From a virus: 52,628 bases of DNA. Positions 1-52,628 of the stretch are shown here, piece by piece. A model generated the notes under the pieces. It ran no database searches. It was not told the DNA's origin and was given only the letters and a program-made list of their open reading frames with translations. The DNA lies in the IMG/VR virus record IMGVR_UViG_3300028840_002598, positions 1 to 52,628 of that record. One strand, 5' to 3'. Numbering within the stretch: position 1 is the first letter of the stretch; every line of letters starts with the position of its first letter. The position numbers and the translations under genes were made by a program.

Positions 1-144
1 AACTGGCCGCCCTGTTCGCCGATGAGCTGGGGGACGCGATCGAGCGCCTGGCCAAGGGGATCCAGCAAGCGCTCTATGACGGCGACGGCACCACGGACGC
101 CATGTTCGGCCTGTGCGCCACCGGTGGACCGCTGGATCAAACCG
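1..144. repeat. Terminal direct repeat, left copy (circularisation overlap)
   Basis: These 144 bases are identical to positions 52485-52628. The copy lies inside the major capsid gene and the reading frame continues perfectly if the two copies are merged. This is the pattern of a circular or circularly permuted genome whose assembly ends overlap, rather than a biological terminal repeat, because true direct terminal repeats seldom sit inside one essential gene. Merged unit length is 52,484 bp. Confidence 0.95.
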
Positions 145-731
145 GCACCTATGCCGGCGTCGACCGCTCCACCTATCCGCTGTGGGCGTCCAACGTCGAC
201 GACAACGGCGGAACCCCGCGCGCGCTGGTGGTCGATCTCATGCGCGACATGAGGACCACGGTCTATGAGGCGTGCGGGATGCCGTTCGATCTCATTCTCA
301 CCACGCCGGCCCTCCACGCCAAATATGGCAAGCTCATGGGCCAGGAGCGCCGGTGGGTCGACAACGTCCGCTTGCGCGGCGGCAAGATCACCCTGGACGC
401 CGGTTTCCACATGCTGGAATTCGACGGCGTTCCCGTGGTCCGTGACGTGGACGTGCCGGACGGCGAAATGCTGTTCCTCAACTCGCAATACCTCAAGGTT
501 TGCCAGATGCCGGACGGGATCAGCGCCGTGAATCAGTCCATGGCAATGGCGCAACTGGTGGGCTCCGAGGAGGAGCAAATGGGCGAGGGCCGCACCAAGC
601 TGGTGGCCCGGATCAACCCGCTGGGACGCGACGGCGACAAGTACAAGTTCCAGTTGATCCTGTATCCCCAGCTCAAGAACCGCCGTTGCAACGCGCACGG
701 CCGGATCAAGGATCTGGACGCCACCCTGTAG
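1..731 (+). CDS. Major capsid protein, 3' part (continues from 52166)
   Basis: This is the C-terminal part of the capsid shell protein. The first whole codon is at position 3. Joined to 52166-52484 it gives a 349-residue protein ending at the TAG at 729-731. Length, position after a scaffold-like gene and before head completion genes, and an N-terminal helix rich in charged residues with a central region carrying SQYLKV and a P-domain-like segment fit the HK97-fold capsid family. No catalytic motif is expected. The break is only an artefact of where the circle was opened. The family assignment rests on context and general resemblance, not on a unique motif. Confidence 0.85.
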   Translation, partial: LAALFADELGDAIERLAKGIQQALYDGDGTTDAMFGLCATGGPLDQTGTYAGVDRSTYPLWASNVDDNGGTPRALVVDLMRDMRTTVYEACGMPFDLILTTPALHAKYGKLMGQERRWVDNVRLRGGKITLDAGFHMLEFDGVPVVRDVDVPDGEMLFLNSQYLKVCQMPDGISAVNQSMAMAQLVGSEEEQMGEGRTKLVARINPLGRDGDKYKFQLILYPQLKNRRCNAHGRIKDLDATL

Positions 732-833
732 TCCTGAGATCGAGGGCCACGCCACGGGACACGGCGCGCGGCGTGGTGTGGCCCTCGCGATCTACCCTGG
801 CCGCGCGCCGTGCCGACACAGGAGCGAGTCACG

Positions 834-1223
834 ATGGCCAGAATGATCAACATAAGCGGCGAGGCGCAAACCCTCACGATCGCCGGCAACCCGGGCACGC
901 GCCCGCTGGTGGTAAAACTCGAGCCCGGCCAGGACCACGATTTCGCGGACGGCTATTGTGTGCCCGTCAAGGCCGCACGCCGGACGCCGTTCCCGTCCGT
1001 GATCGAGCGCATGAGCGCACGCCGCACGGGCGGCGGCCTCCCGGAGCCCACCGTGGTGCCCGTGGGGAGCGATGCACACAAGGAATGGCTGGCGAAGCAA
1101 GGCAAGCCGGCCCCGGTGCGCAAGCGCAAGCGCAAGCCAGCGCCCCCAGCTCGCGCCCCACAGCCCGAAGCGCCGCCCCCCACCGCTGAGGTGGAGGAGT
1201 TGACGGAGGGCGAGGAGGACTAG
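834..1223 (+). CDS. Small head-region protein with basic/proline-rich tail
   Basis: A 129-residue protein directly after the capsid gene, where head decoration or completion proteins usually lie. Residues 1-75 look globular (beta-rich, LVVKLEPGQ). The C-terminal third is low complexity: RKRKRKPAPP, then a proline run, then an acidic end (EELTEGEED). The start is the ATG at 834 because the genome's recurrent ribosome site GACACAGGAG lies at 815-824; an earlier in-frame start has no such site. The alternating basic then acidic tail resembles tails on the recombination protein at 26901 and the portal-upstream proteins at 46300 and 46557. Function unknown. Confidence 0.8.
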   Translation: MARMINISGEAQTLTIAGNPGTRPLVVKLEPGQDHDFADGYCVPVKAARRTPFPSVIERMSARRTGGGLPEPTVVPVGSDAHKEWLAKQGKPAPVRKRKRKPAPPARAPQPEAPPPTAEVEELTEGEED

Positions 1224-1226
1224 CCT

Positions 1227-1643
1227 GTGGCCCTCACGGACGAACAACGCGCGGAGGTTCGCATGTTCCTGGGGTGGACGCCCCGGTTTGGACAAACGGA
1301 CAACGCGCTGGAACGCGCCATGAACGCGATCGCCACGTTCCCCGCGGACGAATCGCTGATCACGAACGCGATCGGCGATGACCCCCCGGGCCTCCTGGCG
1401 TCCCTCAAGGACGTCGACACCAAGCTGGTGGGCGGCCACGGCCGCCTCAAGGCGGACAACGTGGGATCGATCAAGCTGAACCGGCGCGAAATGGTCCAAC
1501 TGTACCGCGAGGGCAAGCGCCTGGTGGGGCGCCTCGCGCGCGTCCTCGGTGTGGAGGTTCGCGGCGGCCCGTTCGATGGCGGCCGCGGACTCCGCGCGAG
1601 CTACTACGGGCCAGCGGCCCGCAACTACATGGCGCAGGGATGA
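1227..1643 (+). CDS. Head completion/connector-like protein, unknown family
   Basis: A 138-residue protein starting at GTG, with GAGGAGG seven bases upstream inside the end of the preceding gene. It is mostly helical by composition (LERAMNAIATF, MVQLYREGKRLVGRLARVLGVEV), as head-tail connector proteins of the gp6 or gp15 type often are. Its position, third after the capsid, supports a connector or adaptor role. No motif proves it. Confidence 0.7.
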   Translation: MALTDEQRAEVRMFLGWTPRFGQTDNALERAMNAIATFPADESLITNAIGDDPPGLLASLKDVDTKLVGGHGRLKADNVGSIKLNRREMVQLYREGKRLVGRLARVLGVEVRGGPFDGGRGLRASYYGPAARNYMAQG

Positions 1644-1741
1644 TCGCGATCTTGAAACCCAACGTTTTCGGCAAGGGCGGCCGTTCCTGTGGTGCCTACT
1701 ACTCCAGTGTCGACCATGGGGGCGGCCGCCCGAACCACTAG
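1640..1741 (+). CDS. 33-residue ORF coupled to the connector-like gene
   Basis: A very short ORF whose ATG overlaps the upstream TGA as ATGA, the arrangement used by dozens of real gene pairs here. The peptide is glycine and aromatic rich (begins MIAILKPNVFG, ends GGGRPNH). It fills an otherwise empty gap of about 110 bases before the gene at 1756. The coupling argues that it is translated. Its short length and lack of a known family keep confidence moderate. Confidence 0.5.
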   Translation: MIAILKPNVFGKGGRSCGAYYSSVDHGGGRPNH

Positions 1742-1755
1742 CACGGAGCGAGCTA

Positions 1756-2049
1756 ATGAGCGTATTTCAGGACGTTGTGGGCGAGAACGCCACCGGCACG
1801 GGGAACACCGCGGCCGTTCAGTATGATCGCTTCGCCGTGGAGGCCGGCGTCCAGGTGTTCGGCACGTTCGTGGGCACCTATGACGTGGAGCTGTCGATCG
1901 ACGGGACGAATTTTTCCAAATTCGCCACCGGCAAAACCGGCCCGGAGTTTCTGGCGCTACCGGCGGCGCGCAAGTGCCGGCTGGCCGTCACCGCGTACAC
2001 CTCGGGGACGATCGAATGGCGCGTGGGAGGGGTGGCACACCCAAACTAG
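1756..2049 (+). CDS. Small beta-rich structural protein, paralogue of 45715
   Basis: A 97-residue protein with an ATG start after GGAGCGAG. It shares FGTFVGT, TGKTGP and TSGTIE in the same order and spacing with the 105-residue product of 45715-46032, so the two are duplicates. Both sit in the head module, one before the portal and one after the capsid. A decoration, head-fibre or neck role is likely. Neither has a catalytic motif. Confidence 0.8.
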   Translation: MSVFQDVVGENATGTGNTAAVQYDRFAVEAGVQVFGTFVGTYDVELSIDGTNFSKFATGKTGPEFLALPAARKCRLAVTAYTSGTIEWRVGGVAHPN

Positions 2050-2052
2050 GCC

Positions 2053-2535
2053 ATGGGCGGTTCCGCTACACTCGATCCGAACGTGCTAGTCGACTCCTTG
2101 GTTGACGAGGTGATCGACGGGTTGCGCGAGGATCTACACCCGGCGTTCGGCGTGCGCGCTTATCGCACGTTCACCGTTCGCCGTGACTGGTCCGGCGCGA
2201 TCGCCGGCCAGGGCCAGGCCACGGAAACCGTGGTGGAGCTGAGGCCACAACCGCGCGTCCTGATCTGGGACGGGCTCCGCTATTCAATGGAGCCATGCGG
2301 CCTAGATGAGGCCGGGGAGATCCGGCTCACCGAGGTTTCCTTCACCTACACCCAGGCGGAACTGGACGGCGGCGGCGATCTCCCCTCCACCTCCGAATGG
2401 CTGATCCGAATCGATGAGGCCCACGGCCAGGAGCAACGATCGCGCTACTACCAGCACACGCGCCCACCGTTCGCGGACCGTGAAAAGGACATGGGGTTCG
2501 TGCTGTTTTTGCGCGCTGTATCGGAGGCGTTCTAG
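2053..2535 (+). CDS. Head closure/neck-like protein
   Basis: A 160-residue protein starting four bases after the previous stop and ending with a one-base overlap (TAGTG) with the next gene. It is beta-rich with an acidic middle, and ends FLRAVSEAF. Position between the connector-like protein and the HK97 gp10-like protein fits a stopper or head-closure protein. Assignment is by gene order only. Confidence 0.7.
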   Translation: MGGSATLDPNVLVDSLVDEVIDGLREDLHPAFGVRAYRTFTVRRDWSGAIAGQGQATETVVELRPQPRVLIWDGLRYSMEPCGLDEAGEIRLTEVSFTYTQAELDGGGDLPSTSEWLIRIDEAHGQEQRSRYYQHTRPPFADREKDMGFVLFLRAVSEAF

Positions 2536-3161
2536 TGCCGGCCGCCAGCAACCCGATCAGGACCACGCCGGGAAAGCTAGGCGCGCTCCTCCGGCGCCGT
2601 GACAACGCGGCACGCAAGGCCGTTCAGCGCGCTACGCTCCGAGGCGCGGCCCGCGGCAAGGCGCTCCTGGCGCGCGTGAGTCCCACCGATCTGGGCCAGC
2701 TCCGATCGAGCTGGGAGATCAAGCGCACAGGCATGGGGATCAGCGGGACGGCCGCGGCGTTCACCCGCTCCGGCACGCTTGCCGTTCTCCAGAACAATGC
2801 GCCCCACGCGGGGATCGTGGAGCTTGGCGCACGGCCCCACCCGGTGAGCTGGGAGGGGTTCGAGGCAATCTATTTCTGGGTGTACCGCCATCGCCACTAT
2901 TTCGGCATGGTGACGAAATCCGGGCGCCGCAAGCGCGTCGACGCCAAGGGCTGGCAATCGTCCGGCCGAAGCGGCGGCGAGGTGTGGGAGGAGAACCCCG
3001 AGATCGCATCGATCGCGCGCGGCATCATTTGGAAGCTCGCCCGCGAGGGCCAGAAGCCTACCTATTTCGTCCAGTCCAAGCTGGACTTTCTCCAGGACTA
3101 CGTGGCGATCGAATTCGTCCGGCTCCTCAAAAAGCTGGCGCGCCAGAAGGATCCCAAGTAA
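2535..3161 (+). CDS. HK97 gp10-like neck/tail completion protein
   Basis: A 208-residue protein starting at GTG that overlaps the previous TAG. The N-terminal half is a basic helix (RRRDNAARKAVQRATLRGAARGKALL) followed by SPTDLGQLRSSWEI and a region with HAGIVELGARPHPVS. This is the pattern of HK97 gp10/minor tail completion proteins, where a phrase like A.yv.fG..P fits the loop near the C-terminal part. It is longer than the usual 120-150 residues because of an added C-terminal extension (FWVYRHRHYF onward). It probably joins the neck to the tail. Confidence 0.65.
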   Translation: MPAASNPIRTTPGKLGALLRRRDNAARKAVQRATLRGAARGKALLARVSPTDLGQLRSSWEIKRTGMGISGTAAAFTRSGTLAVLQNNAPHAGIVELGARPHPVSWEGFEAIYFWVYRHRHYFGMVTKSGRRKRVDAKGWQSSGRSGGEVWEENPEIASIARGIIWKLAREGQKPTYFVQSKLDFLQDYVAIEFVRLLKKLARQKDPK

Positions 3162-3775
3162 TGGCGATCGTTCGGCTAGAGGCGCTCAAGCAACTGTCCA
3201 AGGCGATCACGTGCGCCGTGCCGGCGCTCAAGGATCGGATCTGTGTGGGCCAGGCCCCCAGCTCGCGGGAGATGCGCTGGCCCTCGCTGGCGATCATCCC
3301 GGTGCGCTGGCGCTACTTCCCCGATCAGGCGCTCGAACACTCGGACCCGGCGCCGGACCGCGTGATCATGAACGTGGGCCGGCATGAGTCCACGATCCAG
3401 CTCCGGCTGGGGGCGTCCACCCTGTTCGAGCGCATGGAGCTGGAACAGGAGATCAGCAACCTGTTTCTGGAAACGCCACTCCACCCGGGCGTCCTCCTCA
3501 CGGACGTGACGGCGTGCCCCCTCGAATTCCGCGCGGCCTGGGAGCTGGAGGAGGACGAATGGCGCAATGAGCTGGCGTTTGACAAAGCCTACTTCTCGAT
3601 CACCCAGCTAACTGGAATCATCCCGGCCCTGGTCACGCGCCTGGACGCCTGGACGATCGATCAACTGCAACTCGGCGTTGCCCTTGGCGACGATTTTGGA
3701 TCCGCAACGTTCGGGCCGCCTGGCGTGGAGGTGGTCCTCATAGCTGAGGACGGGACGATCACGCCCTCCCCATGA
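3161..3775 (+). CDS. Tail terminator-like protein
   Basis: A 204-residue protein whose ATG overlaps the previous TAA by one base. It is beta-rich with repeated hydrophobic and acidic turns. The gene lies directly before the sheath, which in contractile-tail phages is the place of the tail terminator (gpU/gp15-like) that caps tube and sheath. No diagnostic motif is visible. A neck protein is the alternative. Confidence 0.65.
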   Translation: MAIVRLEALKQLSKAITCAVPALKDRICVGQAPSSREMRWPSLAIIPVRWRYFPDQALEHSDPAPDRVIMNVGRHESTIQLRLGASTLFERMELEQEISNLFLETPLHPGVLLTDVTACPLEFRAAWELEEDEWRNELAFDKAYFSITQLTGIIPALVTRLDAWTIDQLQLGVALGDDFGSATFGPPGVEVVLIAEDGTITPSP

Positions 3776-3797
3776 CCACAAACCAGGAGCGATCACC

Positions 3798-5351
3798 ATG
3801 GCGCAGGATGTCTATTTCACCTCGAACCCGGCCGAATTCACCCAGGTGGAGGGCCTCTATGTAGTCGAGAAAGATCCGCCCGGATTCATTCAGGGCGCGG
3901 ATCTTGGTGCCACCGGCATCGCGGGGATCTGTGTCCGCGGCCCGTCCACGGTTCAGTGGATTTCGTCGACGGCGCGCTTCCTGGAGGTGTACGGCGGCCG
4001 CGATCGTGGCTCCGGTGGCGCGCTGGTGGGCGAGGTGTGGCGCTCGCTCCTCAATAAGCGATTCGGATCGCTGTACATCCGGCGCGTGATCGCAACGGAC
4101 GCGGACACCGGCCACGTCCACGTGGAGGAGGGCGTCGACGGCGCCGGAACCGAGGTGCTGAAAGTCGCCGCCAGCTCCCCGGGCGACTGGGCGGCGGACG
4201 TGGGTTGGAAGGTTGAGGACGCCTCGGACGGGGACGCCAATCACTTCAACCTGGTGGTGCGCTACCTGGGGGAAACCGTCACCTACGAAAACCTGAACAT
4301 TAAAACGGCCAGCGATGACAACCTGGCCGAGGTGATCGGGGATGACGTGGCCAACTGGGTGACCGTCACCAAGCTGGCGGACGGCCGCCCGGCGAACAAT
4401 TCCACGGTGACGGAAACCGATTTCGTGGCCGCGCGGGACGCGGACGATTTCGTCCAGATCGCGGCCATCGGCGCGGCCTACACCACGAACGTGGGCGATG
4501 ACGGGACCGCGGTTTCCGCGGACTACATCTCCGCGATCACCGATCTGGCCTACACTCCAGGCCCCTATTGCTGTTTCGTCGCTGGCGCCTCCGTGGACCA
4601 GAACGCCCTCAACGGGACGCTGGTCACCCTGGCGCCGCTGGTGGCGGACAAGGCGTTCCTGACGTGGAGCGGAACCCACGGCCAGGTGGTGGCCACCGAG
4701 AGCGCGAACAAGGGGACGGACATCACCACGGCCTCCGGGCGGATCTGGTGGTGCTTCAACTCCGCTTACACTCTGGACCCGGAAACGGGCCTGGAGATCC
4801 AAGTCCCGCCACACGAATGGATGGCCGGCATCTGTTCGCAAACGGACGTCGACGTCCACCCGGGCGATCGGGCCAATGCGCAATACTGCGCCGGCATCCG
4901 GCGCCTGGCGAACGAAACCCTGACCAGGGCGGACCTGGTGGCGCTCCGCGCCGCTGGCATCTCCACCCTGGAGAAGCTACCGGACGGCGCGTTCCTGTTC
5001 CGCTCCGCGGTGGTCACGGACACCACCACCGGCAAAACCGAGATCGCCCGGCGCCGGAGCGCGGACTATCTGATCCTCAGCGCCTCGGACCGGCTCCGCT
5101 ACTACGTGAAAAGCAAGAACACGCTGGAGAACCGGGCACAGATGGCCGGCGAGCTGGTGGCGTTCTCCAATGCCCTCAAGGACGCATCGCGCATCATTGA
5201 GGATTTCGCGATCGATCAGTCCATGAACACGGACGCGAGCCGGGGCCAGGGCATCGAGAAAATTCGGTGGGACGTTCGGCTGATCGGCCACATGCTCCAC
5301 CTGATCCTCGAAAGCACGATCGGGACCACGGTCACGATCGAGGAGTCATAG
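3798..5351 (+). CDS. Contractile tail sheath protein
   Basis: A 517-residue protein with a good ribosome site (CAGGAG) ten bases upstream. Features of sheath proteins are visible: N-terminal segment with GLYVVEKDPPGFIQGADLG and a GIAGICVRGPSTVQWISS stretch, a central region, and a C-terminal domain with YLILSASDRLRYYVKSKNTLENRAQMAGE and an extended last strand (TIGTTVTIEES) that would donate to neighbouring subunits. It is followed by the tube gene, the standard order. The sheath encloses the tube and contracts to drive it through the host envelope. Confidence 0.88.
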   Translation: MAQDVYFTSNPAEFTQVEGLYVVEKDPPGFIQGADLGATGIAGICVRGPSTVQWISSTARFLEVYGGRDRGSGGALVGEVWRSLLNKRFGSLYIRRVIATDADTGHVHVEEGVDGAGTEVLKVAASSPGDWAADVGWKVEDASDGDANHFNLVVRYLGETVTYENLNIKTASDDNLAEVIGDDVANWVTVTKLADGRPANNSTVTETDFVAARDADDFVQIAAIGAAYTTNVGDDGTAVSADYISAITDLAYTPGPYCCFVAGASVDQNALNGTLVTLAPLVADKAFLTWSGTHGQVVATESANKGTDITTASGRIWWCFNSAYTLDPETGLEIQVPPHEWMAGICSQTDVDVHPGDRANAQYCAGIRRLANETLTRADLVALRAAGISTLEKLPDGAFLFRSAVVTDTTTGKTEIARRRSADYLILSASDRLRYYVKSKNTLENRAQMAGELVAFSNALKDASRIIEDFAIDQSMNTDASRGQGIEKIRWDVRLIGHMLHLILESTIGTTVTIEES

Positions 5352-5404
5352 GAACCGGGCCGCCTCACCGCGCAACCGCCAACGTCAACCGATAGGAGCA
5401 CGCC

Positions 5405-5848
5405 ATGTCGCTGAGAATTCGAGGCCAGGAAGTAACCATGAGGGTTGCTGTGGACGGCCAGATCCAGGAGGGGAGCTTTTTCAAAGCTACCGATTTCACC
5501 CTGACCGAACGCGGGGATCTCATGGAGGAGGATTTCCTGGGGGAGCTGGAGTCCGATCTGGACTTTCAGCACCACGGCTATGATCTGAGTTTCACGGTCC
5601 AGCACCAGGACCGCAAGGTGATCGATTTCCTCCAAACGATCGTAAGCCGCGAGGCGAACCAGCAAGCGCACCCGGCGATCACGATCACCGTGATCTATGC
5701 CTACCGCGAGCGCGGCGAAACGCCGGCGATCCACGTCCTCCAGGAGGTGTTCCTCCGGCCCACGGAGATCTCATTCGGTGGGCGCAAGGAATACGTGTCC
5801 ACGCCGTTCGAGGGCAAGTGCAAAAAAGCCTTGCCCATGTCCGCCTAG
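5405..5848 (+). CDS. Tail tube protein
   Basis: A 147-residue protein preceded by TAGGAG. Its size, beta-rich sequence and position straight after the sheath match contractile-tail tube proteins. It includes FFKATDFTLTERGDLMEEDFLGE near the N-terminus, typical of the tube's N-terminal loop and strands. It stacks as hexamers to form the DNA conduit. The stop codon TAG at 5846-5848 is followed two bases later by the GGCTCGAGCC palindrome. Confidence 0.8.
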   Translation: MSLRIRGQEVTMRVAVDGQIQEGSFFKATDFTLTERGDLMEEDFLGELESDLDFQHHGYDLSFTVQHQDRKVIDFLQTIVSREANQQAHPAITITVIYAYRERGETPAIHVLQEVFLRPTEISFGGRKEYVSTPFEGKCKKALPMSA

Positions 5849-5890
5849 CAGGCTCGAGCCCGCTAGCAACCACCAGACACAGGAGTGATC
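5844..5890 (+). promoter_or_regulatory. Intergenic leader cassette, copy 1 (GGCTCGAGCC + GACACAGGAG)
   Basis: After the tube stop codon comes the perfect 10-bp palindrome GGCTCGAGCC (5851-5860), flanked by CTAGC on the left and GCTAG on the right to make a nearly perfect 22-base inverted repeat. Downstream, GACACAGGAG (5876-5885) is the ribosome site of the gene at 5894. Bases 5870-5890 are identical to 20558-20578. The palindrome also recurs after stop codons at 20513 and 41191. Role unknown: operator, RNA processing site or weak hairpin. Confidence 0.6.
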
Positions 5891-5893
5891 GAA

Positions 5894-6304
5894 ATGAGCA
5901 ACGCACCAAGACTGATCAAGCGCTATCCCCTCCCAGAGTATTGCGACTGTCGGGAGGTGGTCATGCGCGAACTGGAGGCCAAGGACGATATCCAGTCCGC
6001 GATCTGGGCGGACCAGAACGCCTCCAGCGCCCTCAAGGGCTCCGCGATCGCGGCGATCCAGGCGGACAAGCGGGAGTCCATTCGCTGTTCCCTGGTGGAG
6101 GTTGACGGCGAACCGGTGAACCTGGACGGCGTTCCTTTCATGGCCATGGACTCCTGGTCCCACCGGACCCTGATCTACATCGAAGCGTTTTTCAACGATC
6201 TGAATGGCGTAGAAATGGAGGACGTAAAAAAGGCGGTAGCGGGGGGCGCGATCGTGACCGCGACTCCCCGCGCGGAAAGCGCCGATCAGCCTACCGGCGA
6301 GTAA
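5894..6304 (+). CDS. Tail assembly chaperone (short form)
   Basis: A 136-residue protein, ATG chosen because GACACAGGAG ends eight bases before it. It lies between tube and tape measure, where tail chaperones always sit in long-tailed phages. The zero-frame product ends at 6304. Two slippery heptamers near its end and an open -1 frame beyond them show that a longer fused form is made as well. The chaperone binds the tape measure protein and recruits tube subunits during tail assembly, and is absent from the virion in known cases. Confidence 0.82.
   Translation: MSNAPRLIKRYPLPEYCDCREVVMRELEAKDDIQSAIWADQNASSALKGSAIAAIQADKRESIRCSLVEVDGEPVNLDGVPFMAMDSWSHRTLIYIEAFFNDLNGVEMEDVKKAVAGGAIVTATPRAESADQPTGE
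6226..6247 (+). other. Programmed -1 frameshift site (two slippery heptamers)
   Basis: In the chaperone frame the codons read GTA AAA AAG, giving the heptamer A AAA AAG at 6226-6232, the best known bacterial -1 slippery sequence. Nine bases later GCG GGG GGC gives a second heptamer G GGG GGC at 6241-6247. After a -1 shift at either site the frame stays open through 6501 with no stop codon, fusing the chaperone to the downstream reading frame. This is the classical arrangement of lambda G/GT and P2 E/E+E'. Confidence 0.82.
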
Positions 6305-6501
6305 CACAGCGCCTCATGGCGGAATTCGTCCGGTGTGGTTGGCACGCGGACGGGATGCCATGGGGGACGTATCTCACCCTCACGCTGAACGAACGCTGGG
6401 CGCTACACCGAGGAATAGATGACCTGATCGAACGGACGGCGCCCGATGACGGAGGCGCCGGACTTGGCTCCCTGGCCCGGCCCAAGCGCTGGCGAAAGTA
6501 G
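6232..6501 (+). CDS. Tail assembly chaperone, -1 frameshift extension
   Basis: This frame is entered by the -1 slip at 6226-6232, giving a fused product of about 202 residues whose last 89 come from here. The extension contains MAEFVRCGWHADGMPWGTY and LNERWALHRGIDDLIERT. An internal ATG at 6316 has no convincing ribosome site, which argues against an independent gene. By analogy to lambda gpGT the extension would contact the tail tube subunits. Confidence 0.75.
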   Translation, partial: GGSGGRDRDRDSPRGKRRSAYRRVTQRLMAEFVRCGWHADGMPWGTYLTLTLNERWALHRGIDDLIERTAPDDGGAGLGSLARPKRWRK

Positions 6502-6504
6502 GAC

Positions 6505-8427
6505 ATGGCCCAGACAACGCTCTATGATATTCGCCTCCGCTACCAAATGGAGGACCGCGCCACGCGGCCCATGCGGGCCATGTCCCAGCAAGTTGAGCGG
6601 ACGGCGAAGTCCTCGCGGTTGCTGTCCTCCGCGTGGGGCAAGATCGGCGCGGCCGCTGGCGCTTACTTCGGGGTTCGCGCCGGGGCGAAACACCTGATCG
6701 GGTTCAACGCCTCCATGGAACAGGCCAAGATCCAAATGGCCGGCATGGTGTCCCTGACCACAAAAAAGGGCTGGACGGAATCCATGGGCGAGGCCACCGC
6801 GCTGGTGGATCGCCTCCAGGAGCGCGCCAAAAAGTCCGTGGGCACCACCAAGGACATGGTGGACATGTCCTCGCTGATCGTGAGGCCGATCAGCCAAGCC
6901 GGCCTTGGAATGCAAGATCTTGAGGATCTCACCGCCGGCGCCGTGGTGGCCGCGCGCGCGTTCGGCATGGAGGCGGACGTGGCCGCCCGGGACATCGAAT
7001 CCGTGCTAATGGGCCGCGTGCGCTCCGTGGACCTGTTCGCCCGCGCCCTCCTCGAACCCATGGGGATGATCGGGGACAAGGGCCGCGAGGCGTTCAACGC
7101 CATGAGCGCCCAGCAACGCGCCATGTATCTGAAAAGCGCGCTCACCAGCGAAGCGATCACGAACATGGCCAAGGCGCAGGAAAACTCATTCTCCGGCGTC
7201 TATTCCACGTTTCAGGACAACCTCCAGATCTTTCTGGGCAAGGTTGGCCTCCCCCTGTTCCGCGCCCTCACCGGCGAGATCCGATCGTGGAACGTGTGGA
7301 TCCACGCGAACGCCGATCGCGTGGAGGAGATGTCCCAGAAGCTCGCCAAGGGCCTCGCGTCGATCTTCGGGCTCCTCCGGGACGTGGCCGGTTTCTTTGT
7401 GAACCACGCGGATACGCTCCTCCTGGTGGCCAAGGGGTTTGCCGCGTACAAACTAGGCACGATGGCCGGGGGCCTGGTGGGCCAGGTAGGAGGGCTAACC
7501 GGGCGCCTCACGCGGCGAGCTGGCGCCGGGCTCCTCATGGGCAACATGAACAAGGCCGGTTTGTCCGTGGCCAAGTTCGGAGCCGGCATCGCCACGGCCG
7601 CGGGCGCGGTTGCCAAGTACGCGGGCGCCGTGGGTGTGGCCTACGTGGCAATGAAAGGGCTCTATGACTGGTGGCGCTCCGCGGAGAACAAGCGCCGCGC
7701 TGAGGAGCGGAAGCGAATTCAAAAGGGCCAGGAGGTAATGGAGCGCGTTAGCGTTCCCAAGCTGGGGGAAAGTATCGCAACCTACGGCGCCGGCATGAGC
7801 GAGCTGGAGAAGCTCGCGGCGAAACGCGAGGCGGTGGGGTTCTTTGGGGCCAGGGCCGGAACGCCGGAACACATGAAAGCGTTTCGCGCGGAGAATGAGG
7901 AGCAATACCTCCGCGAGGTGCAACTGGCCACCACGCTGGGGGGCAAGGCCGGCGAGATCCGCGGCATGTACAAACAGATCGCCGAATACGCCCAGCAAAC
8001 CGGCCTCAGCCCCACAAACCTGGCCGAATTCAAAGCGTCCGATTTCAAGGGATACGCTCAACAGATCGCCACCAAGGAGGGCGTTCTGGAACAGGAATTC
8101 GCCGTCCAGTCTATCGAGTCCGCGCTACAGCGCCTTAACATGGAGATGGCGAACAGCACGGACCGCGCCGGGGACTTCGCGCGCATGTTGCAGGGGACCT
8201 ACCTCCCCAGCGTTCTGGCGTCCGCCATGGAAACGCACCGGGCCGCCGGCCAGGAGGGACCGTCCACGGCGTTGCCACCGATCGGAGGAGCTGGCAAGCC
8301 TCCCAAGATCAACGTGACGATCCACCGAATCGAGGCGAAGTCCGAGGACCCGGATCGATTCGTGTTCGATCTCGCGCGCACGTTCGAGGACGTGGCGCGG
8401 ACCGGAAGCTACAGGGGAGGCCCGTAA
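6505..8427 (+). CDS. Tape measure protein
   Basis: A 640-residue protein starting three bases after the chaperone stop. It is helix-rich and alanine/glycine-rich. Early sequence MRAMSQQVERTAKSSRLLSSAWGKIGAAAG is typical of tape measure N-termini. Hydrophobic segments lie about residues 305-345 and 345-390 (GLLMGN, GAGIATAAGAVAKYAGAVGVAYVAM), which in the family form the membrane-inserting part during injection. It fixes tail length and passes into the cell with DNA. The rule of about 1.5 angstrom per residue gives a tail near 95 nm, an inference only. No peptidase domain is seen. Confidence 0.87.
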   Translation: MAQTTLYDIRLRYQMEDRATRPMRAMSQQVERTAKSSRLLSSAWGKIGAAAGAYFGVRAGAKHLIGFNASMEQAKIQMAGMVSLTTKKGWTESMGEATALVDRLQERAKKSVGTTKDMVDMSSLIVRPISQAGLGMQDLEDLTAGAVVAARAFGMEADVAARDIESVLMGRVRSVDLFARALLEPMGMIGDKGREAFNAMSAQQRAMYLKSALTSEAITNMAKAQENSFSGVYSTFQDNLQIFLGKVGLPLFRALTGEIRSWNVWIHANADRVEEMSQKLAKGLASIFGLLRDVAGFFVNHADTLLLVAKGFAAYKLGTMAGGLVGQVGGLTGRLTRRAGAGLLMGNMNKAGLSVAKFGAGIATAAGAVAKYAGAVGVAYVAMKGLYDWWRSAENKRRAEERKRIQKGQEVMERVSVPKLGESIATYGAGMSELEKLAAKREAVGFFGARAGTPEHMKAFRAENEEQYLREVQLATTLGGKAGEIRGMYKQIAEYAQQTGLSPTNLAEFKASDFKGYAQQIATKEGVLEQEFAVQSIESALQRLNMEMANSTDRAGDFARMLQGTYLPSVLASAMETHRAAGQEGPSTALPPIGGAGKPPKINVTIHRIEAKSEDPDRFVFDLARTFEDVARTGSYRGGP

Positions 8428-8428
8428 C

Positions 8429-9538
8429 GTGTCCAGCGCCGGCGCATTCACGATCCAGGAGATAGGACGGATCGGACGCAAAACCGGAGGGCGGCCGGAT
8501 GGCGGCCCGTCCGCCTCATTCGAGTGGGTGTCCGATCGAACGCCGCCGGACCCGGCAAAGGGCGGCGCGCGCGCGTGCCCCCTCGCGCCGTGGAACATGG
8601 GCGGCACCATGCGGCACGTGCGAACCGACTACAGCGGATCGCGCACGCCGTCCGTTCAAGTCCTTGGCCCCAGGAAAAAGGCCCAGACGTTCCGCGGCCG
8701 CTGGGATGATCGTTACAATTTCGCCGGCTACGCGGCCGGGGAAATGCGGCGGTTCGAGGCCATGTGCGAGCGCGGGAACCTGGTCCGGATCCAGTTCCAG
8801 GGCCAGGCGTTCGAGGGCCAGATCACGGACTGGGATTTCCCCTACCGGCGAGCCTGGTACATCGAATACACGTTCACGTTTGATCCCCACGTGCGAGCGG
8901 GGGAGGCGAACATGGACGATCGTTCGCCCACCACCACCGTGTCCACTCAGCAAGCGTTCGATGATCTGGACTTCCTGGTGGACACGATCCTGGACGCACA
9001 GGACTACGCGCCGCGCACGGCCGTTGCCGGGGATGTCATGGACACCGTGGACGCCTCGCTGGCCTCCATGAGCGCGAGCCGGGACGCCATCGGGGACACC
9101 CTCGATCAGCGTGAGTTGATCAAGGAGGACGTGAGGCCGATCGAGGCGTTCACCAGGATGGCCACGCAATTCCGGCAAGCCCAGAATGACGCGCTTTCGA
9201 TCCTGGACGATCTCACCGCCGTGCGATCGGACCTGGACCTGGCGCACAGGACGGCCATGTCCGTGCTGGCGTTCGAGGACTGGTCACGATCGATCCGGTT
9301 CCGGGCTCGCGTTGCGCTGGGCACCTCGCGCGCGGCGGCGCTTGGCGTGGAGGAGCGTTCGGACCCGAACGCGCTCGCGCTGTACCGTCCCCACCGCGGG
9401 GAATCGCTTATGAAGATCTCGCGGCGGTTCTACGGGACGCCGCATTGCTGGGGCCTGATCGCCGAACGGAACGCGCTCACCACGATGGCGCTCACCGGGG
9501 ACGAATTGCTGATCATCCCGGAGCGGGGGACCGGCTAG
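8429..9538 (+). CDS. Baseplate/hub protein with DNA-circulation-type N-terminus and LysM-like C-terminus
   Basis: A 369-residue protein starting at GTG two bases after the tape measure stop. Residues 40-150 (NMGGTMRHVRTDYSGSRTPSVQVLGP, WDDRYNFAGYAAGEMRRFEAMCERGN) resemble hub proteins that bind the tape measure end. The last 55 residues (YRPHRGESLMKISRRFYGTPHCWGLIAERN, then GDELLIIPE) form a LysM-like fold as in T4 gp53 and P2 gpX, which dock the wedge onto the hub. Middle residues 170-300 look helical. Confidence 0.7.
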   Translation: MSSAGAFTIQEIGRIGRKTGGRPDGGPSASFEWVSDRTPPDPAKGGARACPLAPWNMGGTMRHVRTDYSGSRTPSVQVLGPRKKAQTFRGRWDDRYNFAGYAAGEMRRFEAMCERGNLVRIQFQGQAFEGQITDWDFPYRRAWYIEYTFTFDPHVRAGEANMDDRSPTTTVSTQQAFDDLDFLVDTILDAQDYAPRTAVAGDVMDTVDASLASMSASRDAIGDTLDQRELIKEDVRPIEAFTRMATQFRQAQNDALSILDDLTAVRSDLDLAHRTAMSVLAFEDWSRSIRFRARVALGTSRAAALGVEERSDPNALALYRPHRGESLMKISRRFYGTPHCWGLIAERNALTTMALTGDELLIIPERGTG

Positions 9539-9539
9539 G

Positions 9540-11126
9540 ATGTCCCGGGTTTACTATCCGCAATGCCGCGCGATCCTCCAGGTGGTTTTCGATGGCTTCG
9601 GGGCGGACGCGCGGGACACGGAACCGATCATCTTTCCCGTGCTTCCCAAGGCCGCCACGGTCCACCGGAACGCCTACGATGATCCGGACTCCTGGGAGAT
9701 TACGTTTGACGCGGACGATTTCCCCGTCGACCCCCAGCTAGTCCGCGCCGGCGCCGCGGAGGTGTACCTATTCCAGACACCCGGCCAGGGCAACCCGGAG
9801 CTAATGGATCGCCAGTTCAGCGCCCTGGACGCGCCCACCTCCGGCCGTGAGCGCTCGCCGGCTGAGGAGCTGGGCCTGGAGGTGAAGGCACAGAACAGCA
9901 AGGAGCGCTTTGTGTGGGGCACCAAGCCCACCGTGGCCGGGCTGTTCGATGACATGACCGCGAACTATGACGATTCCGGCCGGTGGATCACGATCAGCGG
10001 CCAGGATTACACGGCCTACCTGGACGGCCGGCAATGGCCCCCCACGGACAAGGGCAAGCCGCGGCGCATCCCCACCGGCAAGCGCCTGGACAGATTCGTC
10101 CAGGCGATCCTCGCCATGGCGGACCCGGACGATCGCCTGGGTGTTGAGGTGTGGGGCGTCAAGGACTCCCAGCTCCCACGTGTGGGCCAGAACGAAACGC
10201 GCGGCAAGCGGCGCGGCATCCCGATCGAACAGGATACGACCTATTGGGACGTTATCTCGAAAACGGTCCGGCGCCACGGGTTCGTGTGTTTCGTGCGCGG
10301 CCTGGAGGTGATTATCACGCACCCCCAGAACCTCACCACGGCCGGCGCGATCGATGTCCGGCGCTTCACATGGGGAAAGAACCTCGAATCCCTGGAACTA
10401 ACCCGGCACCTCGGAAAGAAAACCGTTCCCTCGATCATCATTCAGTCCTATTCGGACCGGGATCGCGAGCCAATCACGATCGAGTATCCGAAAGGCGCCT
10501 GGCAAAAAGTCAAAACCAGCTCGCGGAAGCTCAAGCGCGGAGGCACCTCCACCAGTATCAAGAAAACGAACGAATACGAGATCATTCCGGTGTATGGAAT
10601 CACCGATCGCGCCGTGCTTCGCCAGATGGCCAAGGCGCGCCACGATCGGCTTGGCCGCGAGGAGCGGGAGGTGATCTTTAGAACACGCGATCTCACGGAC
10701 ATCAGAGATCGGGACATCATGGACCTGGCCGCCGGCGATTCCGTGTCCCTGAACTGGGACGAATTCTCGCGGGACCATGCGCTCCTCAGCGATGAGAAAG
10801 TCCCCGAGGCCACCAAGGTGAGCCACCTCCTATCGCGCGGGTTCACCGAGGGCGCGGCACAGGTGATCGCGTCCAAGTACACCGAGCTACGCGGCCTCAC
10901 GCGCCCGCTCCGTGTGGGTGAGGTGAGCTACGAATACGACGTCGACAACGGCGTGAGCATTGAGGGCCGCTTGCTGGACTACATCGTGGTCGACGGGCTC
11001 CGTGACCAGGCCGCGAAAACGCCGCGGAAGTCCGCGGCCAAGCGCGAACAGAAGCGGAGGAAAAGGGACGGCACCGGCGTGGGCGATCTAACCTGGAACC
11101 ACCTCAAGGGGACGGCGCTCGAATGA
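9540..11126 (+). CDS. Baseplate hub protein (gpD/gp27-like)
   Basis: A 528-residue protein one base after the previous gene. It has the four-domain character of gpD/gp27 hub proteins: N-terminal strands (ITFDADDFPVDPQLVRAGAAEVYLFQ), a stretch ITISGQDYTAYLDGRQWPP, a swapped helical part with FVQAILAMADP and the segment YWDVISKTVRRHGFVCFVRGLEVIIT, and a final domain with VGEVSYEYDVDNGVSIEGRLLDYIVV. The C-terminus is very basic (AAKREQKRRKRDGTG). It forms the ring joining tube to spike. The next gene encodes the spike and overlaps by four bases. Confidence 0.75.
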   Translation: MSRVYYPQCRAILQVVFDGFGADARDTEPIIFPVLPKAATVHRNAYDDPDSWEITFDADDFPVDPQLVRAGAAEVYLFQTPGQGNPELMDRQFSALDAPTSGRERSPAEELGLEVKAQNSKERFVWGTKPTVAGLFDDMTANYDDSGRWITISGQDYTAYLDGRQWPPTDKGKPRRIPTGKRLDRFVQAILAMADPDDRLGVEVWGVKDSQLPRVGQNETRGKRRGIPIEQDTTYWDVISKTVRRHGFVCFVRGLEVIITHPQNLTTAGAIDVRRFTWGKNLESLELTRHLGKKTVPSIIIQSYSDRDREPITIEYPKGAWQKVKTSSRKLKRGGTSTSIKKTNEYEIIPVYGITDRAVLRQMAKARHDRLGREEREVIFRTRDLTDIRDRDIMDLAAGDSVSLNWDEFSRDHALLSDEKVPEATKVSHLLSRGFTEGAAQVIASKYTELRGLTRPLRVGEVSYEYDVDNGVSIEGRLLDYIVVDGLRDQAAKTPRKSAAKREQKRRKRDGTGVGDLTWNHLKGTALE

Positions 11127-11710
11127 CGATCCTCCGCAAGCCGAAGCGCCGGCGCCACGCAACCAAGCGCCTGAACCTCGAACCACTCGCGCGCGCCCTC
11201 CAGTCCGCCGGAGGCCCGGCCAAGCTGTGGGTGGGCCTTGGCGTGGTCGCGTTGCCGGAGGGCGAGTCCTCCCATTGGGAGCTGGTGGAGGAGGACGGCC
11301 AGGTGGTGGACATCCTGGTGGACGTGGAGCTAATGCCGAACGCCCTGGACGTGACGTGCCGGCTAGGCAACGCCGGCGGTGGCGCGGGCCGCGGCATCTG
11401 GGCGATCCCCGCGGTGGGCGATGAGGTGATCGTGGCGATGCCGGCCGGGGAGCTGGCGTTCGCCCCGTCGATCGTTGCCGTGCTGTCCTCGGGCAACGTT
11501 CCGAATCCGTCCGGCGAGGGACCGGCCGCTGGCCGAACGATCATCATGGATCAGGAGGTGCTGATCCACGATGGCACCGGCGGCACCGATCAGGTGGTCC
11601 TAAAGTCCGCCTATGAAGTCCACAAGCATGGCACCGGCACCGGCCCCAGTTCGCCGCCGGACAACGCCGCGGCGCCCACCAGTTACTCCCAGGTGGTGAA
11701 GGTCAAATAA
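11123..11710 (+). CDS. Baseplate spike protein (gpV/gp5-like)
   Basis: A 195-residue protein overlapping the hub by ATGA. The middle is an OB-fold-type segment (GIWAIPAVGDEVIVAMPAGEL...PSIVAVLSSGN), the hallmark of gpV/gp5 spikes. Near the C-terminus lies YEVHKHGTGTGP, an HxH motif that in spike tips binds iron and sharpens the point. The beta-helix section is short. A basic N-terminal tail (RKPKRRRHATKRLN) is unusual. The trimer pierces the outer membrane when the sheath contracts. Confidence 0.78.
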   Translation: MTILRKPKRRRHATKRLNLEPLARALQSAGGPAKLWVGLGVVALPEGESSHWELVEEDGQVVDILVDVELMPNALDVTCRLGNAGGGAGRGIWAIPAVGDEVIVAMPAGELAFAPSIVAVLSSGNVPNPSGEGPAAGRTIIMDQEVLIHDGTGGTDQVVLKSAYEVHKHGTGTGPSSPPDNAAAPTSYSQVVKVK

Positions 11711-12195
11711 TGGCCCTCAGCGAGTCCACGCTGGCCACCGCGCTGGAGAACATGACTCCCACCCTCACGGCGGGGGAGGGGGAACAGGCGCTTGCTGAGG
11801 CTTACGGCGACTATATGGCGAACCGAGCACAGGCATCGCTTGTGCTGATCACCCAAGCCTCCGTTGAATCGTTCGCCGTGCCGGCGATGGCTGGCGCTAT
11901 GGCGTTCACGCCCGGCGCCAGTTCCTCGGAGGGCGCCGCGGCGGTGGTCGCGGGCCTGGTGGCGTTCTGGGGCGCGCTGGTGGCGGCGCCAGCCCTCTAT
12001 TTCAGTGGGGCCACCCTGATCACGCCCCCCACGTTCGCCGGCCTCCAGGCGGCGCTGGCGGCCGCGTTCGATGCGAACACCTCCGGGGAGGCAACGCTAG
12101 AGGAGGCCGCGGAGGCGCTGGGGGCCGTGATCCACCCGGCAACCGACAATCAAGGCACGGCCACGATCGCGTCCGTGTCCTACCCGATCACGTGA
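11710..12195 (+). CDS. Alanine-rich baseplate-region protein, unknown
   Basis: A 161-residue protein whose ATG overlaps the spike's TAA. Very alanine-rich, with helices (AGEGEQALAEAYGDYMANRAQASL) and a hydrophobic middle (AAAVVAGLVAFWGALVAAPALYF, about residues 76-100) that could cross a membrane or pack in a coil. Ends in short beta strands. It lies between spike and surface protein genes, so a virion role is likely. No known family recognised. Confidence 0.65.
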   Translation: MALSESTLATALENMTPTLTAGEGEQALAEAYGDYMANRAQASLVLITQASVESFAVPAMAGAMAFTPGASSSEGAAAVVAGLVAFWGALVAAPALYFSGATLITPPTFAGLQAALAAAFDANTSGEATLEEAAEALGAVIHPATDNQGTATIASVSYPIT

Positions 12196-12202
12196 GGACC
12201 CG

Positions 12203-13159
12203 ATGGCAATCCCCAGCCTAGAGAAAAACTACGAATTCGATCTCAACCGCCACGTGGGCGTGGTCGGAGGACAGCACAACGCCTATCGGGAATGCTATTT
12301 CAACATGAAACAGGCGTGGATCAACTGGACGGCCGGCGCGGCCACCGTGTGGGGATCCTCCGATAAAACGAACTGGTCCAATACGGGGACGGATTACTGG
12401 GTGGATCAGTACGATCTCCTGACCGGTTCGCCGGGATCGTGGATCGTGCTGAACATGTACGGCGGCGGCCAGCTCCTCATGGCGCTGGGCTCCTCCTATG
12501 ACCACGGCTATATCCAGTATTCACCCGCCGGCCTGTACACCGGCGGCGGCGCCACCACGTTGCCCACCGCGGCGGACGCCTACACGTGGTCGAATAACGC
12601 GGACTGGTGGTTCGATGCCGGTAGCACCGAGCGGGACGGCCGCCTCCATTGCATACACTCCACGGACGGGGACGTGGAGCTGGTGTTCCTGGCGGACGCC
12701 GGGATTATCAAGTGCGCGATGATCTTTGTTCGCCCCCAGGACCCGGTTTCCGGCTGGACAGCGAATCACGTGGCGTGGTGCGTCTCCTACAGCGCCGGGG
12801 GCCGCCTCACGAACGCTTACCTTGGCCAATCCACCGATAATTTCGAGTTTCGCCAGGGCGGCGCGTGGCGGGACGGGTTCCTGTCGACCGCGAGCATGAA
12901 CCGCGAGGCGATCACGGAGCGAACGGAGCTATCGATCCAGTCATGGACCGGCAAGGTTCCAATGTCCCCGTGTGGGTTCGCCTCGATCATCGCCGGCGCC
13001 AAGGGCCGCCACGGGCGCATCCCCGATCTCTATTACGTCCACGATACCCTCAGCAACGGGGACACGATCGAGGACAACCCCTCCAGCCCCACCCGTGAAT
13101 GGTGCGTGTTCGAGTCGCTGGCGGTTCCGTGGGACGGTAGCGTCCCGCTCATGGCATAG
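12203..13159 (+). CDS. Tail surface protein A, paralogue of the next gene
   Basis: A 318-residue protein rich in Trp, Tyr, Gly, Ser and Asn, typical of extracellular beta folds. It begins MAIPSLEKNYEF and ends with a block containing YYVHDTLSNGDTIED, PSSPTREWCVF and AVPWDGS. The following protein has matching blocks at both ends (MAFPSKAKTYEF; MSTGDTVEA, ASPTFDWAVF, AVPWETG), so the two arose by duplication and diverged in the middle. Many phages carry such a protein near the baseplate, but its job is unknown. Host binding is plausible. Confidence 0.72.
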   Translation: MAIPSLEKNYEFDLNRHVGVVGGQHNAYRECYFNMKQAWINWTAGAATVWGSSDKTNWSNTGTDYWVDQYDLLTGSPGSWIVLNMYGGGQLLMALGSSYDHGYIQYSPAGLYTGGGATTLPTAADAYTWSNNADWWFDAGSTERDGRLHCIHSTDGDVELVFLADAGIIKCAMIFVRPQDPVSGWTANHVAWCVSYSAGGRLTNAYLGQSTDNFEFRQGGAWRDGFLSTASMNREAITERTELSIQSWTGKVPMSPCGFASIIAGAKGRHGRIPDLYYVHDTLSNGDTIEDNPSSPTREWCVFESLAVPWDGSVPLMA

Positions 13160-13168
13160 GAGGCACCG

Positions 13169-14161
13169 ATGGCGTTCCCCAGCAAAGCTAAAACCTACGA
13201 ATTCAGCGTGAACAACGCGATCACGTACACCACACAGGAAACCCTCATGTCCGCGTTTCTGTCGGACATTTACAATTTTTTCACGGGCGCCAGTTCCAAC
13301 CCGTGGATCCTCCGCGGTAGCAGCAACGGCGTGACGGCCGGCTGGCCAGGCCCCGGGTGGGGAAGCACGGGATCGGTGGTGTGGGCAAACGAGGGAACCG
13401 CGCACAGTTGGGCCGTGTTCGAGAACGCGGCCGGAACGGTCCAGATCCTATTCAATTGCCACAACAATAACGCCCTCACCCTCCAGCTTGGGGAGTGGAC
13501 AAGCGGGACCGGGGACGCGGCGAACGGCCCCACCGCGGTGGCGAGCCTCACGGCCGTGAGCGATGACCCCCACGGAACGAACCAGGCCGGCACCTACCGC
13601 TTTTCCTTCATACACGCCGATGACGGGGAGCTGGACTTTGCGATCATGACGGACCCGGGACACAGCGTGCGGACCGTCTATTGCCTTAGCAAGCTGCAAA
13701 GCGCGATCGCCGGGTTCACGAACCCATGGACGATCTACGCCTACCCGTGGGCAACCTACTACACCGCGGACAATTTCCACCGCTACGATCCGAGCTATTC
13801 CTATGGAATGTGGGAATACAATTGCTGGCACGGGTTCCAGGCCGGACCGCTTGGATCGATCTCCAACGTGTGGCGCGGGCGGCCGGTGATCGAGGCCGGT
13901 ATGGGTTTCGCGCTGGGGGAGAACGTGACGGCCATCCCGAACGAAATCAGTGGAAACTGGGGCATGTATCCGGTGGCCATGTGCGGCTACACCACGGGGG
14001 ACTACGGCGTGATCGGCGCGTTCGAGGATTTCTATTTCGTGGGGCCTGGGATGTCCACCGGGGACACCGTGGAGGCGAACGCGGCCAGCCCCACGTTTGA
14101 CTGGGCCGTGTTCGGGGAATTCGCCGTCCCGTGGGAAACCGGCACGGCGCCGATCGTATAG
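13169..14161 (+). CDS. Tail surface protein B, paralogue of the previous gene
   Basis: A 330-residue aromatic, glycine-rich protein with strong ribosome site AGGAGG. It shares N- and C-terminal blocks with 12203-13159 but the central 200 residues differ. Divergent centres with conserved ends suggest a scaffold that displays variable binding surfaces. No enzymatic motif is seen. Confidence 0.72.
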   Translation: MAFPSKAKTYEFSVNNAITYTTQETLMSAFLSDIYNFFTGASSNPWILRGSSNGVTAGWPGPGWGSTGSVVWANEGTAHSWAVFENAAGTVQILFNCHNNNALTLQLGEWTSGTGDAANGPTAVASLTAVSDDPHGTNQAGTYRFSFIHADDGELDFAIMTDPGHSVRTVYCLSKLQSAIAGFTNPWTIYAYPWATYYTADNFHRYDPSYSYGMWEYNCWHGFQAGPLGSISNVWRGRPVIEAGMGFALGENVTAIPNEISGNWGMYPVAMCGYTTGDYGVIGAFEDFYFVGPGMSTGDTVEANAASPTFDWAVFGEFAVPWETGTAPIV

Positions 14162-14170
14162 GAGGACACC

Positions 14171-14623
14171 ATGACGGCCCTGGACGGAGAACTGGTCCCG
14201 TTTCCAACCGCAACCGGAAGCGGGGACCGCTCGCACAGCGCGGGCGGTTACAAGGTGCCGGTAAGCGCCGGGCCGGACGCCACCGCTCCGACGATCACGA
14301 ACATGACGCCGGCGCCTGGTGTGTTCCCCGGTTCGCGCTACACGGCGAGCCGGACGCCGATCGAATTCGACGTGGAGGACCCGGCGCCCGGGATCCGCCT
14401 GGTGCTGGTCACCCTGAAATATGCGCGCCGAAACGAAACCCTGATCGTCTATGACGGATCGCAATTCGTTTACCCGTTCGATTCGGGCTCGAGCCTGGTC
14501 ACCTCGATCGCGAACGGCTATCACTTCAAAGTCCTACCGCGCGCCGGCTGGGAATCCGACCTGGATCAGCTCTGGGTGTATGCGCTGGACAGCGACGGGA
14601 ACATGGAGGACGGTTTGCCATGA
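14171..14623 (+). CDS. Beta-sandwich-like baseplate protein
   Basis: A 150-residue protein preceded by AGGAGG. Residues 35-150 look like one Ig-like sandwich: APTITNMTPAPGVF, TPIEFDVEDPAPGIRLVLVTLKY, LIVYDGSQFVYPF, LWVYALDSDGNMEDG. Such proteins often decorate baseplates or connect fibres. It overlaps the gp25-like gene by ATGA. Function not proven. Confidence 0.68.
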   Translation: MTALDGELVPFPTATGSGDRSHSAGGYKVPVSAGPDATAPTITNMTPAPGVFPGSRYTASRTPIEFDVEDPAPGIRLVLVTLKYARRNETLIVYDGSQFVYPFDSGSSLVTSIANGYHFKVLPRAGWESDLDQLWVYALDSDGNMEDGLP

Positions 14624-15096
14624 GCGGTTACACGTGGACCTTGCCCGGCGTTACCGTGGGGGCCGCGGGGATCGGCGATTCCGATCGCGCGAGCCAATAC
14701 GATCGCCTGTGGGGCCGGGACATTTGGCTGGACGTGACGGGGAGCGCAAACCTGGAGGTGACGCCCTCCGGCGATTACCTCACCGTGGGCGGCGCTCGCG
14801 CGCTTCGCCAGGCGATCGCCCGTCGTATAATCACCGATCCCGGCGAGTGGGCCACGTTGCCGGACTACGGCGTGGGCGCTCGCGCATTCGTCAAGTCACG
14901 GCGCACGCGCGCGGCCATGGACGAATTGATCGAGCGAATCCGCGGCCAGCTAGTCCAGGATCCGCGCGTGGAGGACGTGGCCGCCGTCGCCATCGATGAC
15001 GAAACGCCGGACCAGCTCACGATCAGCGTGTGGGTTCTGGCCAAGGGCCGCCCGCGGCAAACTGAAATGATCCACGCTTCCGTGGAGGTGTCCTGA
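14620..15096 (+). CDS. Baseplate wedge protein, gp25/gpW-like
   Basis: A 158-residue protein with the gp25-like core in the second half: LEVTPSGDYLTVGGARALRQAIARRIITDPGEW, LPDYGVG and DELIERIRGQLVQDPRVEDV, closely matching the family's R..i..rllT..Ge....p.yG pattern. It is followed by gpJ-like, the standard order. It starts sheath assembly at the baseplate wedge. Confidence 0.85.
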   Translation: MSGYTWTLPGVTVGAAGIGDSDRASQYDRLWGRDIWLDVTGSANLEVTPSGDYLTVGGARALRQAIARRIITDPGEWATLPDYGVGARAFVKSRRTRAAMDELIERIRGQLVQDPRVEDVAAVAIDDETPDQLTISVWVLAKGRPRQTEMIHASVEVS

Positions 15097-16214
15097 TGCC
15101 CGTAGCTCCGAGCTTTGAAGATCTCCTAGCCCAAGGAATGGCCGAAGCGCAAACCCGGCGGCCGTCCCTCCAGTTCTATGACGGGGACGTGAGCCTGGCC
15201 ACCTTGCACGGCGGCGCGGCCATGTCGGACGCTTGCATCCGATTCGGCGCGCAAGCGTTCCGCGAAACGTTCATTGACGGCGCGCGAGGCGATGCCCTCA
15301 CCGCGCTGGTCGACGATCACTATGGGATCCAGCGCCAGCCCTCCACCCAAGCACAGGCCACCGTTAGCTGGTCCAGGCCATCCCAGGGCGGCGGCGAGCC
15401 CGGTGGCACCATTCCGGCCGGCACCACGATCGCCACCGAATTCGACGCGGAAGGGAACGAAGTCCAGTTCACCACGGATGCAAACCTGGTGTTCGGCGTT
15501 GGCGTCCTGGGGCCGCTGGACGTGAGCGCCACCGCGGTCGACCCGGGGACGGACGGCAACGTGGCCGCGGCCTCGATCGTCCGGGTGATCGATGTCCCGT
15601 CATTTGATGCCACGTTCCAAGTCACGAACGCGGCGGCCGCCGGCGGCGGCAACGATGAGGAATCGGACACCGAGCTACGGCGACGGGCGCGGGACTTCTG
15701 GTCCACGCTTCGCCGTGGCACGCTGGCGGCGCTCGAATACGGCGCCCAGCAAGTGGACAGCGTGCGCGTGGCCAAGGCCACCGAGGACGGCCAGGGCCTT
15801 GTCACCGTGCGCGTGACGGACGCGGACGGCAACTCCACCGCCGAAATGGTGGCGGACGTGGAGGCCGAGCTGGAGAACTGGCGCTGTGCCGGCGTCAATG
15901 TCACCGTGCTGGGCGGCGATCCCCTCCTGGTGGACTTCACCGCGGAACTGATCGTCCGGGCCGGGTTCGATGTCCTGGCGCATGTCACCGAGCTGGAGGA
16001 CGCGGCCACCGCCCGAATGGCCAAGCTCAAGGCCGGGGAAACCTGCTATCTGGACATGATCGACGCCTCGATCATCGCCGTTTATCCCGATGACATCCTG
16101 AAAGTCACCCTGACCGCGATCACCGTGGGCGGTTCGCCGGCCTCGATCGCGGACATCGTTCCCGGCGCCGATGAGGTGATCCGGGCTGGTACACTTACGA
16201 TCGTAGGAGCGTAA
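15096..16214 (+). CDS. Baseplate J-like wedge protein
   Basis: A 372-residue protein overlapping the upstream TGA by one base. Family signatures: FRETFIDGARGDALTALVDDHYGIQRQPSTQAQATVSW near the N-terminus, then PGGTIPAGTTIATE, a segment AVDPGTDGNVAAASIV, GGNDEESDTELRRRARDFW, and a C-terminal half with VRVTDADGNS. These are the conserved parts of Mu gp47/P2 gpJ. It is the main wedge subunit and binds gp25-like and gpI-like proteins. Confidence 0.88.
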   Translation: MPVAPSFEDLLAQGMAEAQTRRPSLQFYDGDVSLATLHGGAAMSDACIRFGAQAFRETFIDGARGDALTALVDDHYGIQRQPSTQAQATVSWSRPSQGGGEPGGTIPAGTTIATEFDAEGNEVQFTTDANLVFGVGVLGPLDVSATAVDPGTDGNVAAASIVRVIDVPSFDATFQVTNAAAAGGGNDEESDTELRRRARDFWSTLRRGTLAALEYGAQQVDSVRVAKATEDGQGLVTVRVTDADGNSTAEMVADVEAELENWRCAGVNVTVLGGDPLLVDFTAELIVRAGFDVLAHVTELEDAATARMAKLKAGETCYLDMIDASIIAVYPDDILKVTLTAITVGGSPASIADIVPGADEVIRAGTLTIVGA

Positions 16215-16217
16215 CCC

Positions 16218-17105
16218 GTGGCCCTCACTCCAGACGAACAGGACTTCCTGGACTTCGCCCTGGCCGGACTCCCGATCTGGTACCAGGACGAATCCCGCGA
16301 GCTGGAGGACTTGGCGATGATCGCCAAGATGATCGGCGCGGCGAAATCCCAGCTAGATGACTGGTTCCAGAACACCCTGATCGGGAATGCTATCGGCGCC
16401 GTGGGTGACGATCCGGATTGGCTCGATCAGCACGCACAGGACCGCGGCACCTCGCGCCAGGAGGGCGAGGACGATCCCACCCTCCGGGCGCGCATTCAGA
16501 ACGTGGAGGACGCCCTCACGCGCGCGGAGCTTCTTAGCGTGGCCCAAGGTGTGGTCGACGCGGAGGGGATTCTGGGCACCGTGGAAATGGTGGAGCTGAA
16601 ACGGGACCGGGCGTTCCTCGGGACGTTCACCAGCATGAGCGGGACCGGCGGCACGTTCGCCGGCACGGCGCCGGACATGACGTTCGAGCCTGATACCCCG
16701 TGGGACCGGCCACCGCTGGAAATCGCGTTCCCGGGCTACTCCTGGGAACTGGTGGTGTCCGGCGCCGCGAGCGCCGGCAATGATGGCACGTTCCCGATCA
16801 CCGGGCTGGACGGGGACGCCGGCGAATACACGAACGCCTCCGGCGTTGCGGAGGTGGACGCCACGGTGAGCTGGACGGCCCGCAAGCTGGACCAGGACGG
16901 CAATCTGGCGGACGGGTTCGCGCGCGCATTCTACGGGCGCGGTTATCGCATGGGACCACAGCAACCGGTGATCATCGTGATCGTGCCATACGGGAGCGGG
17001 GCCATTCATTCCACGGCGGCAACGGTGGCCGCCGTCACCGAGGCGCTACGAACGAAAAAGGGCGGGGGGATCCGCGTCCTGGTGGAGCGCCGGCAAACCC
17101 CATAG
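16218..17105 (+). CDS. Baseplate wedge/tail protein (gpI-like position)
   Basis: A 295-residue protein starting at GTG. Early part ALAGLPIWYQDESRELEDLAMIAKMIGAAKSQLDDWFQNTLIGNAIG plus DDPDWLDQHAQDRGTSRQEGEDD resembles the proteins that follow J in Mu-like baseplates, which attach the tail fibre. The middle contains a beta insertion (WELVVSGAASAGNDGTFPITGL). It ends in the helical VAAVTEALRTKKGGGIRVLVERR. It links wedge to fibre by position. Confidence 0.68.
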   Translation: MALTPDEQDFLDFALAGLPIWYQDESRELEDLAMIAKMIGAAKSQLDDWFQNTLIGNAIGAVGDDPDWLDQHAQDRGTSRQEGEDDPTLRARIQNVEDALTRAELLSVAQGVVDAEGILGTVEMVELKRDRAFLGTFTSMSGTGGTFAGTAPDMTFEPDTPWDRPPLEIAFPGYSWELVVSGAASAGNDGTFPITGLDGDAGEYTNASGVAEVDATVSWTARKLDQDGNLADGFARAFYGRGYRMGPQQPVIIVIVPYGSGAIHSTAATVAAVTEALRTKKGGGIRVLVERRQTP

Positions 17106-17117
17106 GAGGCCAAGGAC

Positions 17118-18266
17118 ATGCCCACAATCATCGGAAGCTCCCCCAAGCGCTTGCTGTTCAACGATGGCGAGGGGGTGGATCCAGCGGACTGGAACGACAT
17201 GCAAACGTTCCTCCACTCCATGCTGGGCGATCTGCAACTCCTGGACGCCCGCGGCAACTCCGGGGGCGAGCCCGGCACCCATGCGACAATTCTCACGGAC
17301 TGGCAAAGCGGCGCATTCTCCGGCCCTGGTGGCGGTTACATCGACTACCAGAACGGGACGGCCCGGGGCTACACGAATAAGGCCGGCGTCCTGGCGCAAT
17401 GGGTGGGATCGACGATCGACGGCGAGGACCCCCAGCTCCTCGCGTGCTACGTGCCGGCGGACGCTTTCGCGGAGGTGGTGAACGCGCCCAGTGTTAGCGC
17501 CAGGTGGGACACCCTCGAATACAAGCTGGAGGTGGTCGACGGGGATTCGGAAACGCGCGATTTCGAGGACAGCACCACGCGCGCCAAGACAACCACCACG
17601 CCGAACAAGCGCCGCAAGATCCAGTTGACGTTCAACCGGATCGAGGGCGTGGAGGGCGGTAGCGTTCCGGCCACCACGTCCGGCTATGTCCGCTGGGCGG
17701 CGATTCAAACGGCGGCCGGACAATCGACGGACTACGATCCCAAGACACAGTTTCGCGATTGTCGCATCCCCATGGGCAAGTGGATCCATTGCCGCGCGCT
17801 TGGAAAGGACATCTTTCCGAAAAGCGGATCCTCCTGGACCATTGGAGGGACGCTTGCCTGGGTGGCGGACGCCGGCGCCGGCGCTGAGGTTGGATATTGG
17901 AGCCCGCCGGCGTGCGCCGGTGACGGAAACGCGCGCCTCATGGGGATCCGTTGCGTGGGCGAAATCAACTCCGGCAAGATCGAAACCGCAAGGTGGGAGC
18001 CGGCCCAGAACCCGATCTCCGAGGTGTTCTCCGCGGCCCTGGGTGCGTTCCAGGACTTCCCCACGGGCGCCGGGGAAACCAACATCCGGGACTTCACCAC
18101 GGTCGACAACCTGTATCCGAACTGGGGGAACGGCTACCTTTGCGGCCCGTCCGCGTTCGGTTCTGGCGGCGGCGGCGCCAGCTCCTCGATCGTGGGCATG
18201 TTCACTTGCCAGGCAACGGGCGCGGACAAGGTGGCGGCGGTGGATTTCTGGTTCGCGTGCGGGTGA
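17118..18266 (+). CDS. Probable tail fibre/baseplate protein
   Basis: A 382-residue protein preceded by AGGAGG. The N-terminus LFNDGEGVDPADWNDMQTFLHSMLGDLQLLDA is a short helical attachment region. The rest is beta-rich with many Gly, Trp and Thr residues. It ends with a Gly/Ser loop and a strand (SSSIVGMFTCQATGADKVAAVDFWF). Position after the gpI-like protein suits a fibre or wedge-attached adhesin. No receptor-binding motif is identifiable by eye. Confidence 0.6.
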   Translation: MPTIIGSSPKRLLFNDGEGVDPADWNDMQTFLHSMLGDLQLLDARGNSGGEPGTHATILTDWQSGAFSGPGGGYIDYQNGTARGYTNKAGVLAQWVGSTIDGEDPQLLACYVPADAFAEVVNAPSVSARWDTLEYKLEVVDGDSETRDFEDSTTRAKTTTTPNKRRKIQLTFNRIEGVEGGSVPATTSGYVRWAAIQTAAGQSTDYDPKTQFRDCRIPMGKWIHCRALGKDIFPKSGSSWTIGGTLAWVADAGAGAEVGYWSPPACAGDGNARLMGIRCVGEINSGKIETARWEPAQNPISEVFSAALGAFQDFPTGAGETNIRDFTTVDNLYPNWGNGYLCGPSAFGSGGGGASSSIVGMFTCQATGADKVAAVDFWFACG

Positions 18267-18269
18267 ACC

Positions 18270-18842
18270 GTGGGCCTCGGACGTAACGACAACGGCACGC
18301 CAGATCGCCCCCTCAGCGATGAGGACACCGGGCGAATCTCCGCGCGCCTCCACTCCCAGCTCGCCGGGGAGATCGGCGTGGCGCCAGTCCACACGCCGCC
18401 AATGGGCACACCCACGCCCGATCAGTTCCTCGATCAGCTAGCGGAGAAACTCGCCGCGCGGGTGAACCCTGGGGGCGGCGACGGCGGCGGCCACCGGCGT
18501 TTCCTTGGCATGGAGGTGGGGGGCTGGACAAAGCTCCTGGCCTCCATGATCCTGGCCGGCGCTGTGGCCCTTGCGGCCTGGTGGCTCACCGTGCGCGACG
18601 AATTGAAAGCGCGCACCACGCCGGAACAAGTCCAGACCCGGATCGAGGTGGAGGCGAGGCACCACGCCAAGGACGCGGACGCGCACCCCCCGATCCAGAA
18701 GCGCCTGGACAAGCTCACCGGCGAACAGCGGACGATCCGCGAGTCCCAGATCCGCCAGGAGGAGGCGTCCGCAACCACCGCCAAGGCCCTGGAGGGCATC
18801 GCGGAGGACGTGAAACACCTACGGCGCCGGCGCGGCCGGTGA
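18270..18842 (+). CDS. Membrane-anchored coiled-coil protein
   Basis: A 190-residue protein from GTG. One clear membrane helix (WTKLLASMILAGAVALAAWWLTV, about residues 84-106) is followed by a charged coiled coil to the end (VQTRIEVEARHHAKD, LDKLTGEQRTIRESQIRQEEASA, EDVKHLRRRRGR). The N-terminal 80 residues are proline/glycine-rich and probably cytoplasmic. Topology resembles an inner-membrane spanin or a superinfection protein, yet it sits among tail genes away from the lysis block. Function unknown. Confidence 0.65.
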   Translation: MGLGRNDNGTPDRPLSDEDTGRISARLHSQLAGEIGVAPVHTPPMGTPTPDQFLDQLAEKLAARVNPGGGDGGGHRRFLGMEVGGWTKLLASMILAGAVALAAWWLTVRDELKARTTPEQVQTRIEVEARHHAKDADAHPPIQKRLDKLTGEQRTIRESQIRQEEASATTAKALEGIAEDVKHLRRRRGR

Positions 18843-18852
18843 TAGACTTCCC

Positions 18853-18870
18853 GCGGGGGATGTCCTCCGC
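18853..18870 (+). other. Hairpin upstream of mini-ORF
   Basis: GCGGGGG (18853-18859) pairs with CCTCCGC (18864-18870) with one G-T wobble and a four-base loop. No T tract follows, so it is not a classical terminator. It lies just before the ribosome site for the seven-codon ORF at 18896. Confidence 0.4.
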
Positions 18871-18895
18871 AACCGACACAGGAGAAAACAGGAAC

Positions 18896-18919
18896 ATGGA
18901 CCACTATCACACACCATAG
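18896..18919 (+). CDS. Seven-codon leader ORF before the tail fibre
   Basis: The ORF encodes MDHYHTP and stops at TAG. It has the genome's full ribosome site GACACAGGAG at 18875-18884, and its stop codon overlaps the tail fibre's own site (TAGGAGG, 18917-18923). Position and signals suggest a leader peptide that couples translation to the fibre gene. It could instead be a remnant of a deleted gene. Confidence 0.35.
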   Translation: MDHYHTP

Positions 18920-18928
18920 GAGGGCAAC

Positions 18929-20509
18929 GTGGGCCGCACTTTTCTCCGTCAAGACACCCAGATCCGAAACTCCAGCACCTACGGGGACGCCGTTGCGCCC
19001 TCCGAGGCGAACTACGAAACGAACCCGGGGGACCTGGAAACGGATCTGAACAATATCCGCTCCCAGCTCCACAACCTCCTCAAGGACCAGGCCGGCAACT
19101 GGTGGGACGATCTCAACGTTCCGTCCACCCTCGAAACCGGCTCCCAGCGCGGCGTGAACGATCTGAACAGCGATCTCCACGCCGTGGAGAAAAAGCGCGT
19201 TCTCCGGGATGTCCACAACCTCACGGACGTGTCCGTGGGCGGTTCGGACAATTTCGTGATCCTCGGAGCCGGCGAGCTTCCGGCCCAGACCACCGCGGCG
19301 GTGGGCGCGGTCACCACGCTGGGCACGGTTGTGGCCGCGCACGGCGGGACGTTCGGAACCCACGCCCTCAGCGAGGTGGCCGGGCCGCACGCGCTGAACC
19401 CGCTCAACCTGTGCGAGATCGTCGACGGCGCTACCCGCGATCCCATTCTGTCCGACGCGCGCAAGGTTTATGGCCTACTTCAGGGCGAGGACGGCCTGGT
19501 GGACGGCGACACGATCACGGACAGCACGGACAACCGCGTCCAGATTTCGTTTGTGCGCCAGAACAGCGCCGGCGATGACCTGGAGGCGTGCCCGGCCGCG
19601 GACATTCAGGGCAAAACGATCAACTACTCCACCCGCGAGCGCGTCCGCCTGGAGGATCTGAACGAACACGATTTCCTCACCGGCGCCGTGGTCGACGTGG
19701 GCGCCGGCTCCGGCACGATCAACCGGCAAACCTCCTACTCAAACCAGGGGACCACGCCGGTCGACGCAACCGTCAACGCCATCCTGGACCTGGAGGGCGC
19801 GGGCCTCGAATGGCAAATCCGCGATGACCTGGAGGCGATCCTGTTCCGGGTGATCGAGGGCTCCGCGGGCGGCACCAGCAAGGTGGCCGTGGAGGATGAC
19901 GTCGACGAATTCGACGTCGACGCGGTGGTGTCGGACTTCCTGAACGGCATCAAGGTGGACACCGGCGCGGCCGGAACCACGATCAACATTGGCGTAACGG
20001 CGAACCAGATCGACACCACCGGCGCGCTCACCGTTCAGGGCGCCGGAGATGTCAAGATCGCCTCCACCGGCGGAAACCTCCGGCTCACCGATCAATACGA
20101 GCCGGCCGGCTGGTCCGAGGACGGGATCCAGCTCTCGGACGCCGCGCAAACCTGGACCGATTTCGAGGCCGCCTTTGGGGAGGTTGGCCTCATGGACGCG
20201 ATCCTCCAGGCATACCAGGGCGCCAATTTCGACAAAACCTATGCCTCGGTTACCTCCACCACCGTGGCGGACACGGACGTGGGGGGCGTTGCCGGCGGCA
20301 CGAACCTGGACGCCCAGCTCCACGATCTCAGCGGTGGCACGTTCGCCGATGATCATGACGTGTACCTAAACGGCCAGCTCCTCCGCTCCGGCGCGGACGC
20401 GGCCGCGAATCACGACGTGTACCCGGGAACCTCGCTTCCAAACGGCCAGCTCAAGTTCGAGTTTACGGTTCGAGTCAATGACGTGATCTGCGTCATTTCT
20501 CGCGCCTAG
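18929..20509 (+). CDS. Tail fibre protein
   Basis: A 526-residue protein from GTG after TAGGAGG. N-terminal residues 30-75 are helical with LETDLNNIRSQLHNLL and DLNSDLHAVEKKRVL, typical of trimeric fibre stalks. The middle contains beta repeats and the segment VDEFDVDAVVSDFLNGIKVDTGAAGTTINIGV, seen in phage fibres. The C-terminus carries DVYLNGQLLRSGA, a module shared with the protein at 23048, with 26 identical bases (20359-20384 and 23143-23168). It likely recognises the host surface. It is followed by the palindrome and a strong terminator. Confidence 0.72.
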   Translation: MGRTFLRQDTQIRNSSTYGDAVAPSEANYETNPGDLETDLNNIRSQLHNLLKDQAGNWWDDLNVPSTLETGSQRGVNDLNSDLHAVEKKRVLRDVHNLTDVSVGGSDNFVILGAGELPAQTTAAVGAVTTLGTVVAAHGGTFGTHALSEVAGPHALNPLNLCEIVDGATRDPILSDARKVYGLLQGEDGLVDGDTITDSTDNRVQISFVRQNSAGDDLEACPAADIQGKTINYSTRERVRLEDLNEHDFLTGAVVDVGAGSGTINRQTSYSNQGTTPVDATVNAILDLEGAGLEWQIRDDLEAILFRVIEGSAGGTSKVAVEDDVDEFDVDAVVSDFLNGIKVDTGAAGTTINIGVTANQIDTTGALTVQGAGDVKIASTGGNLRLTDQYEPAGWSEDGIQLSDAAQTWTDFEAAFGEVGLMDAILQAYQGANFDKTYASVTSTTVADTDVGGVAGGTNLDAQLHDLSGGTFADDHDVYLNGQLLRSGADAAANHDVYPGTSLPNGQLKFEFTVRVNDVICVISRA

Positions 20510-20578
20510 TTAGGCTCGAGCCCACCGGGCGCCGTTGACACGCGGCGCCCGGTTTTTCCACCAGACACAGGAGTGATC
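20507..20578 (+). promoter_or_regulatory. Intergenic leader cassette, copy 2, with terminator inserted
   Basis: After the fibre stop comes GGCTCGAGCC (20513-20522) and, at 20558-20578, the same 21 bases as 5870-5890, ending with GACACAGGAGTGATC. Between them copy 1 has about ten bases, while this copy holds a terminator hairpin. So the cassette looks modular, with a terminator added in this copy or lost from the other. Confidence 0.6.
20525..20557 (+). terminator. Rho-independent terminator after the tail fibre
   Basis: CCGGGCGCCG (20525-20534) and CGGCGCCCGG (20543-20552) form a perfect 10-bp GC stem with an eight-base loop, followed by five T (20553-20557). It ends the long tail transcript before the small beta-protein block. 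Confidence 0.9.
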
Positions 20579-20583
20579 AGCGA

Positions 20584-21264
20584 ATGGGTGTTGAGAAAGC
20601 GGAACTGAAACGCGCCGTTCTCCATGGCCTCGGAGCGGACACGGAGGACATGCTGGAGGAGGCCGGGCGCCGGCGTTCGGAGAACACCGGAGCGCGCCAG
20701 GCGCTCCTCCTCGCGGCGAAGCACGTCCAGGCCATCGCGGAGGTGGTGGACAAGGAGCTGGAGTCCGGCAAGCTGGAGGAGCTGTGCGAGGGCGAACCGC
20801 TCAAGATCGCCAAGTACGCCAAGCGCCAGATCGCCCGGTGCGTGGACTCGCTGGACCTGGCGGCACAGGCCGCCCGCAACCGCGAGATCCAGGGCCACGG
20901 CGAGGTGGAAGCGCTCAAGGGCGTGGTGGCCCTCCTGGAGAAGCGCCACGCCATGGAGGACGCCGCGATCCAGGCGTTCCGCGCCAGGGAGGCGGAACTG
21001 GCCGCCGCGGTGGCGGTGGCGGATCAGGTGGCTGAGGACATCGGCGTGGGCCGCCCAACCGGCACCAGGCCGCCGCAATCCGAGGCCGCCCAGCGCAAGG
21101 CCGCGGAGGCCGCGGAGGCACAGGCGCCGGCTGAGGCGCCCAGCAAGGGCAACGGCAAGGCCAAGGCGAAGCGCAAGGCGCCCAGCAAGGCCAAGCCACG
21201 GAAGCGGGCGGCCGCCAAGCGCAAGGCGGCCAAGTCCAAGGGGGCGAATGGGGCGAACGCCTGA
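20584..21264 (+). CDS. Helical protein with histone-like basic tail
   Basis: A 226-residue protein with GACACAGGAG ten bases upstream. Residues 1-155 are long charged helices (ARQALLLAAKHVQAIAEVVDKELESG, VVALLEKRHAMEDAAIQAFRAREAEL). From about residue 170 the sequence is lysine/alanine/proline rich (KAKAKRKAPSKAKPRKRAAAKRKAAKSKG), like bacterial histone-H1-like tails. It may bind nucleic acid or act as a polyanion contact. It is not similar to a fibre, although it is the first gene after the terminator. Confidence 0.65.
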   Translation: MGVEKAELKRAVLHGLGADTEDMLEEAGRRRSENTGARQALLLAAKHVQAIAEVVDKELESGKLEELCEGEPLKIAKYAKRQIARCVDSLDLAAQAARNREIQGHGEVEALKGVVALLEKRHAMEDAAIQAFRAREAELAAAVAVADQVAEDIGVGRPTGTRPPQSEAAQRKAAEAAEAQAPAEAPSKGNGKAKAKRKAPSKAKPRKRAAAKRKAAKSKGANGANA

Positions 21265-21691
21265 TCCGATCCAGGGCTCCCTGGATCTCCCCGATCTCGG
21301 TGAAGATCCCACCGAGGTGGGCCAGCTCGCGCGCGTGGGCTCGGACATCAAGGCGGTGGACGGTTCCGGCCTATTCAACCTCCGATCGGGCTCCGGCCTC
21401 ACGGAGGCCGCCCACGAATTGCTGGACACGCTGGCCCATGACGTTGTGGAGTCCTGCTATGAGGAGGCCACCCGCGTCGACGGGCGCGTGTCCGCGATCA
21501 CCTACTGGGACAGCGCGTCCAAGACAACCAAGATCAGGGAGCTGGCGTTCACGCGCTCCGGTGGTCGCGTCACCCAGGTGGACGCGATCCAATACGACGC
21601 CGCCGGCGTGGAGTCCTACCGGATGGCCGGCACGGTGGCCCGCGTCGACGGGCGCTACGCCTCCACCACCTGGGTGAGGACGAACGCATGA
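21248..21691 (+). CDS. Small protein of unknown function
   Basis: A 147-residue protein whose ATG lies 17 bases inside the end of the previous gene. The sequence is mixed alpha/beta, with LTEAAHELLDTLAHDVVES, then beta strands ending YASTTWVRTNA. It overlaps the next gene by ATGA. It could be the attachment base for the following beta proteins. No family recognised. Confidence 0.65.
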   Translation: MGRTPDPIQGSLDLPDLGEDPTEVGQLARVGSDIKAVDGSGLFNLRSGSGLTEAAHELLDTLAHDVVESCYEEATRVDGRVSAITYWDSASKTTKIRELAFTRSGGRVTQVDAIQYDAAGVESYRMAGTVARVDGRYASTTWVRTNA

Positions 21692-22170
21692 GCCTCCGAA
21701 TAGTCGAAATCGATGGCGTGGGCCTGGTGGACGGAGCCGGAGGCGTGACGCGCCTCGCGGTCGACGTCAACCACAACCCGGAACCGCCGGCCGGCGCAAC
21801 GCCCGTCCAGTTTGTGGCGGACACGCCGCTGGCGGTGGCGGTGGCCGAAACGGCCGAATACACGATCCCGAATGGTAAGCGGTTCTACCTCCAGCAACTC
21901 CAGGCCGGCGCGGAGGGCGACACCACCGAAAAGGGCAACCGGGTGGAGGTGATCTATTACGACGGCGCCGCGGAACACGTGGTGGCCCGTCAATACATCA
22001 TGGGGCAAACCCAATGGATCAACTTCCCGGACGTGGGCGCGGCCAGGGACGGCACGCCGATCGACGGGGACGGATCCACGAAAAAGCTCCGGATCGTGCG
22101 CGAGCGCCTGGGTGGATCAACCCAGGAGGTTGACGCCGTGGTGTTCGGCTATGAGAGGGATACGCCATGA
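21688..22170 (+). CDS. Beta-sandwich paralogue 1 of 3
   Basis: A 160-residue protein coupled by ATGA. It has the block YTIPNGKRFYLQQLQAGA, a central strand region, and GDGSTKKLRIVRERLGG near the end. The next two proteins repeat the same plan: an N-terminal turn with G(K/E/Q)xW-type strand, a middle, a GDG turn and a final strand. The three genes are a tandem triplication. Probably virion surface proteins. Confidence 0.65.
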   Translation: MSLRIVEIDGVGLVDGAGGVTRLAVDVNHNPEPPAGATPVQFVADTPLAVAVAETAEYTIPNGKRFYLQQLQAGAEGDTTEKGNRVEVIYYDGAAEHVVARQYIMGQTQWINFPDVGAARDGTPIDGDGSTKKLRIVRERLGGSTQEVDAVVFGYERDTP

Positions 22171-22493
22171 TCCAGGTGGCCAGCAAATATCAGGAGGTGG
22201 GAGCGCTTGAGGAGGCCACGGAGGAGTGGACGCCGGGCTCCGGCGAGGTGTGGGAGGTGGCTCACTTCCAAGGGAGTGGCGCCTACCTGGACGATACAAC
22301 GGCGGCCGTTGTCTGGGACTACGGCGAGGCCGGCGCCGTGATCGTTGCGGCCACCCACGGGGATGCCGAAGTCCACGCCGTGGGCTACCGGATCACCGGG
22401 GACGGTTCCAAGGTGCTGGCGATCGTTCTCACGAATGACACCGATAGCGCGCACGTCATGGGCGGCCGCTATGAGGCGAAGCGGATCAGCTAA
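22167..22493 (+). CDS. Beta-sandwich paralogue 2 of 3
   Basis: A 108-residue protein coupled by ATGA. Matching blocks are WTPGSGEVWEVAHFQGSGA and GDGSKVLAIVLTNDTDS, aligned to those of the neighbours. Shorter than paralogue 1, lacking its inserted loop. Ends YEAKRIS. Confidence 0.65.
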   Translation: MIQVASKYQEVGALEEATEEWTPGSGEVWEVAHFQGSGAYLDDTTAAVVWDYGEAGAVIVAATHGDAEVHAVGYRITGDGSKVLAIVLTNDTDSAHVMGGRYEAKRIS

Positions 22494-22828
22494 TGGCACG
22501 AACGCGCGTCGACAAGTATGTAGCCGGCAACGTGGCCTCCGGCGCCACCAGCGTGGACACCCTCGCGGAAATTCCCAGCGGCCAGGTGTGGCGCCTCATG
22601 CACTTTGGAGGCGCGGCGCCGCAACCGGCGATCGTGGGCCTCCAGGTGAACACGGGCTCCGGCTGGCAAACGATGAGGGCCACCGCCGGCACCGGCCAGG
22701 CGGACGACTTTCTGATCGATCGCGACTACACCGGGGACGGCACGGTCCGCTTTCGGATCGTCCGCCAGAACCTCCACAGCGCCACGCAACAGATCGTTGC
22801 ATGGCTGGAGGCGTTCAAGCGCGCGTGA
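22493..22828 (+). CDS. Beta-sandwich paralogue 3 of 3
   Basis: A 111-residue protein whose ATG overlaps the upstream TAA. Matching blocks are IPSGQVWRLMHFGGAAPQP and GDGTVRFRIVRQNLHSATQQ, ending VAWLEAFKRA. It is the clearest member of the set. Likely a tail or baseplate appendage component. Confidence 0.65.
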   Translation: MARTRVDKYVAGNVASGATSVDTLAEIPSGQVWRLMHFGGAAPQPAIVGLQVNTGSGWQTMRATAGTGQADDFLIDRDYTGDGTVRFRIVRQNLHSATQQIVAWLEAFKRA

Positions 22829-22829
22829 G

Positions 22830-23048
22830 ATGGCCTCGCCGCGCAAGGAGGACGCCTCCGGCGTCATAGATGGCGCGAACCGGGACTTTGCCGTGTCCCG
22901 GGACATTCACACCGGGCGCGCCGTGGTGCCGTTCGTGAACGGCCAGGCCCTCCCAGGCCGCGCCACCGTGACCGGAACGCGCACGTTTCGCCTGGAAAAT
23001 CCTCCTGTGGCGGGTGACACGGTGGCGCTGTACTATCTGGCGATCTAA
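22830..23048 (+). CDS. Small fibre-tip-like module
   Basis: A 72-residue protein. It carries IDGANRDFAVSRDIH, VVPFVNGQALPGRA and ENPPVAGDTVALYYLAI, the same plan (DGANxDF, xVxNGQxL, GDxVxxxYL) as the N-terminal 80 residues of the next protein. Such domains often cap phage fibres. Start at ATG 22830 is right after the previous TGA. Confidence 0.62.
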   Translation: MASPRKEDASGVIDGANRDFAVSRDIHTGRAVVPFVNGQALPGRATVTGTRTFRLENPPVAGDTVALYYLAI

Positions 23049-23500
23049 TGCCGGAACCACAATTCGAGCTATTGAGCGGGGCGATCGACGGCGCGAACGC
23101 GGACTTTTACACGTCCGTTCCATACACGCCGGGCTCCGTGGCCGTGTACCTAAACGGCCAGCTCCTCCTCAACCGGACGGGCAACCCATGGACGGAAACG
23201 GACCCGGCCACCGGCCAGATCACGGTCCACGCCGTCGACCACGTCCTCCGGCCAGGCGATGAGATCGCCGCGTTCTATTTGGACACCACCACCGCCCCGG
23301 ACCAGGTGGTGATCGATGACCTGGTGGGCGTGGTGTCGGACACCGAGGATCGTTTGACTGGCATCCTTGTGGGTGAGGACGAATTGGTGGGCACCGTTGC
23401 CGATGAGGAGCGCCTGGAGGGCCAGGTGGCGACTGAGGACGCCCTGGCGGGAACCGTTGCCGATGAGGACGCCCTGGTGGGCATCCTGGAGGAATGCTAG
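23048..23500 (+). CDS. Fibre-module protein with DEDxLxG repeats
   Basis: A 150-residue protein. Residues 1-85 are the same module as the previous protein and share VYLNGQLL with the tail fibre. The C-terminal 50 residues are a tandem repeat of about 11 residues: GILVGEDELV, GTVADEERLE, GQVATEDALA, GTVADEDALV, GILEEC. The repeats would form an acidic beta-solenoid or extended stem. The gene overlaps its neighbour by one base. Confidence 0.68.
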   Translation: MPEPQFELLSGAIDGANADFYTSVPYTPGSVAVYLNGQLLLNRTGNPWTETDPATGQITVHAVDHVLRPGDEIAAFYLDTTTAPDQVVIDDLVGVVSDTEDRLTGILVGEDELVGTVADEERLEGQVATEDALAGTVADEDALVGILEEC

Positions 23501-23502
23501 CC

Positions 23503-23883
23503 ATGCCGTGTGTGGAACAACCGAAACTGATCTGGGACGGCGAACACCGAACGTTCCGCCTCCGCGTGACGAATCAGAGCGACGGTTCGCGCGTGAGCCT
23601 CACCGGCGCCGCGGTGGAATTCCAAGTCAAGGAATCGGACGGCGCATCCGATCCGGCGCTGATCGCGCTGGAGGTGGGCACCGGGATCACGCTGGAACCC
23701 CAGGCCGGGGACACCCTCGGGGAGGCGCTGATCGATCTTACCCCCACGGACCTGGCCGCCCTCCAGGCCGGTGGCTCGCGCGTCCTCCGATACGACGTGA
23801 TCACCTTGCTGGCGTCCGGCAAGCGATACGTGGTGGTTCCCCCCTCGGATTTCGACTACCGGCTGATCGTGAACCAGGCGTAA
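23503..23883 (+). CDS. BppU-like immunoglobulin-type baseplate protein
   Basis: A 126-residue protein. ATG 23503 is preferred because GGAGGA lies a good distance upstream, whereas ATG 23494 is too close. The order WDGEHRTFRLRVTNQSDGSRVSLTGAAVEFQVKESDGA plus TGITLEPQAGDTLGEALIDLTPTDLAAL resembles the N-terminal domain of BppU-type baseplate proteins, which carry fibres. The C-terminus has RYVVVPPSDFDYRLIV. Confidence 0.6.
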   Translation: MPCVEQPKLIWDGEHRTFRLRVTNQSDGSRVSLTGAAVEFQVKESDGASDPALIALEVGTGITLEPQAGDTLGEALIDLTPTDLAALQAGGSRVLRYDVITLLASGKRYVVVPPSDFDYRLIVNQA

Positions 23884-23886
23884 GCG

Positions 23887-24201
23887 ATGACGGCCGCCGT
23901 TGTCATTCTCGCGATCCTCCTCACCGGCGCGTCCGGCACGGCGGTGGCCCTCGCCCTCCGAATCAGCGGGATCAAGGCGGACGCCAAGGACGCGGACACG
24001 AAACGCGCGGACGCGGAGCGCGAGCTGGAGGCGGCGGCCCGCGAGCTGGCAACCTCGCGCGAGCGCCACGCGGAGCAACTCAAGGCGATCCGCGAGGACG
24101 TGGAGGGACTCGAACGTGAGCTGGAGAATTGCGAGTGTAGTGGTAGCCGGCGCGATCGGCTTGAACGGTTGCTGTCCGAAACGGCAAACCGTCCGCGTTG
24201 A
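23887..24201 (+). CDS. i-spanin (Rz-like)
   Basis: A 104-residue protein with one N-terminal membrane helix (AVVILAILLTGASGTAVALAL, about residues 4-24) and a periplasmic coiled coil (DAKDADTKRADAERELEAAARELATSRERHAEQL). A lipoprotein gene overlaps its 3' end in another frame, the classical Rz/Rz1 layout. With the partner it would bridge inner and outer membranes and fuse them at lysis. Confidence 0.75.
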   Translation: MTAAVVILAILLTGASGTAVALALRISGIKADAKDADTKRADAERELEAAARELATSRERHAEQLKAIREDVEGLERELENCECSGSRRDRLERLLSETANRPR

Positions 24202-24448
24202 TCACGTCAACGTGGGATGCCTGGAGAACGCTCCGGCCAAGCCCACGATCCCGGAGGAGCTGGGCACCGATGATCACACCACCGATCCCGCGTGCCCGGA
24301 AAAGTGGGAGCTGTGCGCGGACTGGGAGGCGGCCGGCAAGATCGATCGCTATGTCCGCGAGGCCCAGCGCTATATCCGCCAGGTGGAGATCCTGTGCGGC
24401 AAACCCAAGGAGGGAGGACCCGATGACAAGTCGACGGATTCTGATTAG
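24116..24448 (+). CDS. o-spanin (Rz1-like) lipoprotein, overlapping Rz
   Basis: A 110-residue product from GTG 24116, in the +2 frame relative to Rz, sharing 86 bases with it. The N-terminus MSWRIASVVVAGAIGLNGC has a hydrophobic signal and the lipobox LNGC (lipidated Cys at residue 19). The mature part has extra cysteines (DPACPEKWELC, VEILC) and a polar middle. Partial overlap is a known architecture between embedded and separate spanins. It indicates an outer membrane in the host. Confidence 0.75.
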   Translation: MSWRIASVVVAGAIGLNGCCPKRQTVRVDHVNVGCLENAPAKPTIPEELGTDDHTTDPACPEKWELCADWEAAGKIDRYVREAQRYIRQVEILCGKPKEGGPDDKSTDSD

Positions 24449-24959
24449 TGCCATGATCGTGGGCGTCATGCTCGCCATGTTCGCCGTGGGAGCCTCAGCC
24501 GGCCAGGACGCCGGCGTGAGCGGTGGGCCTGTGCCGGACTGGGTGGCCGATACCGCCGAACCTGTGGCGGACGTGGCCGCCGTGGACGCCCCCGCGGTGG
24601 CGCCGGACGTGGAGGCCGATCCAGTCGGATCCGTGGAGCGCCTCCTGGCGCACGTTCGCGCCGGCGAATGGCGCATGGTTGCGGCGTTCCTGATCGCGTT
24701 CCTCATGTATGGATTCTCACGGTTCAAGATCCGCGATCGGGTCAAGTGGTTCCGTGGCGATCGAGGAGGCGCCGTCCTGGTCATGCTCCTGGCGCTGGGG
24801 GCCGCCCTCAGCGCCTCCCTGGCCTCACAGGCGCCGCTGGACTGGCGGTTGTTCCTCGGGGCCGTGGGCGTTTGCTGGACCGCGGTCGGAGGGTTCACGT
24901 GGGCCAAGCGCCTGATCTGGCCCAAGGACGGCGCGCCCGCTGAGGAGCCCACGCCATGA
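24423..24959 (+). CDS. Holin-like membrane protein
   Basis: A 178-residue protein with an N-terminal hydrophobic helix (ILISAMIVGVMLAMFAVGASA, residues 6-26) that looks like a signal sequence, an acidic Ala/Val/Pro region, then three membrane spans (about 85-98, 114-135, 140-160). It sits between the spanins and the endolysin. A holin or pinholin is the natural reading, but 178 residues is longer than most holins. Confidence 0.6.
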   Translation: MTSRRILISAMIVGVMLAMFAVGASAGQDAGVSGGPVPDWVADTAEPVADVAAVDAPAVAPDVEADPVGSVERLLAHVRAGEWRMVAAFLIAFLMYGFSRFKIRDRVKWFRGDRGGAVLVMLLALGAALSASLASQAPLDWRLFLGAVGVCWTAVGGFTWAKRLIWPKDGAPAEEPTP

Positions 24960-25618
24960 GCGCGGCCGGATACAACGATCGCCGAATCGACGCCGGCCAG
25001 ATCGAAGCCCACCACCTCGCCACGCTGTGGGACTGGTACACGAAACAGCCCGGCAACCGCGAGGAGGCCGCGCGCCAGTTCCAGGCCGCGGCCGGACTGG
25101 ACGTCGACGGCATGATCGGACCGATGACGATCGGCGCGCTGGACGCGCCGGAGTTACCAGGCCCGCCGGAAAATGAGCTGGGCCTGGCCGGTCCGTTCTA
25201 CTTGCCGATCCGCGGCGGTTGCTGGTGGTCTGGTAACGCTTTCGACCCGCGCCCGCGCTCCCAGGGTGGACACCACGGACGGGACGGGTTCAGCGGCCCG
25301 AAAACCGATCTTGGTTGGCCGGACACCACGGACGCCATGGTGATCTCATTCGCCGCCGGCGAGGTGATCGCCGTCAAATGGCACGCGAACGGCCTGTGGA
25401 TCAAGATCGATCACGGCCACGGCCTGATCACGAAAAGCGGCCACCTGAACGGAACCGGGCACGTGAAACCCGGCCAGGTGATCGCCGCCGGCGTGGACCT
25501 GGCGCCGGTGTGGGGCGGCCTCACCTTGCCCCATATCCATTTTGAAACGTGGATCAACGGCAAACCCGTGGACTCCGGCAAGCTCCTGGAACGCCTCGGG
25601 GCCGTCCCCCTCAGCTAG
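24956..25618 (+). CDS. Endolysin: peptidoglycan-binding domain + M23-like metallopeptidase
   Basis: A 220-residue protein coupled by ATGA. Residues 27-62 (YTKQPGNREEAARQFQAAAGLDVDGMIGPMTIGAL) are a PG-binding_1 type domain. From residue 100 the sequence matches an M23/LytM fold: GGHHGRDGF, then HGHGLITKSGHLNG, then LPHIHFE (HIH at 193-195), which supply the zinc ligands. It would cut peptide cross-links in peptidoglycan. No signal peptide is present, so it depends on the holin. Confidence 0.8.
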   Translation: MSAAGYNDRRIDAGQIEAHHLATLWDWYTKQPGNREEAARQFQAAAGLDVDGMIGPMTIGALDAPELPGPPENELGLAGPFYLPIRGGCWWSGNAFDPRPRSQGGHHGRDGFSGPKTDLGWPDTTDAMVISFAAGEVIAVKWHANGLWIKIDHGHGLITKSGHLNGTGHVKPGQVIAAGVDLAPVWGGLTLPHIHFETWINGKPVDSGKLLERLGAVPLS

Positions 25619-25766
25619 CTGATTCCTTTTATAGCAGGACTGGAAACCGTCACGGCCGCGTGGTAGCGTCCCACCTCCAACCTACGTGGGTGCCTCGCGG
25701 ACGTCGACGGTTGGACTCCTCCTCCCTCCGGCGTTCGCGTGTCCCCACCAGACACAGGAGGAACGG
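25611..25766 (+). promoter_or_regulatory. Gap between lysis and recombination blocks
   Basis: TCAGCTAGCTGA (25611-25622) is a perfect 12-bp palindrome overlapping the lysin stop, followed by TTCCTTTTATAG, together a weak terminator-like signal. CGTGGTAGC at 25659-25667 recurs in several other gaps. CCAACC (25678-25683) and GGTTGG (25709-25714) form the base of a larger imperfect stem. The gap ends with GACACAGGAG (25751-25760). A promoter is likely, but I see no confident -35/-10 pair. Confidence 0.4.
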
Positions 25767-26885
25767 ATGGCATTGACTGAGGAGCAACTGGCGCTCCGGC
25801 GAACCAAGATCACCGCCACGGACGCCGCCAAGGTGTGCGGCGTGTCCAACTACGGCGGACCGCTGGACGTGCAACTGGAGAAGCAAGGCCGCGGCGTTGT
25901 GATCGATGAAAACGATCGTATGCGCTGGGGCAACATTCTGGAGGGACCGATCCGCGAGGACTTCGCCCAGCGCATGGACGTGGCGATCGCCGTGCCCGGA
26001 ACACTGATCCACCCGGAGCATGACTGGGCGGCCGCCACGCCGGACGGGATCGTGTACCCGGGCGGCACGCCATTGGCGCACGGGACGGCGTTTTCCTACG
26101 GGCCGGAGAACGTCAACCCGATCGGTGGGCACGAAATCAAAACTCACACCAGTTGGCTGGCCCACCTCTATGGCGAGCCCGGCTCCGATGAGGTTCCGCC
26201 CGCGGAGCTGGTGCAATGCGCCTGGAACCGCTGGATCGCCGCGGCCGTGTTCGAGGGAGGGGACTTCTCCACGTGGCACCTTACGGCGTTCCTGGACAAC
26301 CTCCCCTCCGACTACCAGATCCACCACAACGCGGAGCTGGAGGAAATGATGATCGGCGTTTGCCGCGCGTTCTGGGAGGAACACGTGATCGGTGGCGTGC
26401 CGGTTCCGCCGGACGGTTCCAAGTCCTACACCGAACACCTGGCGAAGCGCTGGCCGAAGCATGGCCAGGATTACGTGGAGGCGGACGCGGAAACGCTCGA
26501 AACGGTCCGGGCGCTGTACCAGAAGCGCCTGGAGATCGCCGCGCACGAACGCGAGGAAACCGAGCTGGTCCAGCGGATCAAGGTCGCGATCGGTGACGCG
26601 GCCGGGCTCGAGTTTCTGTCCCTCACGGAGAAGCAACCGGAGCCCAAGGGCAAGCGCAAACGAAAGCCGTTGCTACAGCGGATCACGTGGAAAAAGTCCA
26701 AGGACACCACCAGCACGAAATGGGCGGACGTGATAAAGGCGTTCCGCCCCCAGCTCGCCGCGTTTGCCGATCAGTTCGAGGACGCGCGCGAGCTACTGGA
26801 GGCGCTGGACGCGGCGATCACGTCGCACACCTCCCCGAAGCCCGGATCGCGACGGTTCAACGTCCCCAAAAAGTGGAACAGCTAG
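25767..26885 (+). CDS. YqaJ-type (lambda exonuclease-like) recombination nuclease
   Basis: A 372-residue protein. ATG 25767 chosen because GACACAGGAG ends six bases upstream. The start ITATDAAKVCGVSNYGGPLDVQLEKQG and MRWGNILEGPIREDF is the YqaJ signature. Catalytic residues of the PD-(D/E)xK fold are visible: ATPDGIV (Asp 93), HEIKTH (Glu 123, Lys 125), then LVQCAWNRW. A lysine-rich region (KGKRKRKPLL) lies near residue 300. It would resect double-strand ends and load the next gene's product. Same operon, 15 bases apart. Confidence 0.85.
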   Translation: MALTEEQLALRRTKITATDAAKVCGVSNYGGPLDVQLEKQGRGVVIDENDRMRWGNILEGPIREDFAQRMDVAIAVPGTLIHPEHDWAAATPDGIVYPGGTPLAHGTAFSYGPENVNPIGGHEIKTHTSWLAHLYGEPGSDEVPPAELVQCAWNRWIAAAVFEGGDFSTWHLTAFLDNLPSDYQIHHNAELEEMMIGVCRAFWEEHVIGGVPVPPDGSKSYTEHLAKRWPKHGQDYVEADAETLETVRALYQKRLEIAAHEREETELVQRIKVAIGDAAGLEFLSLTEKQPEPKGKRKRKPLLQRITWKKSKDTTSTKWADVIKAFRPQLAAFADQFEDARELLEALDAAITSHTSPKPGSRRFNVPKKWNS

Positions 26886-26900
26886 ACACAGGAGCAAACG

Positions 26901-28376
26901 ATGACACAGCAAGGAAACGGAAACACCGGACTGGCAATCCGCCAGGAGGGATTCGGCGGAATGTCCACCCAGGGCGTGGGCGAAACCTCAGCGCTCGCGA
27001 TCGCCGCACAGGCCAAGGCCGCGGTGGAGGCACGCTGGATCGTGGCAATGCGCCAGCGCCGGGACGTGGATCAAGTCCGCGGCGAGATCCTCCGGGAATG
27101 CAAACGCCCCGCGTTCGCGGAGGTGGCGCGATACCTGAAACCGATCGGGGATGGCGTCACCGGTCCCTCGATCCGGTTCGTGGAGGCGGCCCTCCAGGCT
27201 TACGGGAATTGCGACACGGAGGCGATCACGATCTACGATGACGCGGACAAGCGAATCGTGGAGGTGCGCGTGACCGATTTCGAGCGCAACGTGACGCACC
27301 GGAAACAGATCACGGTCACCAAGGTGGTGGAGCGCAAGTTCCTCCGCAAAGGGCAAACCGCGATCGGTACCAGGACGAATTCCTACGGTGACACGATCTA
27401 CATGGTGGCCGCGAGCGATGACGATCTCCTGAACAAGGAGGGCGCGCTGGTGTCCAAGGCCGTGAGGACTTGTGGGCTCCGGCTCCTCCCCGGGTGGCTT
27501 GTGGAGGAGTGCATGGCCGCGGTGGTCAAAACCCAGAACACCCAGGCCGCACGCGATCCGGACGCGGAGCGCAAGCGCGTGGCGGACGCTTTCATGGAGG
27601 TGAACGTCCAGCCGGCCGATCTGTCCAAGTACCTGGGGCACGATCTTGGCAAGGTGTCGCCGGCCGAATTGACGGAGCTTCGCCAGGTGTTCGCCACGAT
27701 CCGCGACGGTCAGGCGAGCTGGCCGGACATCCTGGCGCATCGCCTCGAACAGCGCGGCGAGGAGGCACCGGCGGCGCCCAAGGAGGACAGCAAGCCAGCT
27801 CCGGCGCCACAGCGCGGCACCCAGGCCGCCATGGCCGCCATGGGCAAGGCCGCGGCCGCCAAGGCCACACCGGCCGCACAGGCGCCCCAGGAGCCCGCAC
27901 AGGAGGAGGAACCGCCCCCGCCCGCTGAGGAGCCTCCACCAGTTCGCAAGCGCAAGCCGAAGCCCCAGGCCGCGCCCAAGGGCGGCAAGGCCAAGCCGGC
28001 CGCCAGGAAGCGCAAGGCCAAGCCGGCCGCGCCACCTCCCCCTCCCCAGCCGGAGCCGGAGATCCCCGAGGACGAAAAGCGAATGGCCTCGATCGAGGCG
28101 GCCGCCGCGGAGCCGGAGCCCGAACCCCAGGGCGAATTCGATCCGGACACGGACAACGCGATCGACGCGGAGTACACCGAGGACGGCGAGGCATACGACG
28201 CGGACACCGGCGAGGTGCTGGAGGACGGCGAGGAGTGGGAGGAGGAGCCCGAGGGCCAGGAGGAGGCCGCCCCCGAGGAGCCCGAGGAGGAGGACGAATT
28301 CCAGGAGCCCGACTGGATGCGCGGCCCCACGCCTCCCCGAGGCGGCGGAACGCCTCCCCAGGGCGAGGGTTTCTAG
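26901..28376 (+). CDS. Probable single-strand annealing recombination protein with long low-complexity tail
   Basis: A 491-residue protein with GACACAGGAG six bases upstream. Residues 30-240 hold the globular core, with RPAFAEVARYLKPIGDGVTGPSIRFVEAALQAYGN, RIVEVRVTDFERNVTHRKQITV, and SKAVRTCGLRLLPGWLVEE. This block recurs in phages next to YqaJ exonucleases, so I infer an annealing protein though it is not a plain RecT. From about residue 290 the tail is Lys/Arg/Ala/Pro rich (PPVRKRKPKPQAAPKGGK), then very acidic (EWEEEPEGQEEAAPEEPEEEDE), ending PPRGGGTPPQGEGF. An acidic C-terminal tail is common on SSB-type proteins and may attract partners. Confidence 0.6.
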   Translation: MTQQGNGNTGLAIRQEGFGGMSTQGVGETSALAIAAQAKAAVEARWIVAMRQRRDVDQVRGEILRECKRPAFAEVARYLKPIGDGVTGPSIRFVEAALQAYGNCDTEAITIYDDADKRIVEVRVTDFERNVTHRKQITVTKVVERKFLRKGQTAIGTRTNSYGDTIYMVAASDDDLLNKEGALVSKAVRTCGLRLLPGWLVEECMAAVVKTQNTQAARDPDAERKRVADAFMEVNVQPADLSKYLGHDLGKVSPAELTELRQVFATIRDGQASWPDILAHRLEQRGEEAPAAPKEDSKPAPAPQRGTQAAMAAMGKAAAAKATPAAQAPQEPAQEEEPPPPAEEPPPVRKRKPKPQAAPKGGKAKPAARKRKAKPAAPPPPPQPEPEIPEDEKRMASIEAAAAEPEPEPQGEFDPDTDNAIDAEYTEDGEAYDADTGEVLEDGEEWEEEPEGQEEAAPEEPEEEDEFQEPDWMRGPTPPRGGGTPPQGEGF

Positions 28377-28393
28377 GGTAGGATAAGGCCCAC

Positions 28394-28410
28394 ACCGGAC
28401 GCCATCCGGT
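28394..28410. other. Short hairpin before the terminator
   Basis: ACCGGA (28394-28399) and TCCGGT (28405-28410) form a six-base stem with a five-base loop. It lies 17 bases after the upstream stop and ahead of the main terminator. No T tract. Confidence 0.4.
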
Positions 28411-28422
28411 CCAGACCCGCCC

Positions 28423-28459
28423 GGCCCCCGCTAGATTCACCCTGGCGGGGGCCATTTTT
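28423..28459 (+). terminator. Rho-independent terminator after the recombination genes
   Basis: GGCCCCCGC (28423-28431) pairs with GCGGGGGCC (28445-28453), a perfect nine-base stem with a 13-base loop, followed by ATTTTT. It closes the recombination operon. Confidence 0.88.
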
Positions 28460-28473
28460 ATGGGCGGTTTTAC

Positions 28474-28503
28474 TTGCCTCCGCTTTTACTGTGGTCCTAC
28501 AAT
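28474..28503 (+). promoter_or_regulatory. Sigma-70-type promoter for the modification block
   Basis: TTGCCT (28474-28479) and TACAAT (28498-28503) are separated by 18 bases and lie in an unusually AT-rich stretch directly after a terminator. The first gene starts 43 bases beyond the -10. TACAAT matches TATAAT at five of six positions, TTGCCT matches TTGACA at four. Confidence 0.6.
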
Positions 28504-28545
28504 AATAGTCCGGGCCAAGTTTATTCAGCGACACAGGAGGCAACG

Positions 28546-28812
28546 ATGACACAGAAAAGAACCAGCGATGCAACCCGCGAGGACGTGATCCAGGCGATCG
28601 GCAAGTGCGATGGCATGGGAGTGGAGGCGTTCCTCACCGCGCACGGTTACCGCGCATCCCTCAAGTATCAGCTCCGCTACGGCGGCAAGCTGTATCCGTC
28701 CAAGGCGATCTTGGGCGTGGCGTGCGGCCTCACCGCGCGCCAGTTCTCCGGCGGCGCCGCGCACACGGTCCGCGTTCTCCACGGCCTCGGTTTCGAGGTG
28801 GTGTCACGATGA
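28546..28812 (+). CDS. Small standalone domain resembling the N-terminal head of ScoMcrA-type endonucleases
   Basis: An 88-residue protein with GACACAGGAG six bases upstream. The pattern TREDVIQAIGKCDGMGVEAFLTAHGY, YQLRYGGKLYPSKAILGVACGL and FSGGAAHTVRVLHGLGFEV matches the small domain found at the N-terminus of some modification-dependent HNH endonucleases (ScoMcrA head). Here it is alone, with no nuclease. It overlaps the next gene (ATGA). It may bind DNA or modulate the modifying enzymes, an inference from position. Recognised by memory of the family pattern, not by alignment. Confidence 0.55.
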   Translation: MTQKRTSDATREDVIQAIGKCDGMGVEAFLTAHGYRASLKYQLRYGGKLYPSKAILGVACGLTARQFSGGAAHTVRVLHGLGFEVVSR

Positions 28813-30113
28813 CCGCGCACGGTTTCGACGCCACCGAACTGGTGGAGCTTCTGTCCGGCGTGGACTTCCCGATCCCGGCGCCGGCGGACATCGATCTACC
28901 ACTCGATCCGATCGCCTACTTCGCCAGCGGTTGCCAGCGCGGCGAGGTTGCCGGGTTCGCGGCGATCGGCCATGACGTGGGCGTGGCCGCCGGTTCCGTC
29001 AACGCGGACGTGGAGGGCGAACTGTGCGCGCTCGCCGGAACCGATGTCCAGGCGTTCATTGACTCCGGCGCGTTCGCGGAATTCCGAGCCCAGCTCAAGG
29101 GCAAGTCCGCCCCCGTCAAGTGGGACAAGGTGATCGCGCTTTACAAGCGCGTGGGCGCCGTCCTCGGTGACCAGCTCCACGTGGTGGCGCCGGACGCCAT
29201 CGGGGACCAGGGCGAAACGCTGGCGCGCCTCGAACGCTACGCGGAGGACATGCGCGAACTGGACGCCATGGGCGTGCGCGTCCTCATGCCCGTGCAACGC
29301 GGAACGTTCACCCAGGAGAGTTTCTATCGGCGCTGTGTTGAGGTGCTGGGGTTCGAGCCTATCCCCGCGCTTCCGTGCCGCGCCAGCGCCACCTCCGTGG
29401 AGGAGGCGGAACAGTTTGTGGCCGCCGTCCAGCCTACCGTGATCCACCTCCTCGGCCTTGGGCCGCGTGGGCACAAGGCCAAGCGCTACTTGGCCCGTAT
29501 CGCGGAGGCGTGCGCGTTCACCATGGTGCAAATGGATTCGTGCATCATTGCCGCGCACGCTGGGAAAACGAAAGGGCCGGGCGGCGGCCCCCGTCGCCTC
29601 ACCGCGGCCGCGGGGATCGTCAACGGCATGGCCGAACGCGGCGAACTGTCCTCGGACGTTCAGACCCGCAAGGCGGCCGGCGTGATCCTGGCGCTCCGGG
29701 ACATGGACACCGGCAAGCGCCGCGAACTGATCGAGGAGGCCAAGCGCGCGATCGCCGCGGACGCCAAGATCGTGGACCCGGTGGAGATGCCGGCCGGCGT
29801 CCTCCTGTGGCCGGAGGGACCGGCGTCCGTTGCCCACCAGCACGCTTTCCTTTGCCACCCGGACGGCGAGGAATGCCCGGACGGTTGCGACTGCGCACCG
29901 GACCCGCTCCGGGTGGAGGCGCTCCGCGCGGCCCCGGACCTGTTCGAGAGTTGCGAGAAGTGCGGCGCCGTCCTCCTCCCCGGCCGCGAGGTGTGGCTGG
30001 AACTGGACTCCACCACCGGCAAATGGTGGCCGGAGGGCGCCGTCCCCGATGAGCGCTCCCAGGGCTGTTTCGCGTTCGGCGCGGACTGCGCCCGCAAGGC
30101 GGTGAAGCGATGA
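28809..30113 (+). CDS. DpdA/TGT-like DNA deazapurine transglycosylase (putative)
   Basis: A 434-residue protein coupled by ATGA. Motifs of the tRNA-guanine transglycosylase superfamily as used by phage DpdA enzymes are visible: FIDSGAF (Asp 85; TGT has DSGGF), PDAIGDQ (128-134), MPVQRG (160-165), HLLGLG (213-218), and QMDSC (Asp 243, the nucleophile position like MFDC in TGT). Such enzymes exchange guanine in DNA for a 7-deazaguanine such as preQ0. After residue 345 comes a cysteine-rich tail (CHPDGEECPDGCDC, CEKCG, CFAFGADC) likely binding zinc. No preQ0 synthesis genes are in the genome. The next gene is a C5 methyltransferase, overlapping by four bases. Confidence 0.7.
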   Translation: MTAHGFDATELVELLSGVDFPIPAPADIDLPLDPIAYFASGCQRGEVAGFAAIGHDVGVAAGSVNADVEGELCALAGTDVQAFIDSGAFAEFRAQLKGKSAPVKWDKVIALYKRVGAVLGDQLHVVAPDAIGDQGETLARLERYAEDMRELDAMGVRVLMPVQRGTFTQESFYRRCVEVLGFEPIPALPCRASATSVEEAEQFVAAVQPTVIHLLGLGPRGHKAKRYLARIAEACAFTMVQMDSCIIAAHAGKTKGPGGGPRRLTAAAGIVNGMAERGELSSDVQTRKAAGVILALRDMDTGKRRELIEEAKRAIAADAKIVDPVEMPAGVLLWPEGPASVAHQHAFLCHPDGEECPDGCDCAPDPLRVEALRAAPDLFESCEKCGAVLLPGREVWLELDSTTGKWWPEGAVPDERSQGCFAFGADCARKAVKR

Positions 30114-31021
30114 TCCGCGCGGTCGACCTGTTCGCCGGCTGGGGCGGTTTCACGCAAGGCGCGCAGGACGCCGGCGTCGACGTGGTGTGGGCGGCGAATC
30201 ATTGGCCGCTTGCGGTTCACGTCCACAGCACGAACCACCCGGGCGCCGTCCACGAATGCCAGGATCTCCAGCAAGCGGACTGGACAGCGCTCCCCGCGTT
30301 CGATCTCCTCCTCGCCTCGCCGGCGTGCCAGGGCCACAGCACGGCCTCCCAGCCGAAGCGCCGGCGCTACCATGACGCCCTCCGCGCAACGGCGTGGGCG
30401 GTGGTTGACTGCGCGGACGCCACGGAGCCCTCCGCTATCATCGTGGAGAACGTGCCCAGCTTTCGCAACTGGCGGTTGTTCCCGCTGTGGTGCGAGGCCC
30501 TCCAGCTCCTCGGCTATCACGTCCAGGACATGGAGTTGACGGCGAGCCACCACGGCGTCCCCCAGCGGCGCCGGCGCCTGTTCATTGTCGCCACGCGCCG
30601 CCAGTGTTCCCTCAAGCTCCCCAGCTCCTCCGTGGAGCCCGCGTTCGGTCCGTGCATCGACTGGGACGTGGACGGATGGCGGCCCGTCACGGCCGCCTCA
30701 ACGGGCGCACGCAAGCGCATCGCCAAGGGCCGCGCCAACCACGGCGCGCGATTCCTCACCCAGCACGTGAGCAACCACCCGGGCGTCCCCCTCGATCAGC
30801 CGATCCGGACCGTGACCACGAAAGATCAGTGGGCGGTGGTGGACGGCGATCGCTATCGCCCGCTCACCATGCGCGAGCTGGCGCGCGGAATGGGGTTCCC
30901 GGAGTCCTACGTGTGGCCGGGCGATCTCCGGCGCCGGGACGTTGTGCAAGGACTGGGGAACGCCGTATGTCCGCCCGTCGCCCGCGACCTGATCACCGCC
31001 GTGTCCTCCGAGGTGCATTGA
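30110..31021 (+). CDS. DNA (cytosine-5)-methyltransferase
   Basis: A 303-residue protein. Motif I is VDLFAGWGGFTQG (residues 4-16), the catalytic loop LLASPACQGHS has Cys 73, motif VI is VENVPSF (Glu 113), and motif VIII is GVPQRRRRLFIV. C-terminal residues include RPLTMRELARGMGFPE and QGLGNAVCPPVA, the last conserved motifs. The residue before the catalytic Cys is Ala where PCQ is usual. It is a full-length single-chain enzyme that would methylate cytosine in phage or host DNA to evade or alter restriction. Its target sequence cannot be read. Confidence 0.88.
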   Translation: MIRAVDLFAGWGGFTQGAQDAGVDVVWAANHWPLAVHVHSTNHPGAVHECQDLQQADWTALPAFDLLLASPACQGHSTASQPKRRRYHDALRATAWAVVDCADATEPSAIIVENVPSFRNWRLFPLWCEALQLLGYHVQDMELTASHHGVPQRRRRLFIVATRRQCSLKLPSSSVEPAFGPCIDWDVDGWRPVTAASTGARKRIAKGRANHGARFLTQHVSNHPGVPLDQPIRTVTTKDQWAVVDGDRYRPLTMRELARGMGFPESYVWPGDLRRRDVVQGLGNAVCPPVARDLITAVSSEVH

Positions 31022-31326
31022 TGCGCGCCAGGGATGCCGTGGGCCGCAAGATCGTGGCGCTCGAACAGCGCCGCACCATGACCACCGGCGGCCCGGTGTG
31101 GGAGCTGGAGGCGATCGTCCTGGACAACGGGACGCGCCTCTATGCGATGGCGCACGAACACCCGAGCGGTGACGGCTACCCGGTGGAGCTGTGCGTTTCC
31201 AAGGCGCCGCGTTGCAACGATTGCAGGCGCGGCGGCGCCTGGTTCATGATCGAATACCCGGGCGCACCCGTGACCGTGTGCCAGCGTTGCTACCACAAGC
31301 GCGCCGGCATGGAGCCGAACCGATGA
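31021..31326 (+). CDS. Small zinc-knuckle protein
   Basis: A 101-residue protein overlapping the methyltransferase stop (TGATG). Residues 66-93 carry CNDCRRGG and VCQRCYHKR, two CxxC pairs. N-terminal half is beta-rich (GGPVWELEAIVLDNGTRLYAM). It probably binds zinc and possibly nucleic acid. It is the last gene of the modification block by coupling. Confidence 0.65.
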   Translation: MRARDAVGRKIVALEQRRTMTTGGPVWELEAIVLDNGTRLYAMAHEHPSGDGYPVELCVSKAPRCNDCRRGGAWFMIEYPGAPVTVCQRCYHKRAGMEPNR

Positions 31327-31646
31327 CCCGGCGCGCACGGGCGCCGCGGATTTTCGTGGAGCGCGGCCAGGTGTACCGCGTTCTACGTGACGGCCAACCA
31401 CCGCGCCACGTCCAGGTGGCCAGCGTGTCCGAGGGCGCCACGTCCAAGGGCCAGCAACCGATCGCGCGCCTGTTCGAGGTGACGCGGAACGGAGCCCGCA
31501 AGGGCCGCAAGCGGATCGTGACGGCGCGCAACCTGGACGGCACGCCGCGCGAAACGAAAGCGAACCTGATCTCCCATTGGCTCACGTGGGACGTGGAGCG
31601 CCACACGTGGAACATGGGCGCACGCTTTGAACTGGTGGAGGACTGA
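31323..31646 (+). CDS. Small basic protein, unknown
   Basis: A 107-residue protein coupled by ATGA. It is basic, with VERGQVYRVLRDGQPPRHVQVASV and a C-terminal helix (LISHWLTWDVERHTWNMGARFELVED). SH3-like beta start is possible. No family recognised. Confidence 0.6.
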   Translation: MTRRARAPRIFVERGQVYRVLRDGQPPRHVQVASVSEGATSKGQQPIARLFEVTRNGARKGRKRIVTARNLDGTPRETKANLISHWLTWDVERHTWNMGARFELVED

Positions 31647-31649
31647 AAG

Positions 31650-31901
31650 ATGGCCAAGACACGCAACGGGAAACCGCTCAAGGTGCGCCCTCAGCCGGCG
31701 CGCCTGTGCGACGGGCGCAACGCATGGAGGCACCTCACGCCGGAGAATCGGTGCAAGTTCCTGGCGTGGATCGCTGAGGAGGATCTGGAGGGAACGCCTC
31801 CAGGGCTCCGCGAGGCGCTCCTGGACGCCGCGGACGTTATCGCGAAACACCACGGCACGCCCGAAGCGGTGGCCGCCATCGCACGGCTGAGGCGCCGGTG
31901 A
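31650..31901 (+). CDS. Small basic helical protein, unknown
   Basis: An 83-residue protein starting three bases after the previous gene, with weak ribosome site GGAGG. It contains LTPENRCKFLAWIAEEDLEGTPPGLREALLDAADVIAKHHG. It ends RLRRR. It overlaps the next gene by GTGA. Unknown. Confidence 0.58.
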   Translation: MAKTRNGKPLKVRPQPARLCDGRNAWRHLTPENRCKFLAWIAEEDLEGTPPGLREALLDAADVIAKHHGTPEAVAAIARLRRR

Positions 31902-32461
31902 GCGATCCGGATGACTGGTATCACGAGGAGGGCCGCGCGATGCCGTGGACCTATGAGGCCGCGGTGGAGCGCATCCTGGAGGAGGCGGACAAGCCCGGCG
32001 AAATTCTCGAGCCCGGCTACGCCCGCGATCGCGCCCGCGTTGCCGCGCGCGTTGCTCCGCTGGTGATTCGCATCGAACGAATGATCCACACGCTTCCGCT
32101 GGACACGCTGTCCGAGCTGGAGGCTATCCTCACCCCTTACGATCAACCGACACAGGAGGCACAGATGACACCTGAACGCAAGGGCAACTTGACCGCGTTC
32201 CTCACCATTCGATCGGACATGCCGCGCCCCAAGGACGCGCCGGAGGACTGGACGCCGCGCGTGGTCGCGGACCAGGAGGCCGCGGACTGGAGGGAGGCGG
32301 GTTACAGCGCCCGGGTGTATTCTCGCGCGCTGTGCGCCGATGGCGAACGCCTGGACGTGTGGTGCGTCCTGGTGCGCGAGCCCGTGGATCTGTCCACACC
32401 TGTGGACAGCGCTGTGGACGCGGAGGGCGGCGCGGACGATAACTTGACGCCGGCCGGCTAA
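31898..32461 (+). CDS. Small protein with internal in-frame start at 32165
   Basis: A 187-residue ORF from GTG, coupled to the previous gene. The first 89 residues are helical (YEAAVERILEEADKPG, VIRIERMIHTLPLDTLSELEAILT). At 32149-32158 there is a complete GACACAGGAG site followed six bases later by an in-frame ATG (MTPERKGNLTAFLTIRS...), the same arrangement used at true gene starts. So either two proteins (187 and 98 residues) are made, or two genes became fused when the stop between them was lost. C-terminal part is acidic. Confidence 0.62.
   Translation: MSDPDDWYHEEGRAMPWTYEAAVERILEEADKPGEILEPGYARDRARVAARVAPLVIRIERMIHTLPLDTLSELEAILTPYDQPTQEAQMTPERKGNLTAFLTIRSDMPRPKDAPEDWTPRVVADQEAADWREAGYSARVYSRALCADGERLDVWCVLVREPVDLSTPVDSAVDAEGGADDNLTPAG
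32149..32167 (+). promoter_or_regulatory. Internal GACACAGGAG ribosome site inside 31898-32461
   Basis: The 10-mer at 32149-32158 lies six bases before ATG 32165, exactly the spacing seen at 25767, 26901, 28546, 40047 and 43270. It strongly suggests translation of the C-terminal 98 residues on its own. Confidence 0.6.
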
Positions 32462-32479
32462 CTGTAGTACCACGGCAAA

Positions 32480-32749
32480 ATGGGTGGACGGAACGGCGCA
32501 CACGGCCCCCGCTCGCGCGGGCGGCCTCGCAAGTACCCCCAACCCTCTAGCGCGTTTTCCGCGTGGCTCAAGGAGTGGCTGGAGGTTGACGGGAACACAA
32601 TCCACGGCCTCGGGCGCTCCCTCGGGATCAGTCCGTCGACCGTGTACAATCTGAGGAACGGATACTTTCCACCGGGACGCCAGCTCGCGATCTCCATCGC
32701 GCGCGAAAGCGGCGGCGCCGTCCCGGTGGATTCCTGGGATCCCAAGTAG
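32480..32749 (+). CDS. HTH DNA-binding regulator
   Basis: An 89-residue protein. Residues 36-58 (NTIHGLGRSLGISPSTVYNLRNG) form a helix-turn-helix of the Cro/XRE type. The N-terminus is basic with RGRPRKYPQ, like an AT-hook core. No ribosome site is clear upstream, but the gap 32462-32479 has TACCACG, the reverse of the CGTGGTA motif. It may repress or activate early phage transcription, or bind the nearby origin-like repeat. Confidence 0.7.
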   Translation: MGGRNGAHGPRSRGRPRKYPQPSSAFSAWLKEWLEVDGNTIHGLGRSLGISPSTVYNLRNGYFPPGRQLAISIARESGGAVPVDSWDPK

Positions 32750-32765
32750 CGCCAAGGGGGGACAC

Positions 32766-33749
32766 GTGGGCAATCCGCGCAACTGGGCAAAGTTGGACGC
32801 CCTCCTGTGGTCCAACCCGAAGATCCTCCGCTTGCCGCGCCGGGAGCGCTGGTGGGCCGGGATCGTGTTCAAGCAACTACTCCTGATCAACCGCGCGCAC
32901 CGGTGCGACGGCGAGATCCCGGCGAGCCTCGCGGACCCGGCATTCCTCGCGGCCGCGTGCCACCTGGAGGACGCGCCGTTCCTGGACAAACCGCCTCACG
33001 ATCTGATCCGGTTCGGGCTCCGGGCCGCCACCAGGGCGAACCTGATCGCCGGCCTGGAGGACGGTCCCGGATGCCAGATCGTGGGCTGGGGGCCGGAATG
33101 GTCGCGGAGCCCGGACACGTCCACGGAGCGCGTGCGGCGCTACCGGGCACGCCAGAAAGCGGCCAAGGAGGCGGAACAACAGTCCCTCCCCCTCCCCGGG
33201 GCCGGAAACGGTGAAACGGACGTAACGGACGGAAACGCCGGGAACGGAGTAACGCACATAGAGGAGAGGAGAGGAGAGGAGAGGGATCCTACGGATCCCC
33301 CCTCCGAGATCCCGGAGGGGGGCAAGGAGGAGCCCGAGGGAAAGCCCAAGGCCAAGAGGGCGGCTCCGGAGATCCCGGAGATGGCCCACACCCTCGCCCA
33401 GCTCCTCGCGGATTTCGTGGTGGAGAACGTCCCCGGCTCCGTGTTCGCTCACCTATCGCCCAAGCAACGGGCCGCCCGGGTGATCAAGTGGGCGGACGTG
33501 GTGCGCCTCATGCACAGTCAGGACGGCCATTCCTGGGTGGACATTGAGGGCGTGATCAACTGGTGCCAGCGGGATGATTTCTGGCGAACCACGGTCCAGT
33601 CCGCGGAGGGCCTCCGGCGCAACTGGGATGCCATCCTGGGGGCGAGGATCAAGCGCGGCAACGGCAAGCCCAAGGACGTGCGCGTGGGGCGCGCGGAGCC
33701 CGCAAGCCGCGAGGAGTGGGAGCGGGAACCCGAGGAGGGGGTGGTCTAA
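32766..33749 (+). CDS. Replication initiator-like protein (replisome organiser)
   Basis: A 327-residue protein from GTG. N-terminal 130 residues (NWAKLDALLWSNPKILRLPRRERWWAGIVFKQLL, then ERVRRYRARQK) resemble winged-helix N-termini of phage O-type or DnaD-type initiators. The middle is disordered and its DNA carries short repeats (33261-33322). The C-terminal 110 residues are helical and may hold the loader-binding part. The next gene is the DnaC-type helicase loader, as in lambda O/P and related pairs. It should bind the origin and start replication by recruiting host DnaB. Confidence 0.65.
   Translation: MGNPRNWAKLDALLWSNPKILRLPRRERWWAGIVFKQLLLINRAHRCDGEIPASLADPAFLAAACHLEDAPFLDKPPHDLIRFGLRAATRANLIAGLEDGPGCQIVGWGPEWSRSPDTSTERVRRYRARQKAAKEAEQQSLPLPGAGNGETDVTDGNAGNGVTHIEERRGEERDPTDPPSEIPEGGKEEPEGKPKAKRAAPEIPEMAHTLAQLLADFVVENVPGSVFAHLSPKQRAARVIKWADVVRLMHSQDGHSWVDIEGVINWCQRDDFWRTTVQSAEGLRRNWDAILGARIKRGNGKPKDVRVGRAEPASREEWEREPEEGVV
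33261..33322. other. Origin-like repeat block inside the initiator gene
   Basis: (GAGGA) repeated four times plus GAGGG (33261-33285), two GGATCC sites nine bases apart (33284-33289 and 33293-33298), and a perfect 10-bp stem CCCCCCTCCG/CGGAGGGGGG (33297-33306 and 33313-33322) with six-base loop. Repeats plus hairpin in the disordered centre of an initiator gene resemble lambda-type origins. It is a candidate only. Confidence 0.45.
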
Positions 33750-34402
33750 TGGCGAAGCGCACAGGAGCGGGCGGCCCGGTGAAGCTCGCGCCGGTTCTGC
33801 GATCGATCGCGAGGACGTGGGAGGAACGCGATCAGGAGATTGTGGCGGACCGCGAGGAGCGCGAGCGCCGCGAGGAGCGCGAGCGCGCGAAGCGATGGCG
33901 CAACCGCGTGGTAATGGGAGGCGCTCCTCCGCGGAGGCTTGAGGAGGCGCTGGTGGCGGACTCCTCGCCGGCGATCGATGCCGTGGGCAAGTGGACGCCG
34001 GAGCGGAATATCCTGGTTCTAGCCGGGCCGGTAGGCGTAGGCAAAACCGTGGCGGCCGTGCGGTGGCTCCTCGAACGCGAGTCCGGCTCCCCGCTGTTCG
34101 TGCGCGCTCCTGAATTCGAGGCCCGCGGCCGCTACGATCACGAATTCCGCGCGCTGTGGAAGCGTGCCACGGCCATGGTGCTGGACGATCTGGGCGTGGA
34201 ATACGCGGACGCCCGCGGCAACCTGGTGGCGAACCTGGACGAATTGGTGGACTACTACAGCGGGCGCCACGCCGGCCTGGTTATCACCACGAACCTAACG
34301 GACAAGGCGTTCCGCGAACGCTATGGCGAGCGCATCGCATCGCGCGTCCATGCGTTCGGCAACTGGCGCAACGTGCGAGGGCCGGACCGGAGGCGATCGT
34401 GA
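33749..34402 (+). CDS. DnaC-like helicase loader ATPase
   Basis: A 217-residue protein whose ATG overlaps the initiator TAA by one base. Walker A is GPVGVGKT (about 92-99), Walker B is AMVLDDLGVE (about 145-154), and sensor residues follow in YSGRHAGLVITTNLTDKAFRERYGERIASRV. Matches the DnaC/IstB AAA+ group. N-terminal 50 residues are charged helices. It would load the host replicative helicase at the origin. Confidence 0.85.
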   Translation: MAKRTGAGGPVKLAPVLRSIARTWEERDQEIVADREERERREERERAKRWRNRVVMGGAPPRRLEEALVADSSPAIDAVGKWTPERNILVLAGPVGVGKTVAAVRWLLERESGSPLFVRAPEFEARGRYDHEFRALWKRATAMVLDDLGVEYADARGNLVANLDELVDYYSGRHAGLVITTNLTDKAFRERYGERIASRVHAFGNWRNVRGPDRRRS

Positions 34403-35265
34403 TCGTTCGAGGTGACTCCCAGAAGCTCCTCCGCAAGCTCCGCGAAGGATCGGTCGACCACGCGATCGCCGATCCACCCTACTCGGATCACGTTCACAAG
34501 TGCGGCCGCCGTGGCTGTACCGGCTACACGGAGCCCACGCGGCCAGGAGCAACCCGCGCACAGTTCAATCGCACGCGCGATCTTGGTTTCGATGCGCTCA
34601 CCGAGGATCTCCGGGCGTTCGTGGCGCGCGAACTGGTCCGCGTTGTGCGCCGGTGGATCCTGGTGTTCACCGATCACGAGGGCGGCGAGGGGTGGAAACA
34701 GGACATCGTGAAAGCGGGCGGCGAATTCGTCCGGTTCGGCGTGTGGCACAAGCTGGGCGCCGCGCCCCAGTTCACCGGTGATCGGCCAGGCGCAGGCCAT
34801 GAGGTGATCGTGATCGCCCACGCGCCGCGGCCCAAGGGCGTGCGACTCCGCTGGAACGGCGGCGGCCGTCATGCGTTCTGGGAATTCCCGATCGTCCTGA
34901 ACCGCTCCGGCCAGGACCCGCGCCTCCACACCACACAGAAACCACTCCCCCTCATGGAAGCGCTGATCAAGGACTTTACCGATCCCGGGGAATCGGTCCT
35001 GGATCCGTTCGCCGGCTCCGGCACCACCGCCGCGGCCGCCAAGCGCCTGGGGCGCAACGCCCTGGGGTTCGAGGTGGATCCGAACTATGCGCGCAAGGCA
35101 CAGGAACGGCTGGAGGCCACGTCCTATCAGGGCGATCTGTTCGCGAGTCACCCGGCCAAGGCCCCCAAGGCGGACCAGCTCGCGCTTGACATCGGCGCAA
35201 CGCCTCCAGCTCGCGGAGGCGAACCGGCCAGCGTGGGAGCGCCAGCGGCGAGCGAGGCGGAATAG
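34399..35265 (+). CDS. DNA methyltransferase, beta class, N6-adenine type
   Basis: A 288-residue protein from GTG, coupled by GTGA. Motif IV is ADPPYSD (DPPY at 25-28), and motif I, FAGSGTT at 204-210, comes after it, followed by GRNALGFEVDPNYARKA. This order defines the beta class. DPPY favours N6-adenine over N4-cytosine. Between them lies the target recognition region. C-terminal 45 residues are Ala/Pro-rich. A candidate for methylating the abundant GATC sites, untested. Confidence 0.82.
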   Translation: MIVRGDSQKLLRKLREGSVDHAIADPPYSDHVHKCGRRGCTGYTEPTRPGATRAQFNRTRDLGFDALTEDLRAFVARELVRVVRRWILVFTDHEGGEGWKQDIVKAGGEFVRFGVWHKLGAAPQFTGDRPGAGHEVIVIAHAPRPKGVRLRWNGGGRHAFWEFPIVLNRSGQDPRLHTTQKPLPLMEALIKDFTDPGESVLDPFAGSGTTAAAAKRLGRNALGFEVDPNYARKAQERLEATSYQGDLFASHPAKAPKADQLALDIGATPPARGGEPASVGAPAASEAE

Positions 35266-35268
35266 GCG

Positions 35269-35796
35269 ATGGCTGTGGCTCGCGATCCTGATCGTTGCCC
35301 TCCTGGCGGTTTGCTTCTCCGGTTCACGGTGAACGGCAACCCGAGGCCGCAAGGATCAAAGCGCGCCCTCCCCGTGGGGAAACCGTGCCCGGTGTGCAAG
35401 CGCTCGCGCACCGTGCTGGTGGAACACGCGGACGCGAAGCTAAAGCGCTGGCGCAAGGACGTGACCACCGCGGCGCGCGAGGCATGGGGCGGCCGCGCTC
35501 CACTGGATCAACCGCTGATCCTCGGAGCCCGGTTCCTGTTCCCTCGCCCTCCCTCCCACCTGAAAAAGTCCGGCGGCCTCCGCAAGGGCAAGCCCCAGAC
35601 GAAACAGGACGCGCCGGACTTGTCCAAGCTGGTGCGCGCTGTGGAGGACGCCCTCACGGACGCCAAGGTGTGGACGGACGATCAGCGCGTGGTGGGCTAC
35701 TCCACGATCGCCAAGGACTACACCCGGGACGCGCACGCCATCGGCGTGGAGGTGGTGGTCCAGTCCTGGGATCCGCTGTGGGAGGTTGGCCGGTGA
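35269..35796 (+). CDS. RusA-like Holliday junction resolvase
   Basis: A 175-residue protein. RusA plan is visible: LRFTVNGNPRPQGSKR early, a mid strand LGARFLFPRPPSH, then DAPDLSKLVRAVEDALTDAKVWTDDQRV with Asp 114, Asp 117, Lys 120, Asp 127 and Asp 137/138 as catalytic candidates. An inserted zinc-like loop (PCPVCK) lies near residue 40. It would resolve four-way junctions made by recombination and clear DNA for packaging. Confidence 0.85.
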   Translation: MAVARDPDRCPPGGLLLRFTVNGNPRPQGSKRALPVGKPCPVCKRSRTVLVEHADAKLKRWRKDVTTAAREAWGGRAPLDQPLILGARFLFPRPPSHLKKSGGLRKGKPQTKQDAPDLSKLVRAVEDALTDAKVWTDDQRVVGYSTIAKDYTRDAHAIGVEVVVQSWDPLWEVGR

Positions 35797-36080
35797 GCAA
35801 CTGGGTTCCACGGCGCCGCAAGCCCGAGGGCAAGGAGGCCACCGCCGGCAAGTGGGGCACGATCTCCCAATGCCTTGGCGGGGACATCGTGTGCGCCCAG
35901 TCATGCGACGGCAAGCGGTTTGCGTGGCTGGAGATCGCCTGGTGCTATGGCGGCCGTGACCAGGACGCCATGGCGCACGTGTTCAACCCGGAGCGCGGTT
36001 GCATCGATCTCCGCGCTCCGTTTTTGCGCCAGATCAAGGGCTGGCAACGGTGCCGGTTCATGGGCGTGAGGAGCAAATGA
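35793..36080 (+). CDS. Small protein, unknown
   Basis: A 95-residue protein from GTG, coupled to RusA by GTGA. Includes ISQCLGGDIVCAQSCDGKRFAWLEIAWCYGGRDQDAMAHVF, with several cysteines. Basic at both ends. No family recognised. Confidence 0.58.
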   Translation: MSNWVPRRRKPEGKEATAGKWGTISQCLGGDIVCAQSCDGKRFAWLEIAWCYGGRDQDAMAHVFNPERGCIDLRAPFLRQIKGWQRCRFMGVRSK

Positions 36081-36343
36081 TGGCCGATCAGCAAAGCAAG
36101 TGCCGGAGCTGTGGCGCGATGATCGTGTGGTGCAAGCTGGTGAGCGCGAACAACCCCACCGGCAAGCCCCACCCGCTGGACGCCGTGCCCACGTTCGATG
36201 GCACGATCGAACGCAAGCGCGACAAGCTGTCCTCCGACTATTACGGGCGCGTGGTCCCGAAGCGCGAGCGCGCCGGCGTTCGCTTGTACACCTCGCACTT
36301 TGCCACGTGCCCGAACGCGGGCGCGCACAGGAGGCGGCAATGA
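36077..36343 (+). CDS. Small zinc-ribbon protein
   Basis: An 88-residue protein. ATG 36077 overlaps the previous TGA; a second in-frame ATG lies directly after at 36080. CRSCGAMIVWC near the N-terminus and HFATCPNAGAHRRR at the C-terminus could bind one zinc ion. It contains SANNPTGKPHPLDAVPT, a pattern common in small phage zinc ribbons of unknown role. Confidence 0.6.
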   Translation: MMADQQSKCRSCGAMIVWCKLVSANNPTGKPHPLDAVPTFDGTIERKRDKLSSDYYGRVVPKRERAGVRLYTSHFATCPNAGAHRRRQ

Positions 36344-36729
36344 TTCCCAGCAAGCGAGTGATCTACATGGCGCACCCGGTATCGGGGGACGTGGAGGCGA
36401 ACCTGGCGCGCGCGCGCCGGTGGTTGCTGTGGATCTACAGGGAACACCCGGACACGGCCGTGGTGTGCAACTGGATCCTGGACTGTGAGATCCTGGACGA
36501 TAGCAACCCGGACGATCGCTCCATGGGCCTCCGGCATGACCTGGCCATCATTGAGCGCGTCGACGCTGTGTGGCTTGTGGGCGGCCGCGTGTCCGAGGGT
36601 ATGCAAGCGGAGGCCGATCACGCGGCAACCGTGGGCGTCGACGTGGTCGACTGTACCTACCTGGGAACGGAACCTCCGGCCGTCATGCCACCCGGCCAGG
36701 ACCCGGACGATCCGGACTTCAAACCGTGA
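36340..36729 (+). CDS. Nucleoside 2-deoxyribosyltransferase-like protein (DUF4406-type)
   Basis: A 129-residue protein coupled by ATGA. Begins KRVIYMAHPVSGDVEANLARARRWLLWI, then IERVDAVWLVGGRVSEGMQAEADHAATVGVDVV, the Rossmann-like plan of nucleoside deoxyribosyltransferases and relatives. Family members swap bases on deoxyribose or hydrolyse modified nucleotides. A link to DNA base modification is tempting but unproven. Confidence 0.65.
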   Translation: MIPSKRVIYMAHPVSGDVEANLARARRWLLWIYREHPDTAVVCNWILDCEILDDSNPDDRSMGLRHDLAIIERVDAVWLVGGRVSEGMQAEADHAATVGVDVVDCTYLGTEPPAVMPPGQDPDDPDFKP

Positions 36730-37064
36730 CCACCCGCGATCCATACGAACCACCGCTGTGCGAGGACTGTGGCGCCCCCATGCCGGCCGCGGAATGGGAG
36801 GCATGGCGTAAGGTGCCCGGCGTCCAGGGCTCCGGGTTCGGCCTCGCGCTTGGCCCCATGTATCACTGTGGGTGCGTGCGGCGAGCGCAAGCAACCGCGC
36901 GCGATGCCACCCAGATGACCGAAGCGATCAAGCTCCTGGGGCGCGCGTGTGAAGCGCTCGAACAGATCAACGCAACCCTGGAACGCCACCTGGAGGCCGC
37001 GGAAAAGCTCCTCCGGCCTCCTGGCGTTCCTCATTCAAGGCGAGGGGAGAAGCGCAAGCGATGA
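36726..37064 (+). CDS. Zinc-knuckle/coiled-coil protein
   Basis: A 112-residue protein from GTG (GTGA overlap). CEDCGAPMP and YHCGC provide zinc ligands, and residues 60-95 form a coiled coil (MTEAIKLLGRACEALEQINATLERHLEAAEKLL). Resembles 39054-39623 in plan: N-terminal CxxC plus a WxxW-type turn and a coil behind. Both may be duplicates. Confidence 0.62.
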   Translation: MTTRDPYEPPLCEDCGAPMPAAEWEAWRKVPGVQGSGFGLALGPMYHCGCVRRAQATARDATQMTEAIKLLGRACEALEQINATLERHLEAAEKLLRPPGVPHSRRGEKRKR

Positions 37065-37465
37065 CAAGCGGAGCGGAGAAGCGAGCGCGCATCCGACGCA
37101 ACCGAATCACGGAGGAGTGCCGGCACTTCCACGGGATCCGGGTGGCCAAGTGCGAGGCCGGCGTGGTTTATCGGGACGTGTGGGGCGATGGCGCCCCGCG
37201 CGCGCTTCCGTGCCTCGCCATCCCGGGCAAGTGCGAGCGCCTGGACACGTGCGACAAGTACGATCCATTGACTGAGGAGGAGGTGGAGGCGCGCGAGCGC
37301 GAGATCGAACGGCGGGTGGAGGAGATGATCGCGAAGCTCAAGGCGAACATTTGCCCGGTGTGCGATCGGCCGATCAGGGCTCGAGCCCGGCAAGGCCGTT
37401 GCGTCTATGCCGTGCCGTGTGGCCACCGCCTTGGACAAGCCATGCGAAAGGAACACAAGCCATGA
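37061..37465 (+). CDS. Zinc-binding protein, unknown
   Basis: A 134-residue protein coupled by ATGA. Contains ITEECRHFHGIRVAKCEAGVVYRDVWG, LDTCDKYDPLTEEEVEAREREIERRVEEMIAKLKANICPVCDRPIRARARQGRCVYAVPCGHRLGQA. Two cysteine-rich ends flank a charged helix. Similar layouts occur in phage proteins of unknown function. Confidence 0.62.
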   Translation: MTSGAEKRARIRRNRITEECRHFHGIRVAKCEAGVVYRDVWGDGAPRALPCLAIPGKCERLDTCDKYDPLTEEEVEAREREIERRVEEMIAKLKANICPVCDRPIRARARQGRCVYAVPCGHRLGQAMRKEHKP

Positions 37466-37743
37466 AAGCGGAAGTTCTCACCGATACGATCCACGGCCTC
37501 GCCGGAGGCCAGTTCCTCCGCGTGGTGCGCCTCGATCCCGAAGCGTGCAAGCTCCTCAGCGAGCTGGGCAACGATGAGGAACAGCGCGCCACGATCCCGG
37601 ACTGGTACAAGATCGGCCAGTCATTCGAGCCAAGCAAGATCCAGACTCCGGGCGCGCCAGCGGGAACCATGTTCCTGATGATCGTGACGCCGGATCCGGG
37701 CTGGTTCGTGACCAGGCTCAACCCCCAGGAGGCGCAGGCATGA
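37462..37743 (+). CDS. Small protein, unknown
   Basis: A 93-residue protein coupled by ATGA. Mixed alpha/beta with GGQFLRVVRLDPEACKLLSELGN and TPGAPAGTMFLMIVTPDPGWFVTRL. Unknown. Confidence 0.58.
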   Translation: MKAEVLTDTIHGLAGGQFLRVVRLDPEACKLLSELGNDEEQRATIPDWYKIGQSFEPSKIQTPGAPAGTMFLMIVTPDPGWFVTRLNPQEAQA

Positions 37744-38012
37744 ACAGCAAGGACGCGAAGCTCCTCCGGCGCTACGCTCGCCACATGTTCCGCCGTGCGA
37801 TGGCGGAACGCGAGGAGGCCATGATGGCCGAATCCAACCAACTGATCCCGCGCCGGCCTCCCAAGGACTGGGTGGGGCGCAACGAGGCCAAGGCGATCGA
37901 GTCCGATGGCCACCGCAAGCTGGTGGCCTGGTGGAACGCCCTCAGCGCCACGGACCAGGCCGCGGCACGGCGCAAGCTCAAGCGCGAGCTGGACGGCGAG
38001 GCCGCGGCATGA
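37740..38012 (+). CDS. Small basic helical protein, unknown
   Basis: A 90-residue protein coupled by ATGA. Strongly helical and basic (LLRRYARHMFRRAMAEREEAMMAES, AAARRKLKRELDGEAAA). Unknown. Confidence 0.58.
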   Translation: MNSKDAKLLRRYARHMFRRAMAEREEAMMAESNQLIPRRPPKDWVGRNEAKAIESDGHRKLVAWWNALSATDQAAARRKLKRELDGEAAA

Positions 38013-38509
38013 GGCGCCCCCATTGGGCGCTATACGTGCTGGGCCTCCTGTGGTCCTCACCGCTCACGGCGCTGGGCCTGGTGCTGGCGCTGATCTACTT
38101 GCCCAAGTCCGTGCGGTGGTCGGACGGTTGCCTGGAGGTGGTGTGCGTGTGGATCATCGGCAACCCTGGCGCCCAGACATGGGGGATTGTCATTTGCTGC
38201 GCGTCCAAGGAGGATCGCGACGATCCGATCCTCCGCGTCCATGAGCGCGTCCACGTGGTCCAGGCGTTCTATGGCGGGATCCCGGTGTACGCGCTTGGGT
38301 GGCTCGCCATGTGGGCGTGGAACATGATCGCCATGGAGGAGGCTGATTCCCCGCGTTACCCGGATCATCTCCCCCTCATGTACAAGGGCAAGCCGCGGCC
38401 GCGCTGGTGGCGCGCTTACGTCCTGATCTACTGGGAGCGCGTGGCGTACAAGGCCGATCACGAATACGATCTGGGGACTCGCCCGTGGGCCTGGGGGGCC
38501 GCGGCGTGA
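38009..38509 (+). CDS. Membrane protein with HExxH motif
   Basis: A 166-residue protein coupled by ATGA. Membrane helices at about 7-31 (ALYVLGLLWSSPLTALGLVLALI) and 88-107 (IPVYALGWLAMWAWNMIAM). HERVH at 78-82 is the zinc-peptidase signature, and Glu 110/111 in MEEAD lies where a third ligand of a gluzincin could be. Family members are often small phage proteins of unknown function. Peptidase activity and target are inferences. Confidence 0.6.
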   Translation: MRRPHWALYVLGLLWSSPLTALGLVLALIYLPKSVRWSDGCLEVVCVWIIGNPGAQTWGIVICCASKEDRDDPILRVHERVHVVQAFYGGIPVYALGWLAMWAWNMIAMEEADSPRYPDHLPLMYKGKPRPRWWRAYVLIYWERVAYKADHEYDLGTRPWAWGAAA

Positions 38510-39057
38510 ACCCGCTCCGCATACCGCTCCGGGGGGAGGCTTGGCCTGTGGCTGAAACGCCGAAACAGATCCACAAGGCCCGGCCGTGTCCGGTGTGCGG
38601 GAAGTCCTGGAGGCCGTGGGCCGGCTCCTATCTCCCATGCCATGCGCGATGCCTCCTCACCGAGGAGGCACAGGAGGCGTGTTTCCAGTCCTGGCGCTCC
38701 ATGGTTGAAATGGCGGCCCACCTCGGTGTATCTGTGGCCGTCATTCGCGCCTCGATTGCGGAAGTTCGCAAGCGGCGCGAGCGCCGGCCAGCTCCGCGGC
38801 GCGCCCGCAAGTCGACCACGGCGAAGCGGGGGAAAGCAACGCCAGCACGCGCGGCCTTGCACGGGGCGCCCGTGGGGCGAACGTGCGCGCTGTGCGTGTG
38901 CCGTGAGGCCGATCGGTTCGTGGAGCATGACGGCCGCCTGGTGGCCGCGTGCGCCGTTTGTTGCGAGGAACACCCGCGATCCGGCCGCTGGGCGTTCGAT
39001 GACGCGCCCCCCGAGGACGCAAGGCCATTGCCGGGGAAAGCGAGATCGGACCAGTGA
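38506..39057 (+). CDS. Protein with two zinc-knuckle regions
   Basis: A 183-residue protein from GTG (GTGA). An alternative GTG start lies at 38548. First zinc part CPVCGKSWRPW...YLPCHARC (residues 28-50), second CALCVCREADRF...CAVCCEEH (126-155), joined by a basic helix (IRASIAEVRKRRERRPAPRRARK). Likely nucleic-acid binding. Confidence 0.6.
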   Translation: MNPLRIPLRGEAWPVAETPKQIHKARPCPVCGKSWRPWAGSYLPCHARCLLTEEAQEACFQSWRSMVEMAAHLGVSVAVIRASIAEVRKRRERRPAPRRARKSTTAKRGKATPARAALHGAPVGRTCALCVCREADRFVEHDGRLVAACAVCCEEHPRSGRWAFDDAPPEDARPLPGKARSDQ

Positions 39058-39623
39058 GGACGATCAGGTGTCTGGACTGTGGCCGCGAGATGACGGCCAG
39101 CGAATGGCGGACCTACTTCGGGCGAGTTGACGGCGTTCTACATGGCGGGATGACGCCGGCGTGGCATTGCGGTTGCGATGGCCCGGCACTGTTCGGCTGG
39201 AACGTTCAAATTCCCGAGGAGGACCCCCTCCGGGAAATGTTCGAGGAGGAACAGCGCGAGGAGCGCCTGGCCCTCCGGGACGCCACGCGCGAGCTGGAGG
39301 AGCGCCTGGCGCGCCACCGCGGCGCCTGGTCCGCCGTGATCGAGCGAATCTCCGGCCAGGGAACGCCCCCGCCGTGTTTCAACCCGGAACCCGAGGCCAT
39401 GGCGGCGATCGTTCTGGAGAAGCACAGCGAGCTTTTGATCCAGCTCGCGAGCCTCAACGATCAGCGCCAGGATTTCCAGCGACATTTCGAGGCGGCGGCC
39501 ATCGAATCGGGCCACCGTAGGACTACAATCGAGCGCCTCAACCGCGAGCTAGCGGAGGAGCGCGCGCGGAGCGCGGCCCTCGCGGCGCGCCTGGACGAAT
39601 ACATCGCAAAACAGGAGGACTGA
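39054..39623 (+). CDS. Zinc-knuckle plus coiled-coil protein
   Basis: A 189-residue protein from GTG (GTGA). CLDCGREMTASEWRTYFGRVDGVLHGGMTPAWHCGC has the same plan as residues 12-52 of the 36726 protein (CEDCGAPMPAAEWEAW, then MYHCGC), so they look like paralogues. The rest is a long coiled coil (EEEQREERLALRDATRELEERLARH, ERLNRELAEERARSAALAARLDEYIAK). Confidence 0.62.
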   Translation: MRTIRCLDCGREMTASEWRTYFGRVDGVLHGGMTPAWHCGCDGPALFGWNVQIPEEDPLREMFEEEQREERLALRDATRELEERLARHRGAWSAVIERISGQGTPPPCFNPEPEAMAAIVLEKHSELLIQLASLNDQRQDFQRHFEAAAIESGHRRTTIERLNRELAEERARSAALAARLDEYIAKQED

Positions 39624-39626
39624 CCG

Positions 39627-40031
39627 ATGGCGGACGAACACAAAAGCAACTTTCTGATCACCCTGGAGGAGATGACCGAGGGCAAGGTGATCAAGCGCCT
39701 AGATGAGGAACTGGCCAAGGTGATCGAAGCGGTGGGCGACACCACCAAGGTGGGATCCGTAACCCTCAAGCTGTCGATCAAGTGGGAAAACGCCATGGCC
39801 ATGGTGAGCGCCGATGTCACCACCAAGATCCCACAGCACGGCCTCCCCGCGTCCCTGTTCTACTTCGGGAACAAGGAGGACGGGAAGCTATACCGCGAGG
39901 ACCCGCGCCAGCTCACCCTCCGCAACCTCGAACCCAAGAAACCGGCTCCGCTCCGCGCGGTGGCTGAACTACCCGTGGCCCCAATTCGCGAGGGCGACCC
40001 GGGCGACCCGGACACCGAAACCCACCATTAG
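39627..40031 (+). CDS. Protein of unknown function upstream of DUF2303
   Basis: A 134-residue protein preceded by AGGAGG. A charged helix (LEEMTEGKVIKRLDEELAKVIEAVGDTT) then beta strands (VGSVTLKLSIKWENAMAMVSADVTTKIPQ). Similar proteins commonly precede YfdQ-type genes in phages. Unknown role. Confidence 0.6.
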   Translation: MADEHKSNFLITLEEMTEGKVIKRLDEELAKVIEAVGDTTKVGSVTLKLSIKWENAMAMVSADVTTKIPQHGLPASLFYFGNKEDGKLYREDPRQLTLRNLEPKKPAPLRAVAELPVAPIREGDPGDPDTETHH

Positions 40032-40046
40032 ACACAGGAGGACCGA

Positions 40047-40931
40047 ATGGCAACCGAACAAACCGAAGTCCGCGCGGCGGTAACCGCCGGCGCACAGGCC
40101 GCCAAGCTCAAGGAGCGCATGGCAACGCTGGACGGGATCCCGATCGTTCTGGCGAACGGGGACCAGAAAGTGATCGTTCCCCGCGAGGCCCTGGAGTTGA
40201 TCGCGGAGCGCCAGGGCCACCCAGCACGGGCCAGCGGCGTGTCCGTCCACCACCAGCTCGATAGCTTCACCGCCCACGTGAACCGGAACAAGCGGCCGTC
40301 CACCACGCTATGGGCGGACGTGGAGGATCAGGAGGTGCAAGCGATTTACAATTACCACGGCGCGGAGCCCGAGGAGAACAGCTATCCCGGGTGGCTGGAC
40401 TACCGCGCGCGGTATTCGATGCCCACCGCGGACGCCTGGGACTTCTGGACCGGCAAGGCCGGCGACACCATGCACCAGGACGAATTCGGGGACCTGATCG
40501 AGGAGCGAATGGACGATCTCACCTCCGGCGAGGGTTACCCGAAGCCCGCGGCGCTCCTGGAGATGGCGCGCAACCTCAAGATCCACACGGCGGGACAGTT
40601 CACGCGCTCCGTGAACCCCACCACCGGCGAGTCCGCGCTGGTGTGCAAAACCGAGCACACCCAGGACAGCACCAAGATCCCGCGCGCGTTTCAGATCGGG
40701 ATCCCGGTGTTCCGCTCCGGCGTGAGCTACGCGGTGGAGTGCCGGATCCGGTTCCGCCTCCAGCACGGGAACGCGATCTTTTCGTTCGAGGTTCACCGCG
40801 AGCGCGAGATCCTCCTGGACGCTTTCTCCGAGGCCGTGGCCTCGATCGAGTCCGCGTGTGAGGGCGTCCCGGTGTTCTGGGGCGTGCCCGAACAGAAGCC
40901 CACGCCGGCGATCGTCGACTGTCCGTTCTAG
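40047..40931 (+). CDS. DUF2303 (YfdQ-like) protein
   Basis: A 294-residue protein with GACACAGGAG six bases upstream. Family features: RASGVSVHHQLDSFTAHVNRNK, TLWADVEDQEVQAIYNYHGAEP, PGWLDYRARYSMPTADAWDFWTGKAGDTMHQDEFGDLIEER. Function of DUF2303 is unknown, but it is common in early phage operons with recombination genes. Confidence 0.8.
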   Translation: MATEQTEVRAAVTAGAQAAKLKERMATLDGIPIVLANGDQKVIVPREALELIAERQGHPARASGVSVHHQLDSFTAHVNRNKRPSTTLWADVEDQEVQAIYNYHGAEPEENSYPGWLDYRARYSMPTADAWDFWTGKAGDTMHQDEFGDLIEERMDDLTSGEGYPKPAALLEMARNLKIHTAGQFTRSVNPTTGESALVCKTEHTQDSTKIPRAFQIGIPVFRSGVSYAVECRIRFRLQHGNAIFSFEVHREREILLDAFSEAVASIESACEGVPVFWGVPEQKPTPAIVDCPF

Positions 40932-40933
40932 CG

Positions 40934-41188
40934 ATGCCCGGAAACGTTCACGCCCTCCGGCGCACGCCGGCGACATTGGAGGAATTCCACGCCGTCCTCG
41001 ATCAGGGGATAGCGCATGGAGCGAGGGCCGGCGTTCTGATCCTTGCCTATCCCGAGGACCAGGCGCCGGAGGGCGGAACGTGGGAGGCGTTCGGAACGGA
41101 CGGCATGAACGGCGCGGAGCGCACGTTCATATATCAGCAATTGATCCTGATCGAAATCAGCTCACAGGATGACGGCGGCGACGGCTAG
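40934..41188 (+). CDS. Small protein, unknown
   Basis: An 84-residue protein, ATG three bases after the DUF2303 stop. Contains TLEEFHAVLDQGIAHGARAGVLILAYPEDQ, an alpha/beta pattern, ending ISSQDDGGDG. Its stop TAG is followed by the GGCTCGAGCC palindrome. Confidence 0.58.
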   Translation: MPGNVHALRRTPATLEEFHAVLDQGIAHGARAGVLILAYPEDQAPEGGTWEAFGTDGMNGAERTFIYQQLILIEISSQDDGGDG

Positions 41189-41219
41189 CAGGCTCGAGCC
41201 CACGACGCAGGAGGAACGG
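41186..41219 (+). promoter_or_regulatory. Intergenic leader cassette, copy 3
   Basis: TAG stop, CA, then GGCTCGAGCC (41191-41200), then ACGCAGGAGG, a variant of the GACACAGGAG site. Same order as copies 1 and 2 but shorter. Followed by ATG 41220. Confidence 0.55.
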
Positions 41220-41537
41220 ATGGCAACCGAGGAACAGCAACGCGAGATCCAGCGGCGCGAGTCCGCACGCGCGCGCCGCGCAATGTTCGCCGCGCACGCA
41301 ATGGCGGCAATGCTCACGGAGCCGGACATCGATCGGCACTTTGCGGAGGTGGCCGCACGCGCCTGGCGAATGGCGGACCCACCGCGTCCGCAAAACCTCG
41401 CGCGAGGCTTACGCGGCCCTGGTGGAGTCCGGCGGGTTGAGCGAACGGCGCGCGGAGGTGTACGCGGCGCTTTTCGCCATCGGGCCAGCGACGGCAAACG
41501 AGTGTTTCCAGCACCTCGCCAAGAACCTACCGTTTGA
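41220..41537 (+). CDS. Small helical protein whose 3' half conflicts with the next frame
   Basis: A 105-residue ORF from ATG 41220 after AGGAGG. Residues 1-55 look natural (EEQQREIQRRESARARRAMFAAHAMAAMLTEPDIDRHFAEVAARAW). After about 41380 the sequence becomes Gly/Arg-rich and unnatural, while the +1 frame from there is clearly coding. Probably the true protein is shorter, or a one-base frameshift has joined two genes wrongly here. Confidence 0.5.
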   Translation: MATEEQQREIQRRESARARRAMFAAHAMAAMLTEPDIDRHFAEVAARAWRMADPPRPQNLARGLRGPGGVRRVERTARGGVRGAFRHRASDGKRVFPAPRQEPTV

Positions 41538-41850
41538 CGGCAACGTCCACGCCCGGTTTGTGGAGTTGCGCGCCATGGGCCTAGCTGAGGAACTGGGGAC
41601 GAAAACCTGTAGGACCAGCGGCCGCAAGGCCATCCTGTGGGACGTGACCGATCGCGTGGTGCCGTTGCCGTACAAGCGCCCGGAGGACACCCCCAGCAAG
41701 TCCCTCCTGGAGGAGGTGAACCAGATCGCCATGGAGGCCCTGATCGTCCTCCAGAAAGCCTCCGAGGATTACGCGGACTTGATACTGAGGGCGGAATCCG
41801 TGCGCCTCCGGGGCGAGCTGGCGGACTGGCGAAAACGGGCCAAAGTGTAA
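41341..41850 (+). CDS. Winged-helix/HTH-type protein, start uncertain
   Basis: The coding part runs from about TSREAYAALVESGG (41396) to 41850. Contains LSERRAEVYAALFAIGPATANECFQHLAKNL, VHARFVELRAMGLAEELG, KTCRTSGRKAILWDVTD, the pattern of a phage winged-helix protein. C-terminus is a coiled coil. No good start exists: TTG 41341 lacks a ribosome site. A base lost or gained near 41370-41395 would place it after ATG 41370 instead. Check the read data. Confidence 0.55.
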   Translation: MRRWPHAPGEWRTHRVRKTSREAYAALVESGGLSERRAEVYAALFAIGPATANECFQHLAKNLPFDGNVHARFVELRAMGLAEELGTKTCRTSGRKAILWDVTDRVVPLPYKRPEDTPSKSLLEEVNQIAMEALIVLQKASEDYADLILRAESVRLRGELADWRKRAKV

Positions 41851-41861
41851 CGGCGGGAACG

Positions 41862-41875
41862 TGGTAACGTTACCA
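41862..41875. promoter_or_regulatory. Perfect 14-bp palindrome TGGTAACGTTACCA
   Basis: Lies in the 49-base gap before the terminase-small-like gene and contains CGTGGTAAC (41860-41868), which recurs at 52012 and, as a near match, in three more gaps. Likely operator for a dimeric regulator such as the protein at 32480 or 41900. Inference. Confidence 0.5.
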
Positions 41876-41899
41876 AGTGCAAGTTTCTGAGGGTTGAAG

Positions 41900-42421
41900 G
41901 TGGCGGGACGGCAAAAAAACCCGGACATGCTGGACGCCGTGGAGCGCGCTATGGCCCGCGGCGTTTCGTTCCGGGACATCCTGGCCGCCTGTGAGGCCAA
42001 ATGGCACGTGAGCGAGGCCACCGTGGCCCGCTACTGTTCCCACATTCGCAAGCGCTGGGCGCGCGAGGAGGAGGAGCTACGCCCGGAGCGCCGCGCCGAA
42101 TTCCGGGCCATGCTGAGGGACGCCTGGCAAATGGCCAGGGAGAACAAGCAAGGGATGGCCCTCGCCTCCCTCGCTCGCGTCCTCGCGTCCCTGGACGGCC
42201 TGAACCAGCCGGCGCAACTCCAGGTTGCCATTGCCGGCCAGGTGGACATCCGGGCCATGACGCCAGGCGAGCGCCGCGAGGAGATCGATCGCCTGATCGC
42301 CTTGCGGCGTGAGGCCATGGACGGGACGGCGGCCGGGCCTCCCCAGCTCCCAGCACACCCGCCAGGCAACGGGCGCGGGAACGGGCACGGCAACGGTCAC
42401 GGGGGGAACGGTCACGGTTGA
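41900..42421 (+). CDS. Terminase small subunit-like DNA-binding protein
   Basis: A 173-residue protein from GTG 41900, with GAGGG at 41889-41893. Residues 20-55 (VSFRDILAACEAKWHVSEATVARYCSHIRKRW) form an HTH, followed by charged helices (EFRAMLRDAWQMARENKQGMALASLARVLASLDGLN) as in small terminases. C-terminus is low complexity (GNGRGNGHGNGHGGNGHG). The large terminase lies 1.9 kb downstream, after several small genes, which is unusual but acceptable. It may mark the packaging start site. Confidence 0.6.
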   Translation: MAGRQKNPDMLDAVERAMARGVSFRDILAACEAKWHVSEATVARYCSHIRKRWAREEEELRPERRAEFRAMLRDAWQMARENKQGMALASLARVLASLDGLNQPAQLQVAIAGQVDIRAMTPGERREEIDRLIALRREAMDGTAAGPPQLPAHPPGNGRGNGHGNGHGGNGHG

Positions 42422-42795
42422 GCGCCACAGTCCAGAAAGCAACGGCGGCCCTCCTCCTGGCCGCGCTCCTCGCGCTCCTCATGGCCGTGGTGGTCCAGCG
42501 GTACCAGATGACCGCGCTCCATGAGCGCCAGGATCAACTTGCGGAGGAAATGGCCACGGTCCGATCGGACGCCACCGCCAAGCTGGCCATGGCGGACGCA
42601 CAGCACGCCGTCCACGTCCGTGAGCTGGCCGAACGCAAGCGGGACGCCGAACTGTGCCACCGAGGAGTCCAGGCCATAGCGCGGAGCCTGGAGGCCGTGG
42701 CGAACAGTTGCCCGGGGCGAGAATGGCCGCCGGCGTGGGATAGAATCCGCGAGCTGGCCAAGCTGAGGCCACCAGGAGGAACCGATGGCAACTGA
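42418..42795 (+). CDS. Membrane-anchored coiled-coil protein (spanin-like topology)
   Basis: A 125-residue protein from TTG (TTGA overlap). One N-terminal membrane helix (AALLLAALLALLMAVVVQRYQ, about 9-29) and a coiled coil (LHERQDQLAEEMATVRSDATAKLAMADAQHAVHVRELAERKRDAEL). Like an i-spanin, but a better pair is at 23887/24116 and no lipoprotein overlaps here. Role open. Confidence 0.6.
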   Translation: MSATVQKATAALLLAALLALLMAVVVQRYQMTALHERQDQLAEEMATVRSDATAKLAMADAQHAVHVRELAERKRDAELCHRGVQAIARSLEAVANSCPGREWPPAWDRIRELAKLRPPGGTDGN

Positions 42796-42997
42796 GATCG
42801 CAGCGGACAAGTGGGAGGAGATCGATCCCACGCCCAAGGCCCTGATCAAGATCGAATGCCCCACGTGTGGCGTGTTCTACCCGTGCCAGCCAACGGTGGC
42901 GGCGGACGGCACAATTGATCCGTGGGCGTGCCCGAAACAGGATTGCACGTTCGCGCCGGACGGCGGCGCGATCAAGCTGGTGGGCTGGACGCCGTGA
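42785..42997 (+). CDS. Small zinc-ribbon protein
   Basis: A 70-residue protein overlapping the previous gene by 11 bases, with AGGAGG upstream. CPTCGVFYPC and CPKQDC form one zinc site. Unknown. Confidence 0.6.
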   Translation: MATEIAADKWEEIDPTPKALIKIECPTCGVFYPCQPTVAADGTIDPWACPKQDCTFAPDGGAIKLVGWTP

Positions 42998-43230
42998 GGA
43001 AACCGCAACCTGGCCGGTGTGGCGTGTGCGGCACCGCGGTGGTCATGCCCACGGTGGTGGAGGTTCTCCGCATGGCGGACGCCTGGCGCGAGTCCGCGCG
43101 CCTGTGGGTGTCCGGCCATTGTTATGAGGCGGACGATCGCGATCGGCAATGGCGCCTCCGCATGGTGCGGTGTGAGCGCCACGTGGACGAAAGCGATCCG
43201 CGCTACCGCGTGGAGATGATCACCGCGTGA
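42994..43230 (+). CDS. Small cysteine-containing protein
   Basis: A 78-residue protein from GTG (GTGA). CGVCGTAVVMPTVVEVLRMADAWRE and WVSGHCYEADDRDRQWRLRMVRCERHVDE supply four cysteines and histidines for zinc. Unknown role. Confidence 0.58.
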   Translation: MRKPQPGRCGVCGTAVVMPTVVEVLRMADAWRESARLWVSGHCYEADDRDRQWRLRMVRCERHVDESDPRYRVEMITA

Positions 43231-43231
43231 G

Positions 43232-43269
43232 CGCTTGCGCGGGCTCGAACCAGGACACAGGAGGAGAGG
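43232..43269 (+). promoter_or_regulatory. Degenerate leader cassette
   Basis: GGGCTCGAACC (43241-43251) resembles GGCTCGAGCC with changes in the last half, then GACACAGGAG (43254-43263), then ATG 43270. A decayed or variant copy of the cassette seen at 5844, 20507 and 41186. Confidence 0.45.
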
Positions 43270-43629
43270 ATGGCAATTCAAAGGCGTAGGAATCGGGACG
43301 GGGACTCGCTCCGGCCCACCGGGAACACACCACGGCGAGCCGCCGCGGCGAAGTCCGTCCACCCGAGGGGGAGAAAGTTCCCAGGAGGCAAGCCCCAGCG
43401 GCGCATGGAGCGCGCGAAGCGTGAGCGCTTCACACGGGCGCTGGAGGAGGAGAACGCCAGCAACGCGGAACAGCGCCGCGCACAGCGCAAGCGGCGCACC
43501 ACGGGCGCGGAGAAGCGCCAGCGGAGGCGTGCGCGCTACCTGGCCACCCTCGGGGAGCGCCTGGTGGTGAACGCCACCGCGGCCGCCACGCCGAACCACG
43601 TGGAGATTTCCGGCGAGGTGACGCCGTGA
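43270..43629 (+). CDS. Small very basic protein
   Basis: A 119-residue protein, extremely rich in Arg (GKPQRRMERAKRERF, NAEQRRAQRKRRTTGAEKRQRRRARYLATLGE). Ends HVEISGEVTP. Likely binds nucleic acid. Overlaps the next gene by GTGA. Confidence 0.58.
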   Translation: MAIQRRRNRDGDSLRPTGNTPRRAAAAKSVHPRGRKFPGGKPQRRMERAKRERFTRALEEENASNAEQRRAQRKRRTTGAEKRQRRRARYLATLGERLVVNATAAATPNHVEISGEVTP

Positions 43630-43847
43630 CCCTAACGCCGGACACGTTCGGCGGACGAATCCAGGACCGGGCCATGGGAATGGTGTGTCCGTTCTGTGGC
43701 GCGATGCGCGGCCACGGTTGCCGGACTCGCTCCTCCGGGATGCCGGCCCAGCTCCATGCGGCGCGCTGGGCCAAGGCAAGGGCGCGCCTGGTGTCGGAGG
43801 GAGACGGGCCTCACAAGGACTACACCGGGCCAGTGGGGCTGGCGTGA
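43626..43847 (+). CDS. Small zinc-finger-like protein
   Basis: A 73-residue protein from GTG. VCPFCGAMRGHGCRTRSSGMPAQLHAARW has a CxxC plus CxnH pattern seen in small phage proteins. It overlaps the next gene by GTGA. Confidence 0.6.
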   Translation: MTLTPDTFGGRIQDRAMGMVCPFCGAMRGHGCRTRSSGMPAQLHAARWAKARARLVSEGDGPHKDYTGPVGLA

Positions 43848-44098
43848 CGTGCGAGCGATTCGATCTCCCCGGAGGAGGGTTCGCCATCGTGTGTTCCCGA
43901 GGGAAACGCGCGCGGCGTTGCTCCGTTCCGGGTTGCGATCGCGAGGCGTCCAAGCTGTGCGACTGGCCCACGCGATCGAAGTCCGGCACGTGTGATCGTG
44001 CGCTGTGCGAGGCACACGCCGTCCACGTGGGCGAGGATCGCGACTATTGCCCACCGCACGCGAGGCACGCGGAGATCCAGCCCTCACTGTTTCCATGA
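43844..44098 (+). CDS. Cysteine-rich small protein
   Basis: An 84-residue protein from GTG. TCERFDLPGGGFAIVCSRGKRARRCSVPGCDREASKLCDWPT, CDRALCEAHAVHVGEDRDYCPPHARH carries eight Cys and several His, enough for two zinc sites. Common in phages, unknown role. Confidence 0.6.
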   Translation: MTCERFDLPGGGFAIVCSRGKRARRCSVPGCDREASKLCDWPTRSKSGTCDRALCEAHAVHVGEDRDYCPPHARHAEIQPSLFP

Positions 44099-44307
44099 GC
44101 ATGATCGTTCCACTCCTGTGGCTGTACCTGATCGGCCTGGCGCTCCACGTTCCCGTCCTGGTGATCGTGGCGTGGAGAATGATGCGCGACCCGAAGCACG
44201 AAAGCGCGCGCACCACGATCCTGGCCGCGGGGATCTGTGCCGTGCTGTGGCCCCAGACGATCACCGTGGTGATCAGGGAGATGGCGCGCGGTGGAGTGGA
44301 CCGCTGA
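44095..44307 (+). CDS. Small membrane protein upstream of terminase
   Basis: A 70-residue protein coupled by ATGA. Two hydrophobic segments (about 4-27 and 43-60) separated by a charged turn, a small holin-like hairpin. It is far from the lysis genes. Overlaps terminase by 17 bases. Function open. Confidence 0.55.
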   Translation: MSMIVPLLWLYLIGLALHVPVLVIVAWRMMRDPKHESARTTILAAGICAVLWPQTITVVIREMARGGVDR

Positions 44308-45703
44308 ACTAGACGCGCGCCTGGCCGATCTCCTCCGGCTCGAACACGCCGCGGAACCGCTGGCCGATTTCATTGGGCGCGTGAGTCCGCGCCTACCACC
44401 GCCGGCGCACCTCAAGCCGGCGATCGATCTGTTCGAGCGGACCCGGCGCGGACCGGTGCGCGCCGTCCTGGAGATGCCACCACGGCACGCCAAGACAACC
44501 ACGGCCATGCACGGGATCGCCTGGCGCCTCATGCTGGACCCGGCGCTGACTCACTGTTACGCCACCTACGCGGACGCCCTCAGCGTGTCCAAGTCCAGGA
44601 TCGCGAGGAACCACGCGCGCGGCGCCGGCGTCCAGCTCGCAAGGGACCAGCAAAACCTCCACGAATGGCGCACGGTGGAGGGCGGCGGATTTCTGGCCAC
44701 CGGCGTGGGCGGCCCGCTCACCGGCCAAGGCGTCACCGGCGTGGCGATCGTCGATGACCCCCTAAAGAACCGCAAGGAGGCCGAATCGGTGACGATTCGG
44801 GAGGCGATCTGGGACTGGTTCCGGGATGTCCTGTGGACCCGCCTAGAGGATGACGCCTCCGTGATCGTGATCCAAACCAGGTGGCACCCCCAGGACTTGA
44901 TCGGCAAGATCCTGGCCGAGGGCGTGGACGGCGTGGCATTCGAGCGCGTCCGGCTCCCCGCGATCTGTGAGGAGCCCGGCGATCTACTCGGGCGCGCCGT
45001 GGGCGATGCGCTGTGGCCGGAGCGCTACCCGGTGGAGAAGCTCGCGGAGATTCGCTCGCTCCTCGGGGCCTATGGCTGGTCCTCGCTGTATCAGCAACGG
45101 CCGCGGCCACGCGGCGATCAACTGTTTTACGAGCCCGGCCGGTTCGATCTTGAGGATTTCAAGCTGGACGGCCATCGCGTGATCATCGTATGCGACCCGG
45201 CCGCCACCGAATCCACCCGGGCGGATTTTTCCGCCGTCCTGGTCCTGGCGGCCAAGGGGTGGGGCGCGGATATGCGCGTGTGGGTGATCGATCACTTCCA
45301 CAAGCAAACCACCGTTCCCAAGCTGGTGCGGCGCCTGGGGCAATTCCAGCGCCTATGGTATGGCGTCCCGATCGGCGTGGAGGCCGTGGGCGGGTTCAAG
45401 GCGATCCCGGACATGCTCAAGGAACACGATCCCCAGCTCCGGCTCCTGGACATCAAGCCGGTGGGCGACAAGTTCACCCGGGCACAGCCGGCCAGCTCCG
45501 CGTGGAATGAGGGCCGGATCCTGATTCCGCGCGATCGTCCATGGGCCGCCGGACTGATCCAGGAGTGCCAGGACTTCACCGGCGTGAAAGATGACCATGA
45601 CGATCAGGTGGATTGCCTAGCACACGGGTTCAACGTACTATTCGCGGCGAAGCAACCACGGCGGCGCCGGGTTAGGCGCGCCACACACGCGCCATTCGGC
45701 TAG
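44291..45703 (+). CDS. Terminase large subunit
   Basis: A 470-residue protein from GTG. Walker A is MPPRHAKTT (62-70), Walker B with catalytic acid is VAIVDDP (151-157), the coupling motif region has TRWHPQDL, and the RNase H-like nuclease carries IIVCDPAATES with an Asp, EAVGGF and KDDHDDQVD near the end. Full length for the family. It pumps DNA into the prohead and cuts concatemers. The circularly permuted ends suggest headful cutting, an inference. Confidence 0.92.
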   Translation: MEWTAELDARLADLLRLEHAAEPLADFIGRVSPRLPPPAHLKPAIDLFERTRRGPVRAVLEMPPRHAKTTTAMHGIAWRLMLDPALTHCYATYADALSVSKSRIARNHARGAGVQLARDQQNLHEWRTVEGGGFLATGVGGPLTGQGVTGVAIVDDPLKNRKEAESVTIREAIWDWFRDVLWTRLEDDASVIVIQTRWHPQDLIGKILAEGVDGVAFERVRLPAICEEPGDLLGRAVGDALWPERYPVEKLAEIRSLLGAYGWSSLYQQRPRPRGDQLFYEPGRFDLEDFKLDGHRVIIVCDPAATESTRADFSAVLVLAAKGWGADMRVWVIDHFHKQTTVPKLVRRLGQFQRLWYGVPIGVEAVGGFKAIPDMLKEHDPQLRLLDIKPVGDKFTRAQPASSAWNEGRILIPRDRPWAAGLIQECQDFTGVKDDHDDQVDCLAHGFNVLFAAKQPRRRRVRRATHAPFG

Positions 45704-45714
45704 CGGAGGACATC

Positions 45715-46032
45715 ATGGGAAAAGGCACTTTCGGAGAATTCACGGACCTGACCGCGGTTGATCAGTCCGATCCCGTCGACGTTTCGCACCTCGAAACCGT
45801 CTATGTGGTGGGGTTCGGCACGTTCGTGGGGACCTGGGAGCTACAGTTCACCATGGACGATCTGGGCGGGACTCCCAACTGGCACACGCACCCGACGATC
45901 ACCGGCAAAACCGGGCCGTTCAACGGGGAGCTGGGATTCCGCGCCCGCGGCGTCCGCCTCGCCTGTACCGCTTTCACCTCGGGCACGATCGAGGGCCGGT
46001 ATTCCGGCAACGATGAGGACGCCAAGGGCTAG
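45715..46032 (+). CDS. Small beta-rich structural protein, paralogue of 1756
   Basis: A 105-residue protein with a GGAGGA ribosome site. Shares FGTFVGT, TGKTGP, TSGTIE with the protein at 1756-2049. The copy stands between terminase and portal. Likely a head decoration or neck protein. Confidence 0.75.
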   Translation: MGKGTFGEFTDLTAVDQSDPVDVSHLETVYVVGFGTFVGTWELQFTMDDLGGTPNWHTHPTITGKTGPFNGELGFRARGVRLACTAFTSGTIEGRYSGNDEDAKG

Positions 46033-46070
46033 GCGTCCCGCGCTACCACGGTAAAAGCCTTGCCATTCGC

Positions 46071-46109
46071 GCGGCCCGTGTGCATCCTGTGGGCGATGCA
46101 CCGGGCCGC
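46071..46109. other. Strong hairpin between 45715 and portal blocks
   Basis: GCGGCCCGTGTGCATC (46071-46086) pairs with GATGCACCGGGCCGC (46095-46109): fifteen base pairs with one bulged T and an eight-base loop. No T tract follows, so termination would need another mechanism. It may stabilise or process mRNA. A GCTACCACG site (46042-46050) lies just upstream. Confidence 0.55.
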
Positions 46110-46112
46110 GCC

Positions 46113-46367
46113 ATGTTCTCCCCCTCCCTGGATAGGTGGTTCCTCCACCAGCGTGATCGCGCCGCTTACTATGAGTTGAGCGCGCGCCTCGAACACCTCC
46201 TGGCCACCGCCAGGCGCATACCGGTTCGATGCCCCCCGCCGTCCTGGCCCTGGACGTTCCCCGATCCGCTCCGTGTGGCGCGTGTGATAGGGTTCCCCTA
46301 TGGCTCGCCGCAAGCGCCAGGCCCCCGAGGTGCATCACCTCGCGGATCCTCCCCCCAGCCGAACTAG
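46113..46367 (+). CDS. Possible small ORF, weakly supported
   Basis: An 84-residue ORF whose first half looks coding (FSPSLDRWFLHQRDRAAYYELSARLEHLLATARR), filling an otherwise empty 260-base gap. It has no clear ribosome site and its last part overlaps the ORF at 46300 in another frame. It may be a real gene or chance. Confidence 0.3.
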   Translation: MFSPSLDRWFLHQRDRAAYYELSARLEHLLATARRIPVRCPPPSWPWTFPDPLRVARVIGFPYGSPQAPGPRGASPRGSSPQPN

Positions 46368-46557
46368 ATCCCCCCGCCGTGCGCCAGCGCCACCCGCCAG
46401 CCCCCCAGCGGTGGCGCCGGCGCCGGCCCCACCTCCGGCGCAACCGGAGCCCGTGGAGCGCGAGGACCCGGCACCGGCCAAGCCAGCGCCCAAGCGCAAG
46501 GCGCCAGTTCCCAAGCGCAAGCGGAGGCCCAAGGCGAAAAACGGAGGCGGATCGTAA
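46300..46557 (+). CDS. Proline/lysine-rich low-complexity protein
   Basis: An 85-residue protein of Pro/Ala/Lys/Arg repeats (APPASPPAVAPAPAPPPAQPEP, then KPAPKRKAPVPKRKRRPKAK). No globular part. It overlaps the next ORF by one base (TAATG). Similar tails occur at 834, 26901, 20584 and in the middle of 48548. Probably disordered and nucleic-acid binding. Confidence 0.5.
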   Translation: MARRKRQAPEVHHLADPPPSRTRSPRRAPAPPASPPAVAPAPAPPPAQPEPVEREDPAPAKPAPKRKAPVPKRKRRPKAKNGGGS

Positions 46558-46661
46558 TGGGATGCACACCGAAGCGCGGCGGCCGCAAGTCGCCACCGAA
46601 GCCCAAGCGCGGCCCCAAGAAACCCAAGGCACCAGCTCCCAAGCGCAAGCGCGGGAAGTGA
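46557..46661 (+). CDS. 34-residue lysine/proline-rich ORF
   Basis: A short ORF beginning MGCTPKRGGRKSPPKPKRG, ending PAPKRKRGK, whose ATG overlaps the previous TAA by one base. It has the same composition as the C-terminus of its neighbour and may be a split or duplicate piece. Confidence 0.45.
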   Translation: MGCTPKRGGRKSPPKPKRGPKKPKAPAPKRKRGK

Positions 46662-46696
46662 TCGCACACGGATCACCAAGATCCACACAGGATCGC

Positions 46697-46715
46697 GAGA
46701 TCCTCTAAGGATCTC
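46697..46715 (+). other. Hairpin adjoining the portal ribosome site
   Basis: GAGATCCT (46697-46704) and AGGATCTC (46708-46715) form a perfect eight-base stem with a CTA loop. The portal ribosome site AGGAGG (46716-46721) begins at the next base. It may limit portal translation, as portal needs only 12 copies. It is rich in GATC. Confidence 0.5.
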
Positions 46716-46729
46716 AGGAGGCACAAGCG

Positions 46730-48544
46730 ATGGCCCTCGAAACGCAGGTCGACCACGAATTGAAAGGGCTCCGCAAGGTGGCCGAACGGGCGGACGAAAT
46801 CACCGGCGCCAAGTACAGCGGGCGCGGGTCGCTCATGGACGGGCTCCTGGAGGCGTCCCCCGAGGAGCGCGCGGTGGCCTGGAAACACTTTCAGCGCCGG
46901 CACCCAGACTATGACGCGGAATATTGGGCGGAATGCCGCGCCCTCTATGCCGGCGGAAAGCGCCTCCTCCGCGACCCGGAGCTAATGGAGCGCCTGTTCC
47001 CTCCGCACAACGCTGAGGACGCCTCCGTCTATGAGGAGCGGAAGCGCCGCGCGTTTTACCTGGCCTACCCGGGGACGATCATCGATAACCTGGTGAGCGG
47101 ACTCGGGGCGGATCCGGTGCGCGTCACGGGCGCGGACGCCGGCGAGGATGAAACCAAGCTCCCTGACTGGTACACGGACGGGGACACCGGGTTCCTGGAG
47201 AACGTGGCGCCCAAGGGCGGCAAGCGCCAGGGATTCGCCCAGCTCCTCCTGGACACCGTGCGCGAGGCCATGATCTCCGGCCGCGGGTGGATCCTGATCG
47301 ATCTCCCACAAACGCCGGACGAATACGTCCCGGAGTCCAAGCTGGACCAGGAGCGCGCGGGACTCCTCGATCCCTACCTGATCGGAGTTGAGCCGGAATA
47401 CGTGATCGACTGGCAAGTGGACAGCAACGGGGAGCTGGAGTGGGCGCTGGTTTGCGATTCGGAAGTCCGGCGAAACTCGCTCACCGAGGAGCGGAACACG
47501 ATCCGAAAAACGTTCACGTGGTACGACCGCGCCGGGTGGACATCGTGGCGGATCGAATACAGAAAAGGCGAGCGCCCTGGCGACGATCAGCCGGTGCCGT
47601 TCCTCGGTGAGGGCTCGCACCCGTTCGGCAAGGTGCCGTTGATCCCGTTCCTCCTCCCCGAGGGACTCCACGCCATGGGCAAGCTGGAATCCCTGGCGCG
47701 CGAACATTTCAATAAACGGTGCGCGGTGAGCTGGGCGGAATTCAAGTCCCTGTTCGCCATGCTTTATGAATTCCTGGCACCGGAGGACGGCATCGCCTCG
47801 ATCTCCAGCGATGCCCAGCAAGATCCGGATCGCGCCGTGTCCCAAGTGCGAGGCCCTGGCCACGTCCAAGAGCGCGGCCATGAGGACCGCGCCGAATTCG
47901 TGGGGCCACCCGTCGATCCGTTCGTGGCCGGGCGCGAGTCCTGTCAGGAGATCATGCGGGAAATGCACCGGGTCATGTATTCGATGGCCCTCAGCGTGGA
48001 CATGAACAGCGCGGCCGTGCGGCGCTCCGGCGAGTCCAAGGCGCAGGACCGCGCCGTGGCCGCCGTGATCCTCAAGGAACTGGGCCGCCTCCTCCGGGAC
48101 CTGGTGCGCCTCCTCATGGAGCTGGTGGCCATCGCGCGCGGTGACGGGCAAACGTTCCGCGTGTCCGGCCTGGACAGTTTCGACGCCGTCGACGTCACCG
48201 CGGCGATCACCGAGGCCGTGGAATTCCTCAACGGCGTGCCCCAGAAGTCCGCCACGTTCAAGCGGGCGTTCCTATATCGCCTGTACAAGCTGATCCTGGG
48301 GGACGAATTGACGGAGGAGGAGCTGGCGACGATCCGCAAGGAACTGGAGGAAATGATCACCATGGAGGAGGCCCTCCTGGAGGACTCCATGGCCTTGATG
48401 GCTCGCGGCGCCGCGGCCGCCGGCGAGGATGGCGAGGACGATCAGGAGGAGGAGGACGGCGAGGAGGACGCGGAGGAGGAGCGCAAGGCGCGCAAGGCCG
48501 CCGCGGACGGAAAGCCGGTTCGATACTCCACGTTCTCCAAATAG
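46730..48544 (+). CDS. Portal protein
   Basis: A 604-residue protein. Order after terminase and before MuF matches. Pattern of the DUF4055-type portal: YPGTIIDNLVSGLGADPVRV, DTVREAMISGRGWILIDLP, PYLIGVEPEYVIDWQVD, GKVPLIPFLLPEG, ESLAREHFNKRCAVSWAEFKSLFAMLYEFL, RSGESKAQDRAVAAVILKELGRLLRDLVRLLMELVA. C-terminal 50 residues are acidic (EDGEDDQEEEDGEED). Twelve copies form the DNA gate for packaging and ejection. Confidence 0.85.
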   Translation: MALETQVDHELKGLRKVAERADEITGAKYSGRGSLMDGLLEASPEERAVAWKHFQRRHPDYDAEYWAECRALYAGGKRLLRDPELMERLFPPHNAEDASVYEERKRRAFYLAYPGTIIDNLVSGLGADPVRVTGADAGEDETKLPDWYTDGDTGFLENVAPKGGKRQGFAQLLLDTVREAMISGRGWILIDLPQTPDEYVPESKLDQERAGLLDPYLIGVEPEYVIDWQVDSNGELEWALVCDSEVRRNSLTEERNTIRKTFTWYDRAGWTSWRIEYRKGERPGDDQPVPFLGEGSHPFGKVPLIPFLLPEGLHAMGKLESLAREHFNKRCAVSWAEFKSLFAMLYEFLAPEDGIASISSDAQQDPDRAVSQVRGPGHVQERGHEDRAEFVGPPVDPFVAGRESCQEIMREMHRVMYSMALSVDMNSAAVRRSGESKAQDRAVAAVILKELGRLLRDLVRLLMELVAIARGDGQTFRVSGLDSFDAVDVTAAITEAVEFLNGVPQKSATFKRAFLYRLYKLILGDELTEEELATIRKELEEMITMEEALLEDSMALMARGAAAAGEDGEDDQEEEDGEEDAEEERKARKAAADGKPVRYSTFSK

Positions 48545-48547
48545 CTC

Positions 48548-50962
48548 ATGGCCGATCCGCACACCACCGGCGCGCCGTTCGTGCCCCCCGGGCACTATCG
48601 GCCACCCGGGCGGGATGCGCCGCTGTTCCCCGCCATGGGAAAAAGCGCGCGCGTCCAGCGAATGCTGGAACAGATCGCGGGCGAGGTTGCCGGGCTCGAG
48701 CCCGCTGTGATGCGAAAGCTCCTCCCCGTGTTCATGGAGGCGCGATCGGAATTGCGGAGCGCGCTCACCGAATGGCTCAAGGGCAAGGACGGCGCCGCGC
48801 GTTTCACCGCGCAACAATACCGGCGCGCCCTGGTGAACCTGGAGGGAGCCCTCCGCACCATGGCGAAACTCGATCCGGCAATGCGCGCCGCGCTTGAGGA
48901 CGGCGGGAACGTTGCCGGCCACCTCGCGGCGGAACACCTCGAATTTGAGCTGGCCCGGTTTGCCTCCGCGTTCGGTGAAACGATCCGGCCGATCCAGATC
49001 CAAACGGCGGCCATCATGGCCAAGGGCGATCGCTTCCTGATCCCCAGGTATCGAACCAGCGCGGCCCGCTACGCTGGCAACGTCATGGAGGACATTGGAC
49101 ACCAGCTCTCCGTGGGCGTGGCGCGTGGCGAAACATACACCCAGATGACGAACAGGCTCCGGCGCCTCGGAGGGCCTCGCGGCCTGGTGGCGCTCCGTGG
49201 AGTCCGCGGCGAACCCGGGGCCGTGGTGGAGGAGATCACGGAGGGCCTGTTCCGGCGCTATCGCAACTGGGGGGAGCGCGTGGTCCGCACGGAAATGCAG
49301 AACGCATACAACGTCCACGCGGACAACGGGATCGACGAATTGAACCAGATCGCACGCGAGCCCAAGGAGGCCCGGTTCCTCAAGCGCTGGGATGCGAGCG
49401 CGGACAAGCGCTTGTGTCACGTGTGCCGCGGCCTCGATCGCCAGGCCGTGCCCCAGGACGGCAAGTTCCACAGCGAGCTGGGCGAGCATGACCGGCCGCC
49501 GGCGCACCCGAATTGCCGGTGTATCATTTCGCCGTGGCTCAAGCGCTGGGGGAACGTCAAGCGGCCCGAGGAGCCCACGCCGATCTATCCGGGCAAGGAG
49601 GGCAAGGCGGCCAAGCCGAAGCGGCCCAAGGCCAAGCCGAAGCGCGCCAAGGCACCGGCCAAGCCGAAGCGCAAGGAGTTGACGGGCGCCCAGAAAGTCC
49701 GCGAACTGGAGAAGCTATCCGATCAGCGGGACACGCTGGCGGCCCGCGTGCGGGATCCTGGTGGAACCGAGGACATCCGGCGCGAGATCAAGGGCGTGGC
49801 CGCGGCGGCGAAAAAGGGAAAGATCCCGTTCGATACCTACCTGGAACGCTTGCGCGGCCTCAACGCCAAGCTGGACGCGGCGATCAAGGTGCAACCGGAG
49901 CCCGCGGACCTGTTCAAGCTGGACGCCATCAAGGAGGACATCTCCGCGCTACGCGCCACCGTGCGGCCCCAGGAGTGGCTGGACGCCCTGGTGGACGCCG
50001 GGACGGCCGGCAAGCAAGGCAAGTGGAAGCGCGCACGCCTGGCGCTGGAGGGCCACCTGGAGGCGAGCGAGGGGATCACCAGACAAGCCCACGAATGGGA
50101 TCACTCCGTGGCGCTCGCCAAGAACCACCGCTCCCTGGGGACTCACTACTGGAACGGCAAGATCAAGATCCGGACCGCGCAAGCCGAACACGGCAAGAAA
50201 TACCTGGACGCCTGGAAAGCGGACCCCAAGGCGGTGGAGGCCGTGGCCCGCGACTATGAGGCGAAGCGCCTGGCGATCCCCAGGCTCGAACGCGATCGCG
50301 ATCGGTTCCTGGCGCGCATGGATAAGGTGGAGGCCAAGATCACGGACATGAGCGCGGACATGGAGCGCGCTCGCGAGGCCAAGGACTGGGACAAGGTGGC
50401 CAAGCTCCGCAAGCGCCGCAACCTCCTCCGGGATGGCTGGGAGGAAATGGACCAGAAACTCCAGGCCACGTTCCGCGAGATCGACTCCACCCGCGGCGCG
50501 CTCCGAAAGCACGCCGGCGCGGAGCTGGCCAGGGACGTGGAGGGTTTGTCGACCGTGGTCCATGAGGTTGTCCACGGCACCGGCCCCAACTTTCGATACT
50601 CGGGGATCGGCGTGGCGTTGGAGGAGGTGACAACGGAGGCCACCGCGCGCCTATACCTCCAGCGAAATTTCGCCCTCCAGCGCGGCCTCGCCACCCGCGG
50701 CGTGTCTTATGACTGGTTCTTTGAGGAACAGATCAAGGCCATCCGTGAGGCTTACGGCGTCACGGAGCGGGTGGCCTGGGACATGCTGGAGTCCGCCTCG
50801 CTCAAGTTCAAGCGCGTGGCCTCCAGCTCCACCATGATGTCCGCGGAGGACGCCGCGGATCTGTTCGTGCGCCAGTTCAAGGACGGGGCGAAGCACAAGG
50901 AAGCGCTGATCCAGGGCCTCCGTGAGGGAATGAAACGACAACCCAGTTACCTGGCACAGTGA
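48548..50962 (+). CDS. MuF-type minor head protein fused to an HExxH metallopeptidase-like domain
   Basis: An 804-residue protein. Residues about 235-330 are the MuF/phage head morphogenesis domain: RTEMQNAYNVHADNG, KRWDASADKRLCHVCRGLD, AHPNCRCIISPW. A basic linker follows (KAAKPKRPKAKPKRAKAPAKPKRK). Residues 400-660 include long charged coils. HEVVH at 672-676 with GVALEEVTTEATARL twenty residues on forms a gluzincin-like zinc site. Plain MuF proteins are about 250-400 residues, so the C-terminal half is a cargo or effector domain. MuF proteins can be injected with DNA; injected peptidase activity is an inference. Confidence 0.78.
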   Translation: MADPHTTGAPFVPPGHYRPPGRDAPLFPAMGKSARVQRMLEQIAGEVAGLEPAVMRKLLPVFMEARSELRSALTEWLKGKDGAARFTAQQYRRALVNLEGALRTMAKLDPAMRAALEDGGNVAGHLAAEHLEFELARFASAFGETIRPIQIQTAAIMAKGDRFLIPRYRTSAARYAGNVMEDIGHQLSVGVARGETYTQMTNRLRRLGGPRGLVALRGVRGEPGAVVEEITEGLFRRYRNWGERVVRTEMQNAYNVHADNGIDELNQIAREPKEARFLKRWDASADKRLCHVCRGLDRQAVPQDGKFHSELGEHDRPPAHPNCRCIISPWLKRWGNVKRPEEPTPIYPGKEGKAAKPKRPKAKPKRAKAPAKPKRKELTGAQKVRELEKLSDQRDTLAARVRDPGGTEDIRREIKGVAAAAKKGKIPFDTYLERLRGLNAKLDAAIKVQPEPADLFKLDAIKEDISALRATVRPQEWLDALVDAGTAGKQGKWKRARLALEGHLEASEGITRQAHEWDHSVALAKNHRSLGTHYWNGKIKIRTAQAEHGKKYLDAWKADPKAVEAVARDYEAKRLAIPRLERDRDRFLARMDKVEAKITDMSADMERAREAKDWDKVAKLRKRRNLLRDGWEEMDQKLQATFREIDSTRGALRKHAGAELARDVEGLSTVVHEVVHGTGPNFRYSGIGVALEEVTTEATARLYLQRNFALQRGLATRGVSYDWFFEEQIKAIREAYGVTERVAWDMLESASLKFKRVASSSTMMSAEDAADLFVRQFKDGAKHKEALIQGLREGMKRQPSYLAQ

Positions 50963-50976
50963 GTTAGGATGCGCCG

Positions 50977-51174
50977 ATGACACAGGAGATCACGTTGCTG
51001 GACTTGCCACGCAACGATTTCGCGGCCGCGCGCCGCTACTATGAGGCCAAGGGCAAGCGGATCAGCGCGGAGGAGTTTCGCGTCCTGATCCTCCTCCAGG
51101 ACGATCCGGACGAATTCGAGGAGCGGACGGCCGGGTGGAACGTGATCCAGAAACCCGAACCGGAGATCCCATAG
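50977..51174 (+). CDS. Small protein between MuF and scaffold genes
   Basis: A 65-residue protein (DLPRNDFAAARRYYEAKGKRISAEEFRVLILLQDDPDEFEE). Helical. Small genes at this place often encode head accessory proteins. Ends with AGGAGG for the next gene. Confidence 0.55.
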   Translation: MTQEITLLDLPRNDFAAARRYYEAKGKRISAEEFRVLILLQDDPDEFEERTAGWNVIQKPEPEIP

Positions 51175-51183
51175 GAGGGAACC

Positions 51184-52011
51184 ATGGCACTTTTCAAGGA
51201 CTGGACGAAACCACAGGCGCCGCGTAGCGGCCTGATCTGTTCCGCGGACAATGACGGCGACGGCGGTGGAGGCGGTGGTGGAGGCGGTGGTGGAGGCGGC
51301 GATGACACGATCTCGCAAAGCACGCGAGATCTGATCATGCGAACCGTAAACGCGGCCGTTACCTCCCAGCTCGGACGCAAGCTCCCCGAGGCCATCAAGG
51401 ACGGCATGGGCGAGGCGCTGTCCCCACTCCAGGACCAGCTCAAGGCGATCGCGGAGGGCAAGGGCGGCGGCACAAGCGGCGGCACAGGAGGCGGCGGCGA
51501 GGCCGGCAAGCGCGGCGGTGATCCCCAGGTGGGCGAGCTACAGAACCAGGTAAAAGCGCTCACCGCCCAGATCCAGAACGAAAAGGAAGCGCGCAAGTCC
51601 GAGGCGGAAAAGCACGCGGCCGCGGCCCTGGACGCCGATCTCCGCAACGCCCTGGCCAAGGCCGGCGTTCGCCAGGAGCTAATGGACGGCGCCGTGGCAA
51701 CGATCAAGGGCAACGTGACGCGCGGCGATGACGGCGGCACGATCTGGCGAATGCAACGCCAGGGCTACCATGAGGATCTCCAGCTCGCGGACGGGATCAA
51801 GGAGTGGCTGGGAACGGACACCGGCAAGGCGTATCAGGCCCCCGTGGACGTGTCCGGCTCCGGCCAGAAGCCCGGCGCCGGCGGTGGACCACGGCCAGGA
51901 GGCACGCCTCCAGACCCGGCCACACAAAAGCTGGAGGGAAAGAAAAAGGCGCTGGACACGTTGAGCGGACAAATCAAGGACATGCTGTCCGCCGGCACCG
52001 TGGAGCTGTAA
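51184..52011 (+). CDS. Scaffold-like protein with oligoglycine segment
   Basis: A 275-residue protein directly before the capsid gene. Long coiled coil (ELQNQVKALTAQIQNEKEARKSEAEKHAAAALDADLRNALAKAG) and a helical C-terminus (KLEGKKKALDTLSGQIKDML) match phage capsid scaffolds. Residues about 27-39 are thirteen consecutive glycines, followed later by GGG/T repeats. No serine protease triad is visible. It would template prohead assembly and leave before maturation. Confidence 0.72.
   Translation: MALFKDWTKPQAPRSGLICSADNDGDGGGGGGGGGGGGGDDTISQSTRDLIMRTVNAAVTSQLGRKLPEAIKDGMGEALSPLQDQLKAIAEGKGGGTSGGTGGGGEAGKRGGDPQVGELQNQVKALTAQIQNEKEARKSEAEKHAAAALDADLRNALAKAGVRQELMDGAVATIKGNVTRGDDGGTIWRMQRQGYHEDLQLADGIKEWLGTDTGKAYQAPVDVSGSGQKPGAGGGPRPGGTPPDPATQKLEGKKKALDTLSGQIKDMLSAGTVEL
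51262..51300 (+). repeat. Coding trinucleotide-like repeat, 13 glycine codons
   Basis: GGC/GGT/GGA codons alternate in units of about 12 bases (GGCGGTGGTGGA). Such tracts expand and shrink by slippage and may vary in length between isolates. Confidence 0.85.
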
Positions 52012-52165
52012 CGTGGTAACGGCCGCGCCGTTTCGCATACTTGACGCGCGCGGGTTTTCGCGCGAGGCTACAGACACGGCCGGGGGGATCTCCGGGACGC
52101 ACACCGGGCGCGGGTGGGACGGCGCGAGGCACGAACCCTAGCGCTCCCAGCAAGGAGATCCAAAC
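52012..52165 (+). promoter_or_regulatory. Leader of the major capsid gene
   Basis: A 154-base gap. CGTGGTAAC at 52012-52020 matches 41860-41868. CGCGCG, GGTTTT, CGCGCG forms a hairpin (about 52045-52062). TTGACG at 52041 resembles a -35 box but no -10 at proper spacing is seen. AAGGAG (52153-52158) is the ribosome site. A promoter is expected here for high capsid expression but I cannot place it. Confidence 0.4.
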
Positions 52166-52628
52166 ATGGCCGATGTCAACCTGGCGGCGATTGCCGCAAC
52201 CCTCGCCACCCTGTTCGAGGACCGGATCACCTCCCAGATCAACCGGTCCTGTGTCGCCCTCCAGCTCCTCCCCGTGGGACCTGGTGAGGGTAAGAATCTG
52301 CAATGGTCGATCCGCGTGGGCTCCGGTGTGGGCACCAAGATCGCGGACGGCGCGGACGTTCAGGCCGGCGATTACCTGAACGATGACAAAATTCCCGCGA
52401 GCCTCGATTACGGGACCTACCACGCCGCTTTCGCGGTGACCGGCAAGGCCCTGGCCGGCGCGCTCGCCACCGGCAACCCCGCCGAACTGGCCGCCCTGTT
52501 CGCCGATGAGCTGGGGGACGCGATCGAGCGCCTGGCCAAGGGGATCCAGCAAGCGCTCTATGACGGCGACGGCACCACGGACGCCATGTTCGGCCTGTGC
52601 GCCACCGGTGGACCGCTGGATCAAACCG
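52166..52628 (+). CDS. Major capsid protein, 5' part (continues at position 145 after circularisation)
   Basis: Begins MADVNLAAIAATLATLFEDRITSQINRS, then LLPVGPGEGKNLQWSIRVGSGVGTKIADGADV, a typical N-arm and E-loop-like start of HK97-fold capsids. ATG follows AAGGAGATCCAAAC. After merging the 144-base overlap the frame continues at position 1 into the 3' part. Confidence 0.85.
   Translation, partial: MADVNLAAIAATLATLFEDRITSQINRSCVALQLLPVGPGEGKNLQWSIRVGSGVGTKIADGADVQAGDYLNDDKIPASLDYGTYHAAFAVTGKALAGALATGNPAELAALFADELGDAIERLAKGIQQALYDGDGTTDAMFGLCATGGPLDQT
52485..52628. repeat. Terminal direct repeat, right copy
   Basis: Identical to positions 1-144. See left copy. It is the closure overlap of the circular map. 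Confidence 0.95.

Follow-up and report, generated by a model that had tools for sequence, protein, structure and literature searches.

How might a phage exchange guanines in its DNA for a modified base that it does not appear to make, and why would the enzyme be encoded next to a cytosine methyltransferase? These questions are raised by one block of genes in the DNA analysed here (hereafter the window), a virus record of 52,628 bases that also carries genes for a RecE-like exonuclease, a DnaC-like loader, RusA, terminase, portal and head-morphogenesis proteins. An earlier note on this DNA described the block as a three-gene unit joined by ATGA overlaps behind its own terminator and promoter, encoding a ScoMcrA-head-like protein, a protein resembling DpdA and tRNA-guanine transglycosylase (TGT), and a C5 methyltransferase. 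All three open reading frames, the overlaps at both joints (28546-28812/28809-30113/30110-31021), the hairpin and the promoter-like site were confirmed (Table 1). The ORF of the head gene opens at 28474, and an AGGAGG ribosome site lies 5′ of its ATG. The block comprises at least four genes, because the zinc-ribbon-like ORF at 31021-31326 is joined to the methyltransferase gene by TGATG; Pfam, NCBIfam and PHROG family searches returned no match for its product. Further downstream, the same phage encodes a second DNA methyltransferase, of the N6/N4 type (34399-35265; PF01555, E 2.3e-26), and a nucleoside 2-deoxyribosyltransferase-like protein (36340-36729; phrog_355, DUF7768), the latter possibly a link to base supply.

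Table 1. Features of the modification locus, with positions in the window
Feature	Position	Strand	Basis or remark
Intrinsic terminator-like hairpin, GGCCCCCGC...GCGGGGGCC ATTTTTAT	28423..28453	+	closes upstream gene; 12 pairs, 10 GC
Promoter-like site TTGCCT-18-TACAAT	28474..28503	+	consensus match only, 9/12; 0.2 expected from shuffles
Stand-alone ScoMcrA head domain, 88 aa	28546..28812	+	profile match to 5zmm
DpdA/TGT-superfamily protein, 434 aa	28809..30113	+	AlphaFold2 models, VIA-align, hhalign
Codon of Asp85	29061..29063	+	DSGAF motif, end of barrel strand 3 (E82-85)
Codon of Asp129	29193..29195	+	PDxIGDQ motif, after strand 4 (E123-126)
Codon of Asp243	29535..29537	+	QMDSC motif, strand 8 (E239-245)
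C5-cytosine DNA methyltransferase, 303 aa	30110..31021	+	PF00145 and TIGR00675
Zinc-ribbon-like ORF, 101 aa (CNDC...CQRC)	31021..31326	+	TGATG joint to methyltransferase

The second gene of the block encodes a protein without any match in Pfam or NCBIfam, and the weak Pfam matches to Phosphatase, Nbs1_C and CdsD_C were discarded as chance. Its match to phrog_887, annotated as a phage ‘queuine tRNA-ribosyltransferase’, is not significant (E 0.04), while its relatives match that family with E values down to 1e-5. In a pairwise search of 50,697 phage records at E 1e-5, the protein found no match, phage DpdA included; used alone as a query against genome contigs, it found nothing, and sequence searches of solved structures with either the protein or the family profile gave chance matches only. 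The relatives were recovered with family-wide patterns after the single-protein searches had come up empty, by a route that led from a similar 52 kb phage (L001) and plasmid homologues to small family alignments; a nine-member alignment was too divergent for scanning. The family search yielded 75 viral and 20 bacterial contigs, and one HMM detects a single domain of 250-270 aa in 107 of 108 loci. Members occur in phage contigs and in plasmids of Pseudomonas, Shewanella, Cupriavidus, Alteromonas and others, where nearly all are annotated as hypothetical or LPD1 proteins. On a Geoalkalibacter plasmid (L004, 4989-6259), two overlapping ORFs together make up one member, through either a frameshift or a true split, and on an Azonexus plasmid (L006, 1-4978) a member adjoins a PRTRC gene cluster.

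All the motifs that the earlier note had read as TGT landmarks (FIDSGAF, PDAIGDQ, MPVQRG, HLLGLG and QMDSC) were found in the window protein. Across 91 unique domains, S40, G41, D85, S86, G87, P128, D129, H213 and G216 are invariant. Of the two aspartates named by position in the note, Asp85 is thus kept in 91 of 91 relatives, as is Asp129, and Asp243 in 90 of 91; Q163 is conserved in 88%. The dN/dS of 0.20 for the DpdA-like domain against its nearest relative indicates purifying selection. In hhalign, the family profile aligned with seven phage DpdA sequences (CAjan and others) with a probability of 96 and E 4.8e-9, compared with a probability of 0.2 for an unrelated control alignment. The family is a distinct branch which, judged by sequence, appears nearer to phage DpdA than to the tRNA TGTs. 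The profile comparison with bacterial TGT itself was not significant, using a thin TGT alignment against which phage DpdA also scored weakly; membership in the DpdA/TGT superfamily therefore rests on the similarity to the DpdA profile together with the fold.

That fold was seen in AlphaFold2 models of the full-length protein and of the isolated domain (the latter with a mean pLDDT of 91), with a core pLDDT above 90. Both are TGT-type (beta/alpha)8 barrels of eight strands, in which the ends of strands 3 to 8 carry D85, D129, Q163, P189, H213/G216 and D243. For Asp85 and Asp243, these are the C-terminal ends of strands 3 and 8, where TGT has Asp102 and Asp280; neither of the structural outcomes that the earlier note had named as refuting, no TGT-fold match or a misplaced Asp85 or Asp243, was thus observed. 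The best 13 Foldseek matches against the PDB are all TGT structures, and among the matches listed by VIA-align, 50 of 50 are TGT or DpdA. The best structural match is DpdA of the bacterial Dpd system, a DNA preQ0 insertase (7ui4; Z 14.8-15.0, rmsd 3.3-3.4 over 191-195 residues, 16% identity), though it is tied at a Z of about 15 with the archaeal (archaeosine) TGTs 1iq8 and 1j2b. By strand order and motif, we take D85, D129, Q163 and D243 to be the counterparts of TGT Asp102, Asp156, Gln203 and Asp280, respectively. In TGT, Asp280 is the nucleophile, Asp102 the acid/base, and Asp156 and Gln203 recognise the base. The family forms a branch of the DpdA/TGT superfamily that is new and for the most part unannotated; its members stand alone or within large polyvalent-type proteins.

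The small protein encoded upstream was likewise identified through its relatives, with which it forms a profile that matches residues 5-95 of ScoMcrA (5zmm) at E 9.2e-16, in agreement with the head-like character first proposed for it. These residues make up the ‘head’ domain, whose function was described as unknown in the structure paper (PMC6224610). ScoMcrA and the phage protein share this head; however, here it is found either on its own or joined to a base-exchange enzyme, and the SBD (sulfur-binding), SRA and HNH domains of ScoMcrA are absent from the 88-aa protein, which is too short for them. In six distinct viral relatives (L012, L015, L016, L017, L020 and L024), the head is fused N-terminally to the DpdA-like domain, and in the tree the head-bearing members form one group that holds both split and fused forms. 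It is therefore well supported that the head protein and the DpdA-like enzyme act jointly.

The third product is a C5-cytosine methyltransferase, as had been proposed, with a PF00145 match of E 2.1e-44 (152.7 bits against a cut-off of 22), a TIGR00675 match above cut-off, and the methyltransferase motifs FAGWGG, SPACQ, ENV, QRRRR and GNAVCPP intact. Its place beside the DpdA-like gene might have no functional meaning, the two being unrelated early genes on one transcript, which would be compatible with any reading of the enzyme. Overlapping genes are frequent in phages, and the nearest relative, L001 (76% identity), keeps the head and DpdA-like genes and lacks both the methyltransferase and the fourth gene, with no C5-methylase match anywhere in its 52 kb record. 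The methyltransferase is therefore not essential, and its status as an obligatory partner was ruled out. The DpdA-like protein of L001 (7989-9941) also carries a long insertion in its C-terminal half, giving 650 aa compared with 434. However, several other loci argue against a purely incidental neighbourhood. L042 repeats the gene order of the window, directly adjacent and with a methyltransferase that is 67% identical; a single 1178-aa frame in L043 (4561-8094) contains a C5 methylase, the DpdA-like domain and a Mom-like stretch; a 4200-aa frame in L069 (28-12627) contains LPD5, LPD1, ART-PolyVal, a C5 methylase, the DpdA-like domain and DUF7178; and L031 has both the C5 methylase and the DpdA-like domain. 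The L043 polypeptide would combine as many as three domains for DNA modification. In 10 of the 49 viral records with the DpdA-like domain, a C5-methylase match is located no more than 2 kb from it, compared with 1.9 expected from random placement of the domain in the same records, some of which are related (P about 5e-6); seven of the ten matches are strong and three are weak or partial (L022, L046 and L052). On the tree, there are about ten changes of linkage state, and the linkage has therefore arisen repeatedly. With these same-frame fusions and the repeated linkage, a mere sharing of one transcript seems to us somewhat unlikely.

Where the base would come from is the next question. Neither FolE nor QueD was found in any of the 49 viral records with the domain, and QueC gave a single match, weak and partial, which led us to reject the idea that these phages have a deazaguanine pathway of their own. 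Family searches of the window record, which may be incomplete, were negative for FolE, QueD and QueC, as the earlier note had remarked of folE, queD and queC. Overall, the earlier interpretation is supported in part: it held for the fold, the head, the methyltransferase and the missing FolE, QueD and QueC, whereas DNA as the substrate, a 7-deazaguanine as the base and the combination of purine exchange with cytosine methylation are proposals. On the bacterial side, QueC is present in 15 of 15 searched genomes with a relative and TGT in 4 of 4 examined; control genomes have QueC in 12 of 14 cases, and because most bacteria have QueC, its presence in these hosts shows only that supply by the host is possible. 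There is precedent for a DpdA that lacks synthesis genes: 76 such phages were listed in 2019 (PMC6884629). Two of this kind were tested, of which Salmonella phage 7-11 showed low-level modification and Mycobacterium phage Orion was unmodified (PMC6884629). The window branch resembles these two in having a transglycosylase without preQ0 synthesis genes; however, they fall in known DpdA clusters, whereas the window branch has no pairwise match to them.

The lack of synthesis genes in nearly all 49 records would also be expected if a different base were handled, i.e., if plain guanine or another purine analogue were inserted or swapped, or if a base modified by the host were removed or exchanged as a counter-defence. 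Many members are part of large proteins of the polyvalent type that also contain LPD and ART domains, which is compatible with such a role, as polyvalent proteins have been proposed to act at entry (PMC5512222) and to be ‘injected’ with the DNA (PMC7824862). Of the 94 distinct members, 35 belong to ORFs that reach at least 1000 aa and 50 to proteins no longer than 500 aa; at 434 aa, the window copy is no very large multidomain (polyvalent) protein. A word search of the 2017 survey of polyvalent proteins found no mention of TGT or queuine (PMC5512222). A weak phosphoribosyltransferase match in one member, the 4200-aa frame of L069, points in the same direction. However, the branch retains the base-recognition positions of TGT, Asp156 and Gln203, in the form of D129 and Q163, and a guanine-type base is therefore indicated. 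A second argument against a different base comes from DUF6884, which occurs in frame with the DpdA-like domain in L029 (3874-7122), L030/L037 and L041. This domain was related to YaaA (PF03883) by Pfam's curators (PMC11701544), and DpdC, which turns preQ0 in DNA into the amide, belongs to the YaaA family PF03883 (PMC12839542). By analogy, the DUF6884 fusions may parallel the DpdA-DpdC pair, a likeness that is suggestive only, and a DNA-binding role for DUF6884 is equally possible. YaaA PF03883 itself was rejected as a regular partner, having given one sub-threshold match only. Taken with the conserved base-recognition residues, we consider insertion of another base, or removal of a host-made one, unlikely.

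The substrate might instead be tRNA, with a phage TGT altering the tRNA modification of the host, since the fold is common to the tRNA-guanine transglycosylases. This we regard as distinctly improbable, as the branch has no Pfam match to the bacterial TGT family PF01702 and its profile is nearer to phage DpdA. In addition, the zinc site of bacterial TGT (CxCxxC...H) is not conserved, and the family alignment has no conserved Cys; the Cys-rich part of the window protein is its C-terminal tail, the barrel domain comprising residues 29-295. The fusion partners and neighbours are, moreover, DNA-acting: the ScoMcrA head, the C5 methyltransferase, the Mom-like stretch (L043) and DUF6884. A protein as the target or binding partner, as for Cap10 of type IV CBASS, is very improbable: Foldseek does list Cap10 (9ntn) as a match and TGT folds have been reused in this way (PMC11996544), but no QueC/Cap9-like partner was found in the record, the catalytic-type Asp residues are all kept and the neighbours are DNA-modification genes.

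The reading that we prefer, and hold to be probable on balance, is that the DpdA-like protein is a DNA-guanine transglycosylase using a 7-deazaguanine supplied by the host, with the head helping it onto DNA and the methylase adding a second mark. In the following scheme, we infer that DNA is the substrate, which base is used, what the head does and that the marks serve protection. The head domain, as a separate protein or as an N-terminal domain, would deliver the enzyme to DNA or position it there. Asp243 would then attack the deoxyribose that carries a flipped-out guanine in the phage DNA, and guanine would leave; by analogy with TGT, Asp85 would serve as the acid/base, and Asp129 and Gln163 would read the guanine-type ring. 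In place of guanine, preQ0, preQ1 or queuine from the queuosine pathway of the host would be inserted without ATP. The coupled C5 methyltransferase would place the second mark on cytosine, and progeny DNA would carry two modifications that may protect it against restriction.

Compared with known systems, such a transglycosylase would be closest to phage DpdA (Escherichia phages CAjan and 9g, the Mycobacterium Rosebush group; phrog_887), with which it shares DSGAF, (L/P)DxIGD, xxG, HxxG and DS/DA in the same order. However, DpdA of the CAjan type has His where the window branch has Gln163, and several phage DpdA genes are flanked by ParB-like and Que genes, in contrast to the head or methyltransferase of the window branch, for which preQ0 genes were not found. 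The bacterial Dpd system differs in that no DpdB or DpdC gene was identified beside the window gene. In the BREX-related BRC systems with TGT and GNAT (PMC12839542), a TGT homologue is likewise tied to DNA-modifying domains, as is the DpdA-like domain in L043 with its Mom-like stretch; the likeness is one of domain make-up, and the BRC systems are bacterial defence loci, whereas the window branch is found in phages and plasmids.

What the locus reveals is an unannotated DpdA-like branch with new partners. Because the family has no match in either library, counts of DNA-modifying phages and plasmids based on Pfam or NCBIfam would miss it. A bolder proposal, which we consider rather doubtful, is that it represents a widespread, unrecognised branch of DNA-guanine transglycosylases, through which phages and plasmids would edit guanines using a host-derived base, in many cases with cytosine methylation built into the same polypeptide, and polyvalent copies delivered with the DNA would mark it right after entry, before phage gene expression. 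The fusion of the head to a base-exchange enzyme gives a new clue to the role of the head, and the repeated joining of transglycosylase and C5-methyltransferase domains raises the question of why they are combined. The branch also makes approachable the question of how a phage may mark guanines with a 7-deazaguanine made by its host, without a pathway of its own.
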